In this document: in pieces, positions 1 through 64,000 of the stretch | Layout: every line of letters begins with the position of its first letter | How positions within the stretch are numbered: the stretch's first letter is position 1 | Source: Treponema lecithinolyticum ATCC 700332 | GTDB taxonomy: Bacteria > Spirochaetota > Spirochaetia > Treponematales > Treponemataceae | Direction: 5' to 3' | DNA length: 64,000 nucleotides | Assembly: GCA_000468055.1 (NCBI GenBank) | Contig: KI260564.1 | Span: forward strand, 55,827 to 119,826 | Translations under genes and position numbers: made by a program | Notes under the pieces: model-generated | What the model was told of the DNA's origin: nothing | Seen by the model: only the letters and a program-made list of their open reading frames with translations | Databases searched by the model: none

Positions 1-1
1 C

Positions 2-124
2 GACCGCTATGTCGGCGGTTATTTTTGGTGGTACTGGCAGGAAGACTGCGTTCCGCATAAGCGCAATTCGCGCTGGCAAAAAATCGCCGATAATTTTTTG
101 TGGATGAAAGAAAACTACTTTTGA
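2..124 (+). CDS. C-terminal fragment of an unidentified protein
   Basis: An open frame enters from the left edge and stops with TGA at 122-124, giving the last 40 residues of a protein. The fragment is rich in Trp and Tyr (GGYFWWYW near its start) and ends KENYF. Such aromatic runs occur near the ends of some TIM-barrel glycoside hydrolases, but that is only a resemblance and I assign no function. The next 120 bases hold no gene I can support. Confidence 0.5.
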   Translation, partial: DRYVGGYFWWYWQEDCVPHKRNSRWQKIADNFLWMKENYF

Positions 125-243
125 AGTACAGCTACCACACATCTTGTGCGGCGGCTGCCGATTACCGGTAAGCTTGTCTTGCGGCAAAATATTGCGAGTC
201 TAGAACCGCGGCTATCCGTGACGGTTCGGTATTTCGTGTCTAC

Positions 244-272
244 TTGTATTTTATACCGTCTTTTTTTATACT
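244..272 (+). promoter_or_regulatory. sigma70-type promoter of the HTH-psuK-psuG operon
   Basis: TTGTAT (244-249) and TATACT (267-272) are separated by 17 bases. The -10 ends nine bases before the ATG at 282, so the transcript would have almost no 5' leader. No Shine-Dalgarno sequence lies between. Confidence 0.5.
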
Positions 273-281
273 GTTTTTGCT

Positions 282-1040
282 ATGAAAAGTTTTTTTACCG
301 TCAACCGTATTATGTATGCATCCGCTTTCTTTGTGTTGTGCATCGCAATAGTGCTGAATATTACCACTCAAATTCCTTTTGTGGGGTTTCTGCCGGTTGT
401 ACGGTGGATTGATGTCGCCGTTAATGCGGTTGCCGCCGCTTTGTGCATTTTTTTGTTTATAAAACCGGGTTGCAAAATAATTTCGTATCTGTTGTTTTTT
501 ATCGAAGGCGGGGTTACCGTTCACATGGGCTTTGTCGGTATCGGAACGCTCCTTTTTACTGCAGGATGTGTTTTTGTTTTTGTAAACGGAGACTTTAAAA
601 GACGTTATAAAGAAAAAATCGCAGCGCTTATTTTATATTGGGCACTTATTACGGTGCTTTTGTATTTTGCGTTTAATATAAAAATGATGATATTCGAAAT
701 TGCGCTTACTCTTTTTCATTTTGGGCTTTTGGCTTGTCTTTATAAAAAGCTGGAATCGAAGCTGTCCTTTCTTTTGCCCGCAACCGAAATCTTTTTTCCT
801 AAAATTGAGCTTCCCCCTAAGGGATCAGCCTTACGCTTGTTGGACTACGGCGTTTCTGAGCGTCAAAATTTTTTTATTAAAGGTATGGTCAACGGAAGAA
901 AAACCTACGAAGAGCTTGCCGCCGAATACCATGTAAGTACTTCCGTCGTAAAAAAAGACATGGCAGCGGTCTGCCGTCTTTTTGGAGTAACAAACAAAGA
1001 GTCTTTACGGATTTTGCTTTTGCAGTATAAAATTAAGTAG
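282..1040 (+). CDS. membrane protein with C-terminal LuxR-type HTH (putative membrane-bound regulator)
   Basis: This 252-residue protein has about six hydrophobic helices over residues 8-165 and then a soluble tail. Residues about 188-250 look like a LuxR/GerE helix-turn-helix: a GVSERQ start, NGRKTYEELAAEYHVS as the HTH core, then a KKDM recognition-helix region. The family normally has a soluble sensor domain, so a multi-spanning sensor is unusual. The gene ends three bases before psuK and probably shares its transcript, suggesting that it senses a membrane or nucleoside signal and controls pseudouridine catabolism; that is inference. There is no Shine-Dalgarno sequence at the start. A later start at the Met at residue 11 is possible. 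Confidence 0.75.
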   Translation: MKSFFTVNRIMYASAFFVLCIAIVLNITTQIPFVGFLPVVRWIDVAVNAVAAALCIFLFIKPGCKIISYLLFFIEGGVTVHMGFVGIGTLLFTAGCVFVFVNGDFKRRYKEKIAALILYWALITVLLYFAFNIKMMIFEIALTLFHFGLLACLYKKLESKLSFLLPATEIFFPKIELPPKGSALRLLDYGVSERQNFFIKGMVNGRKTYEELAAEYHVSTSVVKKDMAAVCRLFGVTNKESLRILLLQYKIK

Positions 1041-1043
1041 GAG

Positions 1044-2000
1044 ATGCCTTTTAAAATCAATATGCAAGTAAAAAATAATTTTTATGCAGCCGTTGTGGGA
1101 GCTGCAAACATAGACATTTCAGCTAAAGCTTATAACAATTTTATTAGTGCCGATTCAAATCCGGGAAAGGTAAGTTTTTCGTTCGGGGGAGTAGGCAGAA
1201 ATATAGCCGAAAACTTGGCGCGCCTAAATATTCCGGTACAATTTATCAACATTTTTTCGGACGATTTATACGGCGATCAAATAAAAGAATCGTGTACACA
1301 AAACGGAATCGATATTTCGCAATCACAAACGGTAGCAGGTTCTTGCGCTTCGGTATATGTAAGCATTGCAGATAATTACGGCGAAATGAAATCGGCAATT
1401 GCGGATATGAGCATATACGACAAATTGACGCCTGAGTTTTTACAAAAAAAATTGCCCGTCATAAATGCCGCTTCCGTATGTATAACCGATACGAATATTC
1501 CGCAACAATCGCTTGAATTCCTATTTAAAAACTGCACGGTACCGGTTTTTGTAGACCCGGTGTCGGTTGCAAAAGCGGCTAAAATACAAAACTTGCTTTT
1601 ATACATCCACACGCTTAAACCGAATAAACACGAAGCCGAATTTTTAAGCGGCATAAAAATCAAAAACAAAAAAGATGTGCAGTGTGCAGCCGAAACGCTG
1701 TTAAAAAAGGGCGTTAAGCGCGTGTTTGTTTCGCTTGGACAAAAAGGTTTATTTTGTGCAGACGGCAAAAACGGTTTTTTTATTCCGAGTAATCCGGTGC
1801 GTGCCGTGCACACAAGCGGTGCCGGCGACAGTATGGCTGCAGCACTGGCGTGGTCTTTTATGCACGGTTTGTCTTTAGAAGAATCCGCAAAAGCTGCAAG
1901 CGCCGCTGCAAGTATTTGTATCGAAAGTGAAAAAACGGTAAGTGAACAAATGAGCGCTGCTTTGCTTTGCACACGCGCTCAATTGCAAATATCCGCATAA
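1044..2000 (+). CDS. psuK: pseudouridine kinase, PfkB family
   Basis: A 318-residue PfkB-family sugar kinase. The family's N-terminal glycine signature is at about residues 48-56 (FGGVGRNIAEN), and the C-terminal signature with the catalytic Asp is TSGAGDS (G259-A-G-D262). The LKPNKHEAEF block near residue 191 is also typical. Pseudouridine kinase phosphorylates pseudouridine at the 5' position. The assignment rests on psuG lying 34 bases downstream, because PfkB members are hard to tell apart by sequence alone. The ATG at 1044 directly abuts GGAG (1040-1043). The ATG at 1062 (residue 7) is an alternative start, though 18 bases from GGAG is also poor spacing. Confidence 0.82.
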   Translation: MPFKINMQVKNNFYAAVVGAANIDISAKAYNNFISADSNPGKVSFSFGGVGRNIAENLARLNIPVQFINIFSDDLYGDQIKESCTQNGIDISQSQTVAGSCASVYVSIADNYGEMKSAIADMSIYDKLTPEFLQKKLPVINAASVCITDTNIPQQSLEFLFKNCTVPVFVDPVSVAKAAKIQNLLLYIHTLKPNKHEAEFLSGIKIKNKKDVQCAAETLLKKGVKRVFVSLGQKGLFCADGKNGFFIPSNPVRAVHTSGAGDSMAAALAWSFMHGLSLEESAKAASAAASICIESEKTVSEQMSAALLCTRAQLQISA

Positions 2001-2034
2001 AATCCTGTACGGAAAATATTGAAGGAGTGTATGT

Positions 2035-2973
2035 ATGAATGCTATGTGTCCATATCTTGATGTTTCCGCTGAAGTACAAAAAGCTTTGACGGAAGGTAAA
2101 CCGGTAGTTGCTTTGGAATCAACTATTATTTCGCACGGTATGCCGTATCCGCAAAATGCGCAAACGGCGCTTGCCGTTGAAAAAATCATACGCGATAACG
2201 GAGCGGTACCGGCGACAATTGCTATTATAGGCGGCAGGCTTAAAGCCGGCATCAGCGAAAAAGAAATAGACTATTTGGGTAAAAAAGGACTTGCCGTTGC
2301 CAAAGCAAGCCGCAGAGACATTCCCATCCTTGCAGCGCAAAAACGTGATGGAGCTGCAACGGTTGCCGCAACAATGATTATTGCAAACCTTGCAGGAATT
2401 TCCGTTTTTGCTACCGGAGGAGTCGGTGGGGTGCACCGCGGCGGCGAAACCACAATGGATATTTCTGCAGACCTTGAAGAACTTGCGCGCACTCCCGTTA
2501 TGGTCGTATGCGCCGGAGCAAAGTCGATTTTAGACCTCGGTTTAACCCTCGAATATTTGGAAACAAAAGGAGTTGCCGTAGTCGGTTACCGTACCGAAGA
2601 ACTGCCGGCTTTTTATACGCGCACAAGCGGCTTTAAGTTAAACAGCAGTTTAAACAGCCCCAAAGAAATAGCTCAAAGTTTTTTTATTCAAAACGGATTG
2701 GACTACCGCATGGGTATGCTTGTAGTAAACCCCATTCCCGAACAATACGATATGGACGGAAAGTATATTGAAAACGCAATCGAATATGCGCTAAAAAAAG
2801 CTCAAAAAGCGGGAATCCGCGGTAAAGAAACCACTCCGTTTCTTTTAAACGAAATAAAAGAAATTACCGGTGGCAAAAGCCTTGAAGCGAACATTCATTT
2901 AGTGTATAACAATGCTGAACTTGCTGCCCGCATAGCATGCGAATACGCCGCTTTTAAAAAGCCGAACGCTTGA
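2035..2973 (+). CDS. psuG: pseudouridine-5'-phosphate glycosidase
   Basis: A full-length 312-residue PsuG. It splits the C-C bond of pseudouridine 5'-phosphate to give uracil and ribose 5-phosphate. Family blocks are clear: LESTIISHGMPYP near residue 27, the glycine-rich ATGGVGGVHRGG segment near 126, and VCAGAKSILDLG near 159, which carries the Schiff-base Lys of the family. GAAGGAG lies just upstream of the ATG. With psuK it forms a two-step route that salvages the C-nucleoside released by RNA turnover. The end of the gene overlaps the -35 hexamer of the rnz promoter. Confidence 0.93.
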   Translation: MNAMCPYLDVSAEVQKALTEGKPVVALESTIISHGMPYPQNAQTALAVEKIIRDNGAVPATIAIIGGRLKAGISEKEIDYLGKKGLAVAKASRRDIPILAAQKRDGAATVAATMIIANLAGISVFATGGVGGVHRGGETTMDISADLEELARTPVMVVCAGAKSILDLGLTLEYLETKGVAVVGYRTEELPAFYTRTSGFKLNSSLNSPKEIAQSFFIQNGLDYRMGMLVVNPIPEQYDMDGKYIENAIEYALKKAQKAGIRGKETTPFLLNEIKEITGGKSLEANIHLVYNNAELAARIACEYAAFKKPNA

Positions 2974-2998
2974 AAAAAAGCGTTTTCTTCAATATACT
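2970..2998 (+). promoter_or_regulatory. promoter of rnz, predicted leaderless
   Basis: TTGAAA (2970-2975) overlaps the psuG stop codon. TATACT (2993-2998) follows after 17 bases. The -10 ends eight bases before the rnz ATG at 3007, and no Shine-Dalgarno sequence is present, so transcription should begin at or one or two bases before the start codon. Confidence 0.6.
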
Positions 2999-3006
2999 TT
3001 TACGCA

Positions 3007-3933
3007 ATGAACCTTGAAGCATTTGTTTTAGGCTGCGGCGGTATGATGCCGCTGCCGTACCGGCATTTAACATCGGTTTTACTGCGCCGAGAAGGACAGC
3101 TTTTTTTATTCGATGGCGGGGAGGGTACACAGGTTTCCCTTAGGCGTCTTAACTTAAAGTGGAAAAAAATAAACGCTATTTTTGTAAGCCATACGCACGC
3201 CGACCACGTTACCGGACTTCCGGGAATTCTTATGCTTTCCGCCCAAGTGGAGCGCAGTGAACCGCTGTATATTTACGGTCCGCCTAAAATAGCCGAATAT
3301 ATAGAAACAAGCCGCAGCGTTTTGGATATGTATATAAATTATCCGATTGTCGTAAATGAAATTACCGCTCCGTGCGTTTGTTACGAGGGTGACGGTTTTT
3401 ACGTTAGGGCGTTTCCGCTTAAGCACACAAAAACGTGCGTCGGCTATACTTTGGAAGAATTGGATCGACCCGGAGAATTCAATCCCGAAAAAGCAAAAGA
3501 GCTGGGCGTTCCTGTCGGTCCTTTGTGGTCAAAATTGCAGCACGGCGAATCGGTACAAAACGCTTTGGGCGTTACGGTGCTTCCGGAACAAGTAGTGGGA
3601 AAAGCGCGCGCCGGGCGCAAATTCAGCTATGTAACCGATACTTTGTATTTACCGTCCATCGCTCAAGAAGTGCGCGGTTCCGACCTTTTAATATGTGAAG
3701 GTATGTTTGCACAGGAATTTATCGACCAAGCTGTTGAAAAAAAACACATGACCGCCCGTCAAGCGGCAACAATCGCAAAAGACGCCGGTGCGGATAAATT
3801 GGGTTTAATTCACTACAGCCCGCGCTATACGGACAGCGAATTAAAACAGTTACTTTACGAAGCTCAAAGTGTTTTTAAAAATACCGTTCTTACAAAGGAT
3901 AGGATGGTATTTGAAATTCCGTATAAAGACTAG
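3007..3933 (+). CDS. rnz: ribonuclease Z (tRNA 3' processing endonuclease)
   Basis: A 308-residue metallo-beta-lactamase-fold RNase. The zinc motif SHTHADH is at residues 61-67 (H62, H64, D66, H67) and is followed by VTGLPGIL, as in tRNase Z. Later ligands include the His in FPLKHT, the Asp in YVTDT and the His in LIHYSPRY. The enzyme cuts the 3' trailer from tRNA precursors, which matters here because none of the tRNA genes in this window encodes CCA. The start is the ATG at 3007, chosen because it matches the family N terminus. Confidence 0.93.
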   Translation: MNLEAFVLGCGGMMPLPYRHLTSVLLRREGQLFLFDGGEGTQVSLRRLNLKWKKINAIFVSHTHADHVTGLPGILMLSAQVERSEPLYIYGPPKIAEYIETSRSVLDMYINYPIVVNEITAPCVCYEGDGFYVRAFPLKHTKTCVGYTLEELDRPGEFNPEKAKELGVPVGPLWSKLQHGESVQNALGVTVLPEQVVGKARAGRKFSYVTDTLYLPSIAQEVRGSDLLICEGMFAQEFIDQAVEKKHMTARQAATIAKDAGADKLGLIHYSPRYTDSELKQLLYEAQSVFKNTVLTKDRMVFEIPYKD

Positions 3934-3947
3934 GGCTTGCAAATTTT

Positions 3948-4685
3948 ATGATTGAACTGCACTCAGTTACAAAAAACTACGGTAACAGATGTGCCGTACA
4001 CAATATCAGCTTTAGCGCACCATCAAACTCCGTTACCGCGCTCATCGGGTTAAACGGTGCCGGAAAAACCACCATACTTAAAGCTGTGTGCAGTATGCAC
4101 TATGCCGACAGCGGAGTCGTTTTGGTAAACGGCATAGATGCTGCCGAAAACAGTATTGCAAATAAAAAACAAACGGCTTTTATGAGCGAGCGTTCCGCAT
4201 TTTTCCCCGAATATACAGTGTATGAATTTTTATGCCGTGAAGCTGCAGTGCTTTTTGCCGGTTCGGATAAAACGGAACAAAAAGAGCGTATTGCACAAGC
4301 AAGTCGCTTGTGCGGCATACACAAAGTATTTTCGCAAAAAATAGGGACACTTTCTCACGGCTGGCAAAGGCGTTTGGCTTTTAGCCGCTGCCTTTTAAGC
4401 GACCCTCAAGTATTGGTATTGGATGAACCTGCTTCCGGGCTGGACCCGCGCCAAAGTGCCGATATGCGCTCTTTAATCGAAAAATTAAGCGAACACAAAA
4501 CCGTTTTTTTTTCCACACACCTTATCCGCGAAATGGAAACACTGTGTTCAAAAATCGTAGTATTGCATCAAGGAAGCGTTATTTTCCAAGGCAGTCAAAA
4601 CGAGCTGTGCACGTTAACCGGTGAAAAAACTTTGGAAAAAAGCTTTTTAAACATAACTTCTAAAACACAGGAACAAGCGCTATGA
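3948..4685 (+). CDS. ABC transporter ATP-binding protein (GldA-like)
   Basis: A 245-residue ABC ATPase with Walker A GLNGAGKT (residues 34-41), an ABC signature in the form LSHGWQRR, Walker B VLVLDEP and the switch His in FFSTHL. The first gene of a three-gene unit: its stop overlaps the ATG of the fused permease/GldG protein by four bases, and a DUF4340-like protein follows with the same kind of overlap. This arrangement is typical of the GldA/GldG-like auxiliary ABC systems. The substrate is unknown. Spirochaetes do not glide in the Bacteroidetes manner, so the 'gliding motility' name should not be read as a function. Confidence 0.88.
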   Translation: MIELHSVTKNYGNRCAVHNISFSAPSNSVTALIGLNGAGKTTILKAVCSMHYADSGVVLVNGIDAAENSIANKKQTAFMSERSAFFPEYTVYEFLCREAAVLFAGSDKTEQKERIAQASRLCGIHKVFSQKIGTLSHGWQRRLAFSRCLLSDPQVLVLDEPASGLDPRQSADMRSLIEKLSEHKTVFFSTHLIREMETLCSKIVVLHQGSVIFQGSQNELCTLTGEKTLEKSFLNITSKTQEQAL

Positions 4686-7048
4686 ACGGCATACATATAA
4701 AAAAGAAGCCGGTTTTTATACCGCTTGCTGCGTATGAATTATTTTCGCTTGTTTTAAATCCTGCCGTATATGCAGCCGGGATTGTATTTGAAGTTGTATG
4801 TTTTTATTATTTTTTCTTTTTTAACCGCTTTTTTGTGCCGGGTATAGGTTCTGCCGATATGCGCCGATTTTTTTCCGTTATGCCCGTCGTTTCCGTTTTA
4901 TGCATTCCCGCACTTACCATGAACTTATGGAAAAAAGAAGATGATCTTTCGCTGTTGCCGCTATCTTCTTTTATGCGCGTAAGTGCAAAGTGGTTTGCAG
5001 CTGTAATCATTTTTTTGTTTTTTGTGCTTGTCTCCTTGCTCATACCCTTAGGCGCGTCTTTTTTTACTGTTATCGATGTATCCTCAGTGTGTACGGGGAC
5101 AATCGGTATACTTTTGTTTACTATGGCGGCAACAGCCTTGGGCTTATGTGCTTCCGTACTGTTTAGGCGCCAACCGCTGTCTTTTTTTGTTTCGGCGCTT
5201 TGTTTAGCGTTTTTTGCATACGGTAACCGTGCGGTTTTTTATAGCGGTATTACATCTGAAAAAAATGGCGGTATTTTGAGCGCTGCAGTGTATGCGCTCG
5301 GCGGTATAAGCCGTTTTTTGTCGTTTGCACGTCATTTTGACAGTGCAGGTAAAGGTATTTTAGACAGCCGCGATATTGTGTTTTACGTATGCGCCGCTTT
5401 ATGCTTTGTATATTTTTCCGCTTTTGTTTTGGAAAAAAGAAAATATTCGCGTGCGTGCACGTGCGCAAGTAAAAAAAAGCTGTACCGCTCGTACGGAGCA
5501 AAATTGCTTTTGTGTGCACTGGTACTGTGGAACGCTCAAGTGTTTTACATTCGCACCGATATAACAAAAAATAAAACATATACGCTTTCCGATATAAGTA
5601 CGCGCTTACTCGGTTCTTTAACCGACACATTAACCGTTTTTTACTATTTTTCGCCGGATGCGGATAAATTGTATCCGCAAGTACGGGAGGTAAAAGAGTT
5701 TTTGTTTTCGTATGCAACAGCTTCATCTTTGGTAAGCGTACGCTTTATGAATACCGCTAAAGACGAAAATAAACGCAAAGCCGAAGCCGCACATATTACA
5801 GCGCGTACAGTACAAACCGATTCCTCCGGCTCTTTTAAAACAGTGTATTCGGGAATTGCACTTGAATATCAGGGTAAAAGCGAAACAATTCCGTTTTTGC
5901 TGGAAAGCGGCACGCTCGAATTCGATATGACTGAGCGTATACAACGTTTAAGCGTTTCACCTGTAAAAACACATACGGTATATATTGCATACGGCGGTAC
6001 TTTAAACTTTGATGAAGATTATCCGTATGTAAAACCGTGGCTGGAAAGTGCAGGTTTTTCCGTGCAAACACTCGATTTAGACGATAAAAACGCATTTAAA
6101 ATACCGCAAGCGTCTCAAAACGCGTCTTTGTTGATTATCGGCAGTGAGCGCATAAGCGAAAAACAAAGTTCGGATATCGAAAACTTTTACCGTTCCGGCG
6201 GGCATTTGTTTTGCAGTATCGGCGCAAACGAAACGGATATACATACGAATTGGCAAACCGTGCCCGCTTCAAACACTGCGCTCATCCGTTTTTTGCGCCG
6301 CTGCGGCATATACATACAAACAGCGCTTGCTGTCGATAGGCATACCAACACTATTGTTATGGCAAACGAAAACGATCACACATACGAATCCGTCGATTAT
6401 CCCTTTTTTATTTCGGTTCTTAAGGAAAATTGTTCCGGTACACATCCGGCAATTGCCGCGTTGCCCGGTTTGGATTTGTTTTGGGCATCTCCAATCGAAC
6501 TGATTTTGCCGAATGAAAAAAAAGAAAACGAAAGGGATTTGCACATACTCGCTTCTACATCGGACTCATCCCATCTGCAGTATCCTCCGTACAATATCGA
6601 TCCTTTTGATAAAACCCTTGCGCAAGCAAGCGGAGTTTTACGCAGTGCATACCCGATTGCCGTATGTGCGGCAGAAAAAAACATATTGAGCCGAACGAGC
6701 GGCACTTACGCCGAAAATACCGGAAAATTACTGGTTATATCCGACCAATATGCATTTTCACGGATGATTGAATATACGCAAAATGCGCGCAATTTGGATT
6801 TTTTGCTAACCGGTCTTTTATGGTTATCCGGTAATGACGATCTTTTAGCTTTAAAAAACCGCAGTTTACAAGGAACGGCTTTTTATCAAGTGCAGGCAAA
6901 TACGCGCAAAAACGCTTTTGTGCAAAACAAATACACTGTATTGGCAGCTATACTTGTGTGCTTTGCTGCAGCCTATGCAGCATTATGTATAGCGGTAAAA
7001 TTCAAACGCATAAAATTGCAAAAAGAAGCGGAAAAACTGTTAAAATGA
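4682..7048 (+). CDS. fused ABC permease and GldG-like auxiliary protein
   Basis: A 788-residue protein with two parts. Residues about 10-255 hold six or more hydrophobic helices of an ABC-2-type permease. After one further helix near 280 comes a large extracytoplasmic region (about 285-750) with the GldG-like pattern: ITKNKTYTLSD, FYYFSPDADKLYPQV, then a Rossmann-like core. A final helix at about 755-775 anchors the end. In many bacteria permease and GldG are separate genes; here they are one chain. The four-base overlaps on both sides imply translational coupling. Confidence 0.85.
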   Translation: MNGIHIKKKPVFIPLAAYELFSLVLNPAVYAAGIVFEVVCFYYFFFFNRFFVPGIGSADMRRFFSVMPVVSVLCIPALTMNLWKKEDDLSLLPLSSFMRVSAKWFAAVIIFLFFVLVSLLIPLGASFFTVIDVSSVCTGTIGILLFTMAATALGLCASVLFRRQPLSFFVSALCLAFFAYGNRAVFYSGITSEKNGGILSAAVYALGGISRFLSFARHFDSAGKGILDSRDIVFYVCAALCFVYFSAFVLEKRKYSRACTCASKKKLYRSYGAKLLLCALVLWNAQVFYIRTDITKNKTYTLSDISTRLLGSLTDTLTVFYYFSPDADKLYPQVREVKEFLFSYATASSLVSVRFMNTAKDENKRKAEAAHITARTVQTDSSGSFKTVYSGIALEYQGKSETIPFLLESGTLEFDMTERIQRLSVSPVKTHTVYIAYGGTLNFDEDYPYVKPWLESAGFSVQTLDLDDKNAFKIPQASQNASLLIIGSERISEKQSSDIENFYRSGGHLFCSIGANETDIHTNWQTVPASNTALIRFLRRCGIYIQTALAVDRHTNTIVMANENDHTYESVDYPFFISVLKENCSGTHPAIAALPGLDLFWASPIELILPNEKKENERDLHILASTSDSSHLQYPPYNIDPFDKTLAQASGVLRSAYPIAVCAAEKNILSRTSGTYAENTGKLLVISDQYAFSRMIEYTQNARNLDFLLTGLLWLSGNDDLLALKNRSLQGTAFYQVQANTRKNAFVQNKYTVLAAILVCFAAAYAALCIAVKFKRIKLQKEAEKLLK

Positions 7049-8157
7049 TAAAAAAAACTGACATACCGCTTAGGGCAATACAATTTATTATTTTTGCAAT
7101 ACTGCTGTGCACGGCTATTGCCGGCAGTATACGCCAAGCAAAGGGAAAAAATACTGCGGAAGTGCAAAGCGCACTTTTAAATCCCAAATATACCGCTGCA
7201 GTAACGCAAATACAGTTGCAGCAGGAAAGCGATAATCTCCGGCTCACCCTAAAACGCAGCGATGAGGGATTTTGGACGGGGACATTACGGGTATTACAAA
7301 GCGCTTCTGTAGCAGCCGAATCAACTGCGTCTACAGTAACCGGCACTCCGGCAATACCCGACAGTACCCCGACAGTACTCGCTGTCTCGGCTGAACCCGG
7401 TACTCCGGCACCCGGCGCAGATTTGATATTTCCCGCAGATACATTAAAAATACAAAATCTATTGGCTGAATATGGAAAAGTTCGGAGTATGTATATTATT
7501 TCAGACAATCTTCGGCGCTATTTTTTTCCGGATAAAACGCTTTCGCTTACATTTTCAGGCAAAACAAGCGCTTTGCATACGCAAAAAAACTTTTCCGAGC
7601 TGTATTTTGCGTCGGCACATAGCCCCTGTATTGTGCATTCGGCACAGGGTACATCGGTATACCGGACAGACGATGAGCTGTGCGGTTTTTTAAGCTTGCA
7701 TCCTGCTTCATGGTTGGATCCTAAATTGTTTTGCGATTTTATTTTAAACGGAAAAACTGAAGCGGATGTACAAAAAATACAGTATACACAGTTTCAAGGA
7801 GCGAAAGTACGTGTACAAAAAATACTTGCTTCGGGAGACAGCGGCTTTGACCAAACCGTTCACGAACTGTTAAGCGCACAAAGTTTAAAAATCGGCTTAA
7901 ACGAAACCGCTGCGGATGATGCATCGAACATTACCCAACAAAGCGCTGCAGTTTTTGAAAACCGTTCCGCTATTAAAATTACTCTATTTTTTAACGCTTC
8001 GCACACAGCTGCCGTTTTTTTGTATCCGATACCGACGGCACAAGATGTAAATTCCGCAGCGGAATACACCGTAATTCCTGCTGACCGAAGATTATCCTAT
8101 AGTTTACGCATAAGCGCTGCGAGTTTTGAACGTATGTGCGTACCGTTTATTCGTTAG
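7045..8157 (+). CDS. DUF4340-like membrane-anchored protein
   Basis: A 370-residue protein with one N-terminal membrane helix (about residues 8-28) and a long outer region, including a Thr/Ala/Pro-rich stretch around residues 88-125. Its position after an ABC ATPase and a GldG-like permease is where DUF4340 proteins usually sit, and the layout fits that family. The start at 7045 was chosen over an earlier in-frame ATG at 6958 because it overlaps the previous stop as ATGA and begins with a normal anchor, MIKKTDIPLRAIQF. The last 11 bases overlap the convergent gene on the other strand. Confidence 0.75.
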   Translation: MIKKTDIPLRAIQFIIFAILLCTAIAGSIRQAKGKNTAEVQSALLNPKYTAAVTQIQLQQESDNLRLTLKRSDEGFWTGTLRVLQSASVAAESTASTVTGTPAIPDSTPTVLAVSAEPGTPAPGADLIFPADTLKIQNLLAEYGKVRSMYIISDNLRRYFFPDKTLSLTFSGKTSALHTQKNFSELYFASAHSPCIVHSAQGTSVYRTDDELCGFLSLHPASWLDPKLFCDFILNGKTEADVQKIQYTQFQGAKVRVQKILASGDSGFDQTVHELLSAQSLKIGLNETAADDASNITQQSAAVFENRSAIKITLFFNASHTAAVFLYPIPTAQDVNSAAEYTVIPADRRLSYSLRISAASFERMCVPFIR

Positions 8158-9031
8158 TACTGCCGGTTTGACTTTGCGCGTTTTGAGCGTTTCCGTTTAT
8201 TTGCGGATTTGCCGGGAGCTCAAGCGTAACGTTTTTGCCGCTCGATACGGATAAAAACTGAATTAAAAGCGGGTATTCAGATAAAATACGTCCCAAGCGT
8301 GAAAACCGCTCCAATTCCAAATAGTCGGCTGCCGCTTGTGCTGCTTGTTTGCCGCCGGTTTTTTCGAGCGTTGCTTTTAGTTTTTCCTGATAAGTTTCAT
8401 AAGTGCTTTTGGCAATGTTATACAACCCCGTATCGGGGACGTGCAGTTCATTTATGTGTACCGAAGCTATTTCAAATTCCGAAAATCGCTGATCCGAACG
8501 CACATGCTCAAGCAATTCCGTATCCGAAAAAGAGGCGGCTATAACGGATGAAGGATTTTTTAATGCCGTATCAAGCACAAAATGAGCAACGGCATGAGCA
8601 AGGTTTTCCGCTTCGCCGGAAACATATTGTTCTAATTCGTTTTGTTCGGCAGCGCCGCTTCGTTTTACAAAAGCGGGCAGGGATTCTGCGCTGATGTTCA
8701 TGGTAAGCGAAAGCGAAAACCGGTATGAAAAATCCGGTTTACCTTCAAGTAAATTGGCATATAATTCCGCCGACGGCAAAGCGCCTGAAACGGTTTTGGT
8801 AAACGCAAGCGGTTCTATTTTAAATGTGCGGATGCGCACGTTGGTAGGTAAAAGGCATTCCCATCTCCAATCAAAATGCCCTGAGCGGATAGCCCGCCTG
8901 TATACGCCGCCTGTTTTCGATACCATAACGCCGCATTTTCCGGCGGGCACTCTGAATTCAACCCAGCCTATAAAAAATACGGCAAGTGCGCATACAATTA
9001 TCAATATCAGCGAAATAACATGTTTTTTCAT
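8147..9031 (-). CDS. membrane-anchored stomatin/SPFH-like protein (tentative)
   Basis: A 294-residue protein with one N-terminal membrane helix (residues 4-24) followed by FRVPAGKCGVMVSKTGG, which resembles the start of SPFH/band 7 domains where a beta strand follows the anchor. The middle has alternating beta and helical segments, and residues about 210-250 form an Ala/Glu/Lys-rich helical stretch, also as in stomatins. The tail is Asn/Gln/Ser-rich. The match is from overall layout only, so the family call is uncertain. AAGG lies upstream of the ATG. The gene ends 11 bases inside the convergent DUF4340-like gene. Confidence 0.6.
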   Translation of the reverse strand: MKKHVISLILIIVCALAVFFIGWVEFRVPAGKCGVMVSKTGGVYRRAIRSGHFDWRWECLLPTNVRIRTFKIEPLAFTKTVSGALPSAELYANLLEGKPDFSYRFSLSLTMNISAESLPAFVKRSGAAEQNELEQYVSGEAENLAHAVAHFVLDTALKNPSSVIAASFSDTELLEHVRSDQRFSEFEIASVHINELHVPDTGLYNIAKSTYETYQEKLKATLEKTGGKQAAQAAADYLELERFSRLGRILSEYPLLIQFLSVSSGKNVTLELPANPQINGNAQNAQSQTGSTNE

Positions 9032-9107
9032 CGTGTGCCGCCTTACAAAAGCGCTTGCTTAAAACAGCGCAGGGTATTACTATGGGAGTATATAAATTTA
9101 CAAGGGT

Positions 9108-9467
9108 ATGTGCAAGGTGAGCAAAGGACAAACGGTATTTTCTTCGCAGCGTAAACCGCTTCTTTTTAAAATGACCAACCGTATTGTGTTGTTTTTATTT
9201 TCGTTTTCGCTGGTACTGTTTTGTTTTTATGCGGCAGGCAATATTCAGTTTTTTTTAGATAAAAATCAAAAGCTTTTGTTAAACGCAGTAAAAATCACAT
9301 CAATTCTTTTACTTTGTTTTTTAACAGCCGGCAGTGTGCAAATCCTATGGTATGCAACGCATACAAAACGTTTTATGCTGCGTTTTATTGCGCTCTATGT
9401 ACCGCTTTTTATTTTTGCTTTTGTACTGTTTGCGTTTGCCTTTGCCGTCGGCTTTTTTGCTAAATAG
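9108..9467 (+). CDS. small membrane protein of unknown function
   Basis: A 119-residue protein with three strong hydrophobic segments (about residues 25-48, 57-80 and 88-117) and a short basic N terminus. I do not recognise the family. AAGGG sits only two or three bases before the ATG, so an alternative start at the Met at residue 22 (MTNRIVLFLF) should be considered. It is divergent from the SPFH-like gene and lies upstream of aroH, which has its own promoter. Confidence 0.6.
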   Translation: MCKVSKGQTVFSSQRKPLLFKMTNRIVLFLFSFSLVLFCFYAAGNIQFFLDKNQKLLLNAVKITSILLLCFLTAGSVQILWYATHTKRFMLRFIALYVPLFIFAFVLFAFAFAVGFFAK

Positions 9468-9537
9468 CATATGCGTACGCTACCGTATGGCACCGTATGT
9501 TACCTTACCGGTAATGCTAAACATAACAAGAGGCGGA

Positions 9538-9566
9538 TTGACATACCGAATATGAGTTACTACACT
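9538..9566 (+). promoter_or_regulatory. promoter of aroH, predicted leaderless
   Basis: Consensus TTGACA (9538-9543), a 17-base spacer and TACACT (9561-9566). The -10 ends seven bases before the aroH ATG at 9574. There is no Shine-Dalgarno sequence in between. Confidence 0.65.
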
Positions 9567-9573
9567 TTTTAGT

Positions 9574-9936
9574 ATGAATAAAAAACGCTTATACGGCATT
9601 CGGGGTGCCGTACATACGCTAAACAAAGCCGATGCGCTGCAAAAAGCGGTTACCGATTTAATGACGCGCTTGTTTACCGAAAATTCGCTCAACGAAGACG
9701 ATATCGTATCCGTACAGTTTACCCTTACCCAAGACTTGGACTGTTTAAATCCTGCGCAAGCTGTCCGTCAAGCCGGAATGTGTACATCGGCACCTTTGTT
9801 TTGCGCGCAAGAACCGCACATAAAAGGAGGGCGCACGGGCATTATCCGCGTTTTGGTGAGCGCGTATTTGGAAAACAAACCGGTACATGTATATACCGGC
9901 GGCGCCGAAAGTTTACGCCCTGATTTTGCGCGCTAA
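9574..9936 (+). CDS. aroH: chorismate mutase, monofunctional AroH class
   Basis: A 120-residue protein matching the Bacillus-type AroH fold, not the helical AroQ fold. Recognisable blocks are GIRGA (residues 8-12, active-site Arg), the DDIVSVQFTLTQDLD segment near 62-76, PAQAVRQAG (second Arg), the Glu in CAQEP, and IIRVLV near the end. It turns chorismate into prephenate for Phe and Tyr synthesis. It stands alone here with no other aromatic-pathway gene beside it. The ATG at 9574 has no ribosome-binding site but sits seven bases after a good -10 box. Confidence 0.85.
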   Translation: MNKKRLYGIRGAVHTLNKADALQKAVTDLMTRLFTENSLNEDDIVSVQFTLTQDLDCLNPAQAVRQAGMCTSAPLFCAQEPHIKGGRTGIIRVLVSAYLENKPVHVYTGGAESLRPDFAR

Positions 9937-9994
9937 ACTAAAGCACGCAAAATTAAAGTGTACGGAATTAAAACGCACGGAAAGTACAGGCTAC

Positions 9995-10023
9995 TTGACG
10001 CTTTTTGTATATTCGGCTATAGT
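9995..10023 (+). promoter_or_regulatory. promoter of the tRNA-Thr/tRNA-Tyr pair
   Basis: TTGACG (9995-10000), 17 bases, TATAGT (10018-10023). The first tRNA base is at 10040. This is close to consensus, as expected for stable RNA genes. Confidence 0.75.
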
Positions 10024-10039
10024 AGCACTCGTTCGTTAC

Positions 10040-10113
10040 GCCAACTTAGCTCAGCTGGCCAGAGCACGTGATTTGTAATCTCGGGGTCCAGGGTTCGAAT
10101 CCCTGAGTTGGCT
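10040..10113 (+). tRNA. tRNA-Thr (anticodon TGT)
   Basis: A 74-base cloverleaf. The acceptor GCCAACT (10040-10046) pairs with AGTTGGC (10106-10112), the T-arm is CAGGG-TTCGAAT-CCCTG, and the anticodon loop TTTGTAA gives TGT. The anticodon stem CGTGA/TCTCG contains one T-T mismatch at its middle pair. CCA is not encoded. Confidence 0.95.
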
Positions 10114-10174
10114 TGCCGGCTTTTGTCAGCAAGCGTACCCAATGAGATACGGCACGCAAGGCGCATACGGCAAT

Positions 10175-10256
10175 GGGGAGGTTCCCGAGCGGTCAAAGGG
10201 GGCAGACTGTAAATCTGTTGGCTCCGCCTTCGAAGGTTCGAATCCTTCTCTCCCCA
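10175..10256 (+). tRNA. tRNA-Tyr (anticodon GTA)
   Basis: An 82-base class II tRNA with a long variable arm. The acceptor GGGGAGG (10175-10181) pairs with TCTCCCC (10249-10255), including one G-T pair. The anticodon loop CTGTAAA gives GTA, and the T-arm is GAAGG-TTCGAAT-CCTTC. CCA is not encoded. It lies 61 bases after tRNA-Thr and is probably on the same transcript. Confidence 0.95.
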
Positions 10257-10288
10257 AACTATAAACACTACGAAGTCTTTTGAGCCGT

Positions 10289-10317
10289 TTGACAAAGCCG
10301 TACAAATGGTTTACTTT
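10289..10317 (+). promoter_or_regulatory. promoter of the MBL hydrolase gene, predicted leaderless
   Basis: Consensus TTGACA (10289-10294), a 17-base spacer and TACTTT (10312-10317). The ATG at 10325 follows seven bases after the -10, with no Shine-Dalgarno sequence. Confidence 0.6.
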
Positions 10318-10324
10318 TTTAAGT

Positions 10325-11263
10325 ATGAAAATACGTTTTTGGGGTGTGCGCGGTTCTGTTCCGGCTCCTCTTTCGGCAGCACAAATACAATCTAAAATAT
10401 CAGCCGCCGTTGCGCAAATTTCAATAGACGATCTTCGCAGCGAAGACACACGCCAAAGTTTTTTAGCAAAACTTCCCGAACATTTGTACGGTACGGTCGG
10501 CTCAAATACTGCGTGCATAGAAATTGAAAATGCCGAACACGATCGCATTATTTTTGATGCGGGAACAGGTATACGTTTGTGCGGAAAACAATATAAAAAC
10601 AACTTAAAGGCAAATTACCATATTTTATTTTCGCATTTTCACTGGGACCATATCCAAGGTTTGCCTTTTTTTGATCCCGTATACTGTAAAAACAGCACGC
10701 TGCACTTGTATTCGGCATATCCGGATATGAAAAACTACCTCAGCGCACAAATGACAAATCCGTATTTTCCCGTCCGCTTTGACGATTTAAAAGCGCACAT
10801 CGAATGGCATCATATTTGCGACGGCAAACCGTTTGCTATCGGAAGTGCCAGCATCGTATCAAAAAAAATGTTTCATCCGGGAGACTCGCATGCATACGCA
10901 GTTTTTGAAAACGGTAAACGTTTTATTTATGCAACCGATGTGGAATTGCGCCAAAGCGATTTTGAATGCACCGAAGAAAATACCGCTTTTTTTAAAAACG
11001 CCGATGTTATGGTGTGCGATGCTCAGTACACGGTAGAAGAAAGCGTTCACAAAGAAGGGTGGGGACATTCGGTTTTTTGTTACGCTGTAGACTTTGCTGT
11101 GTTTTGGAATATAAAGCATTTGTATTTGTTTCATCACGAACCGGAATATGACGACAAAAAAATATACGGTATATTGCAATCGGCGCGTTGGTATGCCGAT
11201 TATATGTATGCGGGGAAAGTAGCGGTACACTTGGCAACCGAAGGTGCGGAACTGGATTTATGA
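10325..11263 (+). CDS. MBL-fold metal-dependent hydrolase
   Basis: A 312-residue metallo-beta-lactamase-fold enzyme beginning MKIRFWGVRGSVP, a signature of a family related to PhnP-type and cyclic-nucleotide phosphodiesterases. The metal motif SHFHWDH lies at about residue 100. Further ligands are the His in FHPGDSHA, the Asp in YATDVE and the His in FHHEPEYDD. The substrate cannot be read from the sequence. An in-frame ATG at 10280 was rejected because it lies upstream of the promoter and the family start is at 10325. Its stop overlaps the next ATG. Confidence 0.85.
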   Translation: MKIRFWGVRGSVPAPLSAAQIQSKISAAVAQISIDDLRSEDTRQSFLAKLPEHLYGTVGSNTACIEIENAEHDRIIFDAGTGIRLCGKQYKNNLKANYHILFSHFHWDHIQGLPFFDPVYCKNSTLHLYSAYPDMKNYLSAQMTNPYFPVRFDDLKAHIEWHHICDGKPFAIGSASIVSKKMFHPGDSHAYAVFENGKRFIYATDVELRQSDFECTEENTAFFKNADVMVCDAQYTVEESVHKEGWGHSVFCYAVDFAVFWNIKHLYLFHHEPEYDDKKIYGILQSARWYADYMYAGKVAVHLATEGAELDL

Positions 11264-11451
11264 GCGCTGACAGTTGTGACTTTTGCGAATACCGCTTTTC
11301 GCTGCAAGAAATCAGAATTCTGCTGTCGTTTATGCGGGAACACGAAGATGTATTGCCGAACCAATTACAAAATTTTTTTTCAACGCTTGAATCTTTTGTA
11401 TACAATGCTATGACTATAGAAGAGGCTGAAAGATTTTTTTATGAAAAATAA
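11260..11451 (+). CDS. small conserved-looking protein of unknown function
   Basis: A 63-residue acidic protein beginning MSADSCDFCEYRFS, with a single CxxC pair and then predicted helices. The start at 11260 overlaps the previous stop as ATGA, and its end overlaps mltG by 11 bases, so it is coupled on both sides. An earlier in-frame ATG at 11188 lies well inside the MBL gene and is unlikely. One CxxC is too little for a full zinc site in a monomer. I do not recognise the family. Confidence 0.7.
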   Translation: MSADSCDFCEYRFSLQEIRILLSFMREHEDVLPNQLQNFFSTLESFVYNAMTIEEAERFFYEK

Positions 11452-12523
11452 ACTGTCTGCGCTGCACATTGTCGCGCTAGTATCGGCGCCGGTTTTACTA
11501 TCTGCCGCAGCCGTGTGCATATTGTGTTTTTTTATTCCAAAAATGCCGTTTGCAAATGCATCCGCTGCGCCGGAGTACCGCATACAAGCGGCAAGCGGTA
11601 CAACGATGTACGCCGTTGGAAAAGAACTGAAAAAAAACGGCATTATCCGCTCATCACGTTTTTTTTATTTGTATGCGCGGCTGCACCGTACCAATTTAAA
11701 GGCAGGCATATATAAAGTAAATTCTGCAATGTCGATAAGCGAAATTTGCGCTTTATTGAATTCAGGAAAACAAGAATACATAAGCGTTGCGATTGCAGAA
11801 GGTTTAACGTTAAATAAAACAGCCGCGCTTCTTGAAGCAAAAGGCGTAACAAACGCACAAGAGTTTAAAAAGGCGGCGCAGGACCCTTCACTTTTAAAAA
11901 AATTTAACATAAGCGCAGCTTCTTTTGAAGGTTACTTGTTTCCCGATACGTATAATTTCGACCCGCTTATGAAGCCGGAAAAAGTTATAGATATTTTGGT
12001 ACATACGTTTTTTTCAAAAATTGCGGACATTAGCGAATTAAAAGGCAAAACACCGGAAGAATTGCATAAAGTCGTTATTTTAGCTTCCATTGTGGAGCGT
12101 GAATACCGCGTAAAAGAAGAAGCTGCGCTTATTGCAAGCGTATTTACCAACCGCCTTAAAGACAACATCGGTTTGTACTCATGCGCTACCGTAGAATACA
12201 TTTTAACCGAATTGCAAGGCAAAGCGCACCCAGAGCTTATAAAAATCGAAGACACTAAAATAGACAACCCCTACAATACCTATAAATGGGCGGGCTTACC
12301 GCCCGGACCTATTTCCAATCCGGGACTGACCGCTTTAAAAGCCGCCGCCGCGCCGCCTCAAACCGGTTATTATTATTTTAGGCTTACCGATGCCCAAAAA
12401 GGCACCCATTCGTTTAGTGCCGATTTCGGCAATCATAAAAAAGCCGGTACGGATATACTTGGTGCTTCCGGCACTATCCGTACCAAAAAAGCTGCCGGTT
12501 CGGTTCAAGATGTTCAAAAATAG
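11441..12523 (+). CDS. mltG: endolytic transglycosylase MltG (YceG-like)
   Basis: A 360-residue inner-membrane protein with one N-terminal helix (about residues 8-30) and a YceG-like domain. Key blocks are GYLFPDTYNF near residue 165, ASIVEREYRVKEEA near 207 with the catalytic Glu, and GLPPGPISNPGLTALKAA near the end. MltG cuts nascent glycan strands and sets their length, so it fits with the nearby elongation genes mreBCD, mrdA and rodA. The tail after residue 330 is Lys/Gly/Ser-rich. The start overlaps the end of the small upstream gene. Confidence 0.92.
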   Translation: MKNKLSALHIVALVSAPVLLSAAAVCILCFFIPKMPFANASAAPEYRIQAASGTTMYAVGKELKKNGIIRSSRFFYLYARLHRTNLKAGIYKVNSAMSISEICALLNSGKQEYISVAIAEGLTLNKTAALLEAKGVTNAQEFKKAAQDPSLLKKFNISAASFEGYLFPDTYNFDPLMKPEKVIDILVHTFFSKIADISELKGKTPEELHKVVILASIVEREYRVKEEAALIASVFTNRLKDNIGLYSCATVEYILTELQGKAHPELIKIEDTKIDNPYNTYKWAGLPPGPISNPGLTALKAAAAPPQTGYYYFRLTDAQKGTHSFSADFGNHKKAGTDILGASGTIRTKKAAGSVQDVQK

Positions 12524-12535
12524 GGACAGCAACGT

Positions 12536-14332
12536 ATGTCTAAAATTACTGCTGAAACCATAGACGAAATCAACAGCCGCACCGACATTGTTGCGCTGGT
12601 AAACGAATACGTCCGTTTGGAGCGTAGAGCAAACGGATGGTGGGGCTGCTGTCCCTTTCACAACGAAAAAACTCCTTCGTTTAGCGTCAGTGCCGAGCGC
12701 AAAATGTATCACTGCTTCGGATGCGGCGCAGGCGGCGGCCTTATCAACTTTTACATGGAAATGGAAAAAGTCAGCTTTGCCGAAGCGCTTATCGCTTTGG
12801 CACGCAAAAGCGGAGTTGAAATACGCTACGAAACGGGAAGCGAGCCGGTTCAAAGCGAGCGCGACAGTCAAAAAGAGCAGTACATCGACTTATACGGAAG
12901 AGTCGCCGGTACATATCACTTTTTTTTAACCGAAACCGACATGGGAAAAAGCGTTTTGGACTATCTTGAAAAGCGGGGGGTTTCGCGCAAAAGCATAACG
13001 GAATTTCAACTCGGTTATGCTCCGCAAGACCGCTATTGGCTTAAAAAGTTTTTGCGCGAAAAAAATTACAGCGACGCTTTTCTTGAATCTTCCGGTTTGT
13101 TTTCAAAAAAATATCCGGACGTATCTTTTTTTTCAAACCGTTTGATATTCCCCATTTGCGACCGGCGCAGCAGGGTAATCGCATTCGGCGGACGTATTTT
13201 GCAAGGAGACGGTCCCAAATACCTTAATTCCGGCGAATCGGTTCAATACAAAAAAGGCGAAACCCTTTATGCCTTTAACCTTGCAAAACAGCACATACGC
13301 ACGGCAAAATCGGTTATTTTGTGCGAAGGGTATATGGACGTTATTGCTTACCATCAAGCCGGCATACAAACGGCGGTAGCCCCGCTGGGAACTGCTCTTA
13401 CCCAAGAGCAAGTACGTGTACTGCGCTCATTTGCAGATACTTTTTATTTATCGTTTGATTCGGATGAAGCGGGGCAAAAAGCGACGTATAAAGCCATACT
13501 TTTGTGCCGCAAAAACAATGTATCGGTAAAAGTTATTTCACTGGACGAAGGCAAAGACCCTGCAGAAATTCTTTTGAATTCCGGAGCTGAAACATTGACT
13601 AAGCACGTCGAAAATGCTATATTAGATAGTGATTTTTTGTTATCCGTGCTTATGCATCGTTATCCGGCACATACACCGGAAGGCAAAACAAATATATGTT
13701 TGGCTTTTTTTCCGTATTTGGATGCGCTGCAGTCGGACGTACACAGAGAATCCTGCTTCGAGCAGTTATGTCAGGCATTGCAGCTAAAACCGGAAGCGGT
13801 GCGAGCGGATTACGAAAACCGTGAAGCCGCGCGGGAACGGCTGGAGGAAAGATCGGCGGATAATCGACAGCGTTTGAACAAAGGATTTAAGCCGAATGCC
13901 GAAGTGCGCTCAGTGCTTGCCGTTGTTGCAAATCCGGATTATTTTACCCTTATGCGATCCTCTCTTACTGCCGATGATTTTGACGATGCACTTGCGCGCG
14001 ATATGTTTATCACGCTTGAAGAATGCTTTAGAGAAGATGCGGTCAGTTCAGACAGCATACTCAAACGGTGCAGCGAACAAGTGCGCGCTATGGTGGCAAA
14101 AGCCGTTACTTCCGGCGAATTCGAATTGAATTCGCGCAAAACGGTAGACGACGGCATACGTTTGGTGCGTACAAATGCTTTGCGCCGCAAACGCGATTCG
14201 GTTGTAAACCGTATCCGCTGTTTACAAAATGCGCGTCAAGAAGACGCTGCAACGCAAAACGAACTGAACACATTGTTAAACGAAAAAATGAACATAGATT
14301 CCGAATTACAGCGGTTAAAGGACACGCATTGA
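12536..14332 (+). CDS. dnaG: DNA primase
   Basis: A 598-residue primase. The CHC2 zinc finger is C39-x2-H42-x17-C60-x2-C63. The TOPRIM domain follows, with [17 protein letters not shown] and the DSDEAGQKA acidic motif. The C-terminal helicase-binding part is weakly conserved. DnaG makes RNA primers for replication. It sits one base upstream of rpoD in overlapping fashion (the final A of TGA is the A of ATG), a short form of the classical macromolecular-synthesis operon without rpsU. Confidence 0.96.
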
Positions 14333-16110
14333 TGGCTGAGCAAGATAAGGAACTGGATCCTGCAGTACTAAAACTTATTGAACACGGAAAAATAAAGCAA
14401 ATAATCTCTTGGAATGATGTAAGCGATTTTCTTCCTCAAGAGTTGATTATTTCCGACAAGATGGAAGAAATTCTTGTTTTATTGGCAAAAAACAACATTC
14501 AATTGATTGAAGATACGCCTGAGGAAGCTGAAGAAGATGCGGAAGAAATAATCGAAGAAGAAGCCGGAACCGAAGAAATAAAAATAGACGACAGCGACCG
14601 CAAACACTTGGTAAATAACGAAAAAGATTCCGGAACCGACGATCCTATCCGTTTATACTTACGCGAAATAGGTAAAGAGCACTTGCTGACGGCGGAGCAG
14701 GAAGTTCAGCTTTCAAAAAAAATGGAAGACGGTGAAAATATTATAAAAAACGTTATAAAACATTCGGGAATGATGATACCCGAATTTTATCTTATTGCAC
14801 AAAAAGCCTATACGCGTATCGATTTGTCCGAAAGCGGCAGACCGCGCAAAGAAATAAACGAAGAAATGGCGGAAAAACGCCGCTTGCGCGCCGCGTACGG
14901 CGAATATTTAAAACCGATATTGCCGGATATGCGGCAGTATATTTCGCTCAAAAAGCAGTTGTACGAAGCCGATCAAACAAAAAATATTTTTGAAGACGAA
15001 GAACTTTTACAGTTGCGCAAAAAAATCGTACCGCAGCTGCAAAAAGCTGATATTCAATCCGAAGAAATAGAGCGTTTTTCCGACCGCTTTATAGACGCAA
15101 CGTTTAGAATCCGCGAATACCGCCACCGGCAAGAGCGCAAAGCAAAAGATTTGCGCATAAGCGAATACGGTCAATTACGCAGTTTGGGAAAAAAAGTAGC
15201 TATAAAATCGGAGCGCATAAAACTGGAACAGGAATTGGGAATGAGCGCCGATGAAATCCGCGATATTTATACCCAAATTCAAAAAATCGACCGTAAATTG
15301 CGCCGTCTCGAATATGAGTTTGAAGACAATGTACAAGATATTATGACTATGGCGCAGGAAATAGACGCGGGGCGCAAAATGATGGAAGAGGCTAAAAACC
15401 GCCTTATTAATGCCAATTTGCGCTTAGTTGTTTCCATTGCCAAAAAATATACCAACCGCGGTTTACAACTGTTCGATTTAATACAAGAAGGCAACATCGG
15501 GCTTATTAAAGCTGTAGAAAAATTTGAATACCGCAAAGGCTATAAATTTTCAACATACGCTACGTGGTGGATACGCCAAGCGATTACCCGAAGCATATCC
15601 GACCAAGCGCGAACCATCCGTGTGCCTGTTCACATGATAGAACAAATCAACAAAGTAGTGCGCGAATCGCGCCAGCTTATGCAGCGTTTGGGACGCGAGC
15701 CGAGCGACGATGAAATAGCCAATCAACTCGGTTGGCAAGTCACCCGGGTTAAACAGGTAAAAAACGTTGCCCGCGAGCCTATTTCGCTTGAAACACCTAT
15801 CGGCGAAGAAGAAGATTCGCTTTTGGGTGATTTTATTGAAGACAAAGAAGTGGAAAATCCTGCAACTAAAACGGCGTACACGCTGCTCCAAGAGCAAGTG
15901 CAAGGAGTTTTGTCTACGCTGCCGCCGCGCGAACAAGAAGTTTTAAAAATGCGTTTCGGTTTGGACGACGGATATTCGCTCACATTGGAAGAAGTCGGTT
16001 TGTACTTTAACGTAACGCGCGAGCGTATCCGCCAAATAGAAGCAAAAGCCTTGCGCCGGCTTCGCCATCCGCGCCGTTCAAGCGGTTTGCGCGATTATAT
16101 AGACATTTAA
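14332..16110 (+). CDS. rpoD: housekeeping RNA polymerase sigma factor (sigma70)
   Basis: A 592-residue group 1 sigma factor. Region 1.1 is at about residues 8-60, followed by a very acidic linker (about 62-85). Region 1.2 begins [13 protein letters not shown]. Region 2 contains [26 protein letters not shown] and the -10-binding helix [12 protein letters not shown]. Region 4 has the [23 protein letters not shown] near the end. The first ATG that makes sense is at 14332, sharing a base with the dnaG stop; upstream in-frame codons lie inside dnaG. The intact regions 2 and 4 support reading TTGACA/TATAAT-like promoters in this window. Confidence 0.97.
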
Positions 16111-16150
16111 GCGATAATGGTATATAAAATATAAGAGGTACAAAAGACAG

Positions 16151-17014
16151 ATGACAGAGATTTTCGACAAACTAAAAAAATTACAAGATATTTTAGCCGA
16201 AAAATATGCTATCGAGCGTGAAATCGAAGAATCGCCGAAAAAACTTTCGGCGCAAGACGAACTTTTAGCGCGCTTAAAAAAAGAATTTATCGAAAAAAAT
16301 ACCGAATATGAAAGTGTGCGCACAAAAATAGTACAGTTAAAATCGGAATTGGCGGAAGCCGAAGCTGCCCGCGAGCGCGGCGAAAAAGGCATGGATGCCA
16401 TTACCACACACCGCGAGTACGAAGCGCTTGATAAAGAAATCCGCGACGCTACCGAAGCCGAACAAAATACACGCAAAGAACTGCAAAAACAAGAAAAAAT
16501 CCTTGCCGAAATGAACGAAAACTTAAAACAAGATGAACAGCTGATTGCCGGGCAAGAAGAGGAATTGAATTCGGGTAAAGCTTCGCTGAATAAAGAAATA
16601 GCCGGCATGAAAAAACAATTGGAAAAGTTAAGCAAACAAGAGGCAAAAGTTGTTCCCGGCATAGATGCAGAAATTATTTTTAAATTCGAACGTATTATAA
16701 AAAGCAAAAACACGGGAATTGTTGCCGTTAAAGGCAACGTATGCGACGGCTGCCACATGATTTTGCCGGCTCAGTTTGCCAACGATGTACACAACGGCGA
16801 AAGCATTACTTTTTGCCCGTACTGCAGCCGCATTTTATACTATCAAGAAGCCGAGGACGGCGAAAACGAATACTTCCAGCTGGATGATACCGGAAGCCTT
16901 GCCGACTTTGAAGACGATTTTGATGATGAAAACGCAGAGGATGATGAGGACGCGGATACCGTACAAGCAAGTGCGGACCGCGAAGAATTAAAAGATTTGG
17001 GTTACGAAGAATAA
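16151..17014 (+). CDS. coiled-coil protein with C4-type zinc ribbon
   Basis: A 287-residue protein. Residues about 1-185 form a long Glu/Lys-rich coiled coil. Residues about 197-235 hold a zinc ribbon with two CxxC pairs (VCDGC and FCPYC), as in the widespread zf-RING_7 family. The last 45 residues are almost all Asp/Glu, an extension not typical of the family. Members are often predicted to bind nucleic acid, but no activity is established. AAGAGG precedes the ATG. Its stop is only a few bases from the RNase P RNA. Confidence 0.88.
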   Translation: MTEIFDKLKKLQDILAEKYAIEREIEESPKKLSAQDELLARLKKEFIEKNTEYESVRTKIVQLKSELAEAEAARERGEKGMDAITTHREYEALDKEIRDATEAEQNTRKELQKQEKILAEMNENLKQDEQLIAGQEEELNSGKASLNKEIAGMKKQLEKLSKQEAKVVPGIDAEIIFKFERIIKSKNTGIVAVKGNVCDGCHMILPAQFANDVHNGESITFCPYCSRILYYQEAEDGENEYFQLDDTGSLADFEDDFDDENAEDDEDADTVQASADREELKDLGYEE

Positions 17015-17019
17015 TTTTT

Positions 17020-17382
17020 GGAAGAGATGTAACCGCCGTTACAGCCGCTTTTCGGTTGTGACTGAGGAAAGTCCGGGCTCCTTCGGAAAGGATGCCGGCT
17101 AACGGCCGGGGCAGCTGAATAAGCTGTACAGACAGCGCAACAGAAAACAAACCGCCTGCTGTGCAGGCAAGGGTGAAAAGGCGGGGTAAAAGCCCACCGG
17201 GTATTCGGTAACGGATACCGCAGTGCAAGCCTCATTCGGAGCAAGGTCAAGCAGTAACTGATTATTCCGAATCGATAGTTACGGGTAGACCGCTGGAGAC
17301 ACGGAGCAATTCGTGTTCAAGATAGATGGTTACGGCAATCCGTTTTTAAGGATTGTTTACAGAATCCGGCTTATTCTCTTCC
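17020..17382 (+). ncRNA. rnpB: RNase P RNA, bacterial type A
   Basis: About 363 bases with the RNase P core. The first bases GGAAGAG pair with the last bases CTCTTCC to close P1. The universal 5' element around GAGGAAAGTCCGGGC (17065-17079) is matched by ACAGAATCCGGCTTAT near the 3' end (17360-17375), forming P4. A TAAAAGCCCACCG segment and GGGTAGACC are also typical. P1 is followed by ATTTTTTA, which probably serves as the terminator. RNase P cuts the 5' leaders of tRNA precursors. It lies between the zinc-ribbon gene and the TPR gene on the same strand. Confidence 0.95.
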
Positions 17383-17404
17383 ATTTTTTAAGGGTACGGG
17401 AAGT

Positions 17405-18367
17405 ATGAAAAAAAGTTACAAATACAATACGGAATCTTTAAGTGCCAAACGTACCGTCGATATATTTCGTGTAATCGTTATACCTGCCGTATGCATTGCT
17501 TGCGCAGTTTGTCTTTTTTGGGCTTCGCGCTCGCTTGCAAAAACATTTACCCGCTCGCCCGTTTTAGTTAAATTAGAACAACAGTGGAATGCAAAAGACT
17601 ATCCGCAAGTATACACCCTTGCCGAAAATATTTTAGCCGATAACCCTTTCCACAACCTTGCGCTGACATACCGCGGGTATGCCGCTTTTTATCTTGCGCT
17701 GTCTCAAACCGACCCCCTGCAAGCGCAGCTGTATATAGACAAAGCCGTTAATTCGCTGCGCCTTGCGCTCTTTAATGCAAAAAAAAAGACAAAACCGCAA
17801 ATACAATACATGCTCGGAAAAACTTACTTTTATAAAAATCTTTTATCTGCATACCATTATTATGCCGACTTAACCGTACGTTATTTAACCGAAGCTTTAG
17901 CTTCCGGATATAGTGCACGCGATATATACGAATACTTAGGTCTCAGCTATGCCGATTTAAATATGACAAACGAAAGTATAGCCGCATTTACCGAAGCTCT
18001 TGCTCTCAACGATTCGGACACGCTGCTTTTGGCAATCGCCCGCCAATATTATAAAAACGGACAAAACGAAGCTGCAAAACCGTATTTGTTTCGCATAAAA
18101 AACACCAGTACGGATGAATTGTTTGTGCTTACTTGTTCGCAGCTTTTAGGCGACATTTACATCAGCGAAGGTAATTACGAAGAAGCCAAACACGAATTCG
18201 AAACTATTTTGGAAAAAGACCCCAACGCTGCAGATGCATACTACGGTTTGGGACTTATATACGAACAAGAAGGCGATATGATTAAAGCACGTGCACAGTG
18301 GCGTAAAGCGCTTAAAGCGCAAGTAAACCATGCCGGCGCTTTAAAAAAAATAGAAGCAAAAAAATAA
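17405..18367 (+). CDS. membrane-anchored TPR protein
   Basis: A 320-residue protein with one membrane helix at about residues 22-45 and tetratricopeptide repeats after it. The clearest repeats are the [20 protein letters not shown]-type unit near residue 175 and [18 protein letters not shown] and [20 protein letters not shown] in the last 70 residues. TPR proteins are scaffolds. Its place 13 bases before mreB suggests a link to the elongation machinery, which is inference. A GGG-rich Shine-Dalgarno-like sequence precedes the ATG. Confidence 0.85.
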
Positions 18368-18380
18368 ATATGGAGGAATA

Positions 18381-19418
18381 ATGGGTTTCTTTGACAGATT
18401 TACAACAGATATCGGTATGGACTTAGGTACTTGTAATACATTGATTTACGTGCCGGGCAAGGGAATCGTAATAAACGAACCTTCGGTTGTTGCCGTTGAA
18501 CGCGGCACCAAGCGTATTGTCGCCGTAGGAGCTGAAGCAAAACGCATGCTGTGGAAAACTCCCGGAGACATTACCGCCATACGGCCGCTTGCCGACGGCG
18601 TTATTGCCGATATGGACAGTACCGAAAAAATGATACGGTATTTTGTATCAAGAATTATTCCCAAACATAGAATTATAAAATCTATCCGCATGAAAATCGG
18701 TATTCCTACGTGTATTACGGAAGTAGAAAGCCGTGCCGTTGTGGAAGCCGCTATGAAAGCCGGTGCAAAAGAAGTATCGGTCATTGAAGAATCGCGAGCT
18801 GCAGCCATAGGAGCCGGTATCCCCATTCACGAACCGGCGGGGCACATGGTATGCGATATCGGCGGCGGCACTACCGAAGTATCCGTAATTTCGCTTAACG
18901 GTATGGTTGTGTCCAATGCGATTAGAATAGGCGGTGATGAATTCGATGAAGCTATTATCCGTCACGTGCGCAGTGTGCACAGTTTGGTTATCGGTCAGCA
19001 AACGGCGGAACGACTTAAAATAGAAATCGGTAACGCTTCTCCCGAAAAAAATATAGAAAAAATGGAAATAAAAGGTACCGATGCAATTACCGGATTGCCG
19101 CGCCGCTTGGAAATAGATTCAATCGAAGTGCGCGAAGCGTTAAAAGAACCTACCAATCAAATTGTTGAAGAAATTAAACAAACTTTGGGTAAAACCCCGC
19201 CGGAACTTGCCGCGGATATAGTTGAGCGCGGTATTGTTATGACCGGCGGAGGCTCGCTTTTAAAAGGACTGTCCAAACTTATTTCAAAGGAAACCGGCGT
19301 TCCCGTTATTTTAGTGGAACATCCGCTCGAATGCGTTGCGGTTGGGGCAGGGCGCTCTTTTGAACTGTTTAGGGATATGTCGTCTGACCGCAGCATTTAC
19401 GACAGCCTTAATTCTTAA
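18381..19418 (+). CDS. mreB: rod-shape-determining protein MreB
   Basis: A 345-residue actin-like protein. It carries the phosphate-1 loop [15 protein letters not shown] near residue 14, the phosphate-2 block [15 protein letters not shown] near 158, and the adenosine-binding [11 protein letters not shown] near 283. MreB filaments guide side-wall peptidoglycan synthesis. TGGAGGA precedes the ATG at ideal spacing. First gene of the contiguous mreB-mreC-mreD-mrdA-rodA set. Confidence 0.97.
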
Positions 19419-19442
19419 ATACACTACTACGGACAGCATCTG

Positions 19443-20375
19443 ATGTATAACCGCAAAAATGCCTATACGTTTAAACATTCGCTTATTGTATTGACGGTTT
19501 TGGTTATCGTATCGGGCGTTTTATTGTTTTTTTCAACCGGTAATTTTATTTTGAATTTTAAGCAAATCGGATTTTCGATTGTATCGACTGCACAAAGCGG
19601 CGTACATTCGGCAGCTTCGGGTATACAAAACACCGTGCATGCCATCAAAGAATTAACCAATTTGCGCGAAGAATACGAAAAACTGGTTCAAAAACTTGAA
19701 AATTATGAATACTTGCAGCGTACAAACGCCGAAATACGTAAAGAAAACGACCGCTTAAACAAATTGCTCAATTTTTCGCAAAAATACGACTACAAAAACT
19801 ATACCGCACGCATTGTCGGACGTGATACGGATAATTTGTACGCAGGTATTACCATAGACAAGGGAAGCAAACACGGAATACGGAAAAATATGCCCGTAAT
19901 TGCGGTTCAAAACGGCAGTATCGGCCTTGTAGGAAAAATCATCAGCGTAGGTCCGTACACCAGTATGATTATGTCCTTGTATGATTTTCAATGCAACGTA
20001 TCGGCACGTATTCAGCATACGCGCGATTTGGGTTTGGTAAGCGGAACCGGATCTTCAGAAAATCATTTAAAAATGAGTTATATAAAAAAAAGAGTTTTGG
20101 ATGAATTGCAGTACGGTGATATAGTCGTTACTTCAGGAGAAAACGGAAACTATATTAAAGAAATCCCGATTGGAACCATATCTGCCGTTTCGGTGGTCGA
20201 TTACGATACCTCTCTTATTATATCGGTAGTGCCCATTGTAGATTTTTCGCGGCTTGAAGAAGTTATCGTTATAGACAGTATAAGCGGTACTACCGAACAA
20301 AAGCAAGCAGATACTTCCGAACTTGAATATGTACAAACAATGAAAACAATACAAACTTCGGAGACATTTCAGTGA
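19443..20375 (+). CDS. mreC: rod-shape-determining protein MreC
   Basis: A 310-residue protein with an N-terminal membrane helix (about residues 12-32), a coiled coil at about 60-105 (ending ENDRLNKLLNF), and a beta-rich periplasmic domain with GSKHGIRKNMPVIAV and GDIVVTSGENGNY. MreC links MreB to PBP2 in the periplasm. The tail after residue 285 is Thr/Gln/Glu-rich. The gene ends overlapping the GTG start of mreD. Confidence 0.94.
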   Translation: MYNRKNAYTFKHSLIVLTVLVIVSGVLLFFSTGNFILNFKQIGFSIVSTAQSGVHSAASGIQNTVHAIKELTNLREEYEKLVQKLENYEYLQRTNAEIRKENDRLNKLLNFSQKYDYKNYTARIVGRDTDNLYAGITIDKGSKHGIRKNMPVIAVQNGSIGLVGKIISVGPYTSMIMSLYDFQCNVSARIQHTRDLGLVSGTGSSENHLKMSYIKKRVLDELQYGDIVVTSGENGNYIKEIPIGTISAVSVVDYDTSLIISVVPIVDFSRLEEVIVIDSISGTTEQKQADTSELEYVQTMKTIQTSETFQ

Positions 20376-20881
20376 AGCGTGTTTTTGCCTTTGCCGCCGT
20401 GATTTTACCGGTTTTACTTATAGAAGCTGCAATACTTTCAAATTGGTATGTTTTACCGGTTATGCCCGATTTGCTTTTGCTTACACTCTTATACACAGCC
20501 TTGCATAACGGCAGTACAATCGGCGAAACATACGGCTTTTTTTCCGGTTTACTGTTGGATTTTACCTTTACCGGTCCTTTAGGATTACACGCGCTTGTAA
20601 GAACTGTTATAGGTTTTACTTGCGGTTTGTTTTACCGCACACTCGATACGCGCGGAATTATACTTCCTGCCGTTATGGGAGCTTCGGCAACCCTTGTAAA
20701 GGCAGTGCTTATACGTTTTCTTTCGTTTTTTTATCCGGACAGTATCGTAACGTATTCACTTTTTTCTCCGCTTTTGTGGTATGAGTGCCTTTTTAACGCC
20801 GTGTGCGCTCCGGTACTGTTTTGGTTTTTATCATTTTTTAAAATACTTGCCGAAGACTATGTATCGGAGAAACTGGAATAA
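20372..20881 (+). CDS. mreD: rod-shape-determining protein MreD
   Basis: A 169-residue integral membrane protein with five or six helices, in the position and size expected of MreD, although MreD sequences are poorly conserved. The MPDLLLLTLLYTALHNG block is typical. The start is GTG at 20372, inside the end of mreC (GTGA overlap), with GGAG eight to ten bases upstream. Its stop shares a base with the mrdA ATG, so the operon is tightly coupled. Confidence 0.92.
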   Translation: MKRVFAFAAVILPVLLIEAAILSNWYVLPVMPDLLLLTLLYTALHNGSTIGETYGFFSGLLLDFTFTGPLGLHALVRTVIGFTCGLFYRTLDTRGIILPAVMGASATLVKAVLIRFLSFFYPDSIVTYSLFSPLLWYECLFNAVCAPVLFWFLSFFKILAEDYVSEKLE

Positions 20882-22773
20882 TGCGTTTTACCATTTTTTC
20901 ATCCGATTTTAAAAACCGACCCGGCAGTGTCGAAACTAAAAACCGCGTAGCGGCGGTATTTTTAATTTTAATTGTTGCCACCTTTGCCGTTTATATTTTA
21001 CGCTTGTTTTCGATGCAAATAGTTGAAGGCAGCCGCTACCTTAAGCAATCGCGCACTATCTCACAGCGAGTACGCGTTATTCCCGCACAGCGCGGAGAGA
21101 TTTTCGACCGCAGTGCAAAACTCCCGATGGTTATCAATAACGATTCGTTTGCCGTAGACATTACGCTCGGTGAAATCCCTGTAGGCCGCTTAGACAGCGT
21201 TTTAGCACGGCTTGCATTTTTTTTAGGTATACAAAAAACCGATATAGACGAAAAAGTAGCCGCATACGGCAGGAATTCGTACACTGCAGTTGAAATAAAA
21301 ACAAATGTACCGTTTTCGGTTATATCGAATATAGCGGAAAATGCAAGCGATTTACCGGGTGTCGGTTGGAGATCAAAACCGATACGAAATTATCTTGAAA
21401 CCGGCTCAATGTCGCATATCGTAGGCTATGTGGGCGATATTACCAAAGACGAATTAAAAGCGTTGTATAACAAAGGATACGGAAATACAAGCATTATAGG
21501 AAAAACCGGTATAGAAAAACAATACGATGAACTTTTGCAGGGAAAACCCGGAACGGAATTGCATACGGTAGATGCAAAAGGACGCTTGATGTCCGAAAAA
21601 CCGGTTATACATGCACCGGTAAGCGGTAAAAACCTTATTTTAACCGTAGATACAAAAATACAAACGCTTGCCGAAAAAGCGCTCGGAGAACGGGTAGGGG
21701 CTGTCGTTGTTTTAAAACCTGCTACAGGAGAAATCTTAGCGATGGTATCTTATCCGTATTTTAATCCGAATATTTTTAATAAAGACAATGCAAGCAGCGC
21801 TTACAATGAATTGGCAAAAGACATACACAAACCGTTGATAAACCGTACGGTAGGAGCGGTATACCCGCCGGCTTCAACTTTTAAAACCGTTATGACAACG
21901 GCAATTTTATCTGAAGGAACGCTTTCGCCCGATAAAAAAATCGAATGCAAGGGTGTTTTGGATTACGGAAACCGTACCTTTCACTGCCATATCGGAGTGC
22001 CCGGTCACGGCTATATGAACTTAAAAAATGCACTGGCGCAGTCGTGCAATATATACTTTTGGACTGCCGGACGTGACTATTTGGGAGTTGACCGCATTGC
22101 TGCTTATGCTTCCGAATTCGGGCTCGGTCAAAGCTTGCAGATAGATTTGCCCGTTTCTGAAAAAGGTTTTATTCCTACGGCGCAATGGAAAGAGCGGCGC
22201 TACCACGAAAAATGGCACGGCGGGGATACAATGAGTATGTCGATAGGGCAGGGCTACACTTTAGTTACGCCGCTTCATATAGCAAACATGATGGCTATGT
22301 TTGTAAATGAAGGTACGATTTATGCACCGCATTTGCTTAAAGAAGTACGCAATCCGGACGGAGAAGTTATTGAAACTATTGCGCCAAAAGTACTGCATAA
22401 ATCAACTGTTGCGCCGAATGTATGGACTACAATGAAAGAATACCTTCGTTATATGGTTACCAACGGTTCAGCGCAAAGCGTATTGATGCGCCAAAAAGCG
22501 GTGCAAATAGCCGGCAAAACCGGAACTGCCGAAGTTACCGATTACGATAAAAGCTGGCACTCTTGGTTTGTGGGGTTCGGCCCCTACGATGCGGAACCGA
22601 AAGATGCCGTTGTTGTATGCGTATTGGTAGAAGCAGTAAACCCGTGGGAATGGTGGGCTCCGTATGCTTCAACCATTATTTTTCAAGGTATATTTGCAAA
22701 CCAGACTTACGACGAAGCCATTGATGAACTGCACTTTAGATATTTAACCAAACCGACAGGCAGGCAGGAATAA
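20881..22773 (+). CDS. mrdA: penicillin-binding protein 2 (elongation transpeptidase)
   Basis: A 630-residue class B PBP. It has an N-terminal membrane helix (about residues 23-42), a pedestal domain starting RVIPAQRGEIFDR, and the transpeptidase domain with STFK (Ser332, Lys335), SCN (388-390) and KTGT (546-549). It crosslinks peptidoglycan during cell elongation as partner of RodA, which follows four bases later. All catalytic residues are present. Confidence 0.96.
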   Translation: MRFTIFSSDFKNRPGSVETKNRVAAVFLILIVATFAVYILRLFSMQIVEGSRYLKQSRTISQRVRVIPAQRGEIFDRSAKLPMVINNDSFAVDITLGEIPVGRLDSVLARLAFFLGIQKTDIDEKVAAYGRNSYTAVEIKTNVPFSVISNIAENASDLPGVGWRSKPIRNYLETGSMSHIVGYVGDITKDELKALYNKGYGNTSIIGKTGIEKQYDELLQGKPGTELHTVDAKGRLMSEKPVIHAPVSGKNLILTVDTKIQTLAEKALGERVGAVVVLKPATGEILAMVSYPYFNPNIFNKDNASSAYNELAKDIHKPLINRTVGAVYPPASTFKTVMTTAILSEGTLSPDKKIECKGVLDYGNRTFHCHIGVPGHGYMNLKNALAQSCNIYFWTAGRDYLGVDRIAAYASEFGLGQSLQIDLPVSEKGFIPTAQWKERRYHEKWHGGDTMSMSIGQGYTLVTPLHIANMMAMFVNEGTIYAPHLLKEVRNPDGEVIETIAPKVLHKSTVAPNVWTTMKEYLRYMVTNGSAQSVLMRQKAVQIAGKTGTAEVTDYDKSWHSWFVGFGPYDAEPKDAVVVCVLVEAVNPWEWWAPYASTIIFQGIFANQTYDEAIDELHFRYLTKPTGRQE

Positions 22774-22777
22774 AAAT

Positions 22778-24091
22778 ATGAAACTGCGTTTTTTTGAAAT
22801 ATTCGATTATCTTTTGCTTATTTGCGTAACTTTGCTTGTTGTTATGGGAATATCGTTTATTTATTCTTCCGGTGTCAATTCAAATCAAATATCCGTATCA
22901 AATGAATATATAAAACAGCTTGTGTTTGCCTGTACGGGTTTGGTTATTATGTTTTTTGCGGCATTAGTCGATTACCGAAAATTAAAGCGTTTGCTCCCTA
23001 TGTCTTTTGCAGGTTTAATTGCCGTGCTTTTGTATACGATTATTTTCGGAAAATATGTAAACGGTGCGCGCAGCTGGATAGGTATCGGCAACTTCGGTAT
23101 ACAACCGTCGGAATTCGGAAAAATCATATACATATTGTTTTTTGCTTATTATTTGGAACAATCGGAAAACACTGCTGCGCTTAAACGCTTTTTTATAAGT
23201 TGCGGTATACTTGCATTGCCCAGCGCACTGATTTTACTGCAGCCCGATATGGGAACTGCAAGCGTATATATACCCATTTTTTTAGCAATGCTGTTTGCCG
23301 CAGGTTTTCCTTTGAAATATATTTTGTTTATTTTATTTACCGGTATATCGACTATAATACTGACCATTTTACCCGTATGGCAAGAAGCAATTTTACAAAA
23401 ACAAATTCTTGCGCTGTCCGTTTTAACGGACACAAAACTACGTCTTATAGTTATAACCACGCTGACTATTATAGCCGTTATAAGCTCCGTAGGATATTTA
23501 TTTTATAAAAATAAATATTATTATTGGCTTGCATGGCTGTTCGGCGGTTTAACCTTAGCCTTTGCTTTTTCGGTAGCAGGTGCAAAGGTTTTAAAAGATT
23601 ATCAAATCAAGCGTTTAATTGTGTTTTTAAATCCGTATACGGACCCTTTGGGATCCGGATGGAATATTATTCAATCAAAAATCGCTATCGGTTCCGGCGG
23701 TATTTTCGGACAAGGTTTTTTAAAAGGAACACAAAGTCATTACCGGTTTTTGCCTCAGCAAAGTACCGATTTTATATTCAGCATTTTATCGGAAGAATCC
23801 GGTCTTTTAGGCAGCTTGTTTGTATTTGTATTGTTTTTGATAATTTTACTACGCATTGTATTTATCATACGCAATACCAAAAACGTATTCGGTTATTACA
23901 TAGCGTCGGGTATTTTGATAATGTTTTTCTTTCATTTTGTCGTAAACGTCGGAATGGTAATGGGAATTATGCCGATTACCGGTATCCCATTGTTGTTTTT
24001 GTCTTACGGCGGGTCCTCTCTGTGGACAGCTATGTGGGCAACAGGTTTGCTGATGAGCATTCATTACCGCCGTTTGGACTTTGATATTTAA
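22778..24091 (+). CDS. rodA: SEDS glycosyltransferase RodA
   Basis: A 437-residue SEDS-family membrane protein with about ten helices. Diagnostic blocks are GARSWIGIGNFGIQPSEFGKI near residue 97, LLQPDMGTASVY near 155, and near the C terminus GIMPITGIPLLFLSYGGSS. RodA polymerises lipid II into glycan strands with PBP2. It is somewhat longer than many RodA proteins because of an added hydrophobic segment around residues 185-265. It ends the mre operon; a 137-base convergent gap follows. Confidence 0.96.
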   Translation: MKLRFFEIFDYLLLICVTLLVVMGISFIYSSGVNSNQISVSNEYIKQLVFACTGLVIMFFAALVDYRKLKRLLPMSFAGLIAVLLYTIIFGKYVNGARSWIGIGNFGIQPSEFGKIIYILFFAYYLEQSENTAALKRFFISCGILALPSALILLQPDMGTASVYIPIFLAMLFAAGFPLKYILFILFTGISTIILTILPVWQEAILQKQILALSVLTDTKLRLIVITTLTIIAVISSVGYLFYKNKYYYWLAWLFGGLTLAFAFSVAGAKVLKDYQIKRLIVFLNPYTDPLGSGWNIIQSKIAIGSGGIFGQGFLKGTQSHYRFLPQQSTDFIFSILSEESGLLGSLFVFVLFLIILLRIVFIIRNTKNVFGYYIASGILIMFFFHFVVNVGMVMGIMPITGIPLLFLSYGGSSLWTAMWATGLLMSIHYRRLDFDI

Positions 24092-24143
24092 GGGGTAAAA
24101 AAACGTAAAAATAACCACCCCGTATTCTACTTCCCATAATGTA

Positions 24144-24162
24144 TATTCTGTCTACCAGAATA
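24144..24162. repeat. short inverted repeat in the rodA/HAD convergent gap
   Basis: TATTCTG (24144-24150) and CAGAATA (24156-24162) can form a seven-pair stem with a five-base loop. It is A+T-rich and lacks a clear T-tract, so it could be a weak bidirectional terminator or a protein-binding site. Nothing else is evident in 24092-24228. Confidence 0.4.
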
Positions 24163-24228
24163 GATGTTTTACTTTACACCATCACTACTTGGCGGAATGT
24201 TTTAACGGTAACAACATGTACTTTACGT

Positions 24229-24852
24229 TTACCCGTTTTTATCGACACACATTTGCCAGTCTTTTTGAGCTTTTTCAAGTCCTGTCCATACAAAAGCGTG
24301 AATTCCCAGCATTAAGGCAGCGTCGACGTTTTCTTTAACATCATCAAAAAACACTGTTTGTTCGGGAAGTACTCCCAGTTCTTTAAGACACAGTTCATAA
24401 ATTTCTCTTTCAGGTTTTATAATTTTAACCCGACATGAAAAACAAGCGTAATCTGCTGCTACAAACGGCGGTATTTCTTTTTCATATAAATCCAAAAACT
24501 CGTACGGCATATTCGATAATATACCGAGTTTATACCCCAATTTTTGTACATTCAAAGCCCAATTACACACATCTTCTTTAATCGGCCGCCAACTTTCCAA
24601 ATCTAAACGTGCTATTTTTTTCATAAGTTCATTGTCGCATGCAACATCAGTATAACCTTCTCCGACAAGCAGCCTGCGGTACATTTCAGCACCGTCTATA
24701 ATTCCTCTATCAAATTCAAAACGAAACTGCTCGTATACCCTTCCAAAAACTTCAGCAGGTACTCCAGTCATTCGCTCCATTTGCACGGCACAATCCCCGG
24801 TGTTTGCCTTTGAAATAACATTCCCGTAATCCAAAACAAGAGATCGTATCAT
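24229..24852 (-). CDS. HAD-superfamily hydrolase (YihX-like)
   Basis: A 207-residue HAD phosphatase. Motif I is LDYGNVIS near residue 8, with the nucleophile Asp and the DxGNV form seen in YihX-type sugar phosphatases and the epoxide-hydrolase N domain. Motif II is LGILSNM near 113, motif III the Lys in VKIIKPE near 148, and motif IV FFDDVKENVDAA near 172. Likely substrates are small phosphorylated metabolites. AAGGAG sits six bases before the ATG. An inverted repeat lies in the upstream region. Confidence 0.85.
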   Translation of the reverse strand: MIRSLVLDYGNVISKANTGDCAVQMERMTGVPAEVFGRVYEQFRFEFDRGIIDGAEMYRRLLVGEGYTDVACDNELMKKIARLDLESWRPIKEDVCNWALNVQKLGYKLGILSNMPYEFLDLYEKEIPPFVAADYACFSCRVKIIKPEREIYELCLKELGVLPEQTVFFDDVKENVDAALMLGIHAFVWTGLEKAQKDWQMCVDKNG

Positions 24853-24878
24853 AAAAACTCCTTATTCTTTAAGTAAAA

Positions 24879-24894
24879 GTCTATATAAGTAGAC
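24879..24894. repeat. inverted repeat upstream of the HAD gene
   Basis: GTCTA (24879-24883) and TAGAC (24890-24894) flank TATAAG. The site lies 27-42 bases upstream of the HAD start codon on the minus strand, where it could act as an operator. Only five base pairs, so the call is weak. Confidence 0.3.
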
Positions 24895-24937
24895 ATTGTT
24901 ATATAATTTCTAAATAAAATCCTTTGTCTTTATAAAA

Positions 24938-27900
24938 TTACGATGCCAACAAAGTTTCCAATTTTTCCCGAATAAATTGACTTTTTTCATTTAAGCCGAT
25001 TTTTCCGGTCAGCAATATAAGCACGTTCGGTTTTTTTGCATCCAATTTTACCCTGCCGCCGCTTTCTTTAATTAAACGCAGTACTTTTTCAACGGAGATA
25101 TTCGACACTCGTTCAAATTCAATATAAGCCGTTCCGTTTTTTTCTTTAAGAGATGAAATACTTAATTTTGCGCATATAATGCGTATTTCTGCCAATGCGA
25201 GCAAGCTCGATACTTCGGCGGGAATCGGTCCGAATCTGTCTTCAAGTTCGGCATATACGCGTTCAGCTTCATCTTCGCTGCGTACTGCGGCAATTTTTTT
25301 ATATATTTCCATTTTGGTTTGCGCATTGGAAATATACGTATCCGGTATAAAACCGGTGTACTCCAATTCCAACAGCACTTCTTGTTTTTCACAAAAGTTT
25401 TCTCCGCTAAGGCGCTGAACGGCGTCTTCCAAAAGGCGCAAATATAAATCGAATCCGACCGAGTATACGTCGCCGGATTGGTCGCGCCCCAACAGGTTGC
25501 CTGCGCCGCGTATTTCCATATCCTTCATAGCTATTTTAAAACCGCTCCCCAATTCGGTAAAATTGCTTATAACTTGCAAACGCTTCATTGCAACTTCGTT
25601 TAATACGCGGTTTTCAGGATATAAAAGATATGCATAGGCTTTACGGTCGCTGCGCCCTACCCGTCCGCGCAACTGATACAACTGCGATATGCCGTACATA
25701 TCGGCGCGGTCTATAATGATGGTATTGACGTTCGGAATATCAATACCGTTTTCGATAATGGTTGTCGCAATCAATACATGGAAGCCGCCCATTTTAAAGC
25801 GGCGGAAAATGTCATCCAATTCTCCGGACGACATTCTGCCGTGTGCCGTTTCTATCATCATTTCGGGAAGCAGTTGCTGTAGTTTTACGTATACATCTTC
25901 GAGGCTTTCAATCCGGTTGTGTAAATAAAAAACTTGTCCGCCGCGTGCGGTTTCATTGCGGATTGCTTTTGTAACTCGCTCATCGTTGTACGCATCTATT
26001 ACGGTTTCTATTGCTTGTCTGTTTTGCGGAGGAGTCGTCAACAAACTCATATCACGGATTTTAAGCAAGCTCATGTGCAGTGTGCGCGGTATGGGGGTTG
26101 CGCTCATCGCCAATGCGTCCACATTGGTACGTAAAACTTTTAAGCGTTCTTTATCTTTAACGCCGAAACGCTGTTCTTCATCGATAATCATAAGTCCCAA
26201 GTCTTTAAAGCGCACATCTTTTTGTATAATGCGGTGCGTTCCTATTAAAATATCGATTTCACCGTTTTTGAGCGCGGCAAGGATTTTATTTTGTTCGGCT
26301 TTTGAAACAAAGCGCGATAAATGCGCTATGCGCACGGGAAAATTTTCAAAACGCTCAATACAGGTTTCGTAGTGCTGTTCTGCAAGTATAGTCGTCGGCG
26401 CTAAAAATGCAACTTGTTTACCGCCCATAACCGCTTTAAAAGCTGCACGGAATGCCAATTCGGTTTTTCCGTAGCCGACATCGCCGCAAATAAGACGGTC
26501 CATAGGTACGCTTTTTTCCATATCGGCTTTAATTTCGGCGCACGCGGTTAATTGATCATCGGTTTCGGCATAAGGAAAAGCGGCTTCAAATGCCGTCATA
26601 AACTCCCCATCTTTGGGAAAAGCAAAACCCCGTGCAGCTTTGCGGCGGGAATACAAGTCAATCAGCTTTTGTGCAATGTCTTCAACCGATTTTTTTACGC
26701 GGTCTTTACGGTTTTCCCAGCTTTTAGAGCCTATCCTGTCAAGGCGGGGGGCTTCTCCTTCATTGCCGATATAGCGCTGCACAAGGTTTACTTGTTCAAT
26801 GGGAATAAAAACGGTTTCTTCATCGGCGTATTCAAGCTTTATATAATCGCGCTCGTTTGCGCTGGTTTTAACCCGCTCGATGCCTTTAAAAAGCCCGATG
26901 CCGTAATTAACGTGAACAACATAATCGCCCGGATTAAGTTCAATAAAGGTATCCAAAACCGAACTTTTTGCATGAGTAACCGATTTGGGAACGTGTTTTC
27001 TTCTGCCGAATATTTCGTTTTCTTGAATTACCGCAATTTTTGCTTGAGGTAAGCCGAAGCCTGACGATATGTGAAGCGGAAGAATGTGCAGCAGCGCTTT
27101 ATCCGCTTTTGCCTCAAGCGGATGCACAAATTCTTTTAACAGTTCGCTTATCCTTAAAGCTTGGTTTTCGCTTTCGGCATAAATAAAAATACTCCAGTTT
27201 TCGTTTTGAAGGGTTTCCAAAGTTTCTTTTAAATAGCGGATATTGCCGAAAAAACTGTGCGGAGCATCGCATTCGAATTCCAAACGCGGAACGCTGCTGA
27301 GGTTTTCGCCTTTTATACTGCGAAACAGTATGTGCTTTTTGTGTTTTTGCACGGTATTTTCAAAATTAAAAAGCAGCATATCGGGAGAAGGAACGTAACG
27401 TTCGCTTAAAGCTTTTTTATATAAACCGGCATATTCTTTATCCAGATTTTCTTGGGAATTTGCCAGTCTGTCGTAATCCAAAAACATTACAGTTGTTTCG
27501 CTTGATATGTAATCGAGTACGGAAAAAAGTCGCGTAGCGCTGCCCTGCCCTTGCTTTTCGCCGGTATGGGCTGCGGCTGCGTGGGCTAAAGGATAAAATA
27601 GTTCTTCGCCTTCGCTTTCTTTTTTTGTTAATAAATCGTCCAAAAGTGCGGCGCACTGTGGTGCACTGGCGCCCAAATTGTGTTCCAAATTTTGAACGGT
27701 ATCTTCGGTCCACAGCGTTTCTTTCATCGGGTATACGAGTACGCTGTCCAGTTTTTTTATTGACGTTTGTGTTTCCTGATCAAAAGCACGTATAGTGTCT
27801 ATTTTGTCAAAATCAAAAACGATGCGGTGTGCGTACTGTTCTCCGGGCATATACAAATCGAGCACTTCGCCACGCAAAGTAAATTCACCGCACACGGTTA

Positions 27901-28507
27901 CGCGCGGTACTCTTACATAACCTTGCGCGCTTAAGCGTTCGGCTAAAGCAACAGGGTCAAAGTTTTGACCGGCATAAAGCGGAAAAAGCAAAGAAGCCGT
28001 GTATTCCGGCGGCGCAACGGGAGTTAAAAACGAGCGCTGGGTTGTTATAAAAATTGTGGGTGTTTTTTTTGTTTGCCGCGCTGGAGCGCTTTGAGAGTCT
28101 TGAAACGCTTGAGCCGCTTGGATTCCGCCGTAATTTGTTGCATACAGCAGTTTTGCCAAAACCGAAGAGCGCTCGCCGAATACGCGGGAACCGCGCGACA
28201 CCGGACGGTACGGAATGGAGGACCACCACGGAAGGTAATGGATTTGAGCTGCCGCGCTTTCTTCCGTACCGCCTGTACCGCATACGGTGCGTAAATCTTC
28301 CAGTATATCTTTTGCTTCTTTTTCTCCGGGGACTACCAGTAAAATATTTGCGTCGTCGCGGTACAGGTATTCACGCAAAAAAAACGCATAAAAACCGCTT
28401 TGCATACCGCTTATTTCGCGCGGAAAAGATGCATTTTTTTTTGTAAAATTTTCCATAAAAGACTGTATCTTTTTTTGTGAATGTATGATATGATTTAACG
28501 AATTCAT
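24938..28507 (-). CDS. mfd: transcription-repair coupling factor
   Basis: About 1189 residues. The N-terminal third is UvrB-like (GMQSGFYAFFLREYLYRD and VCGEFTLRGEVLDLYMPGEQ). The RNA polymerase-interacting domain begins LNPGDYVVHVNYGIGLFKGIER. The RecG-like translocase has CGDVGYGKTELAFRAAF (Walker A), IDEEQRFGVKDKE (Walker B) and later QLRGRVGRS. The TRCF domain closes the protein. Mfd releases RNA polymerase stalled at lesions and recruits UvrAB. The start is taken at the ATG at 28507 because the longer reading begins with TTG at 28552 inside the region needed by the divergent gene. Confidence 0.96.
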   Translation of the reverse strand: MNSLNHIIHSQKKIQSFMENFTKKNASFPREISGMQSGFYAFFLREYLYRDDANILLVVPGEKEAKDILEDLRTVCGTGGTEESAAAQIHYLPWWSSIPYRPVSRGSRVFGERSSVLAKLLYATNYGGIQAAQAFQDSQSAPARQTKKTPTIFITTQRSFLTPVAPPEYTASLLFPLYAGQNFDPVALAERLSAQGYVRVPRVTVCGEFTLRGEVLDLYMPGEQYAHRIVFDFDKIDTIRAFDQETQTSIKKLDSVLVYPMKETLWTEDTVQNLEHNLGASAPQCAALLDDLLTKKESEGEELFYPLAHAAAAHTGEKQGQGSATRLFSVLDYISSETTVMFLDYDRLANSQENLDKEYAGLYKKALSERYVPSPDMLLFNFENTVQKHKKHILFRSIKGENLSSVPRLEFECDAPHSFFGNIRYLKETLETLQNENWSIFIYAESENQALRISELLKEFVHPLEAKADKALLHILPLHISSGFGLPQAKIAVIQENEIFGRRKHVPKSVTHAKSSVLDTFIELNPGDYVVHVNYGIGLFKGIERVKTSANERDYIKLEYADEETVFIPIEQVNLVQRYIGNEGEAPRLDRIGSKSWENRKDRVKKSVEDIAQKLIDLYSRRKAARGFAFPKDGEFMTAFEAAFPYAETDDQLTACAEIKADMEKSVPMDRLICGDVGYGKTELAFRAAFKAVMGGKQVAFLAPTTILAEQHYETCIERFENFPVRIAHLSRFVSKAEQNKILAALKNGEIDILIGTHRIIQKDVRFKDLGLMIIDEEQRFGVKDKERLKVLRTNVDALAMSATPIPRTLHMSLLKIRDMSLLTTPPQNRQAIETVIDAYNDERVTKAIRNETARGGQVFYLHNRIESLEDVYVKLQQLLPEMMIETAHGRMSSGELDDIFRRFKMGGFHVLIATTIIENGIDIPNVNTIIIDRADMYGISQLYQLRGRVGRSDRKAYAYLLYPENRVLNEVAMKRLQVISNFTELGSGFKIAMKDMEIRGAGNLLGRDQSGDVYSVGFDLYLRLLEDAVQRLSGENFCEKQEVLLELEYTGFIPDTYISNAQTKMEIYKKIAAVRSEDEAERVYAELEDRFGPIPAEVSSLLALAEIRIICAKLSISSLKEKNGTAYIEFERVSNISVEKVLRLIKESGGRVKLDAKKPNVLILLTGKIGLNEKSQFIREKLETLLAS

Positions 28508-28555
28508 ATTAAGTGTCCGATAGTAAAATAAAGTGTCTTTTATGGAGAACAAGTT

Positions 28556-29515
28556 GTGAAACGTATTCCGATCGTTATTATAGCCGTTTTAGTTTTTTTT
28601 GCCCAGAGCCTTGTGGCGCAAAATATCGGCAGCGTACAAGTATCGATAAAACTGCACGATAAAACCATGTACTACCCTGCCGACGTGCCGAACAATCCGG
28701 TATACGTGCACGTAACAGTTGCAAACAAGGGGCAAAATACGCTGCGCTTTAAGCTGGCGGACGACCGCGTGTTCAGTTTGGACTTTAATGCCTTTAATGT
28801 GCGTAATGTAAAGCTGGCGCAAACCGATTCTTTAATACGCAAGCGGACAACCAGCCAAACCGTGTATTTTAGAGAATTGGCTTTGGAGCCTGAAGAAGAA
28901 TATGCTTTTATTGTAGATTTAAAAGATTTTCTTACGATAAAAGATCCGGCAATTTATTATTTTGAACTCAGTTTTTATCCGGAACTGTATAAATCAAAAA
29001 GCGTTTCGGTGGTTTCGAACAGGTTAAGTATTGAAATAAACCCGAATCCGGGAATAGCTGCCGGAATGTCGGTGCCGGTTGATTACGAAAACACGGTTAT
29101 CTTAAAACCGGAAGCTATAGCTCCGGATAAAGTAATCGAGCAAACTATAGTGGCGCGCCAGCGCAGCTTGTGGGATCAGTTTTTTTTGTATATGGATGTT
29201 GAATCCGTGTATATTAAAAACGATGCAAACAAACGTGCATACAATGCGGCATCAGAACAAGAACGGCGGACAATGCTTTCAAACTTTAAAAAAATGCTTT
29301 CAAGCGAAACGCTTGATTCCGACATTGCTGCCATTCCCGAATTATTTACTATAGAAAAAACGGCTTACACAAAAACGGAAGGAACCGTTACTGTTCTTGA
29401 ATGGTTTAAGTATCCGACGTTTAAAGAAAAAAAGCGCTACACATACTATATACGTCAGCGCGACGGAATATGGCAAATATATGACTACAGTGTAGACAAT
29501 CTGGGGACAGAATGA
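28556..29515 (+). CDS. exported protein of unknown function
   Basis: A 319-residue protein with a clear signal peptide (MKRIPIV, then a hydrophobic core, cleavage expected after SLVAQ near residue 22). The mature part starts with a beta-rich region that looks Ig-like (VYVHVTVANKGQNTLRF, ALEPEEEYAFIVDLKDF, IYYFELSFYPEL), then a helical C-terminal segment that could be an NTF2-like fold. I do not recognise a named family. It starts with GTG, with GGAG at 28544-28547. Its last four bases overlap the next gene, so the two products may work together. Confidence 0.8.
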   Translation: MKRIPIVIIAVLVFFAQSLVAQNIGSVQVSIKLHDKTMYYPADVPNNPVYVHVTVANKGQNTLRFKLADDRVFSLDFNAFNVRNVKLAQTDSLIRKRTTSQTVYFRELALEPEEEYAFIVDLKDFLTIKDPAIYYFELSFYPELYKSKSVSVVSNRLSIEINPNPGIAAGMSVPVDYENTVILKPEAIAPDKVIEQTIVARQRSLWDQFFLYMDVESVYIKNDANKRAYNAASEQERRTMLSNFKKMLSSETLDSDIAAIPELFTIEKTAYTKTEGTVTVLEWFKYPTFKEKKRYTYYIRQRDGIWQIYDYSVDNLGTE

Positions 29516-30357
29516 AAGCATTGTTGGTTGCCGAATCCGAAGATACTTTAAATCTATACCGCAGTTTTTTTGAATCGCTCGGTTACGATACGGTGTGTTA
29601 TCGGTGGCTGCTTAAAGCTTTGGATAACGTGGATGAAATAATGCCGCAAGTAATATTTATGAATGCGGTAGATTATCCGCGCCATTGGAAAATTTTAGTA
29701 CAGTATATCCGTTCGGGACTGTGCAAATCTTTTCCCGTTGTTTTGCTTGCCGCTCAGGATATTTCAAACGATGATTTAAAAAAAGCCGAATATTTGGAAG
29801 TACACTGCATACGCAATTCAATTGAAAGCAGCGAAACAAAAAATGAAATAAGCACTTTGCTCAATCCGCCCATAGCCGATTATACGGATGAAGCGTTCAG
29901 TGCTCTTGTGCGTGAAGCACAAAAGGCGGCATCTGCTGCAGCATCAGAGTATGCAACGGAAAGTGCAATGGCGGAAACCGAAACGGTTATGACAGATGCC
30001 GCCGAACAGGCGGCGGATGTGCTTGGAGCGCAAAGCGCAAACGATGCCATCTCTCCTGCTTCCGATTTTCCCGCCGTCGCTTTAACCGAAAGCGAGGATG
30101 CAATCGGTGCAGCTGAACTTCCCGACTGCGGTTTTACTTTGTTTCACCCGAAAACAAAAGCCGTTATAGCGGGAACGGTAAGTTCTTTACATTTGCCGCT
30201 TATATTTTTTAAACCTGAAGATAAAAGCGTTTTAAAGCGATTGCGCATGGGGCAAAAAGCTCCCGCTTCGCTTAAGGAAAACGACCGATTGACAGACATA
30301 ACCGTACAAATTCAAGGCTTTGAAAACGGCACTGTGGAATTGTGCGTACTAAAATAA
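29512..30357 (+). CDS. degenerate receiver-domain protein with unknown C-terminal domain
   Basis: A 281-residue protein in three parts. Residues 1-120 follow the receiver fold (MKALLVAESED, then PQVIFMNAVDYP and FPVVLLAAQD), but the phosphoacceptor position holds Asn51 instead of Asp, and the usual Lys after beta 5 appears to be Arg. Residues about 130-205 are an Ala/Glu-rich low-complexity linker. Residues about 205-281 form a small beta-rich domain that loosely recalls PilZ but lacks its RxxxR motif. It is probably a phosphorylation-independent signalling protein. It overlaps the exported protein gene upstream by four bases. Confidence 0.75.
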   Translation: MKALLVAESEDTLNLYRSFFESLGYDTVCYRWLLKALDNVDEIMPQVIFMNAVDYPRHWKILVQYIRSGLCKSFPVVLLAAQDISNDDLKKAEYLEVHCIRNSIESSETKNEISTLLNPPIADYTDEAFSALVREAQKAASAAASEYATESAMAETETVMTDAAEQAADVLGAQSANDAISPASDFPAVALTESEDAIGAAELPDCGFTLFHPKTKAVIAGTVSSLHLPLIFFKPEDKSVLKRLRMGQKAPASLKENDRLTDITVQIQGFENGTVELCVLK

Positions 30358-30373
30358 ATTAACTGTTTGATTA

Positions 30374-30457
30374 TGCCCGGAACAAGACTTGAACTTGCAC
30401 ACCCGTGAGGGCTCTAGTACCTGAAACTAGCGTGTCTACCAATTCCACCATCCGGGC
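30374..30457 (-). tRNA. tRNA-Leu (anticodon CAG)
   Basis: An 84-base class II tRNA on the minus strand. The acceptor GCCCGGA pairs with TCCGGGC, the anticodon stem CTAGT/ACTAG encloses TTCAGGT (anticodon CAG), and there is a long variable arm and a TTCAAGT T-loop. CCA is not encoded. It is transcribed divergently from the zinc-ribbon gene and converges on the receiver-like gene. Confidence 0.95.
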
Positions 30458-30470
30458 AAAAGGTGTGTTT

Positions 30471-30499
30471 AAAATAGCAAAGAACGCCGGCTGTGTCAA
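30471..30499 (-). promoter_or_regulatory. promoter of tRNA-Leu, flanked by GCCGGC repeats
   Basis: On the minus strand TTGACA (30499-30494), 17 bases, TATTTT (30476-30471); the tRNA begins 13 bases later. GCCGGC occurs on each side of the -35, at 30486-30491 and 30500-30505, eight bases apart. They form a short dyad centred on the -35 region. Confidence 0.65.
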
Positions 30500-30530
30500 G
30501 CCGGCAAATGGAAAGTAAACGGAAGCTAAA

Positions 30531-30947
30531 ATGAAAAACGACCGCCGTCCGAAATTTTTTTGCGAATTTTGCGATACTGAAGTTCCAGTGAATGCGCGCT
30601 TTTGTCCAAAATGCGGACGTTTTTTTGCATCGGTGTGCTGTCCCCGCTGTGGAAAAATAGGAGACCATACCCTGTTTGCAAACGGTTGTCCCGACTGCGG
30701 CTATGCGGGCAGCGGGTCAAACTTAGTCGATTTATTAGGACAAACAGGGCAAAACGGCAATAAAACAAAAGCGCGCACAAAACACAGCGGTAAAACAGGC
30801 TTGTTCGGTAAAAAACGTACTGAAAACGCATATCGGACTAAAAAAAACGCTTATAATGCCGAAGATCCGCTTCCTGCATGGATTTATATTGCGGTTGTTT
30901 TGCTTTTATTGGTTGTTTTAAAAGTCTTGTACGACTTTTTGCGTTAA
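30531..30947 (+). CDS. double zinc-ribbon membrane-anchored protein
   Basis: A 138-residue protein with four CxxC pairs (C11/C14, C25/C28, C37/C40, C53/C56) forming two zinc ribbons, then a basic Lys/Thr/Asn-rich linker (about 70-110) and a single C-terminal membrane helix (about 117-135). Such tail-anchored zinc-ribbon proteins are common in bacteria and mostly uncharacterised. CGGAAG lies upstream of the ATG. Confidence 0.8.
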   Translation: MKNDRRPKFFCEFCDTEVPVNARFCPKCGRFFASVCCPRCGKIGDHTLFANGCPDCGYAGSGSNLVDLLGQTGQNGNKTKARTKHSGKTGLFGKKRTENAYRTKKNAYNAEDPLPAWIYIAVVLLLLVVLKVLYDFLR

Positions 30948-30962
30948 ATCATACCTTTGATA

Positions 30963-30991
30963 TTGAAATTAGTTTATTTCGGAGTTAAAAT
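30963..30991 (+). promoter_or_regulatory. promoter of the lipoprotein gene at 31028
   Basis: TTGAAA (30963-30968), 17 bases, TAAAAT (30986-30991). Unlike the leaderless genes, this one leaves about a 30-base leader with CGGAG (31016-31020) seven bases before the ATG. Confidence 0.6.
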
Positions 30992-31027
30992 ATTGAAAAG
31001 TAATTTTTATAAGTTCGGAGTATTTTT

Positions 31028-32053
31028 ATGGTAAAAACATTTGAAAAGTATACGTCTGTTGCGCTGCTTTGTATGTCATTGTCTTTGTTTTCCTGCGCCG
31101 GTGTGCCGGGAAAATCCTCAGTACATACAAACGTTTCGGATTCGGAACAAAAAACGGTAAATAAAAACGGTAAAAAACTGCTTTTAGTGCATAAGGGTTC
31201 CGATATGTCGCAAGAGCACCGTGCCGACCATTTAAACGAATATATGCAAACGCTGCAAAATATAATATTTAAAGCTCAAAATATTCCCGACGAAACGCAA
31301 AACGGTAAGGCGTTTTCATCGGCGTTTACGGCTTTAATAACCGATACAAACGGCAAAGCTTTGGTAAACAAAAATATTAGTGTAAAGTATCCGTCGGGAA
31401 TTAACGATGGAGAACCTGTATATGCACTGGAAGAATTGCAAAGCGATGAAAACGGTATGGTTAGCTTTAACGCACCTGTTCCCGAATTTTCGTGCAATGC
31501 ACAACTATTGTTTTATCCTACCCCTTCAACAATGGAAAAAGAAGTGCTCGAATATGCCGAACAACATGCGCTGCAATTTCCTTTTAAAGTCCGTACCAAT
31601 AAAAGAACTTCTCCCTTATCCATAGCCATACTCGATTACAGTGCTTCGGGAAAACCGATTACCAACAACAGTCTTTCTTCTTCCGCCCTTTTAAAAGCCG
31701 TATACCGCAAAGGATTCCGCAGTGCCGGCAATTCCGATTTTGTAAGCGAAATAAACGACGGCAATATCGAAAAACTGTACAAAAGTGCTTCAGCCCTATT
31801 CAGGGGCACCATAAAGTATTTAATATTCGGTACGGTAAAATATGTGCAGCCGATTGAAAAAACGGAAGCCGGATTGTATAAAGCGCTAATGCAAGCTGAT
31901 ATTTCCGTTATGGAAATGGGAAGCGGCAAAATCGTACTGCACAAAGTTATGCCCTTGAGCGCTGAAGACAAAAGCGAATGGAACGTTTTGGACCTTATAC
32001 GCAATAAAATATTTGCCACAGAAATGGCGGACAGTTTATATTACGGGTTATAA
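31028..32053 (+). CDS. lipoprotein of unknown function
   Basis: A 341-residue protein with a signal peptide ending in the lipobox LFSC (Cys23). Residues about 90-170 look like a carboxypeptidase-regulatory or Ig-type beta domain (LITDTNGKALVNKNISVKY then ENGMVSFNAPVP). The C-terminal half contains IAILDYSASGKPI and later FRGTIKYLIFGTVKYVQP, which resembles periplasmic proteins that assemble at the outer membrane. Good promoter and Shine-Dalgarno sequence. No named family is claimed. Confidence 0.8.
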   Translation: MVKTFEKYTSVALLCMSLSLFSCAGVPGKSSVHTNVSDSEQKTVNKNGKKLLLVHKGSDMSQEHRADHLNEYMQTLQNIIFKAQNIPDETQNGKAFSSAFTALITDTNGKALVNKNISVKYPSGINDGEPVYALEELQSDENGMVSFNAPVPEFSCNAQLLFYPTPSTMEKEVLEYAEQHALQFPFKVRTNKRTSPLSIAILDYSASGKPITNNSLSSSALLKAVYRKGFRSAGNSDFVSEINDGNIEKLYKSASALFRGTIKYLIFGTVKYVQPIEKTEAGLYKALMQADISVMEMGSGKIVLHKVMPLSAEDKSEWNVLDLIRNKIFATEMADSLYYGL

Positions 32054-32073
32054 CTTTGTAAAAGGATAGCGCA

Positions 32074-33492
32074 ATGCAGTATACCGATACCAGGGACAAT
32101 TCGATACGCACTGATTTAAAAAGCGCCGTATTAAACGGTATGAGCCCGGATACGGGCGGATTGTACATTCCGGTTTTTATTCCTAAACTGGATGAAGCGC
32201 TTTTAACCAGATGTTCAAGTCCTTCGTTTCGAGATATCGCTTTTGAAACTGCAAAGCTGTATTGCAGCGGCGAAATCCCTGATGACGATTTACAAGCCAT
32301 TATTGCAGATTGTTATCCGTTTAACGCACCTGTTGTGCCGATAGATCCGGTTACTTATGTTTTAGAACTTTTTCACGGTCCCACATGCGCATTTAAAGAT
32401 TTCGGTGCACGTTTTATGGCGCGCCTAATGAGCTATTTTAACCGTGATAAAAACGGTTTGCTGCATATTTTAGTTGCAACTTCAGGCGATACCGGAAGCG
32501 CTGTCGGAAGCGCTTTTTACAACGTTGAAGGCATTGATGTAACGATTTTATATCCGAAAGGAAAAATAAGCGCGCTTCAGGAAAAACAGCTTTCCACTTT
32601 TACGGGCAATGTACGCTCAATTGCGGTAAACGGCACTTTTGACGATTGTCAGCGGTTGGTAAAAACGGCTTTTACGGATACCGAATTGCGCAAAGAATTC
32701 CGTTTGTCTTCGGCAAATTCAATAAATATAGCACGGCTTTTACCGCAAAGTTTTTATTATATTTACGCTTCTTTATCGGTAAAATGCAGATGCTTACACG
32801 ATAATAATATTGAACATCCGTCGATTATTGCAGTTGTGCCGTCGGGGAATTTCGGTAATTTAACGTCGGGTTTAATTGCTAAAAAAATGGGAGCGCCCAT
32901 TGCCGGCTTTGTTGCCGCAACCAATGCCAATAAAACGGTTCCCGATTGGATTGCAAGCGGTCGCTACGAACCGCGCTCGTCGATACAAACGCTTTCAAAT
33001 GCTATGGATGTAGGCGCTCCGAGCAACCACGAGCGTATAACCGCATTACACACGTTTGACGAAATAAAACGGATTTTAGCTTCGTACTGGACGGACGACG
33101 AAGGTACTATGGACGGTATTGCGCAGTGTCATGAACGTACCGGCTACATTATAGATCCGCACGGAGCGGTAGGCTGGAAAGCATGGAATGATATGCGTAA
33201 GGGCGCTATGCTAAAATTGGTATCCGGATTTCCGAACAAGCCCGCTTTGCCCGGATTAACGCCGAACGCCCCCTATTGGGCGCAAACAGTGCTCGATAAC
33301 ACTGCAGTAGGTATTTTGCTTGAAACCGCACATCCTGCAAAATTCGGCGAAACGGTAAAACGGGCAATCGGCAGAGAGCCTGCAATGCCGGATAGATTAG
33401 AAAAAGTTTTAAATTTACCGGATAATTCGATTCCTATGGAAAACGATTACAAAGCTTTTAATTCGCTGCTGCACGATTTTTTTAAAAACTGA
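32074..33492 (+). CDS. thrC: threonine synthase
   Basis: A 472-residue PLP enzyme that makes threonine from O-phosphohomoserine. The PLP Lys is K108 in GPTCAFKDFGARF. VATSGDTGSAVGSAFY and PSGNFGNLTSGLIAKKMG are the other family blocks. The length fits the longer (yeast/E. coli-type) class. AAAGGA precedes the ATG. It stands 20 bases after the lipoprotein gene and may be read from the same promoter. No other thr genes are nearby. Confidence 0.95.
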   Translation: MQYTDTRDNSIRTDLKSAVLNGMSPDTGGLYIPVFIPKLDEALLTRCSSPSFRDIAFETAKLYCSGEIPDDDLQAIIADCYPFNAPVVPIDPVTYVLELFHGPTCAFKDFGARFMARLMSYFNRDKNGLLHILVATSGDTGSAVGSAFYNVEGIDVTILYPKGKISALQEKQLSTFTGNVRSIAVNGTFDDCQRLVKTAFTDTELRKEFRLSSANSINIARLLPQSFYYIYASLSVKCRCLHDNNIEHPSIIAVVPSGNFGNLTSGLIAKKMGAPIAGFVAATNANKTVPDWIASGRYEPRSSIQTLSNAMDVGAPSNHERITALHTFDEIKRILASYWTDDEGTMDGIAQCHERTGYIIDPHGAVGWKAWNDMRKGAMLKLVSGFPNKPALPGLTPNAPYWAQTVLDNTAVGILLETAHPAKFGETVKRAIGREPAMPDRLEKVLNLPDNSIPMENDYKAFNSLLHDFFKN

Positions 33493-33567
33493 TGCTTGCT
33501 ATATTTTTTTCTATGCAAGTTAAAGCACATAGGCGGATAAAGTGTATTATCTAAGAGTGCTATCCGC

Positions 33568-33599
33568 TTGACACTAAAAAGTTTTTTTGTTAGTATAAT
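33568..33599 (+). promoter_or_regulatory. promoter of tRNA-Gly
   Basis: TTGACA (33568-33573) followed by TAGTATAAT (33591-33599). TAGTAT gives a 17-base spacer, TATAAT a 20-base spacer, so TAGTAT is the more likely -10. The tRNA starts at 33608. Confidence 0.6.
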
Positions 33600-33607
33600 T
33601 TTATAAC

Positions 33608-33679
<72 letters not shown>

Positions 33680-33680
33680 G

Positions 33681-34640
33681 TTAAAAATCCTCAATATTCA
33701 TATTTTCAAGTTTTTTATAAATCGAAGGTTCTACAAAGCGGGCTCTTCCGTCGTGGGGCGGATAGCGCAATCCGTTGTGTTTTGTAATTTCAGCTTGTAA
33801 ATCGTCGATGTCGGATCGTACTAAATACGGTTCGGTAAGCACCAGTAAATTGCCGAGTACACTTACGCGCGGCTGTAAAGGCAAAGTTCCGATGCGTTTT
33901 AAATTGCGGATTTTTTTTCTGCGCCCGACTGCACAAGTATATACGGCGCTGCCGATTTTAATGTATTTTTCCAATAATATTACCGAACCGCTTCCGATAT
34001 GCAATTCCGCTTTTTCATCCGTATATTCGGCTTTGGTAAGCCAATAACGTATTTCGTATACGGCAGAGTTATCAAAAGTGCCGGTAAAAGCGCCGTTCGC
34101 TGTACTGTCGGTATTATCATTTTCAGCATCGGCAGCACTTTGATTTTCGGCAGTATTGTACTCCGTATCGGCTCTGTTTTCAGTACTTGTAGCACCGGTA
34201 ATTTCAGAAGCGTTGTTATTTAACACAAAATAACCTTTTAATTCTTTTTGTATAGGCTGTCCGTCTATGGAAAATTCGGTGCGGTTGCTGCGCGGAAGCC
34301 ACAGCACACCTGAAGATGATTGTCCCGGTGTCCAAAACTGCGTGTACAAACCGTTATCCATAACCGCAAGCACATCCGTGCTTTCTTCGGCTGCCGGCGG
34401 ATATATACCGTCGTAATAATAACGGTAAAACGGTTTAAGTACAATATCGGCGTGCAGCGTGCCGTCATCCTGCAGCGTAAAAGAAACAATGCGCTCGTTA
34501 TTTTCCCACGTTCCTACAAAACTTTCACTGCCCTGCACTTGCCCGTTTTGTTGTGCGTATAAACCAGATAAAACACAACATACGGCGGCAAAAAAAACAA
34601 AGTAAAAAAAACTATAGACTTTATGATACACAGAGCTCAT
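33681..34640 (-). CDS. exported protein of unknown function
   Basis: A 319-residue protein with a signal peptide (hydrophobic core at about residues 9-27, cleavage near GLYAQ). Early in the mature part is GTWENNERIVSFTLQDDGTL, a pattern seen in lipocalin-like or copper-resistance-type beta barrels. Residues about 155-185 are Asn/Asp/Thr-rich. The C terminus (KYIKIGSAVYTCAVGRRKKI onward) is again beta-rich and seems to repeat the first theme. No family is assigned. It converges on tRNA-Gly and is divergent from thiI. Confidence 0.75.
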   Translation of the reverse strand: MSSVYHKVYSFFYFVFFAAVCCVLSGLYAQQNGQVQGSESFVGTWENNERIVSFTLQDDGTLHADIVLKPFYRYYYDGIYPPAAEESTDVLAVMDNGLYTQFWTPGQSSSGVLWLPRSNRTEFSIDGQPIQKELKGYFVLNNNASEITGATSTENRADTEYNTAENQSAADAENDNTDSTANGAFTGTFDNSAVYEIRYWLTKAEYTDEKAELHIGSGSVILLEKYIKIGSAVYTCAVGRRKKIRNLKRIGTLPLQPRVSVLGNLLVLTEPYLVRSDIDDLQAEITKHNGLRYPPHDGRARFVEPSIYKKLENMNIEDF

Positions 34641-34689
34641 ACGTTAATAATCGGCATAAATGAAAGCTAAAAAGAGAGGTAATTCTTTA

Positions 34690-34718
34690 TAGACGCAGAA
34701 AATAAAAAACGTTAAAAT
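34690..34718 (+). promoter_or_regulatory. promoter of thiI, predicted leaderless
   Basis: TAGACG (34690-34695, four of six consensus bases), 17 bases, TAAAAT (34713-34718). The ATG at 34725 comes six bases after the -10, exactly where transcription would start. No Shine-Dalgarno sequence is near the ATG. Confidence 0.5.
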
Positions 34719-34724
34719 ACAGTC

Positions 34725-35903
34725 ATGGACGAATGCATTACTGAATGTACTTACTTGGTAAAATTAGGTGAATTAACACTTAAAGGCTCGAATATCCGAT
34801 TTTTTGAAAAAAAACTGATACATAATGCCTATCAATATATACATCACCCGAAAGTAAAAATCCGTTTATACGGCGGCAGAATGTATGTAGATTGTCCTGA
34901 AACCGCATGCACTCAAGTCGAATTTATGCTCGACAAACTAATCGGCATTGCAGGCTGGGCAAAAGCCGTTGTATGCGAAAAAAATATAAATGCTATAAGC
35001 GAAGCGGTTTACGCTCAAGCATTGCAAGCGCAAAACAACGGTTCAAAAACATTTAAACTGGAAGCCAGAAGAAGCGATAAAGCGTTTACACTAACATCGT
35101 ATGAAATATGCGTTCAAGCCGCATCTTCTGTGGTAGAAAAAAATATACTGACGGTTGATGTACACCGCCCGGATACTACAATTTATGTGGAAGTACGCGA
35201 CCGCTGTTTTGTATACGGCTTTTCGCACAAAGGAAGACGGGGGCTTCCTGCCGGAACGGGCGGCAAAGCTTTACTTTTGCTTTCTGGCGGTATAGATTCG
35301 CCTGTCGCCGGCTACCGGATGATACGGCGCGGAATGAATATAGACTGCGTGTACTTTCACGCATACCCGTATACGTCAGAAGAAGCGAAAAAAAAAGCCG
35401 AAGATTTGGCGGCGGTATTGGCACAGTACGGGATTACAATCCGCATGCACATAATTTCGTTTACCGAAATTCAAATGCGCATAAAGCAAAGCGGTCCGCA
35501 AGATTGGTCAACTATGCTTTTGCGTATGTGTATGATGAAAGCCGCCAGTATACTTGCAAAAAAAACGGGAGCCGCTTGTCTTATAAGCGGTGAAAGTCTC
35601 GGGCAAGTTGCAAGCCAAACGGTTGAAAACCTAAGCATTACCGAAAGCGCAGGAAGCCTACCCCTTTTGCGCCCGCTTATCGGTATGGACAAAGAAGAAA
35701 TAATTCAAACGGCACTTGAAATCGGTACATATGATATATCGATTTTACCATACGAAGATTGTTGCGTATTATTCGCCCCAAAACATCCGGTGCTGCACGG
35801 AAACGTTATACAAGCACAGGAATTGTATGCAAACCTTGACTGCGAAAGCTTTATTCAAAAAGCCGTAGATGAACGGGAAATTAAAATATTCAAAGCGGTA
35901 TAA
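34725..35903 (+). CDS. thiI: tRNA 4-thiouridine synthase ThiI
   Basis: A 392-residue enzyme with an N-terminal ferredoxin-like and THUMP region (about residues 1-170; ELTLKGSNIRFFEKKL is a ThiI start) and a PP-loop domain with LLLSGGIDSPVAGYRM near residue 185. It adenylates and thiolates U8 of tRNA and can supply sulfur for thiazole. It lacks the C-terminal rhodanese domain of the E. coli protein, as is normal for the shorter class. YEDCCVLFAPKHP near residue 345 is the family's C-terminal block. Confidence 0.95.
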   Translation: MDECITECTYLVKLGELTLKGSNIRFFEKKLIHNAYQYIHHPKVKIRLYGGRMYVDCPETACTQVEFMLDKLIGIAGWAKAVVCEKNINAISEAVYAQALQAQNNGSKTFKLEARRSDKAFTLTSYEICVQAASSVVEKNILTVDVHRPDTTIYVEVRDRCFVYGFSHKGRRGLPAGTGGKALLLLSGGIDSPVAGYRMIRRGMNIDCVYFHAYPYTSEEAKKKAEDLAAVLAQYGITIRMHIISFTEIQMRIKQSGPQDWSTMLLRMCMMKAASILAKKTGAACLISGESLGQVASQTVENLSITESAGSLPLLRPLIGMDKEEIIQTALEIGTYDISILPYEDCCVLFAPKHPVLHGNVIQAQELYANLDCESFIQKAVDEREIKIFKAV

Positions 35904-35943
35904 CTAAAGTCCCATATTTTTTTATTTGCAGATAATTTTTATC

Positions 35944-35972
35944 TTGCACATTTTGCAGTTCAGTTATATAAT
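35944..35972 (+). promoter_or_regulatory. strong promoter of the membrane redox cassette
   Basis: TTGCAC (35944-35949), exactly 17 bases, TATAAT (35967-35972). The expected start near 35979 leaves a leader of about 45 bases with AAAGAGG before the ATG at 36025. The -10 overlaps a perfect palindrome. Confidence 0.75.
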
Positions 35973-35983
35973 ACATGTATTAT
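35968..35983. promoter_or_regulatory. 16-bp perfect palindrome over the -10 and start site (putative operator)
   Basis: ATAATACATGTATTAT reads the same on both strands. It begins inside the TATAAT box and ends past the predicted transcription start, the usual place for a repressor operator (TetR-, MarR- or Fur/PerR-type dimers bind sites like this). The regulator is not evident in the window. Confidence 0.6.
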
Positions 35984-36024
35984 TATATATTTTTTTATAA
36001 ATACTGAAGCAAAGAGGTGTTGGT

Positions 36025-36876
36025 ATGAACAGTTTTCAGGATCGCATGACAGCGGTAAAAATGCCGCATTTTGCCGTGTGGCTGTGTGCAGCAATCGTTA
36101 TTACGGTTGTATCGTTTTTAACGTCGTATTTTCCCATTTGGGCAAACATCCCCGTTAATGTTATTCTTCCTTTTTTGGTTTTGATTTATTTGAAAACGGT
36201 GTTTTTCGAAAAATTAAAACTGTCCACGCTTATTATACTGCGTACCGCAATAGTTGCTGCAGTATTTATCGATTATTTTGCAAACATCGGCGGCTTATGG
36301 TTTGTGTACGTTGTGCTGGCATTTTTAATCATCAATATCCTTGAAGCTACCTTTACTGATTTAAAATACAAAAAATACTTTAACTTTGTAACCGGCCTTG
36401 TTCTTGCCGCTTCCGTTTTGGCTTTGGCTCCCTCGTGGATAAATCTTTCGGGCAAAAGTTTTGCCTTTTCATATATTTACGAAGCGAACAACAGCGCACC
36501 GACGGCGCAGTACGCATTTTGGGGTACCGTATGCTGGATTATCGCATACACGATTTGGAATTGGATTTTTGTAACCGACGAATTCAGCCCTTCTATCGCT
36601 TACCTGCATTTTGCCATTCTGGGTATGCCGCTTTTAGGCTGCATTATTACGCGCAACCCCGGATTGTGGCTTGTGTTCCGCGCCAACTCGCTTACCTGCG
36701 GTGGTATTTTGCAAATTTCGTGTAAACAATTTTTTGAAGAAAAATTAAAAACCGAAAAAATGACGGCCTTTGTCAAAGCAAGCCAAAAAACCGGCGTACA
36801 GGCGGTTTTGATGATTATTAACCTTGCGCTGCTGGCAGTTCCCTGCGCTTTTGCGATTATGAGTAAATTAAACTAG
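36025..36876 (+). CDS. multi-spanning membrane protein of the redox cassette (first paralogue)
   Basis: A 283-residue protein with about eight hydrophobic helices. It carries WIIAYTIWNW near residue 172, which closely matches FWIIAYDLWNL in the 311-residue protein at 39624, so the two are related. Both also have an Arg-Ala pair after the following helices (FRANSLT here, HRAQTLA there). I recall similar uncharacterised proteins (perhaps the DUF5692 group) but am not sure. AAAGAGG precedes the ATG. First gene of a four-gene unit with a flavoenzyme and a reductase. Confidence 0.8.
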   Translation: MNSFQDRMTAVKMPHFAVWLCAAIVITVVSFLTSYFPIWANIPVNVILPFLVLIYLKTVFFEKLKLSTLIILRTAIVAAVFIDYFANIGGLWFVYVVLAFLIINILEATFTDLKYKKYFNFVTGLVLAASVLALAPSWINLSGKSFAFSYIYEANNSAPTAQYAFWGTVCWIIAYTIWNWIFVTDEFSPSIAYLHFAILGMPLLGCIITRNPGLWLVFRANSLTCGGILQISCKQFFEEKLKTEKMTAFVKASQKTGVQAVLMIINLALLAVPCAFAIMSKLN

Positions 36877-36885
36877 AGGAACACC

Positions 36886-38436
36886 ATGCCCCAATACGAC
36901 GCAATCATCATAGGTGCCGGAAACGGCGGCCTTTCGGCGGCTCTTACCTTGGCACAAGCGGGAAAAAAAGTTGCCGTGTTTGAAAAACACAATATTCCCG
37001 GCGGCTGCGGAACAAGCTTTTGCCGCGGACGGTTCGAATTTGAAGTTGCCCTGCACCAATTAAGTTCCATGGGAACGCCGGAAAATCCCGGAGATTTACG
37101 TAAGCTTTTCGAAGAATACGGCATACTGGATAAAATCGATTGGATACAAATAGAATCGCTGTACAAAATCAATTTGCCCGGCGGAAAAGGAGTTGCGCTT
37201 CCGGCAGATAGAGAAAAAGCCGAACAAACCCTTATAAAAGCCTTCCCCGCAGAAAAAGAAGCCATACACAAATATTACGAAACGGTATGGGAATTTAACA
37301 GGGAAATTATTGCGTTTACAAAAAAAAGCGGCGAAAGTTCGCGCAAAGGTAAAAAATCCGGCGAGCCGTCCGCGCTGAAAAAACTGATTATGAAAGCGCT
37401 TTTTCCCAAACTGTATCCGACGCTTGCAAAATATGCCGTCAAAAGCACCGACGATGTGCTGAACGAATTCTTTAAAAGCAAAGAATTGCAGCTGTGCCTT
37501 TCGGCGTACTGGTGCTTTATGGGAATGCCGCCGGAACGCTTTCCGTTTACGATTCTTGCCCGCTGTACGTATATTTACACCGAAGACAAGCCCTTTTATC
37601 TTCGCGGCGGCTCGCAAGTTATCTCGCAAGCTTTAACCGAAGCGATAAAAAAAGCCGGCGGATCGGTATTTTTTAATACCGGCATACAAAAAATCCTGCT
37701 GGAAAACGGTAAAGCATCAGGCGTTATCGACGAAAACGGTGAAAGATACCGCTGTAAAAAAGTTATTTCCAATATTTCGCCGACTGCAACCTATGCAAAC
37801 TTACTCGACGAAAAAGACACTCCCAAAGCGGCACGCGAATACCTTAAAGCATATACCGTCGGCATTTCTGCGCTCACTTGCTTTATCGGTTTGGACTGCC
37901 CGCCCGAAGAAGTCGGCTTTACCGATTCGTTCAATTTAACCTACGACAGCTTGGACGCAAACCGTGATTTTATGAATTCGTACGAATTGAATACGGCGAT
38001 AGACCCGATCGTTTCCACCTGCTATACGGTTGACGATCCGAAAGTTTCTCCGGAAGGTACGAGCATCGTTACGGCAGGTACACTTAAATACGGCGAAGCG
38101 TGGGAAAAACTTTCGCCGGAGCAGTACTATAAAGCAAAGTACGATGCGGCGAATACGATTATCGACCGGCTCGAAAAACGCTATCCGGGTTTTAGAAGCC
38201 ATATCGAAGAATTGGAAGTTGCAACGCCTCTTACCCACATGCGCTATTTAAACCATCCGGGAGGCGCCATTTACGGTTACGAGCAGGATTTAAAGTCGTC
38301 CGTATTTTTTTATCCGCGCGACACTTTTATACCGAACCTCGATTTTGCAAGCGGTTGGGTAAACACATGCGGTTTCGGCCCGAACTACCTGTACGGCAAT
38401 AGTGTAGCTAAAAAGATTTTAAAGGAGTGGGACTGA
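36886..38436 (+). CDS. CrtI/retinol-saturase-like FAD-dependent oxidoreductase
   Basis: A 516-residue flavoprotein of the phytoene desaturase family. It has the dinucleotide-binding IIGAGNGGLSAALTLAQAG at residues 7-25, followed by KHNIPGGCGTSF, and a C-terminal FAD block with FASGWVNTCGFGPNYLYG. Family members desaturate or saturate polyenes such as carotenoids and retinol. Treponemes of this kind are not known for carotenoids and no crtB or crtE lies nearby, so a lipid or quinone-like substrate is possible. It stops one base before the ATG of the reductase gene, implying joint expression. Confidence 0.88.
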   Translation: MPQYDAIIIGAGNGGLSAALTLAQAGKKVAVFEKHNIPGGCGTSFCRGRFEFEVALHQLSSMGTPENPGDLRKLFEEYGILDKIDWIQIESLYKINLPGGKGVALPADREKAEQTLIKAFPAEKEAIHKYYETVWEFNREIIAFTKKSGESSRKGKKSGEPSALKKLIMKALFPKLYPTLAKYAVKSTDDVLNEFFKSKELQLCLSAYWCFMGMPPERFPFTILARCTYIYTEDKPFYLRGGSQVISQALTEAIKKAGGSVFFNTGIQKILLENGKASGVIDENGERYRCKKVISNISPTATYANLLDEKDTPKAAREYLKAYTVGISALTCFIGLDCPPEEVGFTDSFNLTYDSLDANRDFMNSYELNTAIDPIVSTCYTVDDPKVSPEGTSIVTAGTLKYGEAWEKLSPEQYYKAKYDAANTIIDRLEKRYPGFRSHIEELEVATPLTHMRYLNHPGGAIYGYEQDLKSSVFFYPRDTFIPNLDFASGWVNTCGFGPNYLYGNSVAKKILKEWD

Positions 38437-38437
38437 A

Positions 38438-39598
38438 ATGCGCAGTATTAAAGAAATTCTTATCGGCACAATGGAAAACGGCACAGAGGTTTTGAACGAA
38501 ATCGAATTTGCGCGCAAAAGCGGCAAAGATATTTTAGTGCAAAAAGAAGCGGTAAAAAACTGCCTTGCCAAACTGCATCCGGGCAAACTGGAGCTGGAAG
38601 TTTCGGATATCTATCCTGCAGCGCAGGACGCCAAAGTGTTCCGCTTTGTATCCAAAAACGGTTATCTTCCGCCCTTCGAAGCAGGACAATTCATCAACGT
38701 GTTCGTCGAAATAGACGGCGTATGCACGTCAAGACCTTACAGCATTTCGTCCTCGCCCAAACAGCGCTCGTATTACGAAATTACCGTTGCAGCTGTCCCC
38801 AAGGGCTTTGTATCCGCCTACTTTTTAAAAAAAGTAAAAAAGGGCGACAGCTTTACCGTTACTTCCCCGTCCGGACGTTTCCACTACAACCCGGTGTTTC
38901 ATTCAAAAAAGTCCGTGTTTTTAGCCGGTGGAAGCGGTATTACTCCGTTTATGAGTATGACGCGCGAAGTGCTCGAAAGCGGCGAAGACAGAGAAATCTT
39001 TTTGATTTACGGCAACCGCACGGAAAAATCATCTTCGTACCACGAAGAATTGAGCGCTTTCGCCAAAACGTACCCGAACTTTCACTACCAGCTTGTTATT
39101 TCCGACGATAAGGCATACAAGGGTAAAAAAGGGTTTATCGATGCAAAATGCATAAAAAGTTTTGTTAAGCAAACGGACGATGCGACATTTTACTTGTGCG
39201 GCCCGCATATTATGACCGACTTTTGTACCAAGGCGCTTGAAGAACTGCACGTTAAGCCCAAAAACATCCGGCGCGAAATGTTCGGAAGCCGCCAAGACAT
39301 TCAAAACGAACCGTTTTGGCCGGAAAATTTAAGCGGTAAAGAAAACTTTAAAATTTCAGTCGGCGGCAAAACATTCGAAGGAAAGTCGAGCGAATCGCTG
39401 CTTACGAGCCTCGAAAGAGCCGGCGTACGGGTAAACGTGTGCTGCCGAAGCGGAGAATGCAGTTTGTGCCGCGTTAAGCTGGAAAACGGAAAGGTTTTTA
39501 TGCCGCGCGGCGCTTTGCTGCGCTATGCGGACGAAAAGTTCGGCTATATTCATTCGTGCAAAGCCTATCCGATATCGGATGTACGGCTGTCTTTTTAA
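38438..39598 (+). CDS. flavin reductase with C-terminal 2Fe-2S ferredoxin domain
   Basis: A 386-residue electron-transfer protein. Residues about 50-155 bind flavin (RPYS at 99-102), 155-275 bind NAD(P)H (GGSGITPF at 164-171, FYLCGP at 251-256), and 300-386 form a plant-type ferredoxin with ligands C336-x4-C341-x2-C344-x29-C374. The layout matches oxygenase and desaturase reductases. An extra N-terminal segment (1-48) precedes the flavin domain. It most likely feeds electrons from NAD(P)H to the flavoenzyme upstream or to the membrane partners. Confidence 0.92.
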   Translation: MRSIKEILIGTMENGTEVLNEIEFARKSGKDILVQKEAVKNCLAKLHPGKLELEVSDIYPAAQDAKVFRFVSKNGYLPPFEAGQFINVFVEIDGVCTSRPYSISSSPKQRSYYEITVAAVPKGFVSAYFLKKVKKGDSFTVTSPSGRFHYNPVFHSKKSVFLAGGSGITPFMSMTREVLESGEDREIFLIYGNRTEKSSSYHEELSAFAKTYPNFHYQLVISDDKAYKGKKGFIDAKCIKSFVKQTDDATFYLCGPHIMTDFCTKALEELHVKPKNIRREMFGSRQDIQNEPFWPENLSGKENFKISVGGKTFEGKSSESLLTSLERAGVRVNVCCRSGECSLCRVKLENGKVFMPRGALLRYADEKFGYIHSCKAYPISDVRLSF

Positions 39599-39623
39599 TT
39601 TTTTATTAGGATAGGAGATAATT

Positions 39624-40559
39624 ATGTTCTTTTTTGCAAATTATACGTGGCAAAATGTTTTAATCGGTTTGGCGGTTCTTGCAGGGCTTATACTGGTAAA
39701 CGACCTTACGCGACGCAGTAAATGGCTTTCCCTAGCCGTATACATTGTGCTGCCGCTCGTCCTAACCTTTACCGTATGGCCTAAAACGGCGGTACGCGGC
39801 AACGGCGATTGGTTTCCCGTCGTTAAAACGTACTCGGCGCTCGCAGGCGTTATCGGCTTTATGGCAATCCGCTACATAAAAGGCGCGGATACAAAAAAAT
39901 GGCTGTTGTTGTTTCCCTGTTTGATTTTATCGGTTAATATTGCCGAAGCCGTGTACCGCGACTTTGAAGTGTACTTTGCCTACCGCGGTCAAGCCGTTAT
40001 GAACAGTGTAGACGGTTTATTTATGCAAGGCGGCATTTGGAACGTTTTGAATGCGATTGCCGGCATTGTGCTGATTATAACGCTGACCGGCGTATTCGGC
40101 ATAAAGGTTGCAAAGACAAAGTCAAAAGATATGATTTGGCCCGACCAATTGTGGTTTTGGATTATCGCATACGATTTATGGAACTTGTCTTATTGCTACA
40201 ACTGCATTTCGACGCGCTCGATGTATGCCGGCTTTATCCTGCTTTTATCGTGCACGATCAGCGAATTTGTTCTAAAAAAAGGCGCGTGGCTTCAGCATCG
40301 CGCTCAAACGCTGGCTTTGTGGGCAATGTTTTCCATTACTTTTTCAAGCTATGCAAAATCGCCGCTGTTTTCCATAACGTCGAGTTACAAGCCGGCAGCA
40401 CTGCTCGTTATCAGTTTGCTGTCGATCGGCTCAAACCTTGCAGTTTTTGCATACGAAATCGCGCACATTGCCAAAACAAAGCGCAACCCGATTACGCAGG
40501 ATTTGTACATCGACTTAAAATCCTACAAAACGGTATTGCAAGACAATAACCTCGTCTGA
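39624..40559 (+). CDS. multi-spanning membrane protein of the redox cassette (second paralogue)
   Basis: A 311-residue protein with about nine hydrophobic helices. DQLWFWIIAYDLWNLSYCYN near residue 171 is its best landmark and is shared in part with the 283-residue protein at 36025. The cluster YCYNCIS adds two Cys in or near the membrane face. GGAGAT precedes the ATG. It closes the cassette; plsC follows after its own -10 box. Function unknown. Confidence 0.8.
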   Translation: MFFFANYTWQNVLIGLAVLAGLILVNDLTRRSKWLSLAVYIVLPLVLTFTVWPKTAVRGNGDWFPVVKTYSALAGVIGFMAIRYIKGADTKKWLLLFPCLILSVNIAEAVYRDFEVYFAYRGQAVMNSVDGLFMQGGIWNVLNAIAGIVLIITLTGVFGIKVAKTKSKDMIWPDQLWFWIIAYDLWNLSYCYNCISTRSMYAGFILLLSCTISEFVLKKGAWLQHRAQTLALWAMFSITFSSYAKSPLFSITSSYKPAALLVISLLSIGSNLAVFAYEIAHIAKTKRNPITQDLYIDLKSYKTVLQDNNLV

Positions 40560-40585
40560 CGCTATACTTTTCCGCGAAAAGCGTA

Positions 40586-40591
40586 TATACT
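40586..40591 (+). promoter_or_regulatory. -10 box of plsC, predicted leaderless
   Basis: TATACT ends seven bases before the plsC ATG at 40599. No good -35 is found at 16-18 bases upstream and there is no Shine-Dalgarno sequence, so this is the weakest member of the leaderless set. Confidence 0.35.
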
Positions 40592-40598
40592 TTGTATT

Positions 40599-41333
40599 AT
40601 GTTACACACAATCATAGCTTTTATACGCTTTATCGCCTATCTTATCGGATCAAAAAAACACTTAAAACTCGTAAAACAACTCGATTGTGAAGGAAAAATT
40701 GCCGAGCGCGATGCTTTGATTAAAGAAAAAGTTGCCGAATGGACAAAGCTGGTTATAGGTTTAACCGGCAGCACGGTTGAAGTAAGGGGAATTGAAAACA
40801 TTCCGCAAAACGGCACCTTCGTTATGATAGGTAATCACCAAGGCAATATGGACATTCCGCTTCTTTTAGGTTATGTTCCCAAAAGTATTGCTTTTATCTC
40901 AAAAATCGAAATTTTAAAAGTGCCGATTTTATCCGATTGGATGAAATACATGCAGTGCGTATTTATCGACCGTAAAGACAGACGCCAATCGGTCGAAGCT
41001 ATGGCTCAAGCGGTAAAAACCGTAGAACGCGGCTATCCGCTCGTTATTTTTCCCGAAGGCACCAGAAGCCGCGGCGGTCCCGTTGCCGAGTTCAAACCGG
41101 GAAGTTTTAAGCTCGCCTACCGTTCCAGTGCTTTGATTGTTCCCTTTACCATTGACGGCACGTGGCATTTACTGGAAGAAAAAGGACAAATTAAAGGTGC
41201 ACCCGTTACGTTGACCATTCACCCTGCCGTGTCGACTGCCGGTCTCGGACGTGAAGAACAAGCAGAGCTTCCCGAACGCATACGGCAAACGGTTGCAAGC
41301 GCTTTACCGAAAGAACACTTGCGCAAAACTTAA
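40599..41333 (+). CDS. plsC: 1-acyl-sn-glycerol-3-phosphate acyltransferase
   Basis: A 244-residue acyltransferase. The catalytic HX4D motif is NHQGNMD near residue 78, and the substrate-binding motif is FPEGTRSRGG near 151. It adds the second acyl chain in phosphatidic acid synthesis. An N-terminal hydrophobic stretch (residues 1-18) associates it with the membrane. It follows the redox cassette by 39 bases, so read-through from that promoter is possible and would link the cassette to lipid metabolism. A strong terminator follows. Confidence 0.92.
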   Translation: MLHTIIAFIRFIAYLIGSKKHLKLVKQLDCEGKIAERDALIKEKVAEWTKLVIGLTGSTVEVRGIENIPQNGTFVMIGNHQGNMDIPLLLGYVPKSIAFISKIEILKVPILSDWMKYMQCVFIDRKDRRQSVEAMAQAVKTVERGYPLVIFPEGTRSRGGPVAEFKPGSFKLAYRSSALIVPFTIDGTWHLLEEKGQIKGAPVTLTIHPAVSTAGLGREEQAELPERIRQTVASALPKEHLRKT

Positions 41334-41361
41334 GCACGCAAGTGAACATAATAACGCATAA

Positions 41362-41388
41362 AAAAGCCCGCAAGTTATGCGGGCTTTT
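41362..41388. terminator. bidirectional intrinsic terminator
   Basis: AAAAGCCCGC (41362-41371) pairs perfectly with GCGGGCTTTT (41379-41388) around a seven-base loop. The A-run and T-run allow it to stop transcription from plsC on the plus strand and from the lipoprotein operon on the minus strand. Confidence 0.9.
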
Positions 41389-41399
41389 AAACAAGATTT

Positions 41400-42959
41400 T
41401 TACTTTTTATTTTTCCATTCAACGTCAAAGGAAAGTTCCATATCACCCCAGCCGGCTTTTTTGAAAACACCGACCCAGTCCCAAATATAGGCTGAAATAC
41501 CGATTTTCATTGTAGATTTTTTTCCGTTTTGAACTTCGTTCATCGCTACGGATGTTACTTTCCATTCGCCGTCCCCGTCGGAATAATGCTGTACCGAATT
41601 TCCCGTTATATTCCACGCTTCAGTTACGTTATCGTAAGAAACGGTAAACAGCGGTTTTTCGTGTTTTATGATTACATCGTCCGAATTGCCTGCCAGAGGA
41701 TCAACTTCCCAAATATCGGCGCTTATAGTAATGGAATGACTGCCTTCTGCAGGTTTTTCTATTTCCTGTAAATAATTACCTGCCAACTCTTTTTGAGTAC
41801 CGACATTTATAGACAGTTTTTTTCCGTTGTTTGTTGCAAAGGTATACCATTCCTCATTGTTATAGCGCGCTTTAAGTTCGTATTTAAATTCTGCTTGGTT
41901 GGAACTGCCTCCTAGAGGATAATCACCGCCGACATCTTTTATGGAAATATTTTTAAGTGCAATATTTGATATTTGTATAGCCGGTTTTTGAGCATCTCCT
42001 ACATATCCCAAGTACGGCGATTTTCCGGTAAAAGCCGGATCGTAATTGCCGTTTGCCAAATTACCTTTATAGGTATCGCTCATATAAAAAGAACCGTCTT
42101 CGGCTATGTACCCTGCAGGATCGTATTCGTAAAAACGGTATTTTTTTCCGCCGGGTCCTGTAGATACCGCATCCACAGGCGCCCATTTAGTCGGCACTTG
42201 ATTGCCGGCAACGGATTTAAATTGAATGGGTTTTGCAAAAGCGAATACCAATTTTGCATAAGTGTCGACGGCAACGATGTAATTATCCAGCCATACAATC
42301 CCGCCGCCTTTACCGGTAAAGCGATAAAATATAAAACGCTTCATTCGCGCTTCTTTTGTACCGGTAGGTTTTCCGTCTTTGCCGTACACTTCGTATTCTT
42401 CGTTTGTATACAAATTAAACGGATTTTTACCGCAATAACGGTAATAAGTCATAGAACTTATGCTATTGCCTCCGGCGGAAGCGCTTTCGTTGCCGTCGCC
42501 GTATTGCTGACGTTCCGGATTTCCGCTTTCGGGAGCGGCTTTCCATTCAATTTCGCCGTCGTATTTGGGTTCGGGTACGTTGCTTGCCGAAAAATTGCTG
42601 CGGAATTTCCATGTACTGAATTTTTCAGTAGAAAAGGTTGCAAAGGGAAAGCCGTCCGAAGCGTTCAGTTTAGCGGCAAGCTGTGTATGCACGGTGGTGT
42701 CGCCTTTAGGTTCGGCTATAAAGCCGTCCGGCAATAGAACTGAAAACATACTGATTTTTCCCGGATCAAGGGGTTGCTCGGGAGGAATAGGATCTCCTCC
42801 TCCCCAATCGGGTGGCTGCGAACCGCCGCCTTCGTTTGCTGCTCTGTTTTGCTGCTGCACATAGTACGGTGATAAAAAAGGAGCTGTACAAGCAGCGCAT
42901 ACAAAACATATTAGTGCAAGAGCGTAAAATCCGTAGTTATTCTTGCCAACCGATTTCAT
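41400..42959 (-). CDS. large lipoprotein, tandem paralogue 2
   Basis: A 519-residue lipoprotein; the signal peptide ends CAAC (Cys24), a relaxed spirochaetal lipobox with Cys at -3. YVQQQNRAANEGG follows the anchor. The middle shares strong blocks with the neighbour at 42937: MKRFIFYRFTGKGGG, then AVDTYAKLVFAF and QVPTKWAPVD. The C-terminal third differs from the neighbour and is beta-rich. Likely a surface or outer-membrane-associated lipoprotein. The start codon overlaps the end of the upstream paralogue by 23 bases. Third gene of the operon begun by the OMP gene. Confidence 0.85.
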   Translation of the reverse strand: MKSVGKNNYGFYALALICFVCAACTAPFLSPYYVQQQNRAANEGGGSQPPDWGGGDPIPPEQPLDPGKISMFSVLLPDGFIAEPKGDTTVHTQLAAKLNASDGFPFATFSTEKFSTWKFRSNFSASNVPEPKYDGEIEWKAAPESGNPERQQYGDGNESASAGGNSISSMTYYRYCGKNPFNLYTNEEYEVYGKDGKPTGTKEARMKRFIFYRFTGKGGGIVWLDNYIVAVDTYAKLVFAFAKPIQFKSVAGNQVPTKWAPVDAVSTGPGGKKYRFYEYDPAGYIAEDGSFYMSDTYKGNLANGNYDPAFTGKSPYLGYVGDAQKPAIQISNIALKNISIKDVGGDYPLGGSSNQAEFKYELKARYNNEEWYTFATNNGKKLSINVGTQKELAGNYLQEIEKPAEGSHSITISADIWEVDPLAGNSDDVIIKHEKPLFTVSYDNVTEAWNITGNSVQHYSDGDGEWKVTSVAMNEVQNGKKSTMKIGISAYIWDWVGVFKKAGWGDMELSFDVEWKNKK

Positions 42960-44526
42960 AACACAACTCCATCTGCCCGTTATGGTTATTTTTCGCTACG
43001 GGAAAAGTAACCGGCACAATAATTTTAAACAATTTTTTTTCTCCGGAAGCAAGTGTAAAATCATTATCCAGCACAACCGCTCTTCCGTCAGGTACAGTTA
43101 TATCATTTTTGTCAAAAAGTTTCCAGCACCGATCGGTATGATTATAAGTAAAACGGATTAAAGGCTTGCCGTACCGCGTCACTGCATGTTCGAGCGGAAA
43201 ACCTATAAAACCGGGTATAACCATTCTCGGCTTTCGTATAATTTCACTGTCCAATTCGATTACATGCGGTCCTTTTACGCCTTTAAATCGGTACGCACGG
43301 CTGCTGTCTTGACTAAAATCTTTTTGCGCTCCGACATCCAATTCTTTACCTTTTTCTTCGTTTTGTTGCGCAAGGGAATCCAAGTCGGGGCTGCTGAAAT
43401 TTCCGCTGTATGCACGCGAACGTATATCCCAAGTAAAGCTTTGAATTCTGGGGTTTCCGTCGGCATCTTTATCGTAGTTGTCTATTGCCGAAACGTTTTT
43501 AAAGTATATTGCCGTTACGGTTAAAGTACCTGTAAGCGCAGGAGTTTGTACGATAGTTCCCGCACAATAAGCATAGGGAGATTTTCCGGTAAAAACGGGA
43601 TCGTAGTGTTTGTTTTTGGAATTGGTTTTATACGTTTCGGTTAATACAAAAGAGCCGTCTTCTTTGACATATCCGACAGGATCATATTCGTAAAAACGGT
43701 AACGTACTCTTCCGGTTATCGCATCTTTAGGACCTTCGCACACAGTGTCTACCGGCGCCCATTGAGTGGGAACTTGTTCTTTTTGTACCGTTTTAAAGCG
43801 GATAGGTTTTCCGAAAGTGAATATCAGCTTTGAATACGTATCGACGGCTACCAAACAATTATCGAGCGCTACAAGTCCGCCGCCTTTACCGGTAAAACGG
43901 TAAAATACAAAGCGTTTCATAAGCGGTTCGCTTTGTTCGGATAATTCGCCGTCTTCGGTATATATTTTGTACATTTCGTTTTGATACAAACTGTAGGGAT
44001 TTATACCGTAGTAACGGAAATATTTCATTTCGGTTATCGGGTTTTTACCGTTTTCTTCGGTAAGCGCCGATGAATCCGCTCCCAGATAATATTGTTCCGA
44101 TCCGATTTTTCCCTGCCACTCAACCGTTCCGCTGTACTTCATAAAAGAAACATTGTATTCGAATGTACTTTCGAGTTTCCAATCCGTAAACAAAGTGTCT
44201 GAAAATGCGGGGAATTCGGTAATTCCCATATCAAGAGCGGCAAGTTTCTCGCTTACAAAACGGTGTGCTTTATCGCCTGCGGCATTGTTTTTTTCTTTCG
44301 GTTCTATTATAACACCGCCCTGCCGTATAACCGAAAACATATTAAAAGAGCCTTCCGGCAATACGGGTACAGGAATATCGGCATTTCCCCAATCTTCGGG
44401 TTTATTTTGAAATGCCGAACGGTTTTGCTGTTGTATGTAATATGGGTTAAAGGGCGCCGAACATGCGGCGCACACAAAGCATAACAGCAACAACAGCGTA
44501 CTTTTTTTTATTGATATACGCTTCAT
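42937..44526 (-). CDS. large lipoprotein, tandem paralogue 1
   Basis: A 529-residue lipoprotein with a signal peptide ending CAAC (Cys22) and then SAPFNPYYIQQQNRS, nearly the same as the paralogue downstream. Shared internal blocks are MKRFVFYRFTGKGGG, AVDTYSKLIFTF and VPTQWAPVD. The tail diverges. AAAGGA lies 11 bases before the ATG. The pair looks like an old gene duplication with the C-terminal third free to change, as expected for exposed proteins. No named family is recognised. Confidence 0.85.
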   Translation of the reverse strand: MKRISIKKSTLLLLLCFVCAACSAPFNPYYIQQQNRSAFQNKPEDWGNADIPVPVLPEGSFNMFSVIRQGGVIIEPKEKNNAAGDKAHRFVSEKLAALDMGITEFPAFSDTLFTDWKLESTFEYNVSFMKYSGTVEWQGKIGSEQYYLGADSSALTEENGKNPITEMKYFRYYGINPYSLYQNEMYKIYTEDGELSEQSEPLMKRFVFYRFTGKGGGLVALDNCLVAVDTYSKLIFTFGKPIRFKTVQKEQVPTQWAPVDTVCEGPKDAITGRVRYRFYEYDPVGYVKEDGSFVLTETYKTNSKNKHYDPVFTGKSPYAYCAGTIVQTPALTGTLTVTAIYFKNVSAIDNYDKDADGNPRIQSFTWDIRSRAYSGNFSSPDLDSLAQQNEEKGKELDVGAQKDFSQDSSRAYRFKGVKGPHVIELDSEIIRKPRMVIPGFIGFPLEHAVTRYGKPLIRFTYNHTDRCWKLFDKNDITVPDGRAVVLDNDFTLASGEKKLFKIIVPVTFPVAKNNHNGQMELCYEIGWQE

Positions 44527-44538
44527 CGCTTTGTTCCT

Positions 44539-45348
44539 TTACAGTTTAAATGCAAACCCGACGCTAAGACCGAAGTCCAGCGAATTAAGCCAATAGTCGG
44601 GAACCGGATCGTTTAAATTAGCTTGTTTTGCAAGGTCGCCGGGTGCGGTTAAATATTTCGGGCGATATATATTATAACGCGTATACCAACCCAATATAAT
44701 ATCGGTTGTATTTACAATCGGAATATTGTATTCAATTAAACCTTTAACCGAAGCCATAAGAGGGTTCATTTTTTTCATCATTTCTTCGGTTATAATTATT
44801 TCCCCGACTTTAGTGTCCAAACTGGGATCGGAAAAATAATATAAATACGACGGTCTTGTATCGGCTATCATACGACCGCCGATGCCCAAGCCGAGCGCAA
44901 GGCGGTTACTAAAAAAATACGCTTTACCCGTTACACCGAAATTAACGACAGGCATAAAATTAATGCTTATAAAAGTATCCACTTTGCCAGTTCCGGTATC
45001 CGCTGTAATTTTTTGCGCGGTATTGCCCTGCCCTACACCCAAGCAGGCAAAAGCTCCTACGCCGCTAAACGGATGATTTTTAGGCAAACCGAAAAATCGG
45101 TTGCTTGAAAATACATAACCGCCTTCAACTTCACCGCTCATAAGCAAACCGCTCATTATACCGGTCATTTTTTCGGCTTTGGGGTTAAGCTTTTTTAAGC
45201 TTTCATCGGAAATAAAGGGTGTGGTAAGAGCGCCGCCGAAATCGGCACGCAAATACAACAACGGCCCGTTTTCAAAAGCAACGAGCGAAGACAAGGTCAA
45301 AAGACCTGCAAAAACGGTGATAACACCTTTAAAACGTAACTTTTTCAT
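44539..45348 (-). CDS. outer-membrane beta-barrel protein (putative)
   Basis: A 269-residue protein with a signal peptide (hydrophobic core at residues 9-24, cleavage near LVAFE). The mature part alternates short amphipathic strands with turns: RADFGGALTTPF, NFGVTGKAYFFSNRLALGLGIGG and a final LDFGLSVGFAFKL. This is the pattern of a small porin-like barrel, though it ends in Leu rather than the usual Phe. It is first in a three-gene operon with two lipoproteins. Confidence 0.7.
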   Translation of the reverse strand: MKKLRFKGVITVFAGLLTLSSLVAFENGPLLYLRADFGGALTTPFISDESLKKLNPKAEKMTGIMSGLLMSGEVEGGYVFSSNRFFGLPKNHPFSGVGAFACLGVGQGNTAQKITADTGTGKVDTFISINFMPVVNFGVTGKAYFFSNRLALGLGIGGRMIADTRPSYLYYFSDPSLDTKVGEIIITEEMMKKMNPLMASVKGLIEYNIPIVNTTDIILGWYTRYNIYRPKYLTAPGDLAKQANLNDPVPDYWLNSLDFGLSVGFAFKL

Positions 45349-45354
45349 AGCCGT

Positions 45355-45383
45355 ATCTTATCCCAATACCGAACAATTGTCAA
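45355..45383 (-). promoter_or_regulatory. promoter of the OMP-lipoprotein operon, predicted leaderless
   Basis: On the minus strand consensus TTGACA (45383-45378), 17 bases, TAAGAT (45360-45355), then six bases to the ATG (45348). With a normal start point, the A of ATG is +1. Confidence 0.65.
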
Positions 45384-45437
45384 GCGTAATGTACAAAATT
45401 ATACAAAAATATATTAATTTGTTTGATTTTATTTGCT

Positions 45438-46169
45438 TTATCTATCGCTTTGCTTACTGTTTTCAGCCCCTATTGTTTCCCACGCTTTATGAGCCGCAGC
45501 TTGTTCGGCTTCTTTTTTGCTTTTACCCTGAGCCGGTCCGTACACCGCTTCGCCTAAATGCACGTTTACCCAAAATACTTGGTCATGATCCGGTCCCGTT
45601 TTTTTTACCAATTCGTAGCGGGGACATTTTTTACTTTGTTTTTGGTAAAATTCCTGCAAAAGGGTTTTATAATCTTTTTGATGACGGTTTTCGCGTACTT
45701 TTTCGATTTGCGGAACAAGCAGTTTTAAAATCAACTTTTCTGCAGCTTTAATCCCCGAATCAAGGTAATAGGCGCCGAATACCGCTTCCATAGCGTCAGC
45801 TAAAATCGCTTTTTTAGTTCTGCCGCCGGAATGTTCTTCTCCCTTTCCCAAACGTAAACAGTTTTCCGCACCTATTTCCAATGCAATTTCTGAAAGGGAC
45901 AGCTCCGACACGGCAAAAGATTTGATTCTGGTCAATTCGCCTTCGGGAAAATCTGAAAACGTAGTGTATAAATAAGAGGCAGTTACCATGCCAAGTACGG
46001 AATCGCCTAAAAATTCAAGGCGTTCATTATTGCACGAAGTGCAATCGGTTTCGTTGGAAAATGAACGGTGGTGAAAAGCGGTATCTAAAAGGTTTTGATT
46101 TTTAAACTTTATACCCAGCCGTTTTTGAAAATTATTAAGCAAAACTTTGCGCCGGGAAGAAAGGGACAT
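45438..46169 (-). CDS. rnc: ribonuclease III
   Basis: A 243-residue double-strand-specific RNase. The signature NNERLEFLGDSVLGMV near residue 38 holds the catalytic Glu and Asp, DAMEAVFGAYYLD near 112 holds the second acidic pair, and a dsRNA-binding domain (about 155-230) ends with SKKEAEQAAAHKAWE. The ATG at 46169 is preferred; a GTG at 46193 would add eight residues and also lacks a ribosome-binding site. A terminator stands between it and acpP, so it must use its own weak promoter or read-through. Confidence 0.93.
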   Translation of the reverse strand: MSLSSRRKVLLNNFQKRLGIKFKNQNLLDTAFHHRSFSNETDCTSCNNERLEFLGDSVLGMVTASYLYTTFSDFPEGELTRIKSFAVSELSLSEIALEIGAENCLRLGKGEEHSGGRTKKAILADAMEAVFGAYYLDSGIKAAEKLILKLLVPQIEKVRENRHQKDYKTLLQEFYQKQSKKCPRYELVKKTGPDHDQVFWVNVHLGEAVYGPAQGKSKKEAEQAAAHKAWETIGAENSKQSDR

Positions 46170-46208
46170 ATCGGTTTTAAAGAAACGGAACACCGTAGAA
46201 AAAAATAT

Positions 46209-46252
46209 CCCGAAAAAAAACTTCAGGCGCGAATGCCGCAGTTTTTTTCGGG
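46209..46252 (-). terminator. intrinsic terminator between acpP and rnc
   Basis: On the minus strand CCCGAAAAAAA pairs with TTTTTTTCGGG across a loop of about 20 bases, followed by ATATTTTTTTC. It should end rpmF-acpP transcripts. The long A-U stem could also be an RNase III target just ahead of rnc. Confidence 0.75.
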
Positions 46253-46269
46253 ACTTTAAAAACGCAGTA

Positions 46270-46506
46270 TTAAGCCTGCTGTGATTTTATGAATTCGTAA
46301 GCATCGCGGACGGTTTCAAATTCGTTTGCTTTTTCGTCGGGAACGCTTACACCCAATTCTTCTTCAATGGCATATACCAATTCATAAGTATCGAGGCTGT
46401 CTGCGCCGAGGTCTTGGCGGAACGAAGCGTCCATAGTTACTTTGGATTCTTCAATTTCCAGTTTGTCGGCAATCAGTTTTTGCATTTTGCTGAATAATTC
46501 ATCCAT
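46270..46506 (-). CDS. acpP: acyl carrier protein
   Basis: A 78-residue acidic ACP. The phosphopantetheine Ser is S37 in the DLGADSLDTYELV motif. It carries acyl chains in type II fatty acid synthesis. It lies 15 bases after rpmF and has GGGAG at good spacing, so the two are co-transcribed, a common bacterial pairing of L32 with lipid genes. Confidence 0.97.
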   Translation of the reverse strand: MDELFSKMQKLIADKLEIEESKVTMDASFRQDLGADSLDTYELVYAIEEELGVSVPDEKANEFETVRDAYEFIKSQQA

Positions 46507-46521
46507 TCTCTAAACTCCCTG

Positions 46522-46710
46522 TCAGCCGTTGCTTTCCGGCGTAATTATTTGTCTGCCGCGGTAAAATCCGCATTTGGGACATACGCGGTGCAGCATTACT
46601 AAATTTCCGCAATTGGCGCACTCTACAAGATGGGGGGCATTTAATCTCATGTTTATTCCCCGGCGTCTTCTGGTACGCGCCTTCGATGTTTTTGCTCGTG
46701 GTACTGCCAT
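46522..46710 (-). CDS. rpmF: 50S ribosomal protein L32
   Basis: A 62-residue L32 starting MAVPRAKTSKARTRRRRG. It keeps the zinc-binding CANC and CPKC pairs (CANCGNLVMLHRVCPKCG). AGAGAGG precedes the ATG. Two promoters lie upstream. It heads the rpmF-acpP unit. Confidence 0.97.
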   Translation of the reverse strand: MAVPRAKTSKARTRRRRGINMRLNAPHLVECANCGNLVMLHRVCPKCGFYRGRQIITPESNG

Positions 46711-46736
46711 TATTAACCTCTCTAAAAATATATGCG

Positions 46737-46765
46737 ATTATATCCGAAATAATATCTTATGGCAA
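46737..46765 (-). promoter_or_regulatory. proximal promoter of rpmF-acpP
   Basis: On the minus strand TTGCCA (46765-46760), 17 bases, TATAAT (46742-46737). The start point would be about 20 bases before the rpmF ATG, leaving room for its Shine-Dalgarno sequence. Confidence 0.6.
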
Positions 46766-46782
46766 GTCCATAACGAAAAAAC

Positions 46783-46810
46783 AGTATAACATTTTATGAT
46801 TTTTTGTCAA
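46783..46810 (-). promoter_or_regulatory. distal promoter of rpmF-acpP
   Basis: On the minus strand consensus TTGACA (46810-46805), 16 bases, TATACT (46788-46783). In tandem with the proximal promoter about 45 bases downstream. Confidence 0.6.
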
Positions 46811-46835
46811 CTACCTTTATGCTCTTATACAAAAT

Positions 46836-47315
46836 TTATTTGCCGAATTTTAATTTAAGCGCTTTTTCTACATTTTCGGGAACCATTTCAGAAACATTGC
46901 CGCCGAAAGAAGCCAATTCTTTTATAGCGCTCGATTTTAAAATAAAAAACTTTTCGTCGGTGGGAAAAAATACGGTTTCCACTTGCGCATTTAAAGCTTT
47001 ATTCATAAACGACAAATCGAATTCATACGAAAAATCAGCCGAGTTGCGTATGCCGCGGACAATCACTTGCGCTCCGGTATCCCGCGCGTATTCGACGATA
47101 AGTTTTGTACAAACATTCACCGACACATTGTCCCATTTGCACGTTAATTCTTTCATCAATTCAAAGCGCTCTTGTTCCGAAAACAAATACCGTTTGCTTT
47201 TATTAACCGCAATAACTACGTCTACAAAATCGAATACCGTTTTTGCACGCTCTATGATGTTCAAGTGTCCGTACGTAGGCGGGTCGAACGAACCGGGAAA
47301 TATTGCTTTTATCAT
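46836..47315 (-). CDS. coaD: phosphopantetheine adenylyltransferase
   Basis: A 159-residue nucleotidyltransferase of CoA synthesis. The nucleotide-binding T/HxGH motif is TYGH (residues 14-17) in [13 protein letters not shown], and the C-terminal block [17 protein letters not shown] corresponds to the ISS-x-R loop. An in-frame upstream extension to 47384 is rejected because the family begins [12 protein letters not shown]. The ATG has no Shine-Dalgarno sequence and lies seven bases after a -10 box, back to back with the promoter of the lipoprotein gene. Confidence 0.95.
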
Positions 47316-47322
47316 AAACACA

Positions 47323-47351
47323 AGTATAACATATTTGACAATTCGGAACAA
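47323..47351 (-). promoter_or_regulatory. promoter of coaD, predicted leaderless
   Basis: On the minus strand TTGTTC (47351-47346, weak), 17 bases, TATACT (47328-47323), then seven bases to the ATG at 47315. It overlaps the divergent lipoprotein promoter almost completely. Confidence 0.5.
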
Positions 47352-47363
47352 TAAGAGTATTAT
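47335..47363 (+). promoter_or_regulatory. promoter of the lipoprotein gene at 47370, predicted leaderless
   Basis: Consensus TTGACA (47335-47340), 17 bases, TATTAT (47358-47363), then six bases to the ATG at 47370. Confidence 0.65.
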
Positions 47364-47369
47364 TAGCTT

Positions 47370-47984
47370 ATGAAACACTTGCATAGTATCCGTATGCTTT
47401 TATGCGTTATAACCGCCGCAGCTGCTCTTGTAACGCTTCAAGCGTGCAAAACAACAAACGAAGCGGCTGCTCAAAAAGAAAGCGGTATGCAGCCGGCAAA
47501 AAGCGCAAACACAATGAAAACGCCGGAACAGATTGCCATGGAAGCCGAACAAAAAGAAAAAGACGACGAATATGCGCGTTCGGTCGGCAATTTGGGCAGC
47601 GAAAAAGTCAGTTTTGACGACTTTCAGCGCGACAAAGCCGATATCCTTACCGTTATTGCGGACTTGGATAAAAGCATGAAAACCCTCAATTACAGTTTGT
47701 GGCGCACCTATCTTACTCCAGCTTCGATTTCGTACTGGAGCAACAAATTGAATTTGCAAATCATTGCAACCAAACTGCCTAAAAAAGGCGTATCGCTTAA
47801 AAACTTAAGCGATTACTTTTTAAATGTGTTTATTCCGTCGCGCATAGACCGCAAAGTAACCGAAATCCGCTATATTTCGCCTACGGAAGTAAAAGCGGTA
47901 GAAGTTCAGGGTGAAAAAGATATAATTTACTATGAATTTGAAAAAGTCGGTGAAAAGTGGCTGGTAAAATTGCCGACAATGTAA
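47370..47984 (+). CDS. lipoprotein of unknown function
   Basis: A 204-residue lipoprotein; the signal peptide ends LQAC (Cys26). After a Lys/Glu/Ala-rich stretch the core (about residues 95-204) has [20 protein letters not shown] and ends [19 protein letters not shown], suggestive of a small NTF2-like or SnoaL-type fold. No family is assigned. The start codon sits at the predicted transcription start. It is divergent from coaD. Confidence 0.8.
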
Positions 47985-48000
47985 TGGAACAAAAATAAGA

Positions 48001-48029
48001 TTGATTATTTTTATGAATCTTTGTATACT
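48001..48029 (+). promoter_or_regulatory. promoter of the HEAT-repeat gene
   Basis: TTGATT (48001-48006), 17 bases, TATACT (48024-48029) preceded by TG. It leaves a short leader with AGGAGG (48041-48046), so this gene has a classical layout, unlike its neighbour. Confidence 0.6.
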
Positions 48030-48050
48030 GATGAACTATTAGGAGGATGT

Positions 48051-48758
48051 ATGAAATTATCCAAAACGGCGCTGTGTTTTGCCGCGGCATGTATGATTTT
48101 ATCAAGTCTTGCAGCCCAAGAAGAAAAGCGCTCTGAAGTTACCGTTGAAGAAGAATATTTCGGTTCAAATGAAGATATGATTATCAGCGAAATGAGCCAA
48201 GTTGACGATTACGAAACAAAACTGCTCACGCTGCAATACATAAAAACAGCCCTCGATGCGGGCCGCTCTTCTCCGGCGATTGAAGCTTCGTTACAAAACA
48301 TGGCAGGCGAAGGCGTATTTAACGAATCGCGCACCGGACGCCGGCAAACGAATAACTACACCGAAGTACGCCGCCAAGCGTGCATTATGCTCGGTCAAAC
48401 AAGCGGTCTTTCCGACGAACAGCTTAAAGCGCGCAAAGATACGATTATGCGCTTGTTGCGTGACGAAGGAGAACCGATGGTGCTTTCGGCTGCAATTTAT
48501 GCGCTGGGCAATATCGGCATTAACAACAATGACGATGTAGTAGACCAAATAGCAATGATTCACAAACGGTTTTCAATTTTAAATCCTACCGACAGCCTTG
48601 CTTATTCGGTATTGGATGCGTTTGGAAAGTTGGCGCCGACGGTAAAAAATTCAAGTTCGTTTGTAGAAACGGTTGCTTCCATCGCAACAAATTACAGCTA
48701 CGTTATTCCCGTACGCCAAAAAGCAAAAGAACTTTTATTTTCGTTAAAAAACAACTGA
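48051..48758 (+). CDS. exported HEAT-repeat protein
   Basis: A 235-residue protein with a signal peptide (cleavage near LAAQE, residue 23). The rest is alpha-helical with HEAT-like repeats: EVRRQACIMLGQTSGL, PMVLSAAIYALGNIGI and DSLAYSVLDAFGKLAP. Such repeats mediate protein binding, here in the periplasm. The start at 48051 is fixed by AGGAGG; an earlier in-frame ATG at 48021 lies within the promoter. A terminator follows. Confidence 0.85.
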   Translation: MKLSKTALCFAAACMILSSLAAQEEKRSEVTVEEEYFGSNEDMIISEMSQVDDYETKLLTLQYIKTALDAGRSSPAIEASLQNMAGEGVFNESRTGRRQTNNYTEVRRQACIMLGQTSGLSDEQLKARKDTIMRLLRDEGEPMVLSAAIYALGNIGINNNDDVVDQIAMIHKRFSILNPTDSLAYSVLDAFGKLAPTVKNSSSFVETVASIATNYSYVIPVRQKAKELLFSLKNN

Positions 48759-48770
48759 TTTTACAGTAAT

Positions 48771-48811
48771 GACCGAAACGTTTAACTAAAGCGTTTCGGT
48801 CAAGTTTTTTT
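48771..48811 (+). terminator. intrinsic terminator after the HEAT-repeat gene
   Basis: GACCGAAACG (48771-48780) pairs perfectly with CGTTTCGGTC (48792-48801) around an 11-base loop, followed by AAG and seven T. Confidence 0.92.
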
Positions 48812-48818
48812 CACGCCA

Positions 48819-48892
48819 GAGTGATTAGCTCATTTGGATAGAGCGTCGCCCTCCGGAGGCGAAGGTGGCAGGTTCGAATCCTGTATCACTCG
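48819..48892 (+). tRNA. tRNA-Arg (anticodon CCG)
   Basis: A 74-base cloverleaf: acceptor GAGTGAT with ATCACTC, D-stem GCTC/GAGC, anticodon stem TCGCC/GGCGA around CTCCGGA (anticodon CCG), and T-loop TTCGAAT. CCA is not encoded. It starts only eight bases after the terminator T-run and no clear promoter is visible between them. Confidence 0.95.
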
Positions 48893-48905
48893 TATTATTA
48901 AACGT

Positions 48906-49724
48906 ATGCTGTCCGATCTTTTTATTTTATTTGTTTTTTACAGTTCTCTGGGGTGGATGTGTGAAGTGTGCTATTGCGCACTGATAACACACCGTTTTGT
49001 AAACAGAGGTTTTTTACACGGTCCGTGGTGTCCGGTATACGGTATTGGAGCACTGTCGGTAATTGGTTTACTGCAGCCTTTTGCACACAATGTGTTTTTA
49101 CTGTATGCAGCGTCGTTTTTTATAACAGGCGCGGTAGAATACCTTACCGGCTGGCTTTTAGAAATGCTGTTTCATACCAAATGGTGGGATTATTCGGATA
49201 AAAAATTTAATATAAAAGGACGCGTGTGCCTTTTTAATTCGCTGTTGTTTACTTTTGCAAGCGGTAGCGCCGTTTTATTTGTACATCCGACAGTTGCCGC
49301 TTTTGTAGAGCGTATGCCCTCTACCCTTCGCTTTTACATTGCATGCGCTTTTGGTTTTGTCTTTACTGCCGATTTTGCGCTAACGCTGCGCAAAGTGGTT
49401 GACTTTACCGAGTACATTACCCGCTTGCAGGATTTTGCCGAAAACTTAAAAGAGCGCTACGAAAACGAAGCATGGTTTAAATCACAGTCCGTAAGCGATA
49501 TGTTCGAAGCGGTAAAACTGCGTTCCCGTTTAGCCAAGGGTGAAATATCGGATCGCATATTGGCAAAAATCGAATTGTTTTCGCAGCGCCACGCGGCAGT
49601 CGAGCGCTTTTTTAACAAGTTTCCTTCAATGCAAAATACAAACCGCAGTTTTTCGCTGCAGCACATAAAAAAATTGATACAAGAGCGCATGCAGGATAAA
49701 AAAAATAAATTATGGAAAAACTGA
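48906..49724 (+). CDS. putative ABC-transporter type IV membrane protein (CmpB-like)
   Basis: A 272-residue protein with four or five membrane helices in residues 1-165 and a charged C-terminal tail. The family pattern is plain at the start: YSSLGWMCEVCYCALI, then FVNRGFLHGPWCPVYGIGAL. These proteins are widespread, but their transport role is unproved. The ATG at 48906 is only 13 bases after tRNA-Arg and has no Shine-Dalgarno sequence; the longer reading starting at 48834 lies inside the tRNA and is rejected. The stop overlaps maf by 13 bases. Confidence 0.82.
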   Translation: MLSDLFILFVFYSSLGWMCEVCYCALITHRFVNRGFLHGPWCPVYGIGALSVIGLLQPFAHNVFLLYAASFFITGAVEYLTGWLLEMLFHTKWWDYSDKKFNIKGRVCLFNSLLFTFASGSAVLFVHPTVAAFVERMPSTLRFYIACAFGFVFTADFALTLRKVVDFTEYITRLQDFAENLKERYENEAWFKSQSVSDMFEAVKLRSRLAKGEISDRILAKIELFSQRHAAVERFFNKFPSMQNTNRSFSLQHIKKLIQERMQDKKNKLWKN

Positions 49725-50389
49725 TCCTTGCTTCAACTTCCGCACAGCGAAAAAACATACTGCATTCGCTGCACATTCCGTTTTACGAATATACGCCGCC
49801 GTTTGAAGAGATTATACCGCCGAACATAAAGCTCGACGATGTAAGCAAATACTTTGCGGTGCAAAAGGCTGAATGTACGGCTGCCGCACTTACAAATACA
49901 AGGGCACTCACAAACACGGGCTCTGTAAATGTGAGTGAAAATACACACAAAAAGTATACCGATGCACGCTTAATCGTCGGAGCGGACACGCTCATCGTAT
50001 TTGACGGCAAAGCTTACGGTAAGCCAAAAGATAAAAACGAAGCTGCCTCATTTTTACGCTCATTTTCGGGAAAAACGCACAAAGTAATCAGCGGCATTGC
50101 CGTACACAATCGGGAAAGCGGAAAAACGCTGTCGCGCTCGTGTGTCAGTACTGTAAGCTTTGCCGTCTTAAGCGGTACCGATATAGAACATTACTTGAGT
50201 TTAGGCGAATGGCAAGGGGCTGCCGGTGCGTATAAAATTCAAGGTTTTGCCCAATGCTTTATTTCGCACATCAGCGGTTCGTTCAGTTCGATTATAGGCT
50301 TGCCTATTTTTGAATTTTATGAAATAATAAAACAACAAGGCTATGTCTTTGAGCACAGCTTTTGTCCTGATTTTAAACGTTTCGGTTGA
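49712..50389 (+). CDS. maf: Maf-family nucleotide pyrophosphatase
   Basis: A 225-residue Maf protein. The start LILASTSAQRKNIL is the family's nucleotide-binding block. LIVGADTLIVFDGKAYGKP near residue 88 and FLRSFSGKTHKVISGIAV near 112 are also diagnostic, and a late GAYKIQGF segment matches the usual GxYxIQG. It hydrolyses non-canonical or modified nucleoside triphosphates. An insertion rich in Thr/Asn (about residues 55-80) lengthens it slightly. It overlaps the previous gene and precedes the rpsB leader. Confidence 0.92.
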   Translation: MEKLILASTSAQRKNILHSLHIPFYEYTPPFEEIIPPNIKLDDVSKYFAVQKAECTAAALTNTRALTNTGSVNVSENTHKKYTDARLIVGADTLIVFDGKAYGKPKDKNEAASFLRSFSGKTHKVISGIAVHNRESGKTLSRSCVSTVSFAVLSGTDIEHYLSLGEWQGAAGAYKIQGFAQCFISHISGSFSSIIGLPIFEFYEIIKQQGYVFEHSFCPDFKRFG

Positions 50390-50470
50390 ATCGTTAAAAT
50401 CTTGAAAAATCTTCCGCAGCCGGCTGTTTGTTTTACCGAACGGCTTGTACTGACGAGAAACAGAGTTTGG

Positions 50471-50491
50471 GGAAAAGAAAAATTCTTTTCC
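50471..50491 (+). promoter_or_regulatory. hairpin in the rpsB leader
   Basis: GGAAAAGAA (50471-50479) and TTCTTTTCC (50483-50491) form a perfect nine-pair stem with a three-A loop, ending five bases before the AAGGAG of rpsB. It could affect ribosome access or be a site of S2 feedback; there is no T-tract directly after it, so it is not a terminator. Confidence 0.5.
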
Positions 50492-50507
50492 GATGAAGGA
50501 GCATTTC

Positions 50508-51374
50508 GTGGCAGTAGTAACCATGAAAAGTTTGCTTGAATCCGGTGTACACTTCGGTCACCAAGTCAAGCGCTGGGATCCGCGTATGAAAAAATACATT
50601 TTCGCGGAAAGAAACGGTATCCACATTATTGACTTGCAAAAAACCATGGCTTCAATTAAAGAAGCGTATGAAGCAGTCCGTAAAGTAACTTCGGCAGGAA
50701 AATCGGTCCTGTTCGTAGGAACAAAAAAACAAGCACAGCAAGCCATAGCTAAAGAAGCCGAACGTTGCGGTATGTTTTACGTAAACAACCGGTGGCTGGG
50801 CGGTATGCTGACAAACTTCAGTACCATCAAAAAATCGCTTTTGCGCCTTAAAAAGCTTGAAAAGATGGAAGTTGACGGTACGTTTGAAAATCTTACCAAA
50901 AAAGAAATCGCGTCAATCCAAAAAGAAAAGGCAAAACTCGAAAAAAACTTGGGCGGCATTAAAGAAATGAAAGAACTGCCCGGTATTTTGTTTATTATCG
51001 ATACGCATAAAGAACAAATTGCCGTTGCAGAAGCGTGCCGTATGGGTATTCCCATCGTAGCGGTTGTAGACACAAACTGCAATCCTGAAGGGATCAACTA
51101 CCCTATTCCCGGAAACGACGACGCTATCCGTGCAATAACACTGTTTACCCAAGTTATCGCCAATGCCGTTATCGAAGCGGACAACGAAACCGGTCTTAAA
51201 ATTATTGAAAACCTTCAAGACGACGAAGAAGATATTACCGATACCGCATCCGTTCGTACCGACGATGAAGAAATTATCGATTACAGCAATTACACGCCTA
51301 CCGAACCTAAAGAAGAAGATAAAGACGACGAAAGCGACGATTCTTTGGTAGACGAAGACAAATTATACGAATAA
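50508..51374 (+). CDS. rpsB: 30S ribosomal protein S2
   Basis: A 288-residue S2. The GTG at 50508 is chosen because AAGGAG (50496-50501) lies six bases upstream and the protein then starts [19 protein letters not shown] as in the family. The ATG at 50493 would overlap that site. S2 signatures include [14 protein letters not shown] and [15 protein letters not shown]. The last 50 residues are very acidic (Asp/Glu-rich), an extension beyond the usual S2 length. First gene of the rpsB-tsf-frr-uppS-cdsA-dxr-rseP cluster. Confidence 0.95.
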
Positions 51375-51386
51375 CGGGAGATATAC

Positions 51387-52223
51387 ATGGAAATTAAAGC
51401 CGCTGAAGTAAAAGCGTTGCGCGATGCAACGGGCGCAGGCATGATGGAATGCAAAAACGCCCTTGTAGAATGCAACGGAGACGCCGCCGAAGCTGCAAAA
51501 CTTTTAAAAGAAAAAGGGCTTGCAGCAGTGGAAAAACGTTCAGGAAGATCGACCAGCGAAGGGCGCATTTTTATAAAATCGAACGGTTCAAAAGTTGCCG
51601 TAGTAGAGCTTACCTGCGAAACGGACTTTGTTGCAAAAAATACTGATTTTTTAGCGGTAGGCGAAGCCATTGCTCAAAAAGTTTTGGATAAAGGCTATAC
51701 CGAAGTAAATGCGGAATTGTCGGATATGCTGCTCGATTTAGCTACCAAAATCCGCGAAAACATGACCGTGCGCCGCGTGTCGCTGACCGACATTCCCTCA
51801 AGTGCCGTATATGCTTCGTACATACACAGCGACGGAAAAACAGGCGTTGTGGTGATCTTATCCTGCGATCCTGCTTCCGGAGCACAAAACGAAACGGTAA
51901 AACAATTTGCCTTTGACTGCTGTTTGCACATTGCAGCTTTTGCACCGCGCTATTTAAAACGCGAAGATGTGGATGCCGCATATATCGCCGAACAAAAAGA
52001 AATTTTTACCGCACAAACGGCAGAATTGGACAAACCGGACAATGTAAAAGCCGGTATCGTTCAAGGAAAACTGAACAAGCACTTGGCGGATATTTGCTTT
52101 ATGGACCAAATGTTCGTAAAAGACGATAAAGTATCCGTTGCCAAAAAAATGGAACAAGTCGGCAAAGAAAACAGCGTTAAGCTGGGCTTGTTGACGGTAG
52201 TGAATTTTCAGTTAGGCGCATAA
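51387..52223 (+). CDS. tsf: translation elongation factor Ts
   Basis: A 278-residue EF-Ts. The N-terminal UBA-like block is KALRDATGAGMMECKNAL (about residues 9-26), followed by VEKRSGRSTSEGRI and VAVVELTCETDFVAKN. It exchanges GDP on EF-Tu. GGGAG precedes the ATG. It follows rpsB by 12 bases, the normal pairing. Confidence 0.97.
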   Translation: MEIKAAEVKALRDATGAGMMECKNALVECNGDAAEAAKLLKEKGLAAVEKRSGRSTSEGRIFIKSNGSKVAVVELTCETDFVAKNTDFLAVGEAIAQKVLDKGYTEVNAELSDMLLDLATKIRENMTVRRVSLTDIPSSAVYASYIHSDGKTGVVVILSCDPASGAQNETVKQFAFDCCLHIAAFAPRYLKREDVDAAYIAEQKEIFTAQTAELDKPDNVKAGIVQGKLNKHLADICFMDQMFVKDDKVSVAKKMEQVGKENSVKLGLLTVVNFQLGA

Positions 52224-52236
52224 TTCGGAGAAACCT

Positions 52237-52791
52237 ATGGCAGACACAAACGAAGCAAGTATTCAAAGGATGAATAAAAGCATTGCGGCGTTAAAGGATG
52301 AATTCAATGCAATCAGAACGGGGCGTGCTTCGGCTGCCCTGTTCGATAAAGTACGGGTAGACTATTACGGTCAAAGCACACCCTTAAATCAAGTTGCAAC
52401 GATTTCCATTCCCGAAGCGCGGACGGTCGTTATTCAGCCGTTTGATAAATCCTTGGTAAGCGAAATCGAAAAAGCCGTGCAAAAGTCGGAATTGGGATTG
52501 AATCCGTCAAATGACGGTAAAATTATCCGCATTGCGATTCCGCCGCTGACTTCGGAGCGCCGCAAAGAGCTGGTAAAACAAGCAAAAGCGATTGCCGAAA
52601 CCAGTAAAGTCGCCATACGGAATATCCGCCGCGACGGCAATGATGAACTGAAAAAGATGCAAAAAGACGGAAGCCTTACCGAAGACGGATTAAAAACCGC
52701 AGAAGAAGCGTTGCAAAAATCGACCGATAAATTTATCGCCGATATAAATAAAATACTCGAAGATAAAGAAAAAGAAATTATGGAAGGCTGA
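52237..52791 (+). CDS. frr: ribosome recycling factor
   Basis: A 184-residue RRF. Family blocks are FNAIRTGRASAALFDKVRVDYYG near the N terminus, then PEARTVVIQPFDK and RIAIPPLTSERRKELVK in the middle. It splits post-termination ribosomes with EF-G. The stop shares a base with the uppS ATG. Confidence 0.97.
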   Translation: MADTNEASIQRMNKSIAALKDEFNAIRTGRASAALFDKVRVDYYGQSTPLNQVATISIPEARTVVIQPFDKSLVSEIEKAVQKSELGLNPSNDGKIIRIAIPPLTSERRKELVKQAKAIAETSKVAIRNIRRDGNDELKKMQKDGSLTEDGLKTAEEALQKSTDKFIADINKILEDKEKEIMEG

Positions 52792-53510
52792 TGTCATCTT
52801 TTGATGCAATCGATAAAAGCGCCCTGCCCGTTCATGTAGGTATTATCATGGACGGGAACGGGCGCTGGGCACAAAAGCGCGCTCTGCCGCGCAGCAGCGG
52901 TCACAAAGAAGGCGTACGTTGCGCACGCGAAATAATAAAAGCAGCCGCCCGGATGGGTATACGGTATTTAACGCTGTATACCTTTTCTACGGAAAACTGG
53001 AAGCGCACCGAAGAAGAAACGTCTTTTTTAATGAACCTTTTGAAAATACACTTGCGAAAAGAATTCGAGTTCTATAAAAAAGAACAAGTGCGGGTACGCC
53101 ATTTGGGCGATAAAGCGGGGCTTCCCGAAGACGTGTGCGCAGAATTGGAATCGGTTGAAAATGAAAGTAAGAATTTTAACGGAATGACCCTTATTTTAGC
53201 TATAAATTACGGCGCAAAAAATGAAATATACCGGGCGGCGCAAAAAATGATGCATGCGCAGCAAACGAATGAGCCGATTAACGGCGAAAGCGGGTTTACG
53301 CGTTTTTTTGACATTCCCGAATTGCCGGATGCCGACCTTATTATTCGCACAGGGGGCGAAAAACGTTTAAGTAATTTTTTACTGTGGCACGCTTCTTACG
53401 CGGAATTGGATTTTTCCGATGTTTTATGGCCCGATTATACACCGGAAGACTTTTATAAAGCGGTACTTGATTTTCAAAAAAGAAAACGCCGCTTCGGAGC
53501 TGCCGATTAA
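52791..53510 (+). CDS. uppS: undecaprenyl diphosphate synthase
   Basis: A 239-residue cis-prenyltransferase. Catalytic block IIMDGNGRWAQKR near residue 19 and C-terminal block LIIRTGGEKRLSNFLLWHASYAEL near 185. It makes the C55 carrier lipid for cell-wall synthesis. It follows frr with a one-base overlap and precedes cdsA by ten bases. Confidence 0.96.
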   Translation: MSSFDAIDKSALPVHVGIIMDGNGRWAQKRALPRSSGHKEGVRCAREIIKAAARMGIRYLTLYTFSTENWKRTEEETSFLMNLLKIHLRKEFEFYKKEQVRVRHLGDKAGLPEDVCAELESVENESKNFNGMTLILAINYGAKNEIYRAAQKMMHAQQTNEPINGESGFTRFFDIPELPDADLIIRTGGEKRLSNFLLWHASYAELDFSDVLWPDYTPEDFYKAVLDFQKRKRRFGAAD

Positions 53511-53520
53511 CGGGAGGAAT

Positions 53521-54372
53521 ATGAATAAAATACTGCAAAGATTGCTGACATTTTTTATCGGAGTTCCGTTAATCGTTTCTTTAGCGCTGTTTTCTTTTGC
53601 AGGACACCTTGTGCTGCACTGCGCAATTATAGCCGGAGCCCTTATCGCTTCGTGGGAAGTGCACGGCATACTTAAACACAAAATGCCCAGCCAGCCCAAA
53701 GGCATCGTTATGGCAGCATCGGTTTTTAGTCCGCTTATGGCAGCGATTGTGTGTATCGGCGGAAGATCGCAAACATGGATATCGCTTGCCTTTATTCTTT
53801 CGCTTTTGGCAAGTTTTACTTACGAAATATTTTCGCCGGACAATGTAAAATCGTTTGAAAATGCCATTGCACGATTAAGTTCTTCAGCTTTTACAATTGT
53901 ATACACCGGTTTTTTATTAACATATATTTCACGTTTAACCGTTTTGCCCTATGCAAACATCGTTATATCGTTGTTTTTTTTATTAGTATTTTCCTGCGAT
54001 TCGTTTGCATGGCTTTTCGGTATGCTGTTCGGCAAAAAAAACCGAGGCTTTATAGCCGTCAGCCCGAACAAAAGTATTGCAGGTTTTGCAGGAGGCATTG
54101 CAGGATCGCTTGCCGTAGGCATAGCTGTGTATCATTTTTTCCCCTATGCTTTTTCCGCATTTAATTACAATACGGCAAAAGCTGCGATAACCGCTTTGTG
54201 CGTTGCCGCAGCCTCCATAGCAGGCGATTTAGCCGAATCGGTTATAAAACGTTCGGGCGAATGCAAAGATTCGGGAGCGGTTGTTCCCGGACGAGGCGGT
54301 TTTTTGGATTCCATAGATTCAATTTTATTTGCGGCTCCGGTATATTTTATCGTTATCAATCTTTTTAACTAA
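53521..54372 (+). CDS. cdsA: phosphatidate cytidylyltransferase
   Basis: A 283-residue membrane enzyme with seven or eight helices. The CDP-alcohol-forming signature is at the end: KRSGECKDSGAVVPGRGGFL then DSIDSILFAAP. It makes CDP-diacylglycerol for phospholipid synthesis. The ATG at 53521 has GGGAGG at ideal spacing; the longer reading from 53419 lies inside uppS and is rejected. Confidence 0.95.
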   Translation: MNKILQRLLTFFIGVPLIVSLALFSFAGHLVLHCAIIAGALIASWEVHGILKHKMPSQPKGIVMAASVFSPLMAAIVCIGGRSQTWISLAFILSLLASFTYEIFSPDNVKSFENAIARLSSSAFTIVYTGFLLTYISRLTVLPYANIVISLFFLLVFSCDSFAWLFGMLFGKKNRGFIAVSPNKSIAGFAGGIAGSLAVGIAVYHFFPYAFSAFNYNTAKAAITALCVAAASIAGDLAESVIKRSGECKDSGAVVPGRGGFLDSIDSILFAAPVYFIVINLFN

Positions 54373-54395
54373 ATGAAGCAACAAGGCAGTTCGAT

Positions 54396-55589
54396 ATGCA
54401 AAAAAAGGTTTTGGTTTTAGGCTGCACCGGATCTATCGGAAAAAGCACGCTCGATATTATAAGATCGTTTCCCAACCTTTTTAGTGTATGCGGTTTAACT
54501 GCCCATACCGATACGGCATCTTTGAATAAATTGGCACACGAGTTTTCATGCAATTGTATTGCAGCGTCAGGTGCCGAAAACGGCAGTAGGTACGATATAC
54601 GCGGTGTAATCGAAAACTGCGGCGCCGACATTGCGGTAAACGGTATTGCAGGTTCTGCAGGTCTTCTGCCGTCCGTATGGTGTTTGCAAAACAGTATGGA
54701 TTTGGCGCTTGCAAACAAAGAAACCGTTGTTATGGCATACGATTTGATTGCACAAAGTGCAAGTAAAGCCGGTAAAAAAATTATTCCGGTAGACTCGGAA
54801 CACTCTGCAGTGTTTACGCTTATACAAAAATTCGGCAAGCAAAACCTTGCTTCCGTTATTTTAACCGCATCGGGCGGACCGTTTCGCAATTTGAGCACGG
54901 TACAGTTAAAAAGCGTAACGCTTGAACAAGCACTCGCCCACCCTACGTGGAAGATGGGAAAAAAAATAAGCATAGACAGCGCAACGCTTGCAAACAAAGG
55001 TCTTGAAGTTATAGAAGCGTGCCGGCTTTTTAACATAAAACCGGAGCAAGTGCAAGTTACGATACACCCGCAAAGTTTAGTGCATTCATTTATACGTACC
55101 ACAGACGGCGATTTATACGCGCAAGTTTCCAAACCCGATATGAAACGCCCCATTTTGTCGGCGCTCAGCTGGCCTAACATGATTGAAAGCACACTGGAAA
55201 AACTGGACGCTTTGATGTGCGGGATCGGTTTACCTGCGACAGGCGGCGCACACGGTGCGGGCACGGCAACAGGCGGAAAAAGCACCGATGCGCTTGCCGG
55301 TATAACTATGGAATTCTACCCGCCGCGTTTTAACGATTTTCCGCTTTTAACTGCAGCATACGAAGCGCAAAAAAAAGGCGGTTCGTACACTATCGCGTAC
55401 AATGCGGCAAACGAAATAGCTGTAGAACTTTTTTTACAACGGAAAATCGGTTTTACCGATATAAGCACTTTAGTATGCTCCGTTCTTGAACACGACTGGA
55501 CAGCCGAAGCGCATAATTTTGACGAAGTTTTTTATTTTGACGGCGAAGCGCGCAAAAAAGCCCGCCTGTTATCAGGAGTACACGCATGA
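54396..55589 (+). CDS. dxr: 1-deoxy-D-xylulose 5-phosphate reductoisomerase
   Basis: A 397-residue enzyme, second step of the non-mevalonate isoprenoid pathway. NADPH-binding start VLVLGCTGSIGKSTLDI, metal/substrate block IPVDSEHSAVF near residue 130, and ATLANKGLEVIEA near 193. It supplies precursors to uppS upstream. Its end overlaps rseP by four bases. Confidence 0.97.
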   Translation: MQKKVLVLGCTGSIGKSTLDIIRSFPNLFSVCGLTAHTDTASLNKLAHEFSCNCIAASGAENGSRYDIRGVIENCGADIAVNGIAGSAGLLPSVWCLQNSMDLALANKETVVMAYDLIAQSASKAGKKIIPVDSEHSAVFTLIQKFGKQNLASVILTASGGPFRNLSTVQLKSVTLEQALAHPTWKMGKKISIDSATLANKGLEVIEACRLFNIKPEQVQVTIHPQSLVHSFIRTTDGDLYAQVSKPDMKRPILSALSWPNMIESTLEKLDALMCGIGLPATGGAHGAGTATGGKSTDALAGITMEFYPPRFNDFPLLTAAYEAQKKGGSYTIAYNAANEIAVELFLQRKIGFTDISTLVCSVLEHDWTAEAHNFDEVFYFDGEARKKARLLSGVHA

Positions 55590-56983
55590 CTGTAATATAC
55601 GGACTTATTGGTTTAAGTTTTATAGTATTTATTCACGAATTAGGACACTTTATAGCCGCGCGTATATGCGGTGTTACGGTAGAAAGTTTTTCCGTAGGAA
55701 TGGGACCGGTACTGCTGCATAAAAAATGCGGCACAACCGATTACCGCCTGTCGCTAATCCCTTTCGGCGGTTATTGCGGCATGAAAGGTGAAAAATCATT
55801 TCAGCAAGCAATGGAACAAAAACTTGAGCACATTCCCTACGAAGAACACGGATTTTACAGCGTGCACCCTTTGAAACGAGCCTTTATAGCTTTTGCAGGT
55901 CCACTTGCAAATTTTATATTTGCCGTTATGTGCTTATCCTTTATAGCCGCAGTAGGTTACGACTATTATACCTCTGAAAACAAAATCATTACGGCAAACG
56001 AAATATATCCTGAAAGCCGTTCGCGAGCTTTTGAAGCCGGACTACAAACGGGCGACCGTATAACCGCAATAAACGGTAAAAAAACAACCTATTTTTCGGA
56101 CATAGCCGAAACGGTAGCGGTGTCGCCTTTACAAACGCTGCACATCAGCGTCGAAAGAAACGGACAACCGCTCAACTTTGATATTGAACCGGAACTTGAT
56201 AAAACAAGCGGCGCCGGTAAAATAGGCATAATAAGTTGGACAGATCCGGTTATTAGTCAAATTGACGAAGACAGCACTGCTCAAAAAGCAGGACTGCAAA
56301 CGGGCGACCGTATTATTGAAGCGGAAGGAACGGCTATAAACAATACCGCACAGCTGTACAAAATACTCAAAGGATTAACAAGTGCCCGCATATGTTATGA
56401 ACGGTCAGGATCGGTATACGATACGGTTTTAACTGTAGACACGGCGGAAAAATCGGCAAAAAAAATATCCGGTGCACCGCTTGACGGCGCCGCCGGTATT
56501 TTAAGCGGAATAAATTGGAAAGCCAAAAAAGTGTATTCAAAAACCTATGCTTTTTTTCCTGCAATCGTACAGGGGATTAAAGAAACGTGCAGGCTTTTTA
56601 TACTGACAGTTAAAAGCATAAGCTTATTGTTTAGAGGAGTCGATGTAAAACAAGCAGTATCCGGTCCCATAGGGGGTACCGTAATGCTCGGACAAAGCGC
56701 TAAAGAAGGATTTTCCGCAGGTTTTGCCTCAGGTTTGGTAACCCTTTTTAACTTTTTAGCTTTAATCAATGTATCGCTTTTTTTAATGAACCTTTTACCC
56801 ATACCCGTACTCGACGGCAGCACCGTTTTTTTTGCTTTGTTGGAAGCCGTCCGAGGCAAAAACGTAAAACCTGCTACTTTGTATAGAGCGCAGTTTGTAG
56901 GCTTGGCTTTTATTGCACTTATTTTTGCATTCGGTATGTTCGGCGATATAAGCCGTATTATTCAAAACATAAAGAGAGGCTAA
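55586..56983 (+). CDS. rseP: site-2 zinc metalloprotease RseP
   Basis: A 465-residue intramembrane protease. The zinc motif HELGH lies in helix 1 (VFIHELGHFIAARI near residue 11), and the third ligand in NLLPIPVLDGS near 400. Two PDZ domains lie between (about residues 125-205 and 210-290), each with an AGLQTGDRI core. It cuts anti-sigma factors or signal peptides in the membrane. ATGA overlap with dxr. Confidence 0.95.
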   Translation: MTVIYGLIGLSFIVFIHELGHFIAARICGVTVESFSVGMGPVLLHKKCGTTDYRLSLIPFGGYCGMKGEKSFQQAMEQKLEHIPYEEHGFYSVHPLKRAFIAFAGPLANFIFAVMCLSFIAAVGYDYYTSENKIITANEIYPESRSRAFEAGLQTGDRITAINGKKTTYFSDIAETVAVSPLQTLHISVERNGQPLNFDIEPELDKTSGAGKIGIISWTDPVISQIDEDSTAQKAGLQTGDRIIEAEGTAINNTAQLYKILKGLTSARICYERSGSVYDTVLTVDTAEKSAKKISGAPLDGAAGILSGINWKAKKVYSKTYAFFPAIVQGIKETCRLFILTVKSISLLFRGVDVKQAVSGPIGGTVMLGQSAKEGFSAGFASGLVTLFNFLALINVSLFLMNLLPIPVLDGSTVFFALLEAVRGKNVKPATLYRAQFVGLAFIALIFAFGMFGDISRIIQNIKRG

Positions 56984-56987
56984 AACA

Positions 56988-58946
56988 ATGTACAACATCC
57001 GTATTAAGCTATGTGCGGCTTTATTTTTATGTTTCGGCTGTATTGCCGCAGTCAATGCACAAATCACTGTTTCGCCGCAAAGCCACTTCGGCTCGGTAAG
57101 CTGTATGGCATCGGCGCGCACAACACCGTTTGATTTTCCCGTGTACAGCGCTTCGGACGACGGCTTTATTATAAAGTGGACGGCGCCGGAAAACGGAGAG
57201 CATTTTCAAATATCCGATTACCGCATAACAGCGCTTTCCGTTCACCCGAATGGAAACGATATCGCTGTAGTCGAAACCGATGGTTTTTCTTTATACCGCA
57301 TTTCCGTATGGGATTGGAAAAATCAAACTAGAAAATGGGTTAAACGTTTAAACAGTACGGTTTCTTCTTTTGCCTATTCGGCTAAGGGCAGCTTTTTGCT
57401 TATCGGTATGTCCGACACAAACGGCATTGTGTTTATGGATTCTTCAAACGGCCGCATTCTTACGGGAAAATCAAATGAATATGCAGATATGGCTTCATTT
57501 GTTATGACCAGTGCAAGCGAAAATTCATGTATTGTATACTCGCCTGCAGGACAGCTTTCATACCTCAATTTAAAAAACGGAAAGCTTAAAACCGAATGCA
57601 TTATAGAGCCTGATTTAACTCAAACTTGTTTGTTTTCGGATAACATCCTATTTGCCGGTGTAAAAAACGATACTATTTATATTTTCCGCGCCGATACGGG
57701 AGAACTTGAACTAAGCGTACAAGCAAAAAAACCGCTTTTGTGTACTTCTCCTTCCGATAAAAATCTGTATTATGTAGAAACTGATGGTAAAAACATCGTG
57801 TTAAAAATGACGGAAATAGAAAATGGTCGTATAAAACCGCAAGGCTTAATCGTTAAAACCGCATTTTTTGAAAAAAAAGAAAAGCCGACTTCGTTTATAA
57901 AAATAAATGACAGCGTATACATAGGCACCGGCTCTGGCGAGGTATATACATTAGATACACAAGCCGAAACGCAAACTTACGCTGTAAGCACCGTATCGAA
58001 CAGAATATACGATAAAATCTACGATATTGCCGAATACGACGGTTTATTTTATTTTCTTACTTCAAAAACGGTATTTAAATCCTCGTATGAAGACAATACC
58101 GTATACAGTTTTTTTTCGCACAACGGCTACACCGATATAATTCCGCAAGAAAGCACTTTGATACTGTGGGCAAAAAACACAAAAAAACCGGTTTTATCGG
58201 TAAACGAACAAGGTTCACAAACCCTGTTTACCCCTCAGCAAAATATACAAATCCTGCACGTACAGCACGATAAATTGGTATACGTTGAAGGAAGTACAAA
58301 GGTAAAAATATTTGATTTACAAAGCGGCAAAGTATCGCAGCCGTATACGGGTACCGGTATTCAAGATGCCCTGCTGTATACTCCCGAACTTTTATACGTG
58401 GTAAAAAGTGCAGCAAGCAACCCGAAAGGCGCAATTGTACAAGTGGATACAAAAACAAAAGAGACGGTTTCAATAAATACCGAAGCCGATGTAGCTTTTT
58501 CTTTGTCGCAAAACAAAACAGAAAACGGTCCGTTTTACGGTGTTGCACTTTCCGCTGCAAAGTTTTCGGCTGCAAATGCAAACGGTACAAACGGGGGGCA
58601 AGCATCGGCAAAAGGGCAAACCGAAATATTCGCCTACTATCCTGAAACAAAAAAATACAGCCCTATTTTCAGATGGGCTGATGAAGATGCAAATGCGTTT
58701 ACGTGGATACACAACGGCACATTGTTTACCAACGTAGGCAAAATGCACATTCACGCTTACGATATTGCAGAAAGAACGGACACTTTGCTGCAGCGCTCAT
58801 CCGCACTGCCGCTTAAAATAACGGGAACCGAACACATGCTTGCCGTATTGAATAAAGACGGAAGCGTGTCTTGGTATGACGGTGTTACCAAACAGCCTTT
58901 AAAATCATGGTACATAACGAACGAAAACGAATGGTTGGAATTTTAA
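56988..58946 (+). CDS. exported beta-propeller-like protein
   Basis: A 652-residue protein with a signal peptide (cleavage near VNAQI, residue 25). The rest is a long series of beta-strand repeats with WD40/PQQ-like features, for example ASDDGFIIKWTAPENGE, ITALSVHPNGNDIAVVETDG and YADMASFVMTSASENSCIV, and VSWYDGVTKQPLKSWY at the end. It is predicted to form one or two propellers in the periplasm. Four bases after rseP, so it may be a partner or substrate of the protease; that is inference. No named family is assigned. Confidence 0.8.
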   Translation: MYNIRIKLCAALFLCFGCIAAVNAQITVSPQSHFGSVSCMASARTTPFDFPVYSASDDGFIIKWTAPENGEHFQISDYRITALSVHPNGNDIAVVETDGFSLYRISVWDWKNQTRKWVKRLNSTVSSFAYSAKGSFLLIGMSDTNGIVFMDSSNGRILTGKSNEYADMASFVMTSASENSCIVYSPAGQLSYLNLKNGKLKTECIIEPDLTQTCLFSDNILFAGVKNDTIYIFRADTGELELSVQAKKPLLCTSPSDKNLYYVETDGKNIVLKMTEIENGRIKPQGLIVKTAFFEKKEKPTSFIKINDSVYIGTGSGEVYTLDTQAETQTYAVSTVSNRIYDKIYDIAEYDGLFYFLTSKTVFKSSYEDNTVYSFFSHNGYTDIIPQESTLILWAKNTKKPVLSVNEQGSQTLFTPQQNIQILHVQHDKLVYVEGSTKVKIFDLQSGKVSQPYTGTGIQDALLYTPELLYVVKSAASNPKGAIVQVDTKTKETVSINTEADVAFSLSQNKTENGPFYGVALSAAKFSAANANGTNGGQASAKGQTEIFAYYPETKKYSPIFRWADEDANAFTWIHNGTLFTNVGKMHIHAYDIAERTDTLLQRSSALPLKITGTEHMLAVLNKDGSVSWYDGVTKQPLKSWYITNENEWLEF

Positions 58947-58954
58947 GTTTTTAA

Positions 58955-58975
58955 GCTGCCGCTACAGCCGGCAGC
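58955..58975. terminator. GC-rich hairpin in the convergent propeller/mutY gap
   Basis: GCTGCCG (58955-58961) pairs with CGGCAGC (58969-58975) around a seven-base loop. There is no T-tract on either strand, so termination is only a suggestion. Confidence 0.4.
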
Positions 58976-59012
58976 GCTGATGAATGCGCGGAAATTACAC
59001 GGCGCAACCGGT

Positions 59013-59873
59013 TCAGACAATGCGGTAAAGATTTTTATCACAGCTTATTATCTTTTCTGCGACAAGGTCGTACGCGGCTTTTTGCAAAAGTTCGGCGTCT
59101 ATTTTTTCTTTTTTTTGTATATCATACAAAGAAATACCCGTTCCGGCACGGTCGGCATTATCGGTATTTTGCACAAGAGCACGTATAATTGCACCGCGCG
59201 CTTGGCGCAGCGAACCTTTAAAAGGCGATTGTTTGGTATAGTGCCGGCTTTTACGCGACGGGTTTTCAACCTTTTTTTTAAGAACGGCGCCGTAGTCCAT
59301 TAAAGCGTAATACCATTTTTTAGGATTTTTGCGGTACAGCGTTTGTTCTATAAGTTCGAGCAATTCTTTGTCGGCAATACCTTCTTTCGGCACTTCTTTA
59401 TAAAAAAAGAAAAGGTATACCGAGCGGATATTCGTTTCTATAAAAACTTCGGGTTTGTTAAAAGAAAACGTACACACGGCGCGCGCGGTGTACGCTCCTA
59501 TTCCCGGAAGCGCGTCCAATGCATCGGGGGTATCGGGAAAGCTTTTTCCCTGTTTAAGCAAAATGCTTAATGAGGCACACGCTTGCTGCAAAAACCGCGC
59601 ACGGCGATTGTAGCCCAAACCGCTCCACAGCGAAAGCACATCGGCTAAAGATGCTTGTGATAAAGTGTGCACATCGGGAAAGCGCTCAAGCCACGCTGTA
59701 TACTTGGGCAGCACCCGTTCGGTTTGCGTTTGCTGAAGCATAATTTCGGACACCAGTATTTTATACGGATCATCCGTATGACGCCACGGAAAGTCGCGTC
59801 CCTGACGTTCGTAAAAATCCAATATATCGTGCTGGAATTGAGCGATTTGTAAAGGAGAAAGACTATCAGTCAT
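59013..59873 (-). CDS. mutY: MutY-type DNA glycosylase lacking the iron-sulfur cluster
   Basis: A 286-residue HhH-GPD glycosylase. SEIMLQQTQ (Glu43) matches the MutY catalytic block, and ALPGIGAYTARAV (about residues 121-133) is the helix-hairpin-helix. Two oddities: the position of the catalytic Asp in MutY (DGN) is Glu146 here (FIETNIR), and the four Cys that hold the 4Fe-4S cluster after the MDYGA segment are missing. Cluster-less MutY-like proteins are known. It probably removes A opposite 8-oxoG, but specificity is not certain. Its start overlaps the cmk-like gene by eight bases. Confidence 0.82.
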   Translation of the reverse strand: MTDSLSPLQIAQFQHDILDFYERQGRDFPWRHTDDPYKILVSEIMLQQTQTERVLPKYTAWLERFPDVHTLSQASLADVLSLWSGLGYNRRARFLQQACASLSILLKQGKSFPDTPDALDALPGIGAYTARAVCTFSFNKPEVFIETNIRSVYLFFFYKEVPKEGIADKELLELIEQTLYRKNPKKWYYALMDYGAVLKKKVENPSRKSRHYTKQSPFKGSLRQARGAIIRALVQNTDNADRAGTGISLYDIQKKEKIDAELLQKAAYDLVAEKIISCDKNLYRIV

Positions 59874-60441
59874 CGGTACCGCTTGAATGCTCTATTAATT
59901 TTTTTTGTGCTAAACCTTTTAAAATAAGAGACACTATTTGCTCGGGAGTATAACGTTCCGTATCTATAACCAAATCGACATGGGCGTAATCTTCATTATC
60001 TATATTATACAGTTTTTTATAGCGTTCAGAATCTTCTGCATCCCGCATTTTTGTAAAAGCGGCTATTTTTTCCACACTGCCGCCTTCTCTTTTGTGTATG
60101 CGCTTTGCTCTTACGTGCTCGGCTGCCGTAAGGTATACTTTAAAATCGGCTTGTTTAAGCATCCATACTGCAAGGCGCGAGCCTAAAACGCAGGATTTTT
60201 GCAGTGCCAATTCTACTTGCCTCTTGTCGATTTGAGTGTCGAACCAATCGTCGTTTTTTGCTTTTTCTATAATTTGTTCAAGCGTTAAACCTGTTTCTTC
60301 GGAAAGGTTTCTAAAAGTAAAATTAACTACACCTATATTAAGTTTGTCGGCAAGCAGTTTGCACACCGTTGTATTACCGCACCCGCTTTTTCCGGATATG
60401 GCAATGCGCAGCTGCTTTCCGTTACTGATTTTCCAGCTCAT
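59866..60441 (-). CDS. cytidylate kinase-like protein
   Basis: A 191-residue P-loop kinase. The loop is SGKSGCGNTTVCK (about residues 15-27), with Asn where Lys is usual before TT, a form seen in the archaeal/Cytidylate_kin2-like group. HVRAKRIHKREGG near residue 113 forms the lid with its Arg residues. It likely phosphorylates CMP or dCMP. The ATG at 60441 has no Shine-Dalgarno sequence and lies six bases after a -10 box. mutY is co-transcribed. Confidence 0.8.
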   Translation of the reverse strand: MSWKISNGKQLRIAISGKSGCGNTTVCKLLADKLNIGVVNFTFRNLSEETGLTLEQIIEKAKNDDWFDTQIDKRQVELALQKSCVLGSRLAVWMLKQADFKVYLTAAEHVRAKRIHKREGGSVEKIAAFTKMRDAEDSERYKKLYNIDNEDYAHVDLVIDTERYTPEQIVSLILKGLAQKKLIEHSSGTDD

Positions 60442-60447
60442 AAAACG

Positions 60448-60476
60448 AGCATAACAAAAAACAAAGCTTTATTCAA
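60448..60476 (-). promoter_or_regulatory. promoter of the cytidylate kinase-mutY unit, predicted leaderless
   Basis: On the minus strand TTGAAT (60476-60471), 17 bases, TATGCT (60453-60448), then six bases to the ATG. Confidence 0.55.
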
Positions 60477-60492
60477 CGGTATCTGTTATTTC

Positions 60493-60536
60493 ACGGTACA
60501 GTGCTACCGTCTGCCGCACGTTGTCACCGGCAGACG
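60493..60536. terminator. overlapping hairpins at the end of the lipoprotein array
   Basis: CGTCTGCCG (60508-60516) pairs with CGGCAGACG (60528-60536), a perfect nine-pair stem with an 11-base loop. ACGGTA (60493-60498) can instead pair with TACCGT (60505-60510), which shares three bases with the first stem, so the two cannot form together. No T-tract is present. It probably ends transcripts of the array on the minus strand. Confidence 0.5.
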
Positions 60537-60555
60537 ATAGCTCAAAAAGCATTAA

Positions 60556-61425
60556 TTAAGATTCGTTTGGCTCTTTAAAACCTTTTCCATCGTCAGCAGC
60601 CCAAACGTAATCGGCACCTTTCGGCATATCGTTAGAAGGGGCATTACCCATCGCATTTACAATCAGTTTACAGGTAATTTTATTGTCGGAACCGATTTTA
60701 AAATGTACCGTACTTTTTACCTCTTTCCGTTTAAAATCCTTTTTAGAATACGCAGTGCAAACCCATTCAGTTTTTGACTTTTTTTCCCACTGCATGTTTG
60801 TATACCGTGCACTCATCGCTTGAGAATAGCTGATCAATTTATCTTTATCATAAACAACACAGATATCATAAAGATTATGATCGAAATCCAGTTTCCCAAA
60901 ATACGAGCCGTAAAATTGTTTTAGCGTTTCGGCATCGGCAGGATCTATAGACGGCGTCGCGTACGCTATCTTAATACACAGCTTATACATAGTTGATGAG
61001 CCGTTTTCGGTTTTAACTCTGTATTCTCTGTCTTTAATGAACCAATCTTCCAGTTCGCCGCTTTTTTGTTCTTTTGTACCGTTGAACAGTTTTGCATTTG
61101 AGCTGAGTTTAAAGCTTGCTTTAAACTTTCTGTTTCCTTTTTGACCGTCACTCTTTTTATATGCCGCTTCCGGTACTGTTACGGTAATCGTTTTTGTGCT
61201 TTGATCGACCGTACCAATTATGTCGGCGCTCAAAAAATCGTTGAATCTTTTTTCAAACCCGAACGACAGCAACGGTCCGGAAGCATTCGGTAAACCGGAA
61301 CCGTTGTCCGGCGTACCGGTATTGTCAAGCGGACCGGCATTATTTTGACATGAAGTCAATGCGGCAAGCAGTATTCCCATAAAAACAACTGTACATACAG
61401 CTGTACGCTTACTATTTTTTTTCAT
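60556..61425 (-). CDS. array lipoprotein 4: one beta-sandwich repeat plus C-terminal YS-MS domain
   Basis: A 289-residue lipoprotein with lipobox LTSC (Cys26) and a Gly/Asn/Pro-rich linker. Residues about 48-150 form a beta-sandwich repeat (IIGTVDQSTKTITVTVP, then KSGELEDW and a YRVKTENGSSTMYKL end) of the kind grouped with DUF5018-like domains. Residues about 165-289 form the C-terminal domain shared by all four array members, with LKQFYGSYFG and YSQAMSARYTNMQWEK. Last gene of the array. Probably surface-exposed or periplasmic; function unknown. Confidence 0.82.
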   Translation of the reverse strand: MKKNSKRTAVCTVVFMGILLAALTSCQNNAGPLDNTGTPDNGSGLPNASGPLLSFGFEKRFNDFLSADIIGTVDQSTKTITVTVPEAAYKKSDGQKGNRKFKASFKLSSNAKLFNGTKEQKSGELEDWFIKDREYRVKTENGSSTMYKLCIKIAYATPSIDPADAETLKQFYGSYFGKLDFDHNLYDICVVYDKDKLISYSQAMSARYTNMQWEKKSKTEWVCTAYSKKDFKRKEVKSTVHFKIGSDNKITCKLIVNAMGNAPSNDMPKGADYVWAADDGKGFKEPNES

Positions 61426-61437
61426 AACACACTCCTT

Positions 61438-62019
61438 TTATCTGGGTATCGGCTTAAGCATTTTAGGAGAAGCGGAATTGTTTTTATCGTATACGTAATA
61501 GGTTTTGCCGCCCTCGTCAATTTTTTCAACAGCTTTACCTTTGTTAAACGGTCCCGATTTCATACCCATCGGAACAACATATTGCAAAACTTTTAAATTG
61601 CCGCTGCCGTCTTTTAGAAATTTCAAAGCAACCCTTCTGTCTTTCGGAGCGTAATCGGTATCGGTTTTGAGGTATGAACAGCATATCCACATAGATGAAA
61701 CTTTAGCCCAGCGGATGTTTTCATAACCGGAACTCATAGCAACCGAATATACAATAAGTTTATCGTCGCCGATTTCAACACATTGTTGTTTTATTCCGCC
61801 CGGCCAATAACAGCCATATAAGCTTTTAATTTCAGCTTGCTGAGCAGCAGTCAATTCGGATAATTTCTTTTCGACAATATCGTCCGGTATAAACTTTCCG
61901 CTATTGTCCCCCGTTCCGCCGGCAGGCGTTTTTCTACCGGCGGAAAAACCGTTGTTGCAACCGGCGAGCACGGTAAAAAAAACAAGCGATATACAGGCAT
62001 TTAATATAATTTTTTTCAT
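61438..62019 (-). CDS. array lipoprotein 3: C-terminal YS-MS domain only
   Basis: A 193-residue lipoprotein with lipobox LAGC (Cys21), then a short linker and directly the C-terminal domain: LTAAQQAEIKSLYGCYW and VYSVAMSSGYENIRWAK, closing with GGKTYYVYDKNN. It has no beta-sandwich repeat, making it the minimal member. Its domain is closest to that of the 297-residue neighbour (both have AAQQAEIK or ADQQAEIK, and EGGKTYYxYDK). It has a GGAG Shine-Dalgarno sequence. Confidence 0.82.
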   Translation of the reverse strand: MKKIILNACISLVFFTVLAGCNNGFSAGRKTPAGGTGDNSGKFIPDDIVEKKLSELTAAQQAEIKSLYGCYWPGGIKQQCVEIGDDKLIVYSVAMSSGYENIRWAKVSSMWICCSYLKTDTDYAPKDRRVALKFLKDGSGNLKVLQYVVPMGMKSGPFNKGKAVEKIDEGGKTYYVYDKNNSASPKMLKPIPR

Positions 62020-62048
62020 TTTAATTTCTCCGTAAATTCAGCAGCATG

Positions 62049-62942
62049 TTATATCATTCTCGGTTCAAACAGCTTGGGAGATTTTTTAGGATCTTTGTCG
62101 TATGCAGCTTTGTCATAAGTGTAATAGGTTTTACCGCCCTCTTCAAACTTGTCGGGCTCTTTTCCTTTTATATACGGTCCATACGCATCGGTTCCCATCC
62201 GCAAAATCTGATCCCAAACCTTTAACGTACCCTTGTTATCTTTTATAAAAGTAAAGACAATTCTTTTTTCTTCATCATCATTTTCAGCGTATGAAAAGCA
62301 CACCCACATAGAAGACGAAATTCTGCTCCAGCGCAAGTTTGTAAATCCCATGCTCATAAACGCATTGTTTGTGTACACGGCGAGCCTTTCATTGTTAATT
62401 GCAGGGCACTCGGCTTTATTACCGTCGTCCGCCCAATAGTAGCCGTATAAAGTTTTAATTTCGGCTTGCTGATCAGCCGGTAAATCGGAAAACAATTGCT
62501 CTGCAGCTTCTTCCACTTTTACCGTATAGTTTTGCTGTGATCCATCTTCCGCTTTAACGGTGTACGTTACGCCCGCAGCACCGGAAAAATCGTTTTCAGT
62601 TACTCCGCTTTCCTGTTCGACTGCATCGACAAAAAGCTTTGCTTTACTGCTGACTTTAAAAGACACTTTAAGTTTTTTTCTATTCACACCTGTCGCAGCA
62701 GCCGGTACTTTTACCGATACGGTTTTGTTTGTTTCATCGATTCTTCCGTATAGGTCAGCGCGCAATCCGATAATTTTTGCTTCTTCAAGCATAAATTCAA
62801 GTATCTGCTTTTCCGAAGATTTGGGCTGTTCAATATTTCCGCCGGAAGGCGGTTTTACATCGGGCGAACCGTTGTTACAGCCGGTGAGTACGGCTAAAAG
62901 CGTAAAAAAGCATAGGCTCGTAAATACTGTAATTTTTTTCAT
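62049..62942 (-). CDS. array lipoprotein 2: one beta-sandwich repeat plus C-terminal YS-MS domain
   Basis: A 297-residue lipoprotein with lipobox LTGC (Cys22), a Pro/Gly linker, then SSEKQILEF and a repeat (YGRIDETNKTVSVKVP, AVEQESGVTENDF, YTVKAEDGSQQNYTVKVE) at about residues 45-150. The C-terminal domain starts LPADQQAEIKTLYGYYW and has FMSMGFTNLRWSR. AGGAGG lies at good spacing before the ATG. The repeat is nearly the same as the first repeat of the next upstream gene. Confidence 0.85.
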   Translation of the reverse strand: MKKITVFTSLCFFTLLAVLTGCNNGSPDVKPPSGGNIEQPKSSEKQILEFMLEEAKIIGLRADLYGRIDETNKTVSVKVPAAATGVNRKKLKVSFKVSSKAKLFVDAVEQESGVTENDFSGAAGVTYTVKAEDGSQQNYTVKVEEAAEQLFSDLPADQQAEIKTLYGYYWADDGNKAECPAINNERLAVYTNNAFMSMGFTNLRWSRISSSMWVCFSYAENDDEEKRIVFTFIKDNKGTLKVWDQILRMGTDAYGPYIKGKEPDKFEEGGKTYYTYDKAAYDKDPKKSPKLFEPRMI

Positions 62943-62963
62943 TTTAATTCCTCCTAATTAATT

Positions 62964-64000
62964 CTAAATATGTATAGTTACCGGTTTATATCCGCTTTCT
63001 GCAGTCCACACAAAATCCTCTCCTTTTACCGCTGTTGTATCGGTTGCCATAATATTGGTGTGTACCGTAATTTTAGTTTTGCCGTTTTCGTTACTTTCGG
63101 TAAAATCGTAACCGCCTTTACCGAATAAATTTTTAATCTGCGGCTTATTCATTTTGTAGGTTGTGCACGTGTAAGTACCGTTATCTCTTTTTTCCCATTC
63201 CATGTTTACGTAATCCATGCTCATCGTTTTTGAATACAAAATAACCTTATTCCATTCAAGAACAATGATTACCTCTCCCAAAGCCGGTACCGTACCGTAA
63301 TACGATCCGAAATATTTTTTTACTTCGTTTTGGGGAGCTTTAGGTAAATCGATTTCGATAGGCACATTGTATACGTTAGAGTCGCCGTTTTCTGCAGTTA
63401 CTGTAACATTAGTACCATCGGTTAAATTATAAAAATCCGCAGCTGTTTTGGAGTTTTCCAGTTTTACTCCGCCGATGGATAGCTTTGCTTTTGCACTTGC
63501 AGTAAACGTGGGTTTAAGTGATTTTATGGTTGCCTCGGTTGTACCTGCAGGGAATTTAATAAAGATAAGTCCTCTGCCCCCTGAGAAGCCTACCAACCCG
63601 CTAACATCTTCCGGCAAAAGAGGATTTACGTCTTTTTTGAAGTCGAATGTAAGTATTTTTTTTCCGCTGAATTTACCTGAAGCAGGTTCGGCTTCAACTT
63701 GCACTATATAAATCTGCTTGGAACCGTCTTCGGCTGTTATACCGTAGCGTACAAGGCGGGTAAAATCATTTTCCGTTTTTCCGCTTTCTTGTGCAGCATC
63801 TTTTACAAAAGCACGGGCTTTGTTGCTTAAAACAAAACTGGGTTTTAATTTTTTTACATCTGTACCGTTAGGTACTATCACACATACCGTTTTTGAAAGT
63901 TCATCGATTATACCGGTTACATCCTTTGCCAAAACTGTATTGTCCGCAGCTTTTAAAGCAAATTCAAGCAGCTGTTTTTCGGAAGATTTTACCCCCCCCC
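62964..64000 (-). CDS. array lipoprotein 1 (5' end beyond window): two beta-sandwich repeats plus C-terminal YS-MS domain
   Basis: The open frame continues to the right edge. It begins with Gly codons from a run of at least nine G, then VKSSEKQLLEFALKAADN, nearly the same as the array member at 62049. Repeat one (VTGIIDELSKTVCVIVP, QESGKTENDF, YGITAEDGSKQIYIVQVE) is followed by a second, more divergent repeat and the C-terminal domain with VKKYFGSYYG and YSKTMSMDYVNMEWEK. The signal peptide and lipobox must lie outside the window. A TTG at 63932 is not the start. Confidence 0.82.
   Translation of the reverse strand, partial: GGVKSSEKQLLEFALKAADNTVLAKDVTGIIDELSKTVCVIVPNGTDVKKLKPSFVLSNKARAFVKDAAQESGKTENDFTRLVRYGITAEDGSKQIYIVQVEAEPASGKFSGKKILTFDFKKDVNPLLPEDVSGLVGFSGGRGLIFIKFPAGTTEATIKSLKPTFTASAKAKLSIGGVKLENSKTAADFYNLTDGTNVTVTAENGDSNVYNVPIEIDLPKAPQNEVKKYFGSYYGTVPALGEVIIVLEWNKVILYSKTMSMDYVNMEWEKRDNGTYTCTTYKMNKPQIKNLFGKGGYDFTESNENGKTKITVHTNIMATDTTAVKGEDFVWTAESGYKPVTIHI
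63992..64000. repeat. homopolymer run of at least nine C (G on the coding strand)
   Basis: Positions 63992-64000 are all C and the run reaches the window edge, so its full length is unknown. On the minus strand it codes for Gly in the linker after the expected lipobox of array lipoprotein 1. A length change not divisible by three would shift the frame. Confidence 0.85.

Follow-up and report, generated by a model that had tools for sequence, protein, structure and literature searches.

What reaction is served by a gene unit of Treponema lecithinolyticum that places a flavoenzyme and an iron-sulfur reductase between two membrane proteins? In the window, the whole stretch of 64,000 nucleotides that was analyzed, memA, crtI, fer, and memB lie head to tail on the plus strand from 36025 to 40559, and the open reading frame (ORF) list gives intergenic gaps of 9, 1, and 25 bp, as a preliminary description of four same-orientation genes with very short gaps had held. 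The start given in that description, 35944, is intergenic, and the ATG of memA is at 36025. The memA gene (36025..36876) encodes a membrane protein of 283 amino acids, crtI (36886..38436) encodes a 516-amino-acid FAD enzyme of the CrtI/carotenoid isomerase superfamily, fer (38438..39598) encodes a 386-amino-acid NAD(P)H-flavin reductase with a C-terminal plant-type 2Fe-2S domain, and memB (39624..40559) encodes a membrane protein of 311 amino acids. Thirty-nine base pairs downstream of memB and on the same strand lies plsC (40599..41333), a member of the 1-acylglycerol-3-phosphate acyltransferase family that matched PF01553 and scored 116.5 bits against TIGR00530, above the cut-off of 102.95.

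The CrtI protein matched the Pfam families Amino_oxidase (57.2 bits; cut-off, 19.8; E value, 2.4e-15) and NAD_binding_8 (48.2 bits; cut-off, 21.9), and the Amino_oxidase domain together with an N-terminal dinucleotide-binding motif places it in the broad CrtI/amine-oxidase FAD superfamily. Enzymes of the CrtI superfamily act on long polyenes, and one of them, RetSat, saturates a C=C bond; the likeness to RetSat lies in the proposed saturation, and the tree described below contains no RetSat sequence. Of the named models, carotenoid isomerase TIGR02730 scored best with the window CrtI (186.5 bits, under the curated cut-off of 586.9) and also with seven relatives scanned, all below the cut-off, and the CrtI phytoene desaturase family TIGR02734 gave 130.7 bits, under its cut-off of 238.1. 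The nearest solved structures are carotenoid desaturases, yet distant. CRTISO/CrtH and the CrtI phytoene desaturases (PDB 4rep and 4dgk) share the FAD superfamily with the cassette CrtI and align with it over most of its length, but the cassette CrtI scores well below their cut-offs, forms a separate clade, and has a dedicated NAD(P)H-2Fe-2S reductase. Grouping of the flavoenzyme with a characterized enzyme of an unrelated soluble substrate, named beforehand as evidence against the preliminary description, was looked for and not seen. Carotenoid synthesis was set aside on the basis of the scores under the models and of a single CrtI match in the window's genome at an E value of 1e-10. The earlier remark that no carotenoid genes are near holds for the ORF list from about 30 to 46 kb, within which seven proteins were Pfam scanned. 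In a tree built by a quick method, the cassette CrtI proteins formed one clade, apart from a sister clade, and by the tree's own warning the join between the cassette clade and the clade of CrtI-fer pairs involves long branches. The tree omits L041, which shares its genome with L142; L051, which a contig end interrupts; and L047 and L048, for which the ORF caller took the opposite strand.

The Fer protein contains the Pfam domains FAD_binding_6, NAD_binding_1, and Fer2 and a 2Fe-2S ligand motif, C336-X4-C-X2-C-X29-C, with all four cysteines present. The three domains and the CX4CX2CXnC motif identify an FNR-type reductase with a plant-type 2Fe-2S ferredoxin domain and bear out the earlier reading of a complete enzyme with four cluster cysteines. 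The nearest solved chain was that of benzoate dioxygenase reductase (PDB 1krh; 3.2e-29), and such BenC/PaaE-type oxygenase reductases, like Fer, combine flavin and NAD(P)H with a 2Fe-2S electron path of the C-terminal type. Fer differs from them in that its partner is a CrtI-like enzyme rather than an oxygenase and in that it falls below the NCBIfam equivalog cut-offs.

A search of other genomes for the four-gene order had been proposed, with separation of the genes as the contrary outcome, and the genes were found to stay together. The order memA-crtI-fer-memB was complete in 18 of 21 uninterrupted loci from Spirochaetota and Bacillota, a count that excludes L048 and L051, which are interrupted by contig ends. 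It was complete in 15 of 19 loci of close relatives, among which L035 and L044 were without memB at the site, and also in the window, G001, and G201, while G015 was without memA. Fer was encoded beside or near CrtI, with four cysteines, in 21/21 cassette loci. Because the order is conserved across two phyla, between which the cassette CrtI proteins are 64 to 73% identical, the cassette is a real unit. The plsC gene followed the cassette only in the window and in G001, was not matched in the cassette-clade relatives L034 to L052, and is therefore an optional neighbor; it was the sole acyl neighbor seen in the cassette clade. We conclude that the four genes form a genuine conserved unit of spirochaetes and gut Firmicutes.

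The cassette had been called undescribed, and its two membrane proteins had been called paralogs sharing an IIAYxxWN motif. The cassette is real, but MemB falls into a family that already has a name, DUF5692 (PF18948; 386.2 bits; cut-off, 27; E value, 1.3e-115). The window MemA matched no Pfam family above the cut-off, and a DUF5692 search of its own genome returned MemB only; the MemA proteins of some relatives (G416, G423, and G417) do pass the DUF5692 cut-off. MemA and MemB matched each other by BLASTP (E value, 8e-06) across the motif (WIIAYTIWN and WIIAYDLWN), as described, and hhalign comparison of the two family alignments gave a probability of 97.2 and an E value of 4.3e-11 over 207 columns. 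AlphaFold2 models of both proteins were helical, with mean pLDDT values of 88.6 for MemA and 91.9 for MemB, and comparison with known membrane folds returned matches that were ambiguous relative to the helical-bundle background. We conclude that MemA and MemB are remote paralogs. Among 59 near relatives, 12 genomes had DUF5692 and only three, G000 (the window's genome), G001, and G015, had it beside crtI-fer. DUF5692 is therefore not specific to CrtI and usually stands without it.

The sister clade separates the flavoenzyme from the membrane proteins. Fer was encoded beside or near CrtI in 32/32 sister loci, with four cysteines in 31 (in L147 the contig ends inside fer), and DUF5692 was absent. 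As the sister clade keeps fer beside crtI without DUF5692, the CrtI-fer pair is the core of the system, and the idea that CrtI chemistry always requires DUF5692 was rejected because none of the 32 loci had a match to MemA or MemB. Ten of the 32 had acyl genes within three ORFs of the pair, and the other 22, several on short contigs, had none. DegV/FakA (FakB/FakA) genes adjoined the pair in L148, L151, L156, L157, and L159, FabD/FabF/FabZ genes adjoined it in L153 to L155, PlsY was found at L186, and an AMP-binding (acyl) ligase was found at L192; the Pfam check was done on representatives. Acyl-type ORFs accounted for 24 of 169 ORFs within three ORFs of sister pairs versus 5 of 805 in control loci, with reference proteins picked from the sister loci already read so that the same loci were counted, and the Fisher value of 7e-15, which assumes independence among related loci and ORFs and rests on post hoc references, is no fair probability. 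More distant ORFs of the sister loci exceeded the control as well (6/84). A FakAB role in the pathway of the window's organism was rejected, as FakA was not matched in G000.

We propose, with a probability of about one half, that the cassette carries out an NAD(P)H-driven, oxygen-independent reduction or reductive isomerization of acyl-chain C=C bonds at the membrane, a direction and a substrate suggested mostly by the sister clade. NAD(P)H would reduce the Fer flavin, the 2Fe-2S domain would hand electrons one at a time to the FAD on the CrtI-like protein, and this FAD, once reduced, would saturate or shift a C=C bond in the chain that the enzyme holds. The substrates would be long and hydrophobic, with unsaturated fatty acids or acyl lipids the most likely, and the two DUF5692-type proteins might serve as a docking site for the soluble pair, as an entry or holding site for the lipid, or as both. 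The cell might benefit by clearing toxic polyunsaturated fatty acids, by gaining an electron sink, or by adjusting its membrane. The preliminary description had imagined a membrane-bound electron chain that reduces or desaturates a lipid tail. Of this, the unit stands, and the lipid link gains support for acyl chains, mainly from sister-clade neighbors; electron carriage by the membrane proteins does not, as no cofactor motif was recognized in them, the matches to their predicted folds were ambiguous, and the CrtI-fer pair is also encoded where they are absent. Reduction is probably favored over desaturation because the NAD(P)H-2Fe-2S reductase was always found with CrtI, in cassette and sister loci alike.

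The same chemistry could instead be directed at an isoprenoid, with the enzyme saturating or isomerizing C=C bonds of a polyprenyl chain, quinone tail, terpenoid, retinoid, or carotenoid that is self-made or host derived. We consider this unlikely. In its favor, the named models of the superfamily describe carotenoid enzymes, carotenoid desaturases are the closest solved chains, and a neighbor of DUF5692 is a putative isoprene reductase discussed below, but no isoprenoid gene was recognized beside the loci read, of which selected neighbors were Pfam scanned, and the sister-clade acyl neighbors point elsewhere. Carotenoid isomerase needs reduced FAD, and Fer might merely keep the FAD of CrtI reduced while trans or conjugated bonds are made with no net reduction. 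That carotenoid isomerase was the best-scoring named model speaks for such a redox-neutral enzyme, but the scores lie far under the cut-off, and an NAD(P)H reductase that is dedicated to CrtI and always accompanies it would better suit stoichiometric electron use, so that we regard it as quite unlikely.

Two further alternatives concern the position of the pair in metabolism and the direction of electron flow. That the pair follows fab genes in L153 to L155 could indicate that, at least among sister-clade members, it serves fatty-acid synthesis as an enoyl-ACP or enoyl-thioester reductase in place of FabI or FabK. Consistent with this, a search limited to the FabK family found it over the cut-off in 0/10 genomes, including G308, G353, G374, and G000; G335 had a subthreshold FabK-family match (2.3e-36). 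Nonetheless, the listed neighbors of the cassette clade include no fab genes and the CrtI superfamily works on long polyenes, and we regard such a role as very improbable. Least credible is an oxidative desaturase in which electrons from the lipid pass through Fer to NAD(P)+. Most of the nearest solved CrtI relatives are desaturases, but NAD(P)+ accepts electrons poorly when unactivated C-C bonds are to be desaturated, and in BenC and PaaE, which are related to Fer, electrons move away from NAD(P)H.

In the literature searched, DUF5692 appears only in PMC10134865, the available portion of which reports co-occurrence (0.4) with homologs of the putative isoprene reductase IsrA and suggests terpenes for those homologs. 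Here, DUF5692 stood beside IsrA homologs at L160 and L161, and IsrA-HypA genes adjoined 4 of 19 cassettes (L035, L044, L045, and L050); the genome of L044, which is without memB at the cassette, had no other DUF5692 above the cut-off. Within Spirochaetia, IsrA occurred in 4/7 cassette genomes versus 40/394, and because the hypergeometric value of 0.0026 ignores kinship, with two of the four genomes congeneric, the co-occurrence is only a hint. The possibility that the organism of the window itself uses IsrA was rejected, as no full-length homolog was detected in G000. The IsrA system, with DUF5692, HypA, and HypB as neighbors in the accessible text of PMC10134865, thus resembles the cassette in its DUF5692 neighbor and putative C=C action, but IsrA differs from the cassette CrtI in being a protein of about 900 amino acids with 4Fe-4S and Pyr_redox domains. 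A speculative reading, which we think doubtful, is that the cassette and IsrA-HypA each supply one half of a hitherto undescribed anaerobic route of biohydrogenation. In it, CrtI-fer and the DUF5692 pair would make or handle conjugated polyunsaturated acyl chains, DUF5692-partnered IsrA homologs would reduce the conjugated diene as IsrA putatively does isoprene, and DUF5692 would give both halves a membrane port for unsaturated hydrophobic substrates.

Reduction of acyl chains by the cassette would recall known biohydrogenation enzymes, namely CLA-HY/DH/DC/ER of Lactobacillus and the polyunsaturated fatty acid isomerase of Cutibacterium acnes, in proposed substrate class (PMC13365329, in the part available). 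As outlined there, the Lactobacillus route consists of a hydratase, a dehydrogenase, a decarboxylase-type enzyme, and an enone reductase, likened to CrtI by substrate class and not by sequence. The available parts of PMC7339423 and PMC13365329 agree on fatty-acid hydrogenation by Butyrivibrio, and Treponema is absent from the main text of PMC7339423 and PMC6037716. Support for fatty-acid hydrogenation by spirochaetes was not found among the matches listed, which by title were mostly studies of ruminant feeding, and no paper linking tocopherolquinol with Butyrivibrio turned up in the literature searched. Nor, by title among the matches listed, was there a description of a bacterial retinol saturase with a reductase or of a gut phytoene-desaturase-family enzyme with a reductase.

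To our knowledge, the genes by which strict rumen and gut anaerobes reduce polyunsaturated fatty acids directly are largely unidentified. The cassette is a compact candidate gene set for such anaerobic reduction, and it ties DUF5692, a family of unknown role, to two different putative C=C enzymes, the CrtI-like protein and IsrA. Its carriers include the named strains Schaedlerella arabinosiphila DSM 106076 and Pygmaiobacter massiliensis.

The genes memA, crtI, fer, and memB were found as consecutive open reading frames (ORFs) on the forward strand of the window (positions 36025 to 40559), followed 39 bp downstream by plsC, a gene of the acyltransferase family; the genome of origin, G000, is assembled as 2,340,885 bases in 21 contigs. 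Pfam assigned MemB to the family DUF5692, and MemA, for which no Pfam family exceeded its cutoff, was related to MemB both by BLASTP (E value of 8e-06) and by a match between the profiles of the two families (97.2%, E value of 4.3e-11). CrtI carried an FAD motif at its N terminus, and its best models were carotenoid isomerase and phytoene desaturase, with scores well below both cutoffs. Fer contained FAD, NAD, and 2Fe-2S domains (Pfam), and its closest solved relative was benzoate dioxygenase reductase.

GTDB contigs were scanned once with three CrtI queries, which gave 113 confirmed relatives. Among the best 80, which were kept, 19 loci (L034 to L052) encoded CrtI at 64 to 73% identity, and the next relative was 31% identical. 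The order memA-crtI-fer-memB was complete in 15 of the 19; memB was absent from the site in L035 and L044, and contig ends cut L048 and L051. Counting also the window and the genomes G001, G201 (complete), and G015 (without memA), the complete order was found in 18 of 21 uninterrupted loci, which do not amount to 18 independent events, as L036, L037, L045, and some others are closely similar. We conclude that the four-gene cassette claimed in the preliminary description is a real unit, and in the literature searched it is undescribed.

CrtI at 65% identity or more was encoded by 7 of 394 Spirochaetia genomes, and 19 further genomes had a form 30 to 35% identical (E value of ≤1e-60). In the class of G417, a Schaedlerella genome, the close form occurred in G417 only and the distant form in 12 of 391 genomes. 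The cassette is rare and patchy, and highly identical across phyla, a pattern such as lateral transfer would give. One or the other membrane gene was absent from L035, L044, and G015. The genome of L044 had no other DUF5692 match over the cutoff, and memA, missing at the cassette of G015 (L029, 6875 to 7032), was present in G201 of the same genus (L140, 6099 to 6932) and so may be dispensable or recently lost. DUF5692 occurred in 12 of 59 near relatives but lay beside crtI-fer only in G000, G001, and G015, and is mostly not a CrtI partner.

The 32 loci examined around distant relatives comprised 17 of 20 sister sites in Spirochaetia, 12 regions covering the 14 sister sites in the class of G417, and L053 to L055. 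No memA or memB match was found in these 32 loci, every one of which contained fer, with four cysteines in 31 (L147 stops inside fer). In the tree, 20 cassette CrtI sequences formed one clade (support of 100) beside a clade of 34 crtI-fer pair rows (support of 99; both together, 98), with a Chlorobium row and a Thiotrichaceae row next outside. Given these clades and the constant fer, the combination of CrtI and a dedicated NAD(P)H-2Fe-2S reductase seems to be a separate enzyme type, and the membrane pair looks to have been gained, or lost, on one branch. In two related genomes, one fer lay between two different crtI genes (L189, 6308 to 10611; L190, 3777 to 8080), which suggests that the two CrtI proteins either draw on the same reductase or form a heterodimer.

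FakA and FakB produce acyl phosphate, which PlsY consumes. In five Spirochaetia loci (L148, L151, L156, L157, and L159), a FakB-like DegV gene and a FakA gene followed fer, and in L148, L156, and L157 a PlsY homologue lay three ORFs from the pair. In L153 to L155 the pair stood behind the fab genes FabD, FabF, and FabZ, of which FabF and FabZ were no more than three ORFs away in L155; no FabK-family match was found in the corresponding genomes (G353, G308, and G374). The next gene was PlsY in L186 and an AMP-binding ligase in L192. These neighbors were identified by Pfam in L148, L154, L157, L186, and L192 and by BLAST elsewhere. Acyl genes adjoined the pair in 10 of 32 sister loci and made up 24 of 169 ORFs within three ORFs, 6 of 84 further out, and 5 of 805 in control loci, a count that describes rather than tests the association because the references were drawn from the same loci. 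In the cassette clade, plsC was the sole acyl gene seen, in the window and G001; an acyltransferase gene also lay beside DUF5692 in L026 and L024.

A link to C=C chemistry came from IsrA, a putative isoprene reductase. PMC10134865, the only paper in the literature searched to name DUF5692, gives a DUF5692 co-occurrence of 0.4 among 988 IsrA homologues and places an oleate hydratase gene in the neighborhood in A. woodii and A. fimetarium. The IsrA-DUF5692 pairing was also found at L160 and L161, a decayed IsrA piece with an internal stop lay near DUF5692 and the IsrA neighbor gene HypA in G010 (contig 19, 13536 to 17036; L027), and a DUF5692 remnant of 64 positions lay beside an IsrA homologue in G001 (contig 1, 1454647 to 1458363; L033). 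Of the 19 loci, 4 had IsrA-HypA genes next to the cassette (L035, L044, L045, and L050), with Pfam support for IsrA in L035 and L044, HypA in L035, and HypB, another IsrA neighbor, in L044. In both loci lacking memB, the cassette and the genes for IsrA and HypA were arranged in tandem (L035, 5400 to 12807; L044, 2405 to 9696). A regulator gene lay upstream at L034 (GntR with an FCD domain) and L035 (TetR), both by Pfam, and regulator genes at other loci looked similar by eye. A full-length IsrA homologue (at least 49% identity) was found in 18 of 23 cassette genomes searched, the exceptions being G000, G078, G335, G820, and G822, and in none of three sister genomes searched; across Spirochaetia, 40 of 394 genomes had a match at an E value of ≤1e-150. 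G000 also gave no FakA match, and thus the window cassette, whatever its function, operates without either protein.

The simplest reading, given the dedicated reductase and presumably anaerobic hosts, is that electrons would pass from NAD(P)H through the Fer flavin and 2Fe-2S cluster to the CrtI FAD and on to a C=C bond. Net reduction and reductive isomerization would both fit the sequences. MemA and MemB, confidently predicted to be helical bundles (mean pLDDT of 88.6 and 91.9, respectively) with no clear structural relative by structure comparison, may provide a docking site for the enzymes or a place for the lipid, and no evidence of a cofactor in the pair emerged from this analysis. The earlier proposal that a lipid tail is reduced or desaturated remains the best available, and we narrow it to a reductase or isomerase acting on acyl C=C bonds, a reading to which we give about even odds. 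Weighing against it are the occurrence of DUF5692 mostly apart from CrtI, the loci that lack one membrane gene, and the absence of full-length IsrA and FakA matches from G000.

Beyond plsC, the ORF list placed two adjacent look-alike genes with a lipoprotein-like start on the reverse strand (window positions 41400 to 42959 and 42937 to 44526), followed by a third possible envelope gene (44539 to 45348, reverse strand). The corresponding region of G001 (L020, 11446 to 13875) had a single lipoprotein-like gene and the third gene. On the other side of the cassette, thiI and memA were separated by 121 bp in the window, compared to approximately 3.4 kb in G001 (L020, 2003 to 5460).
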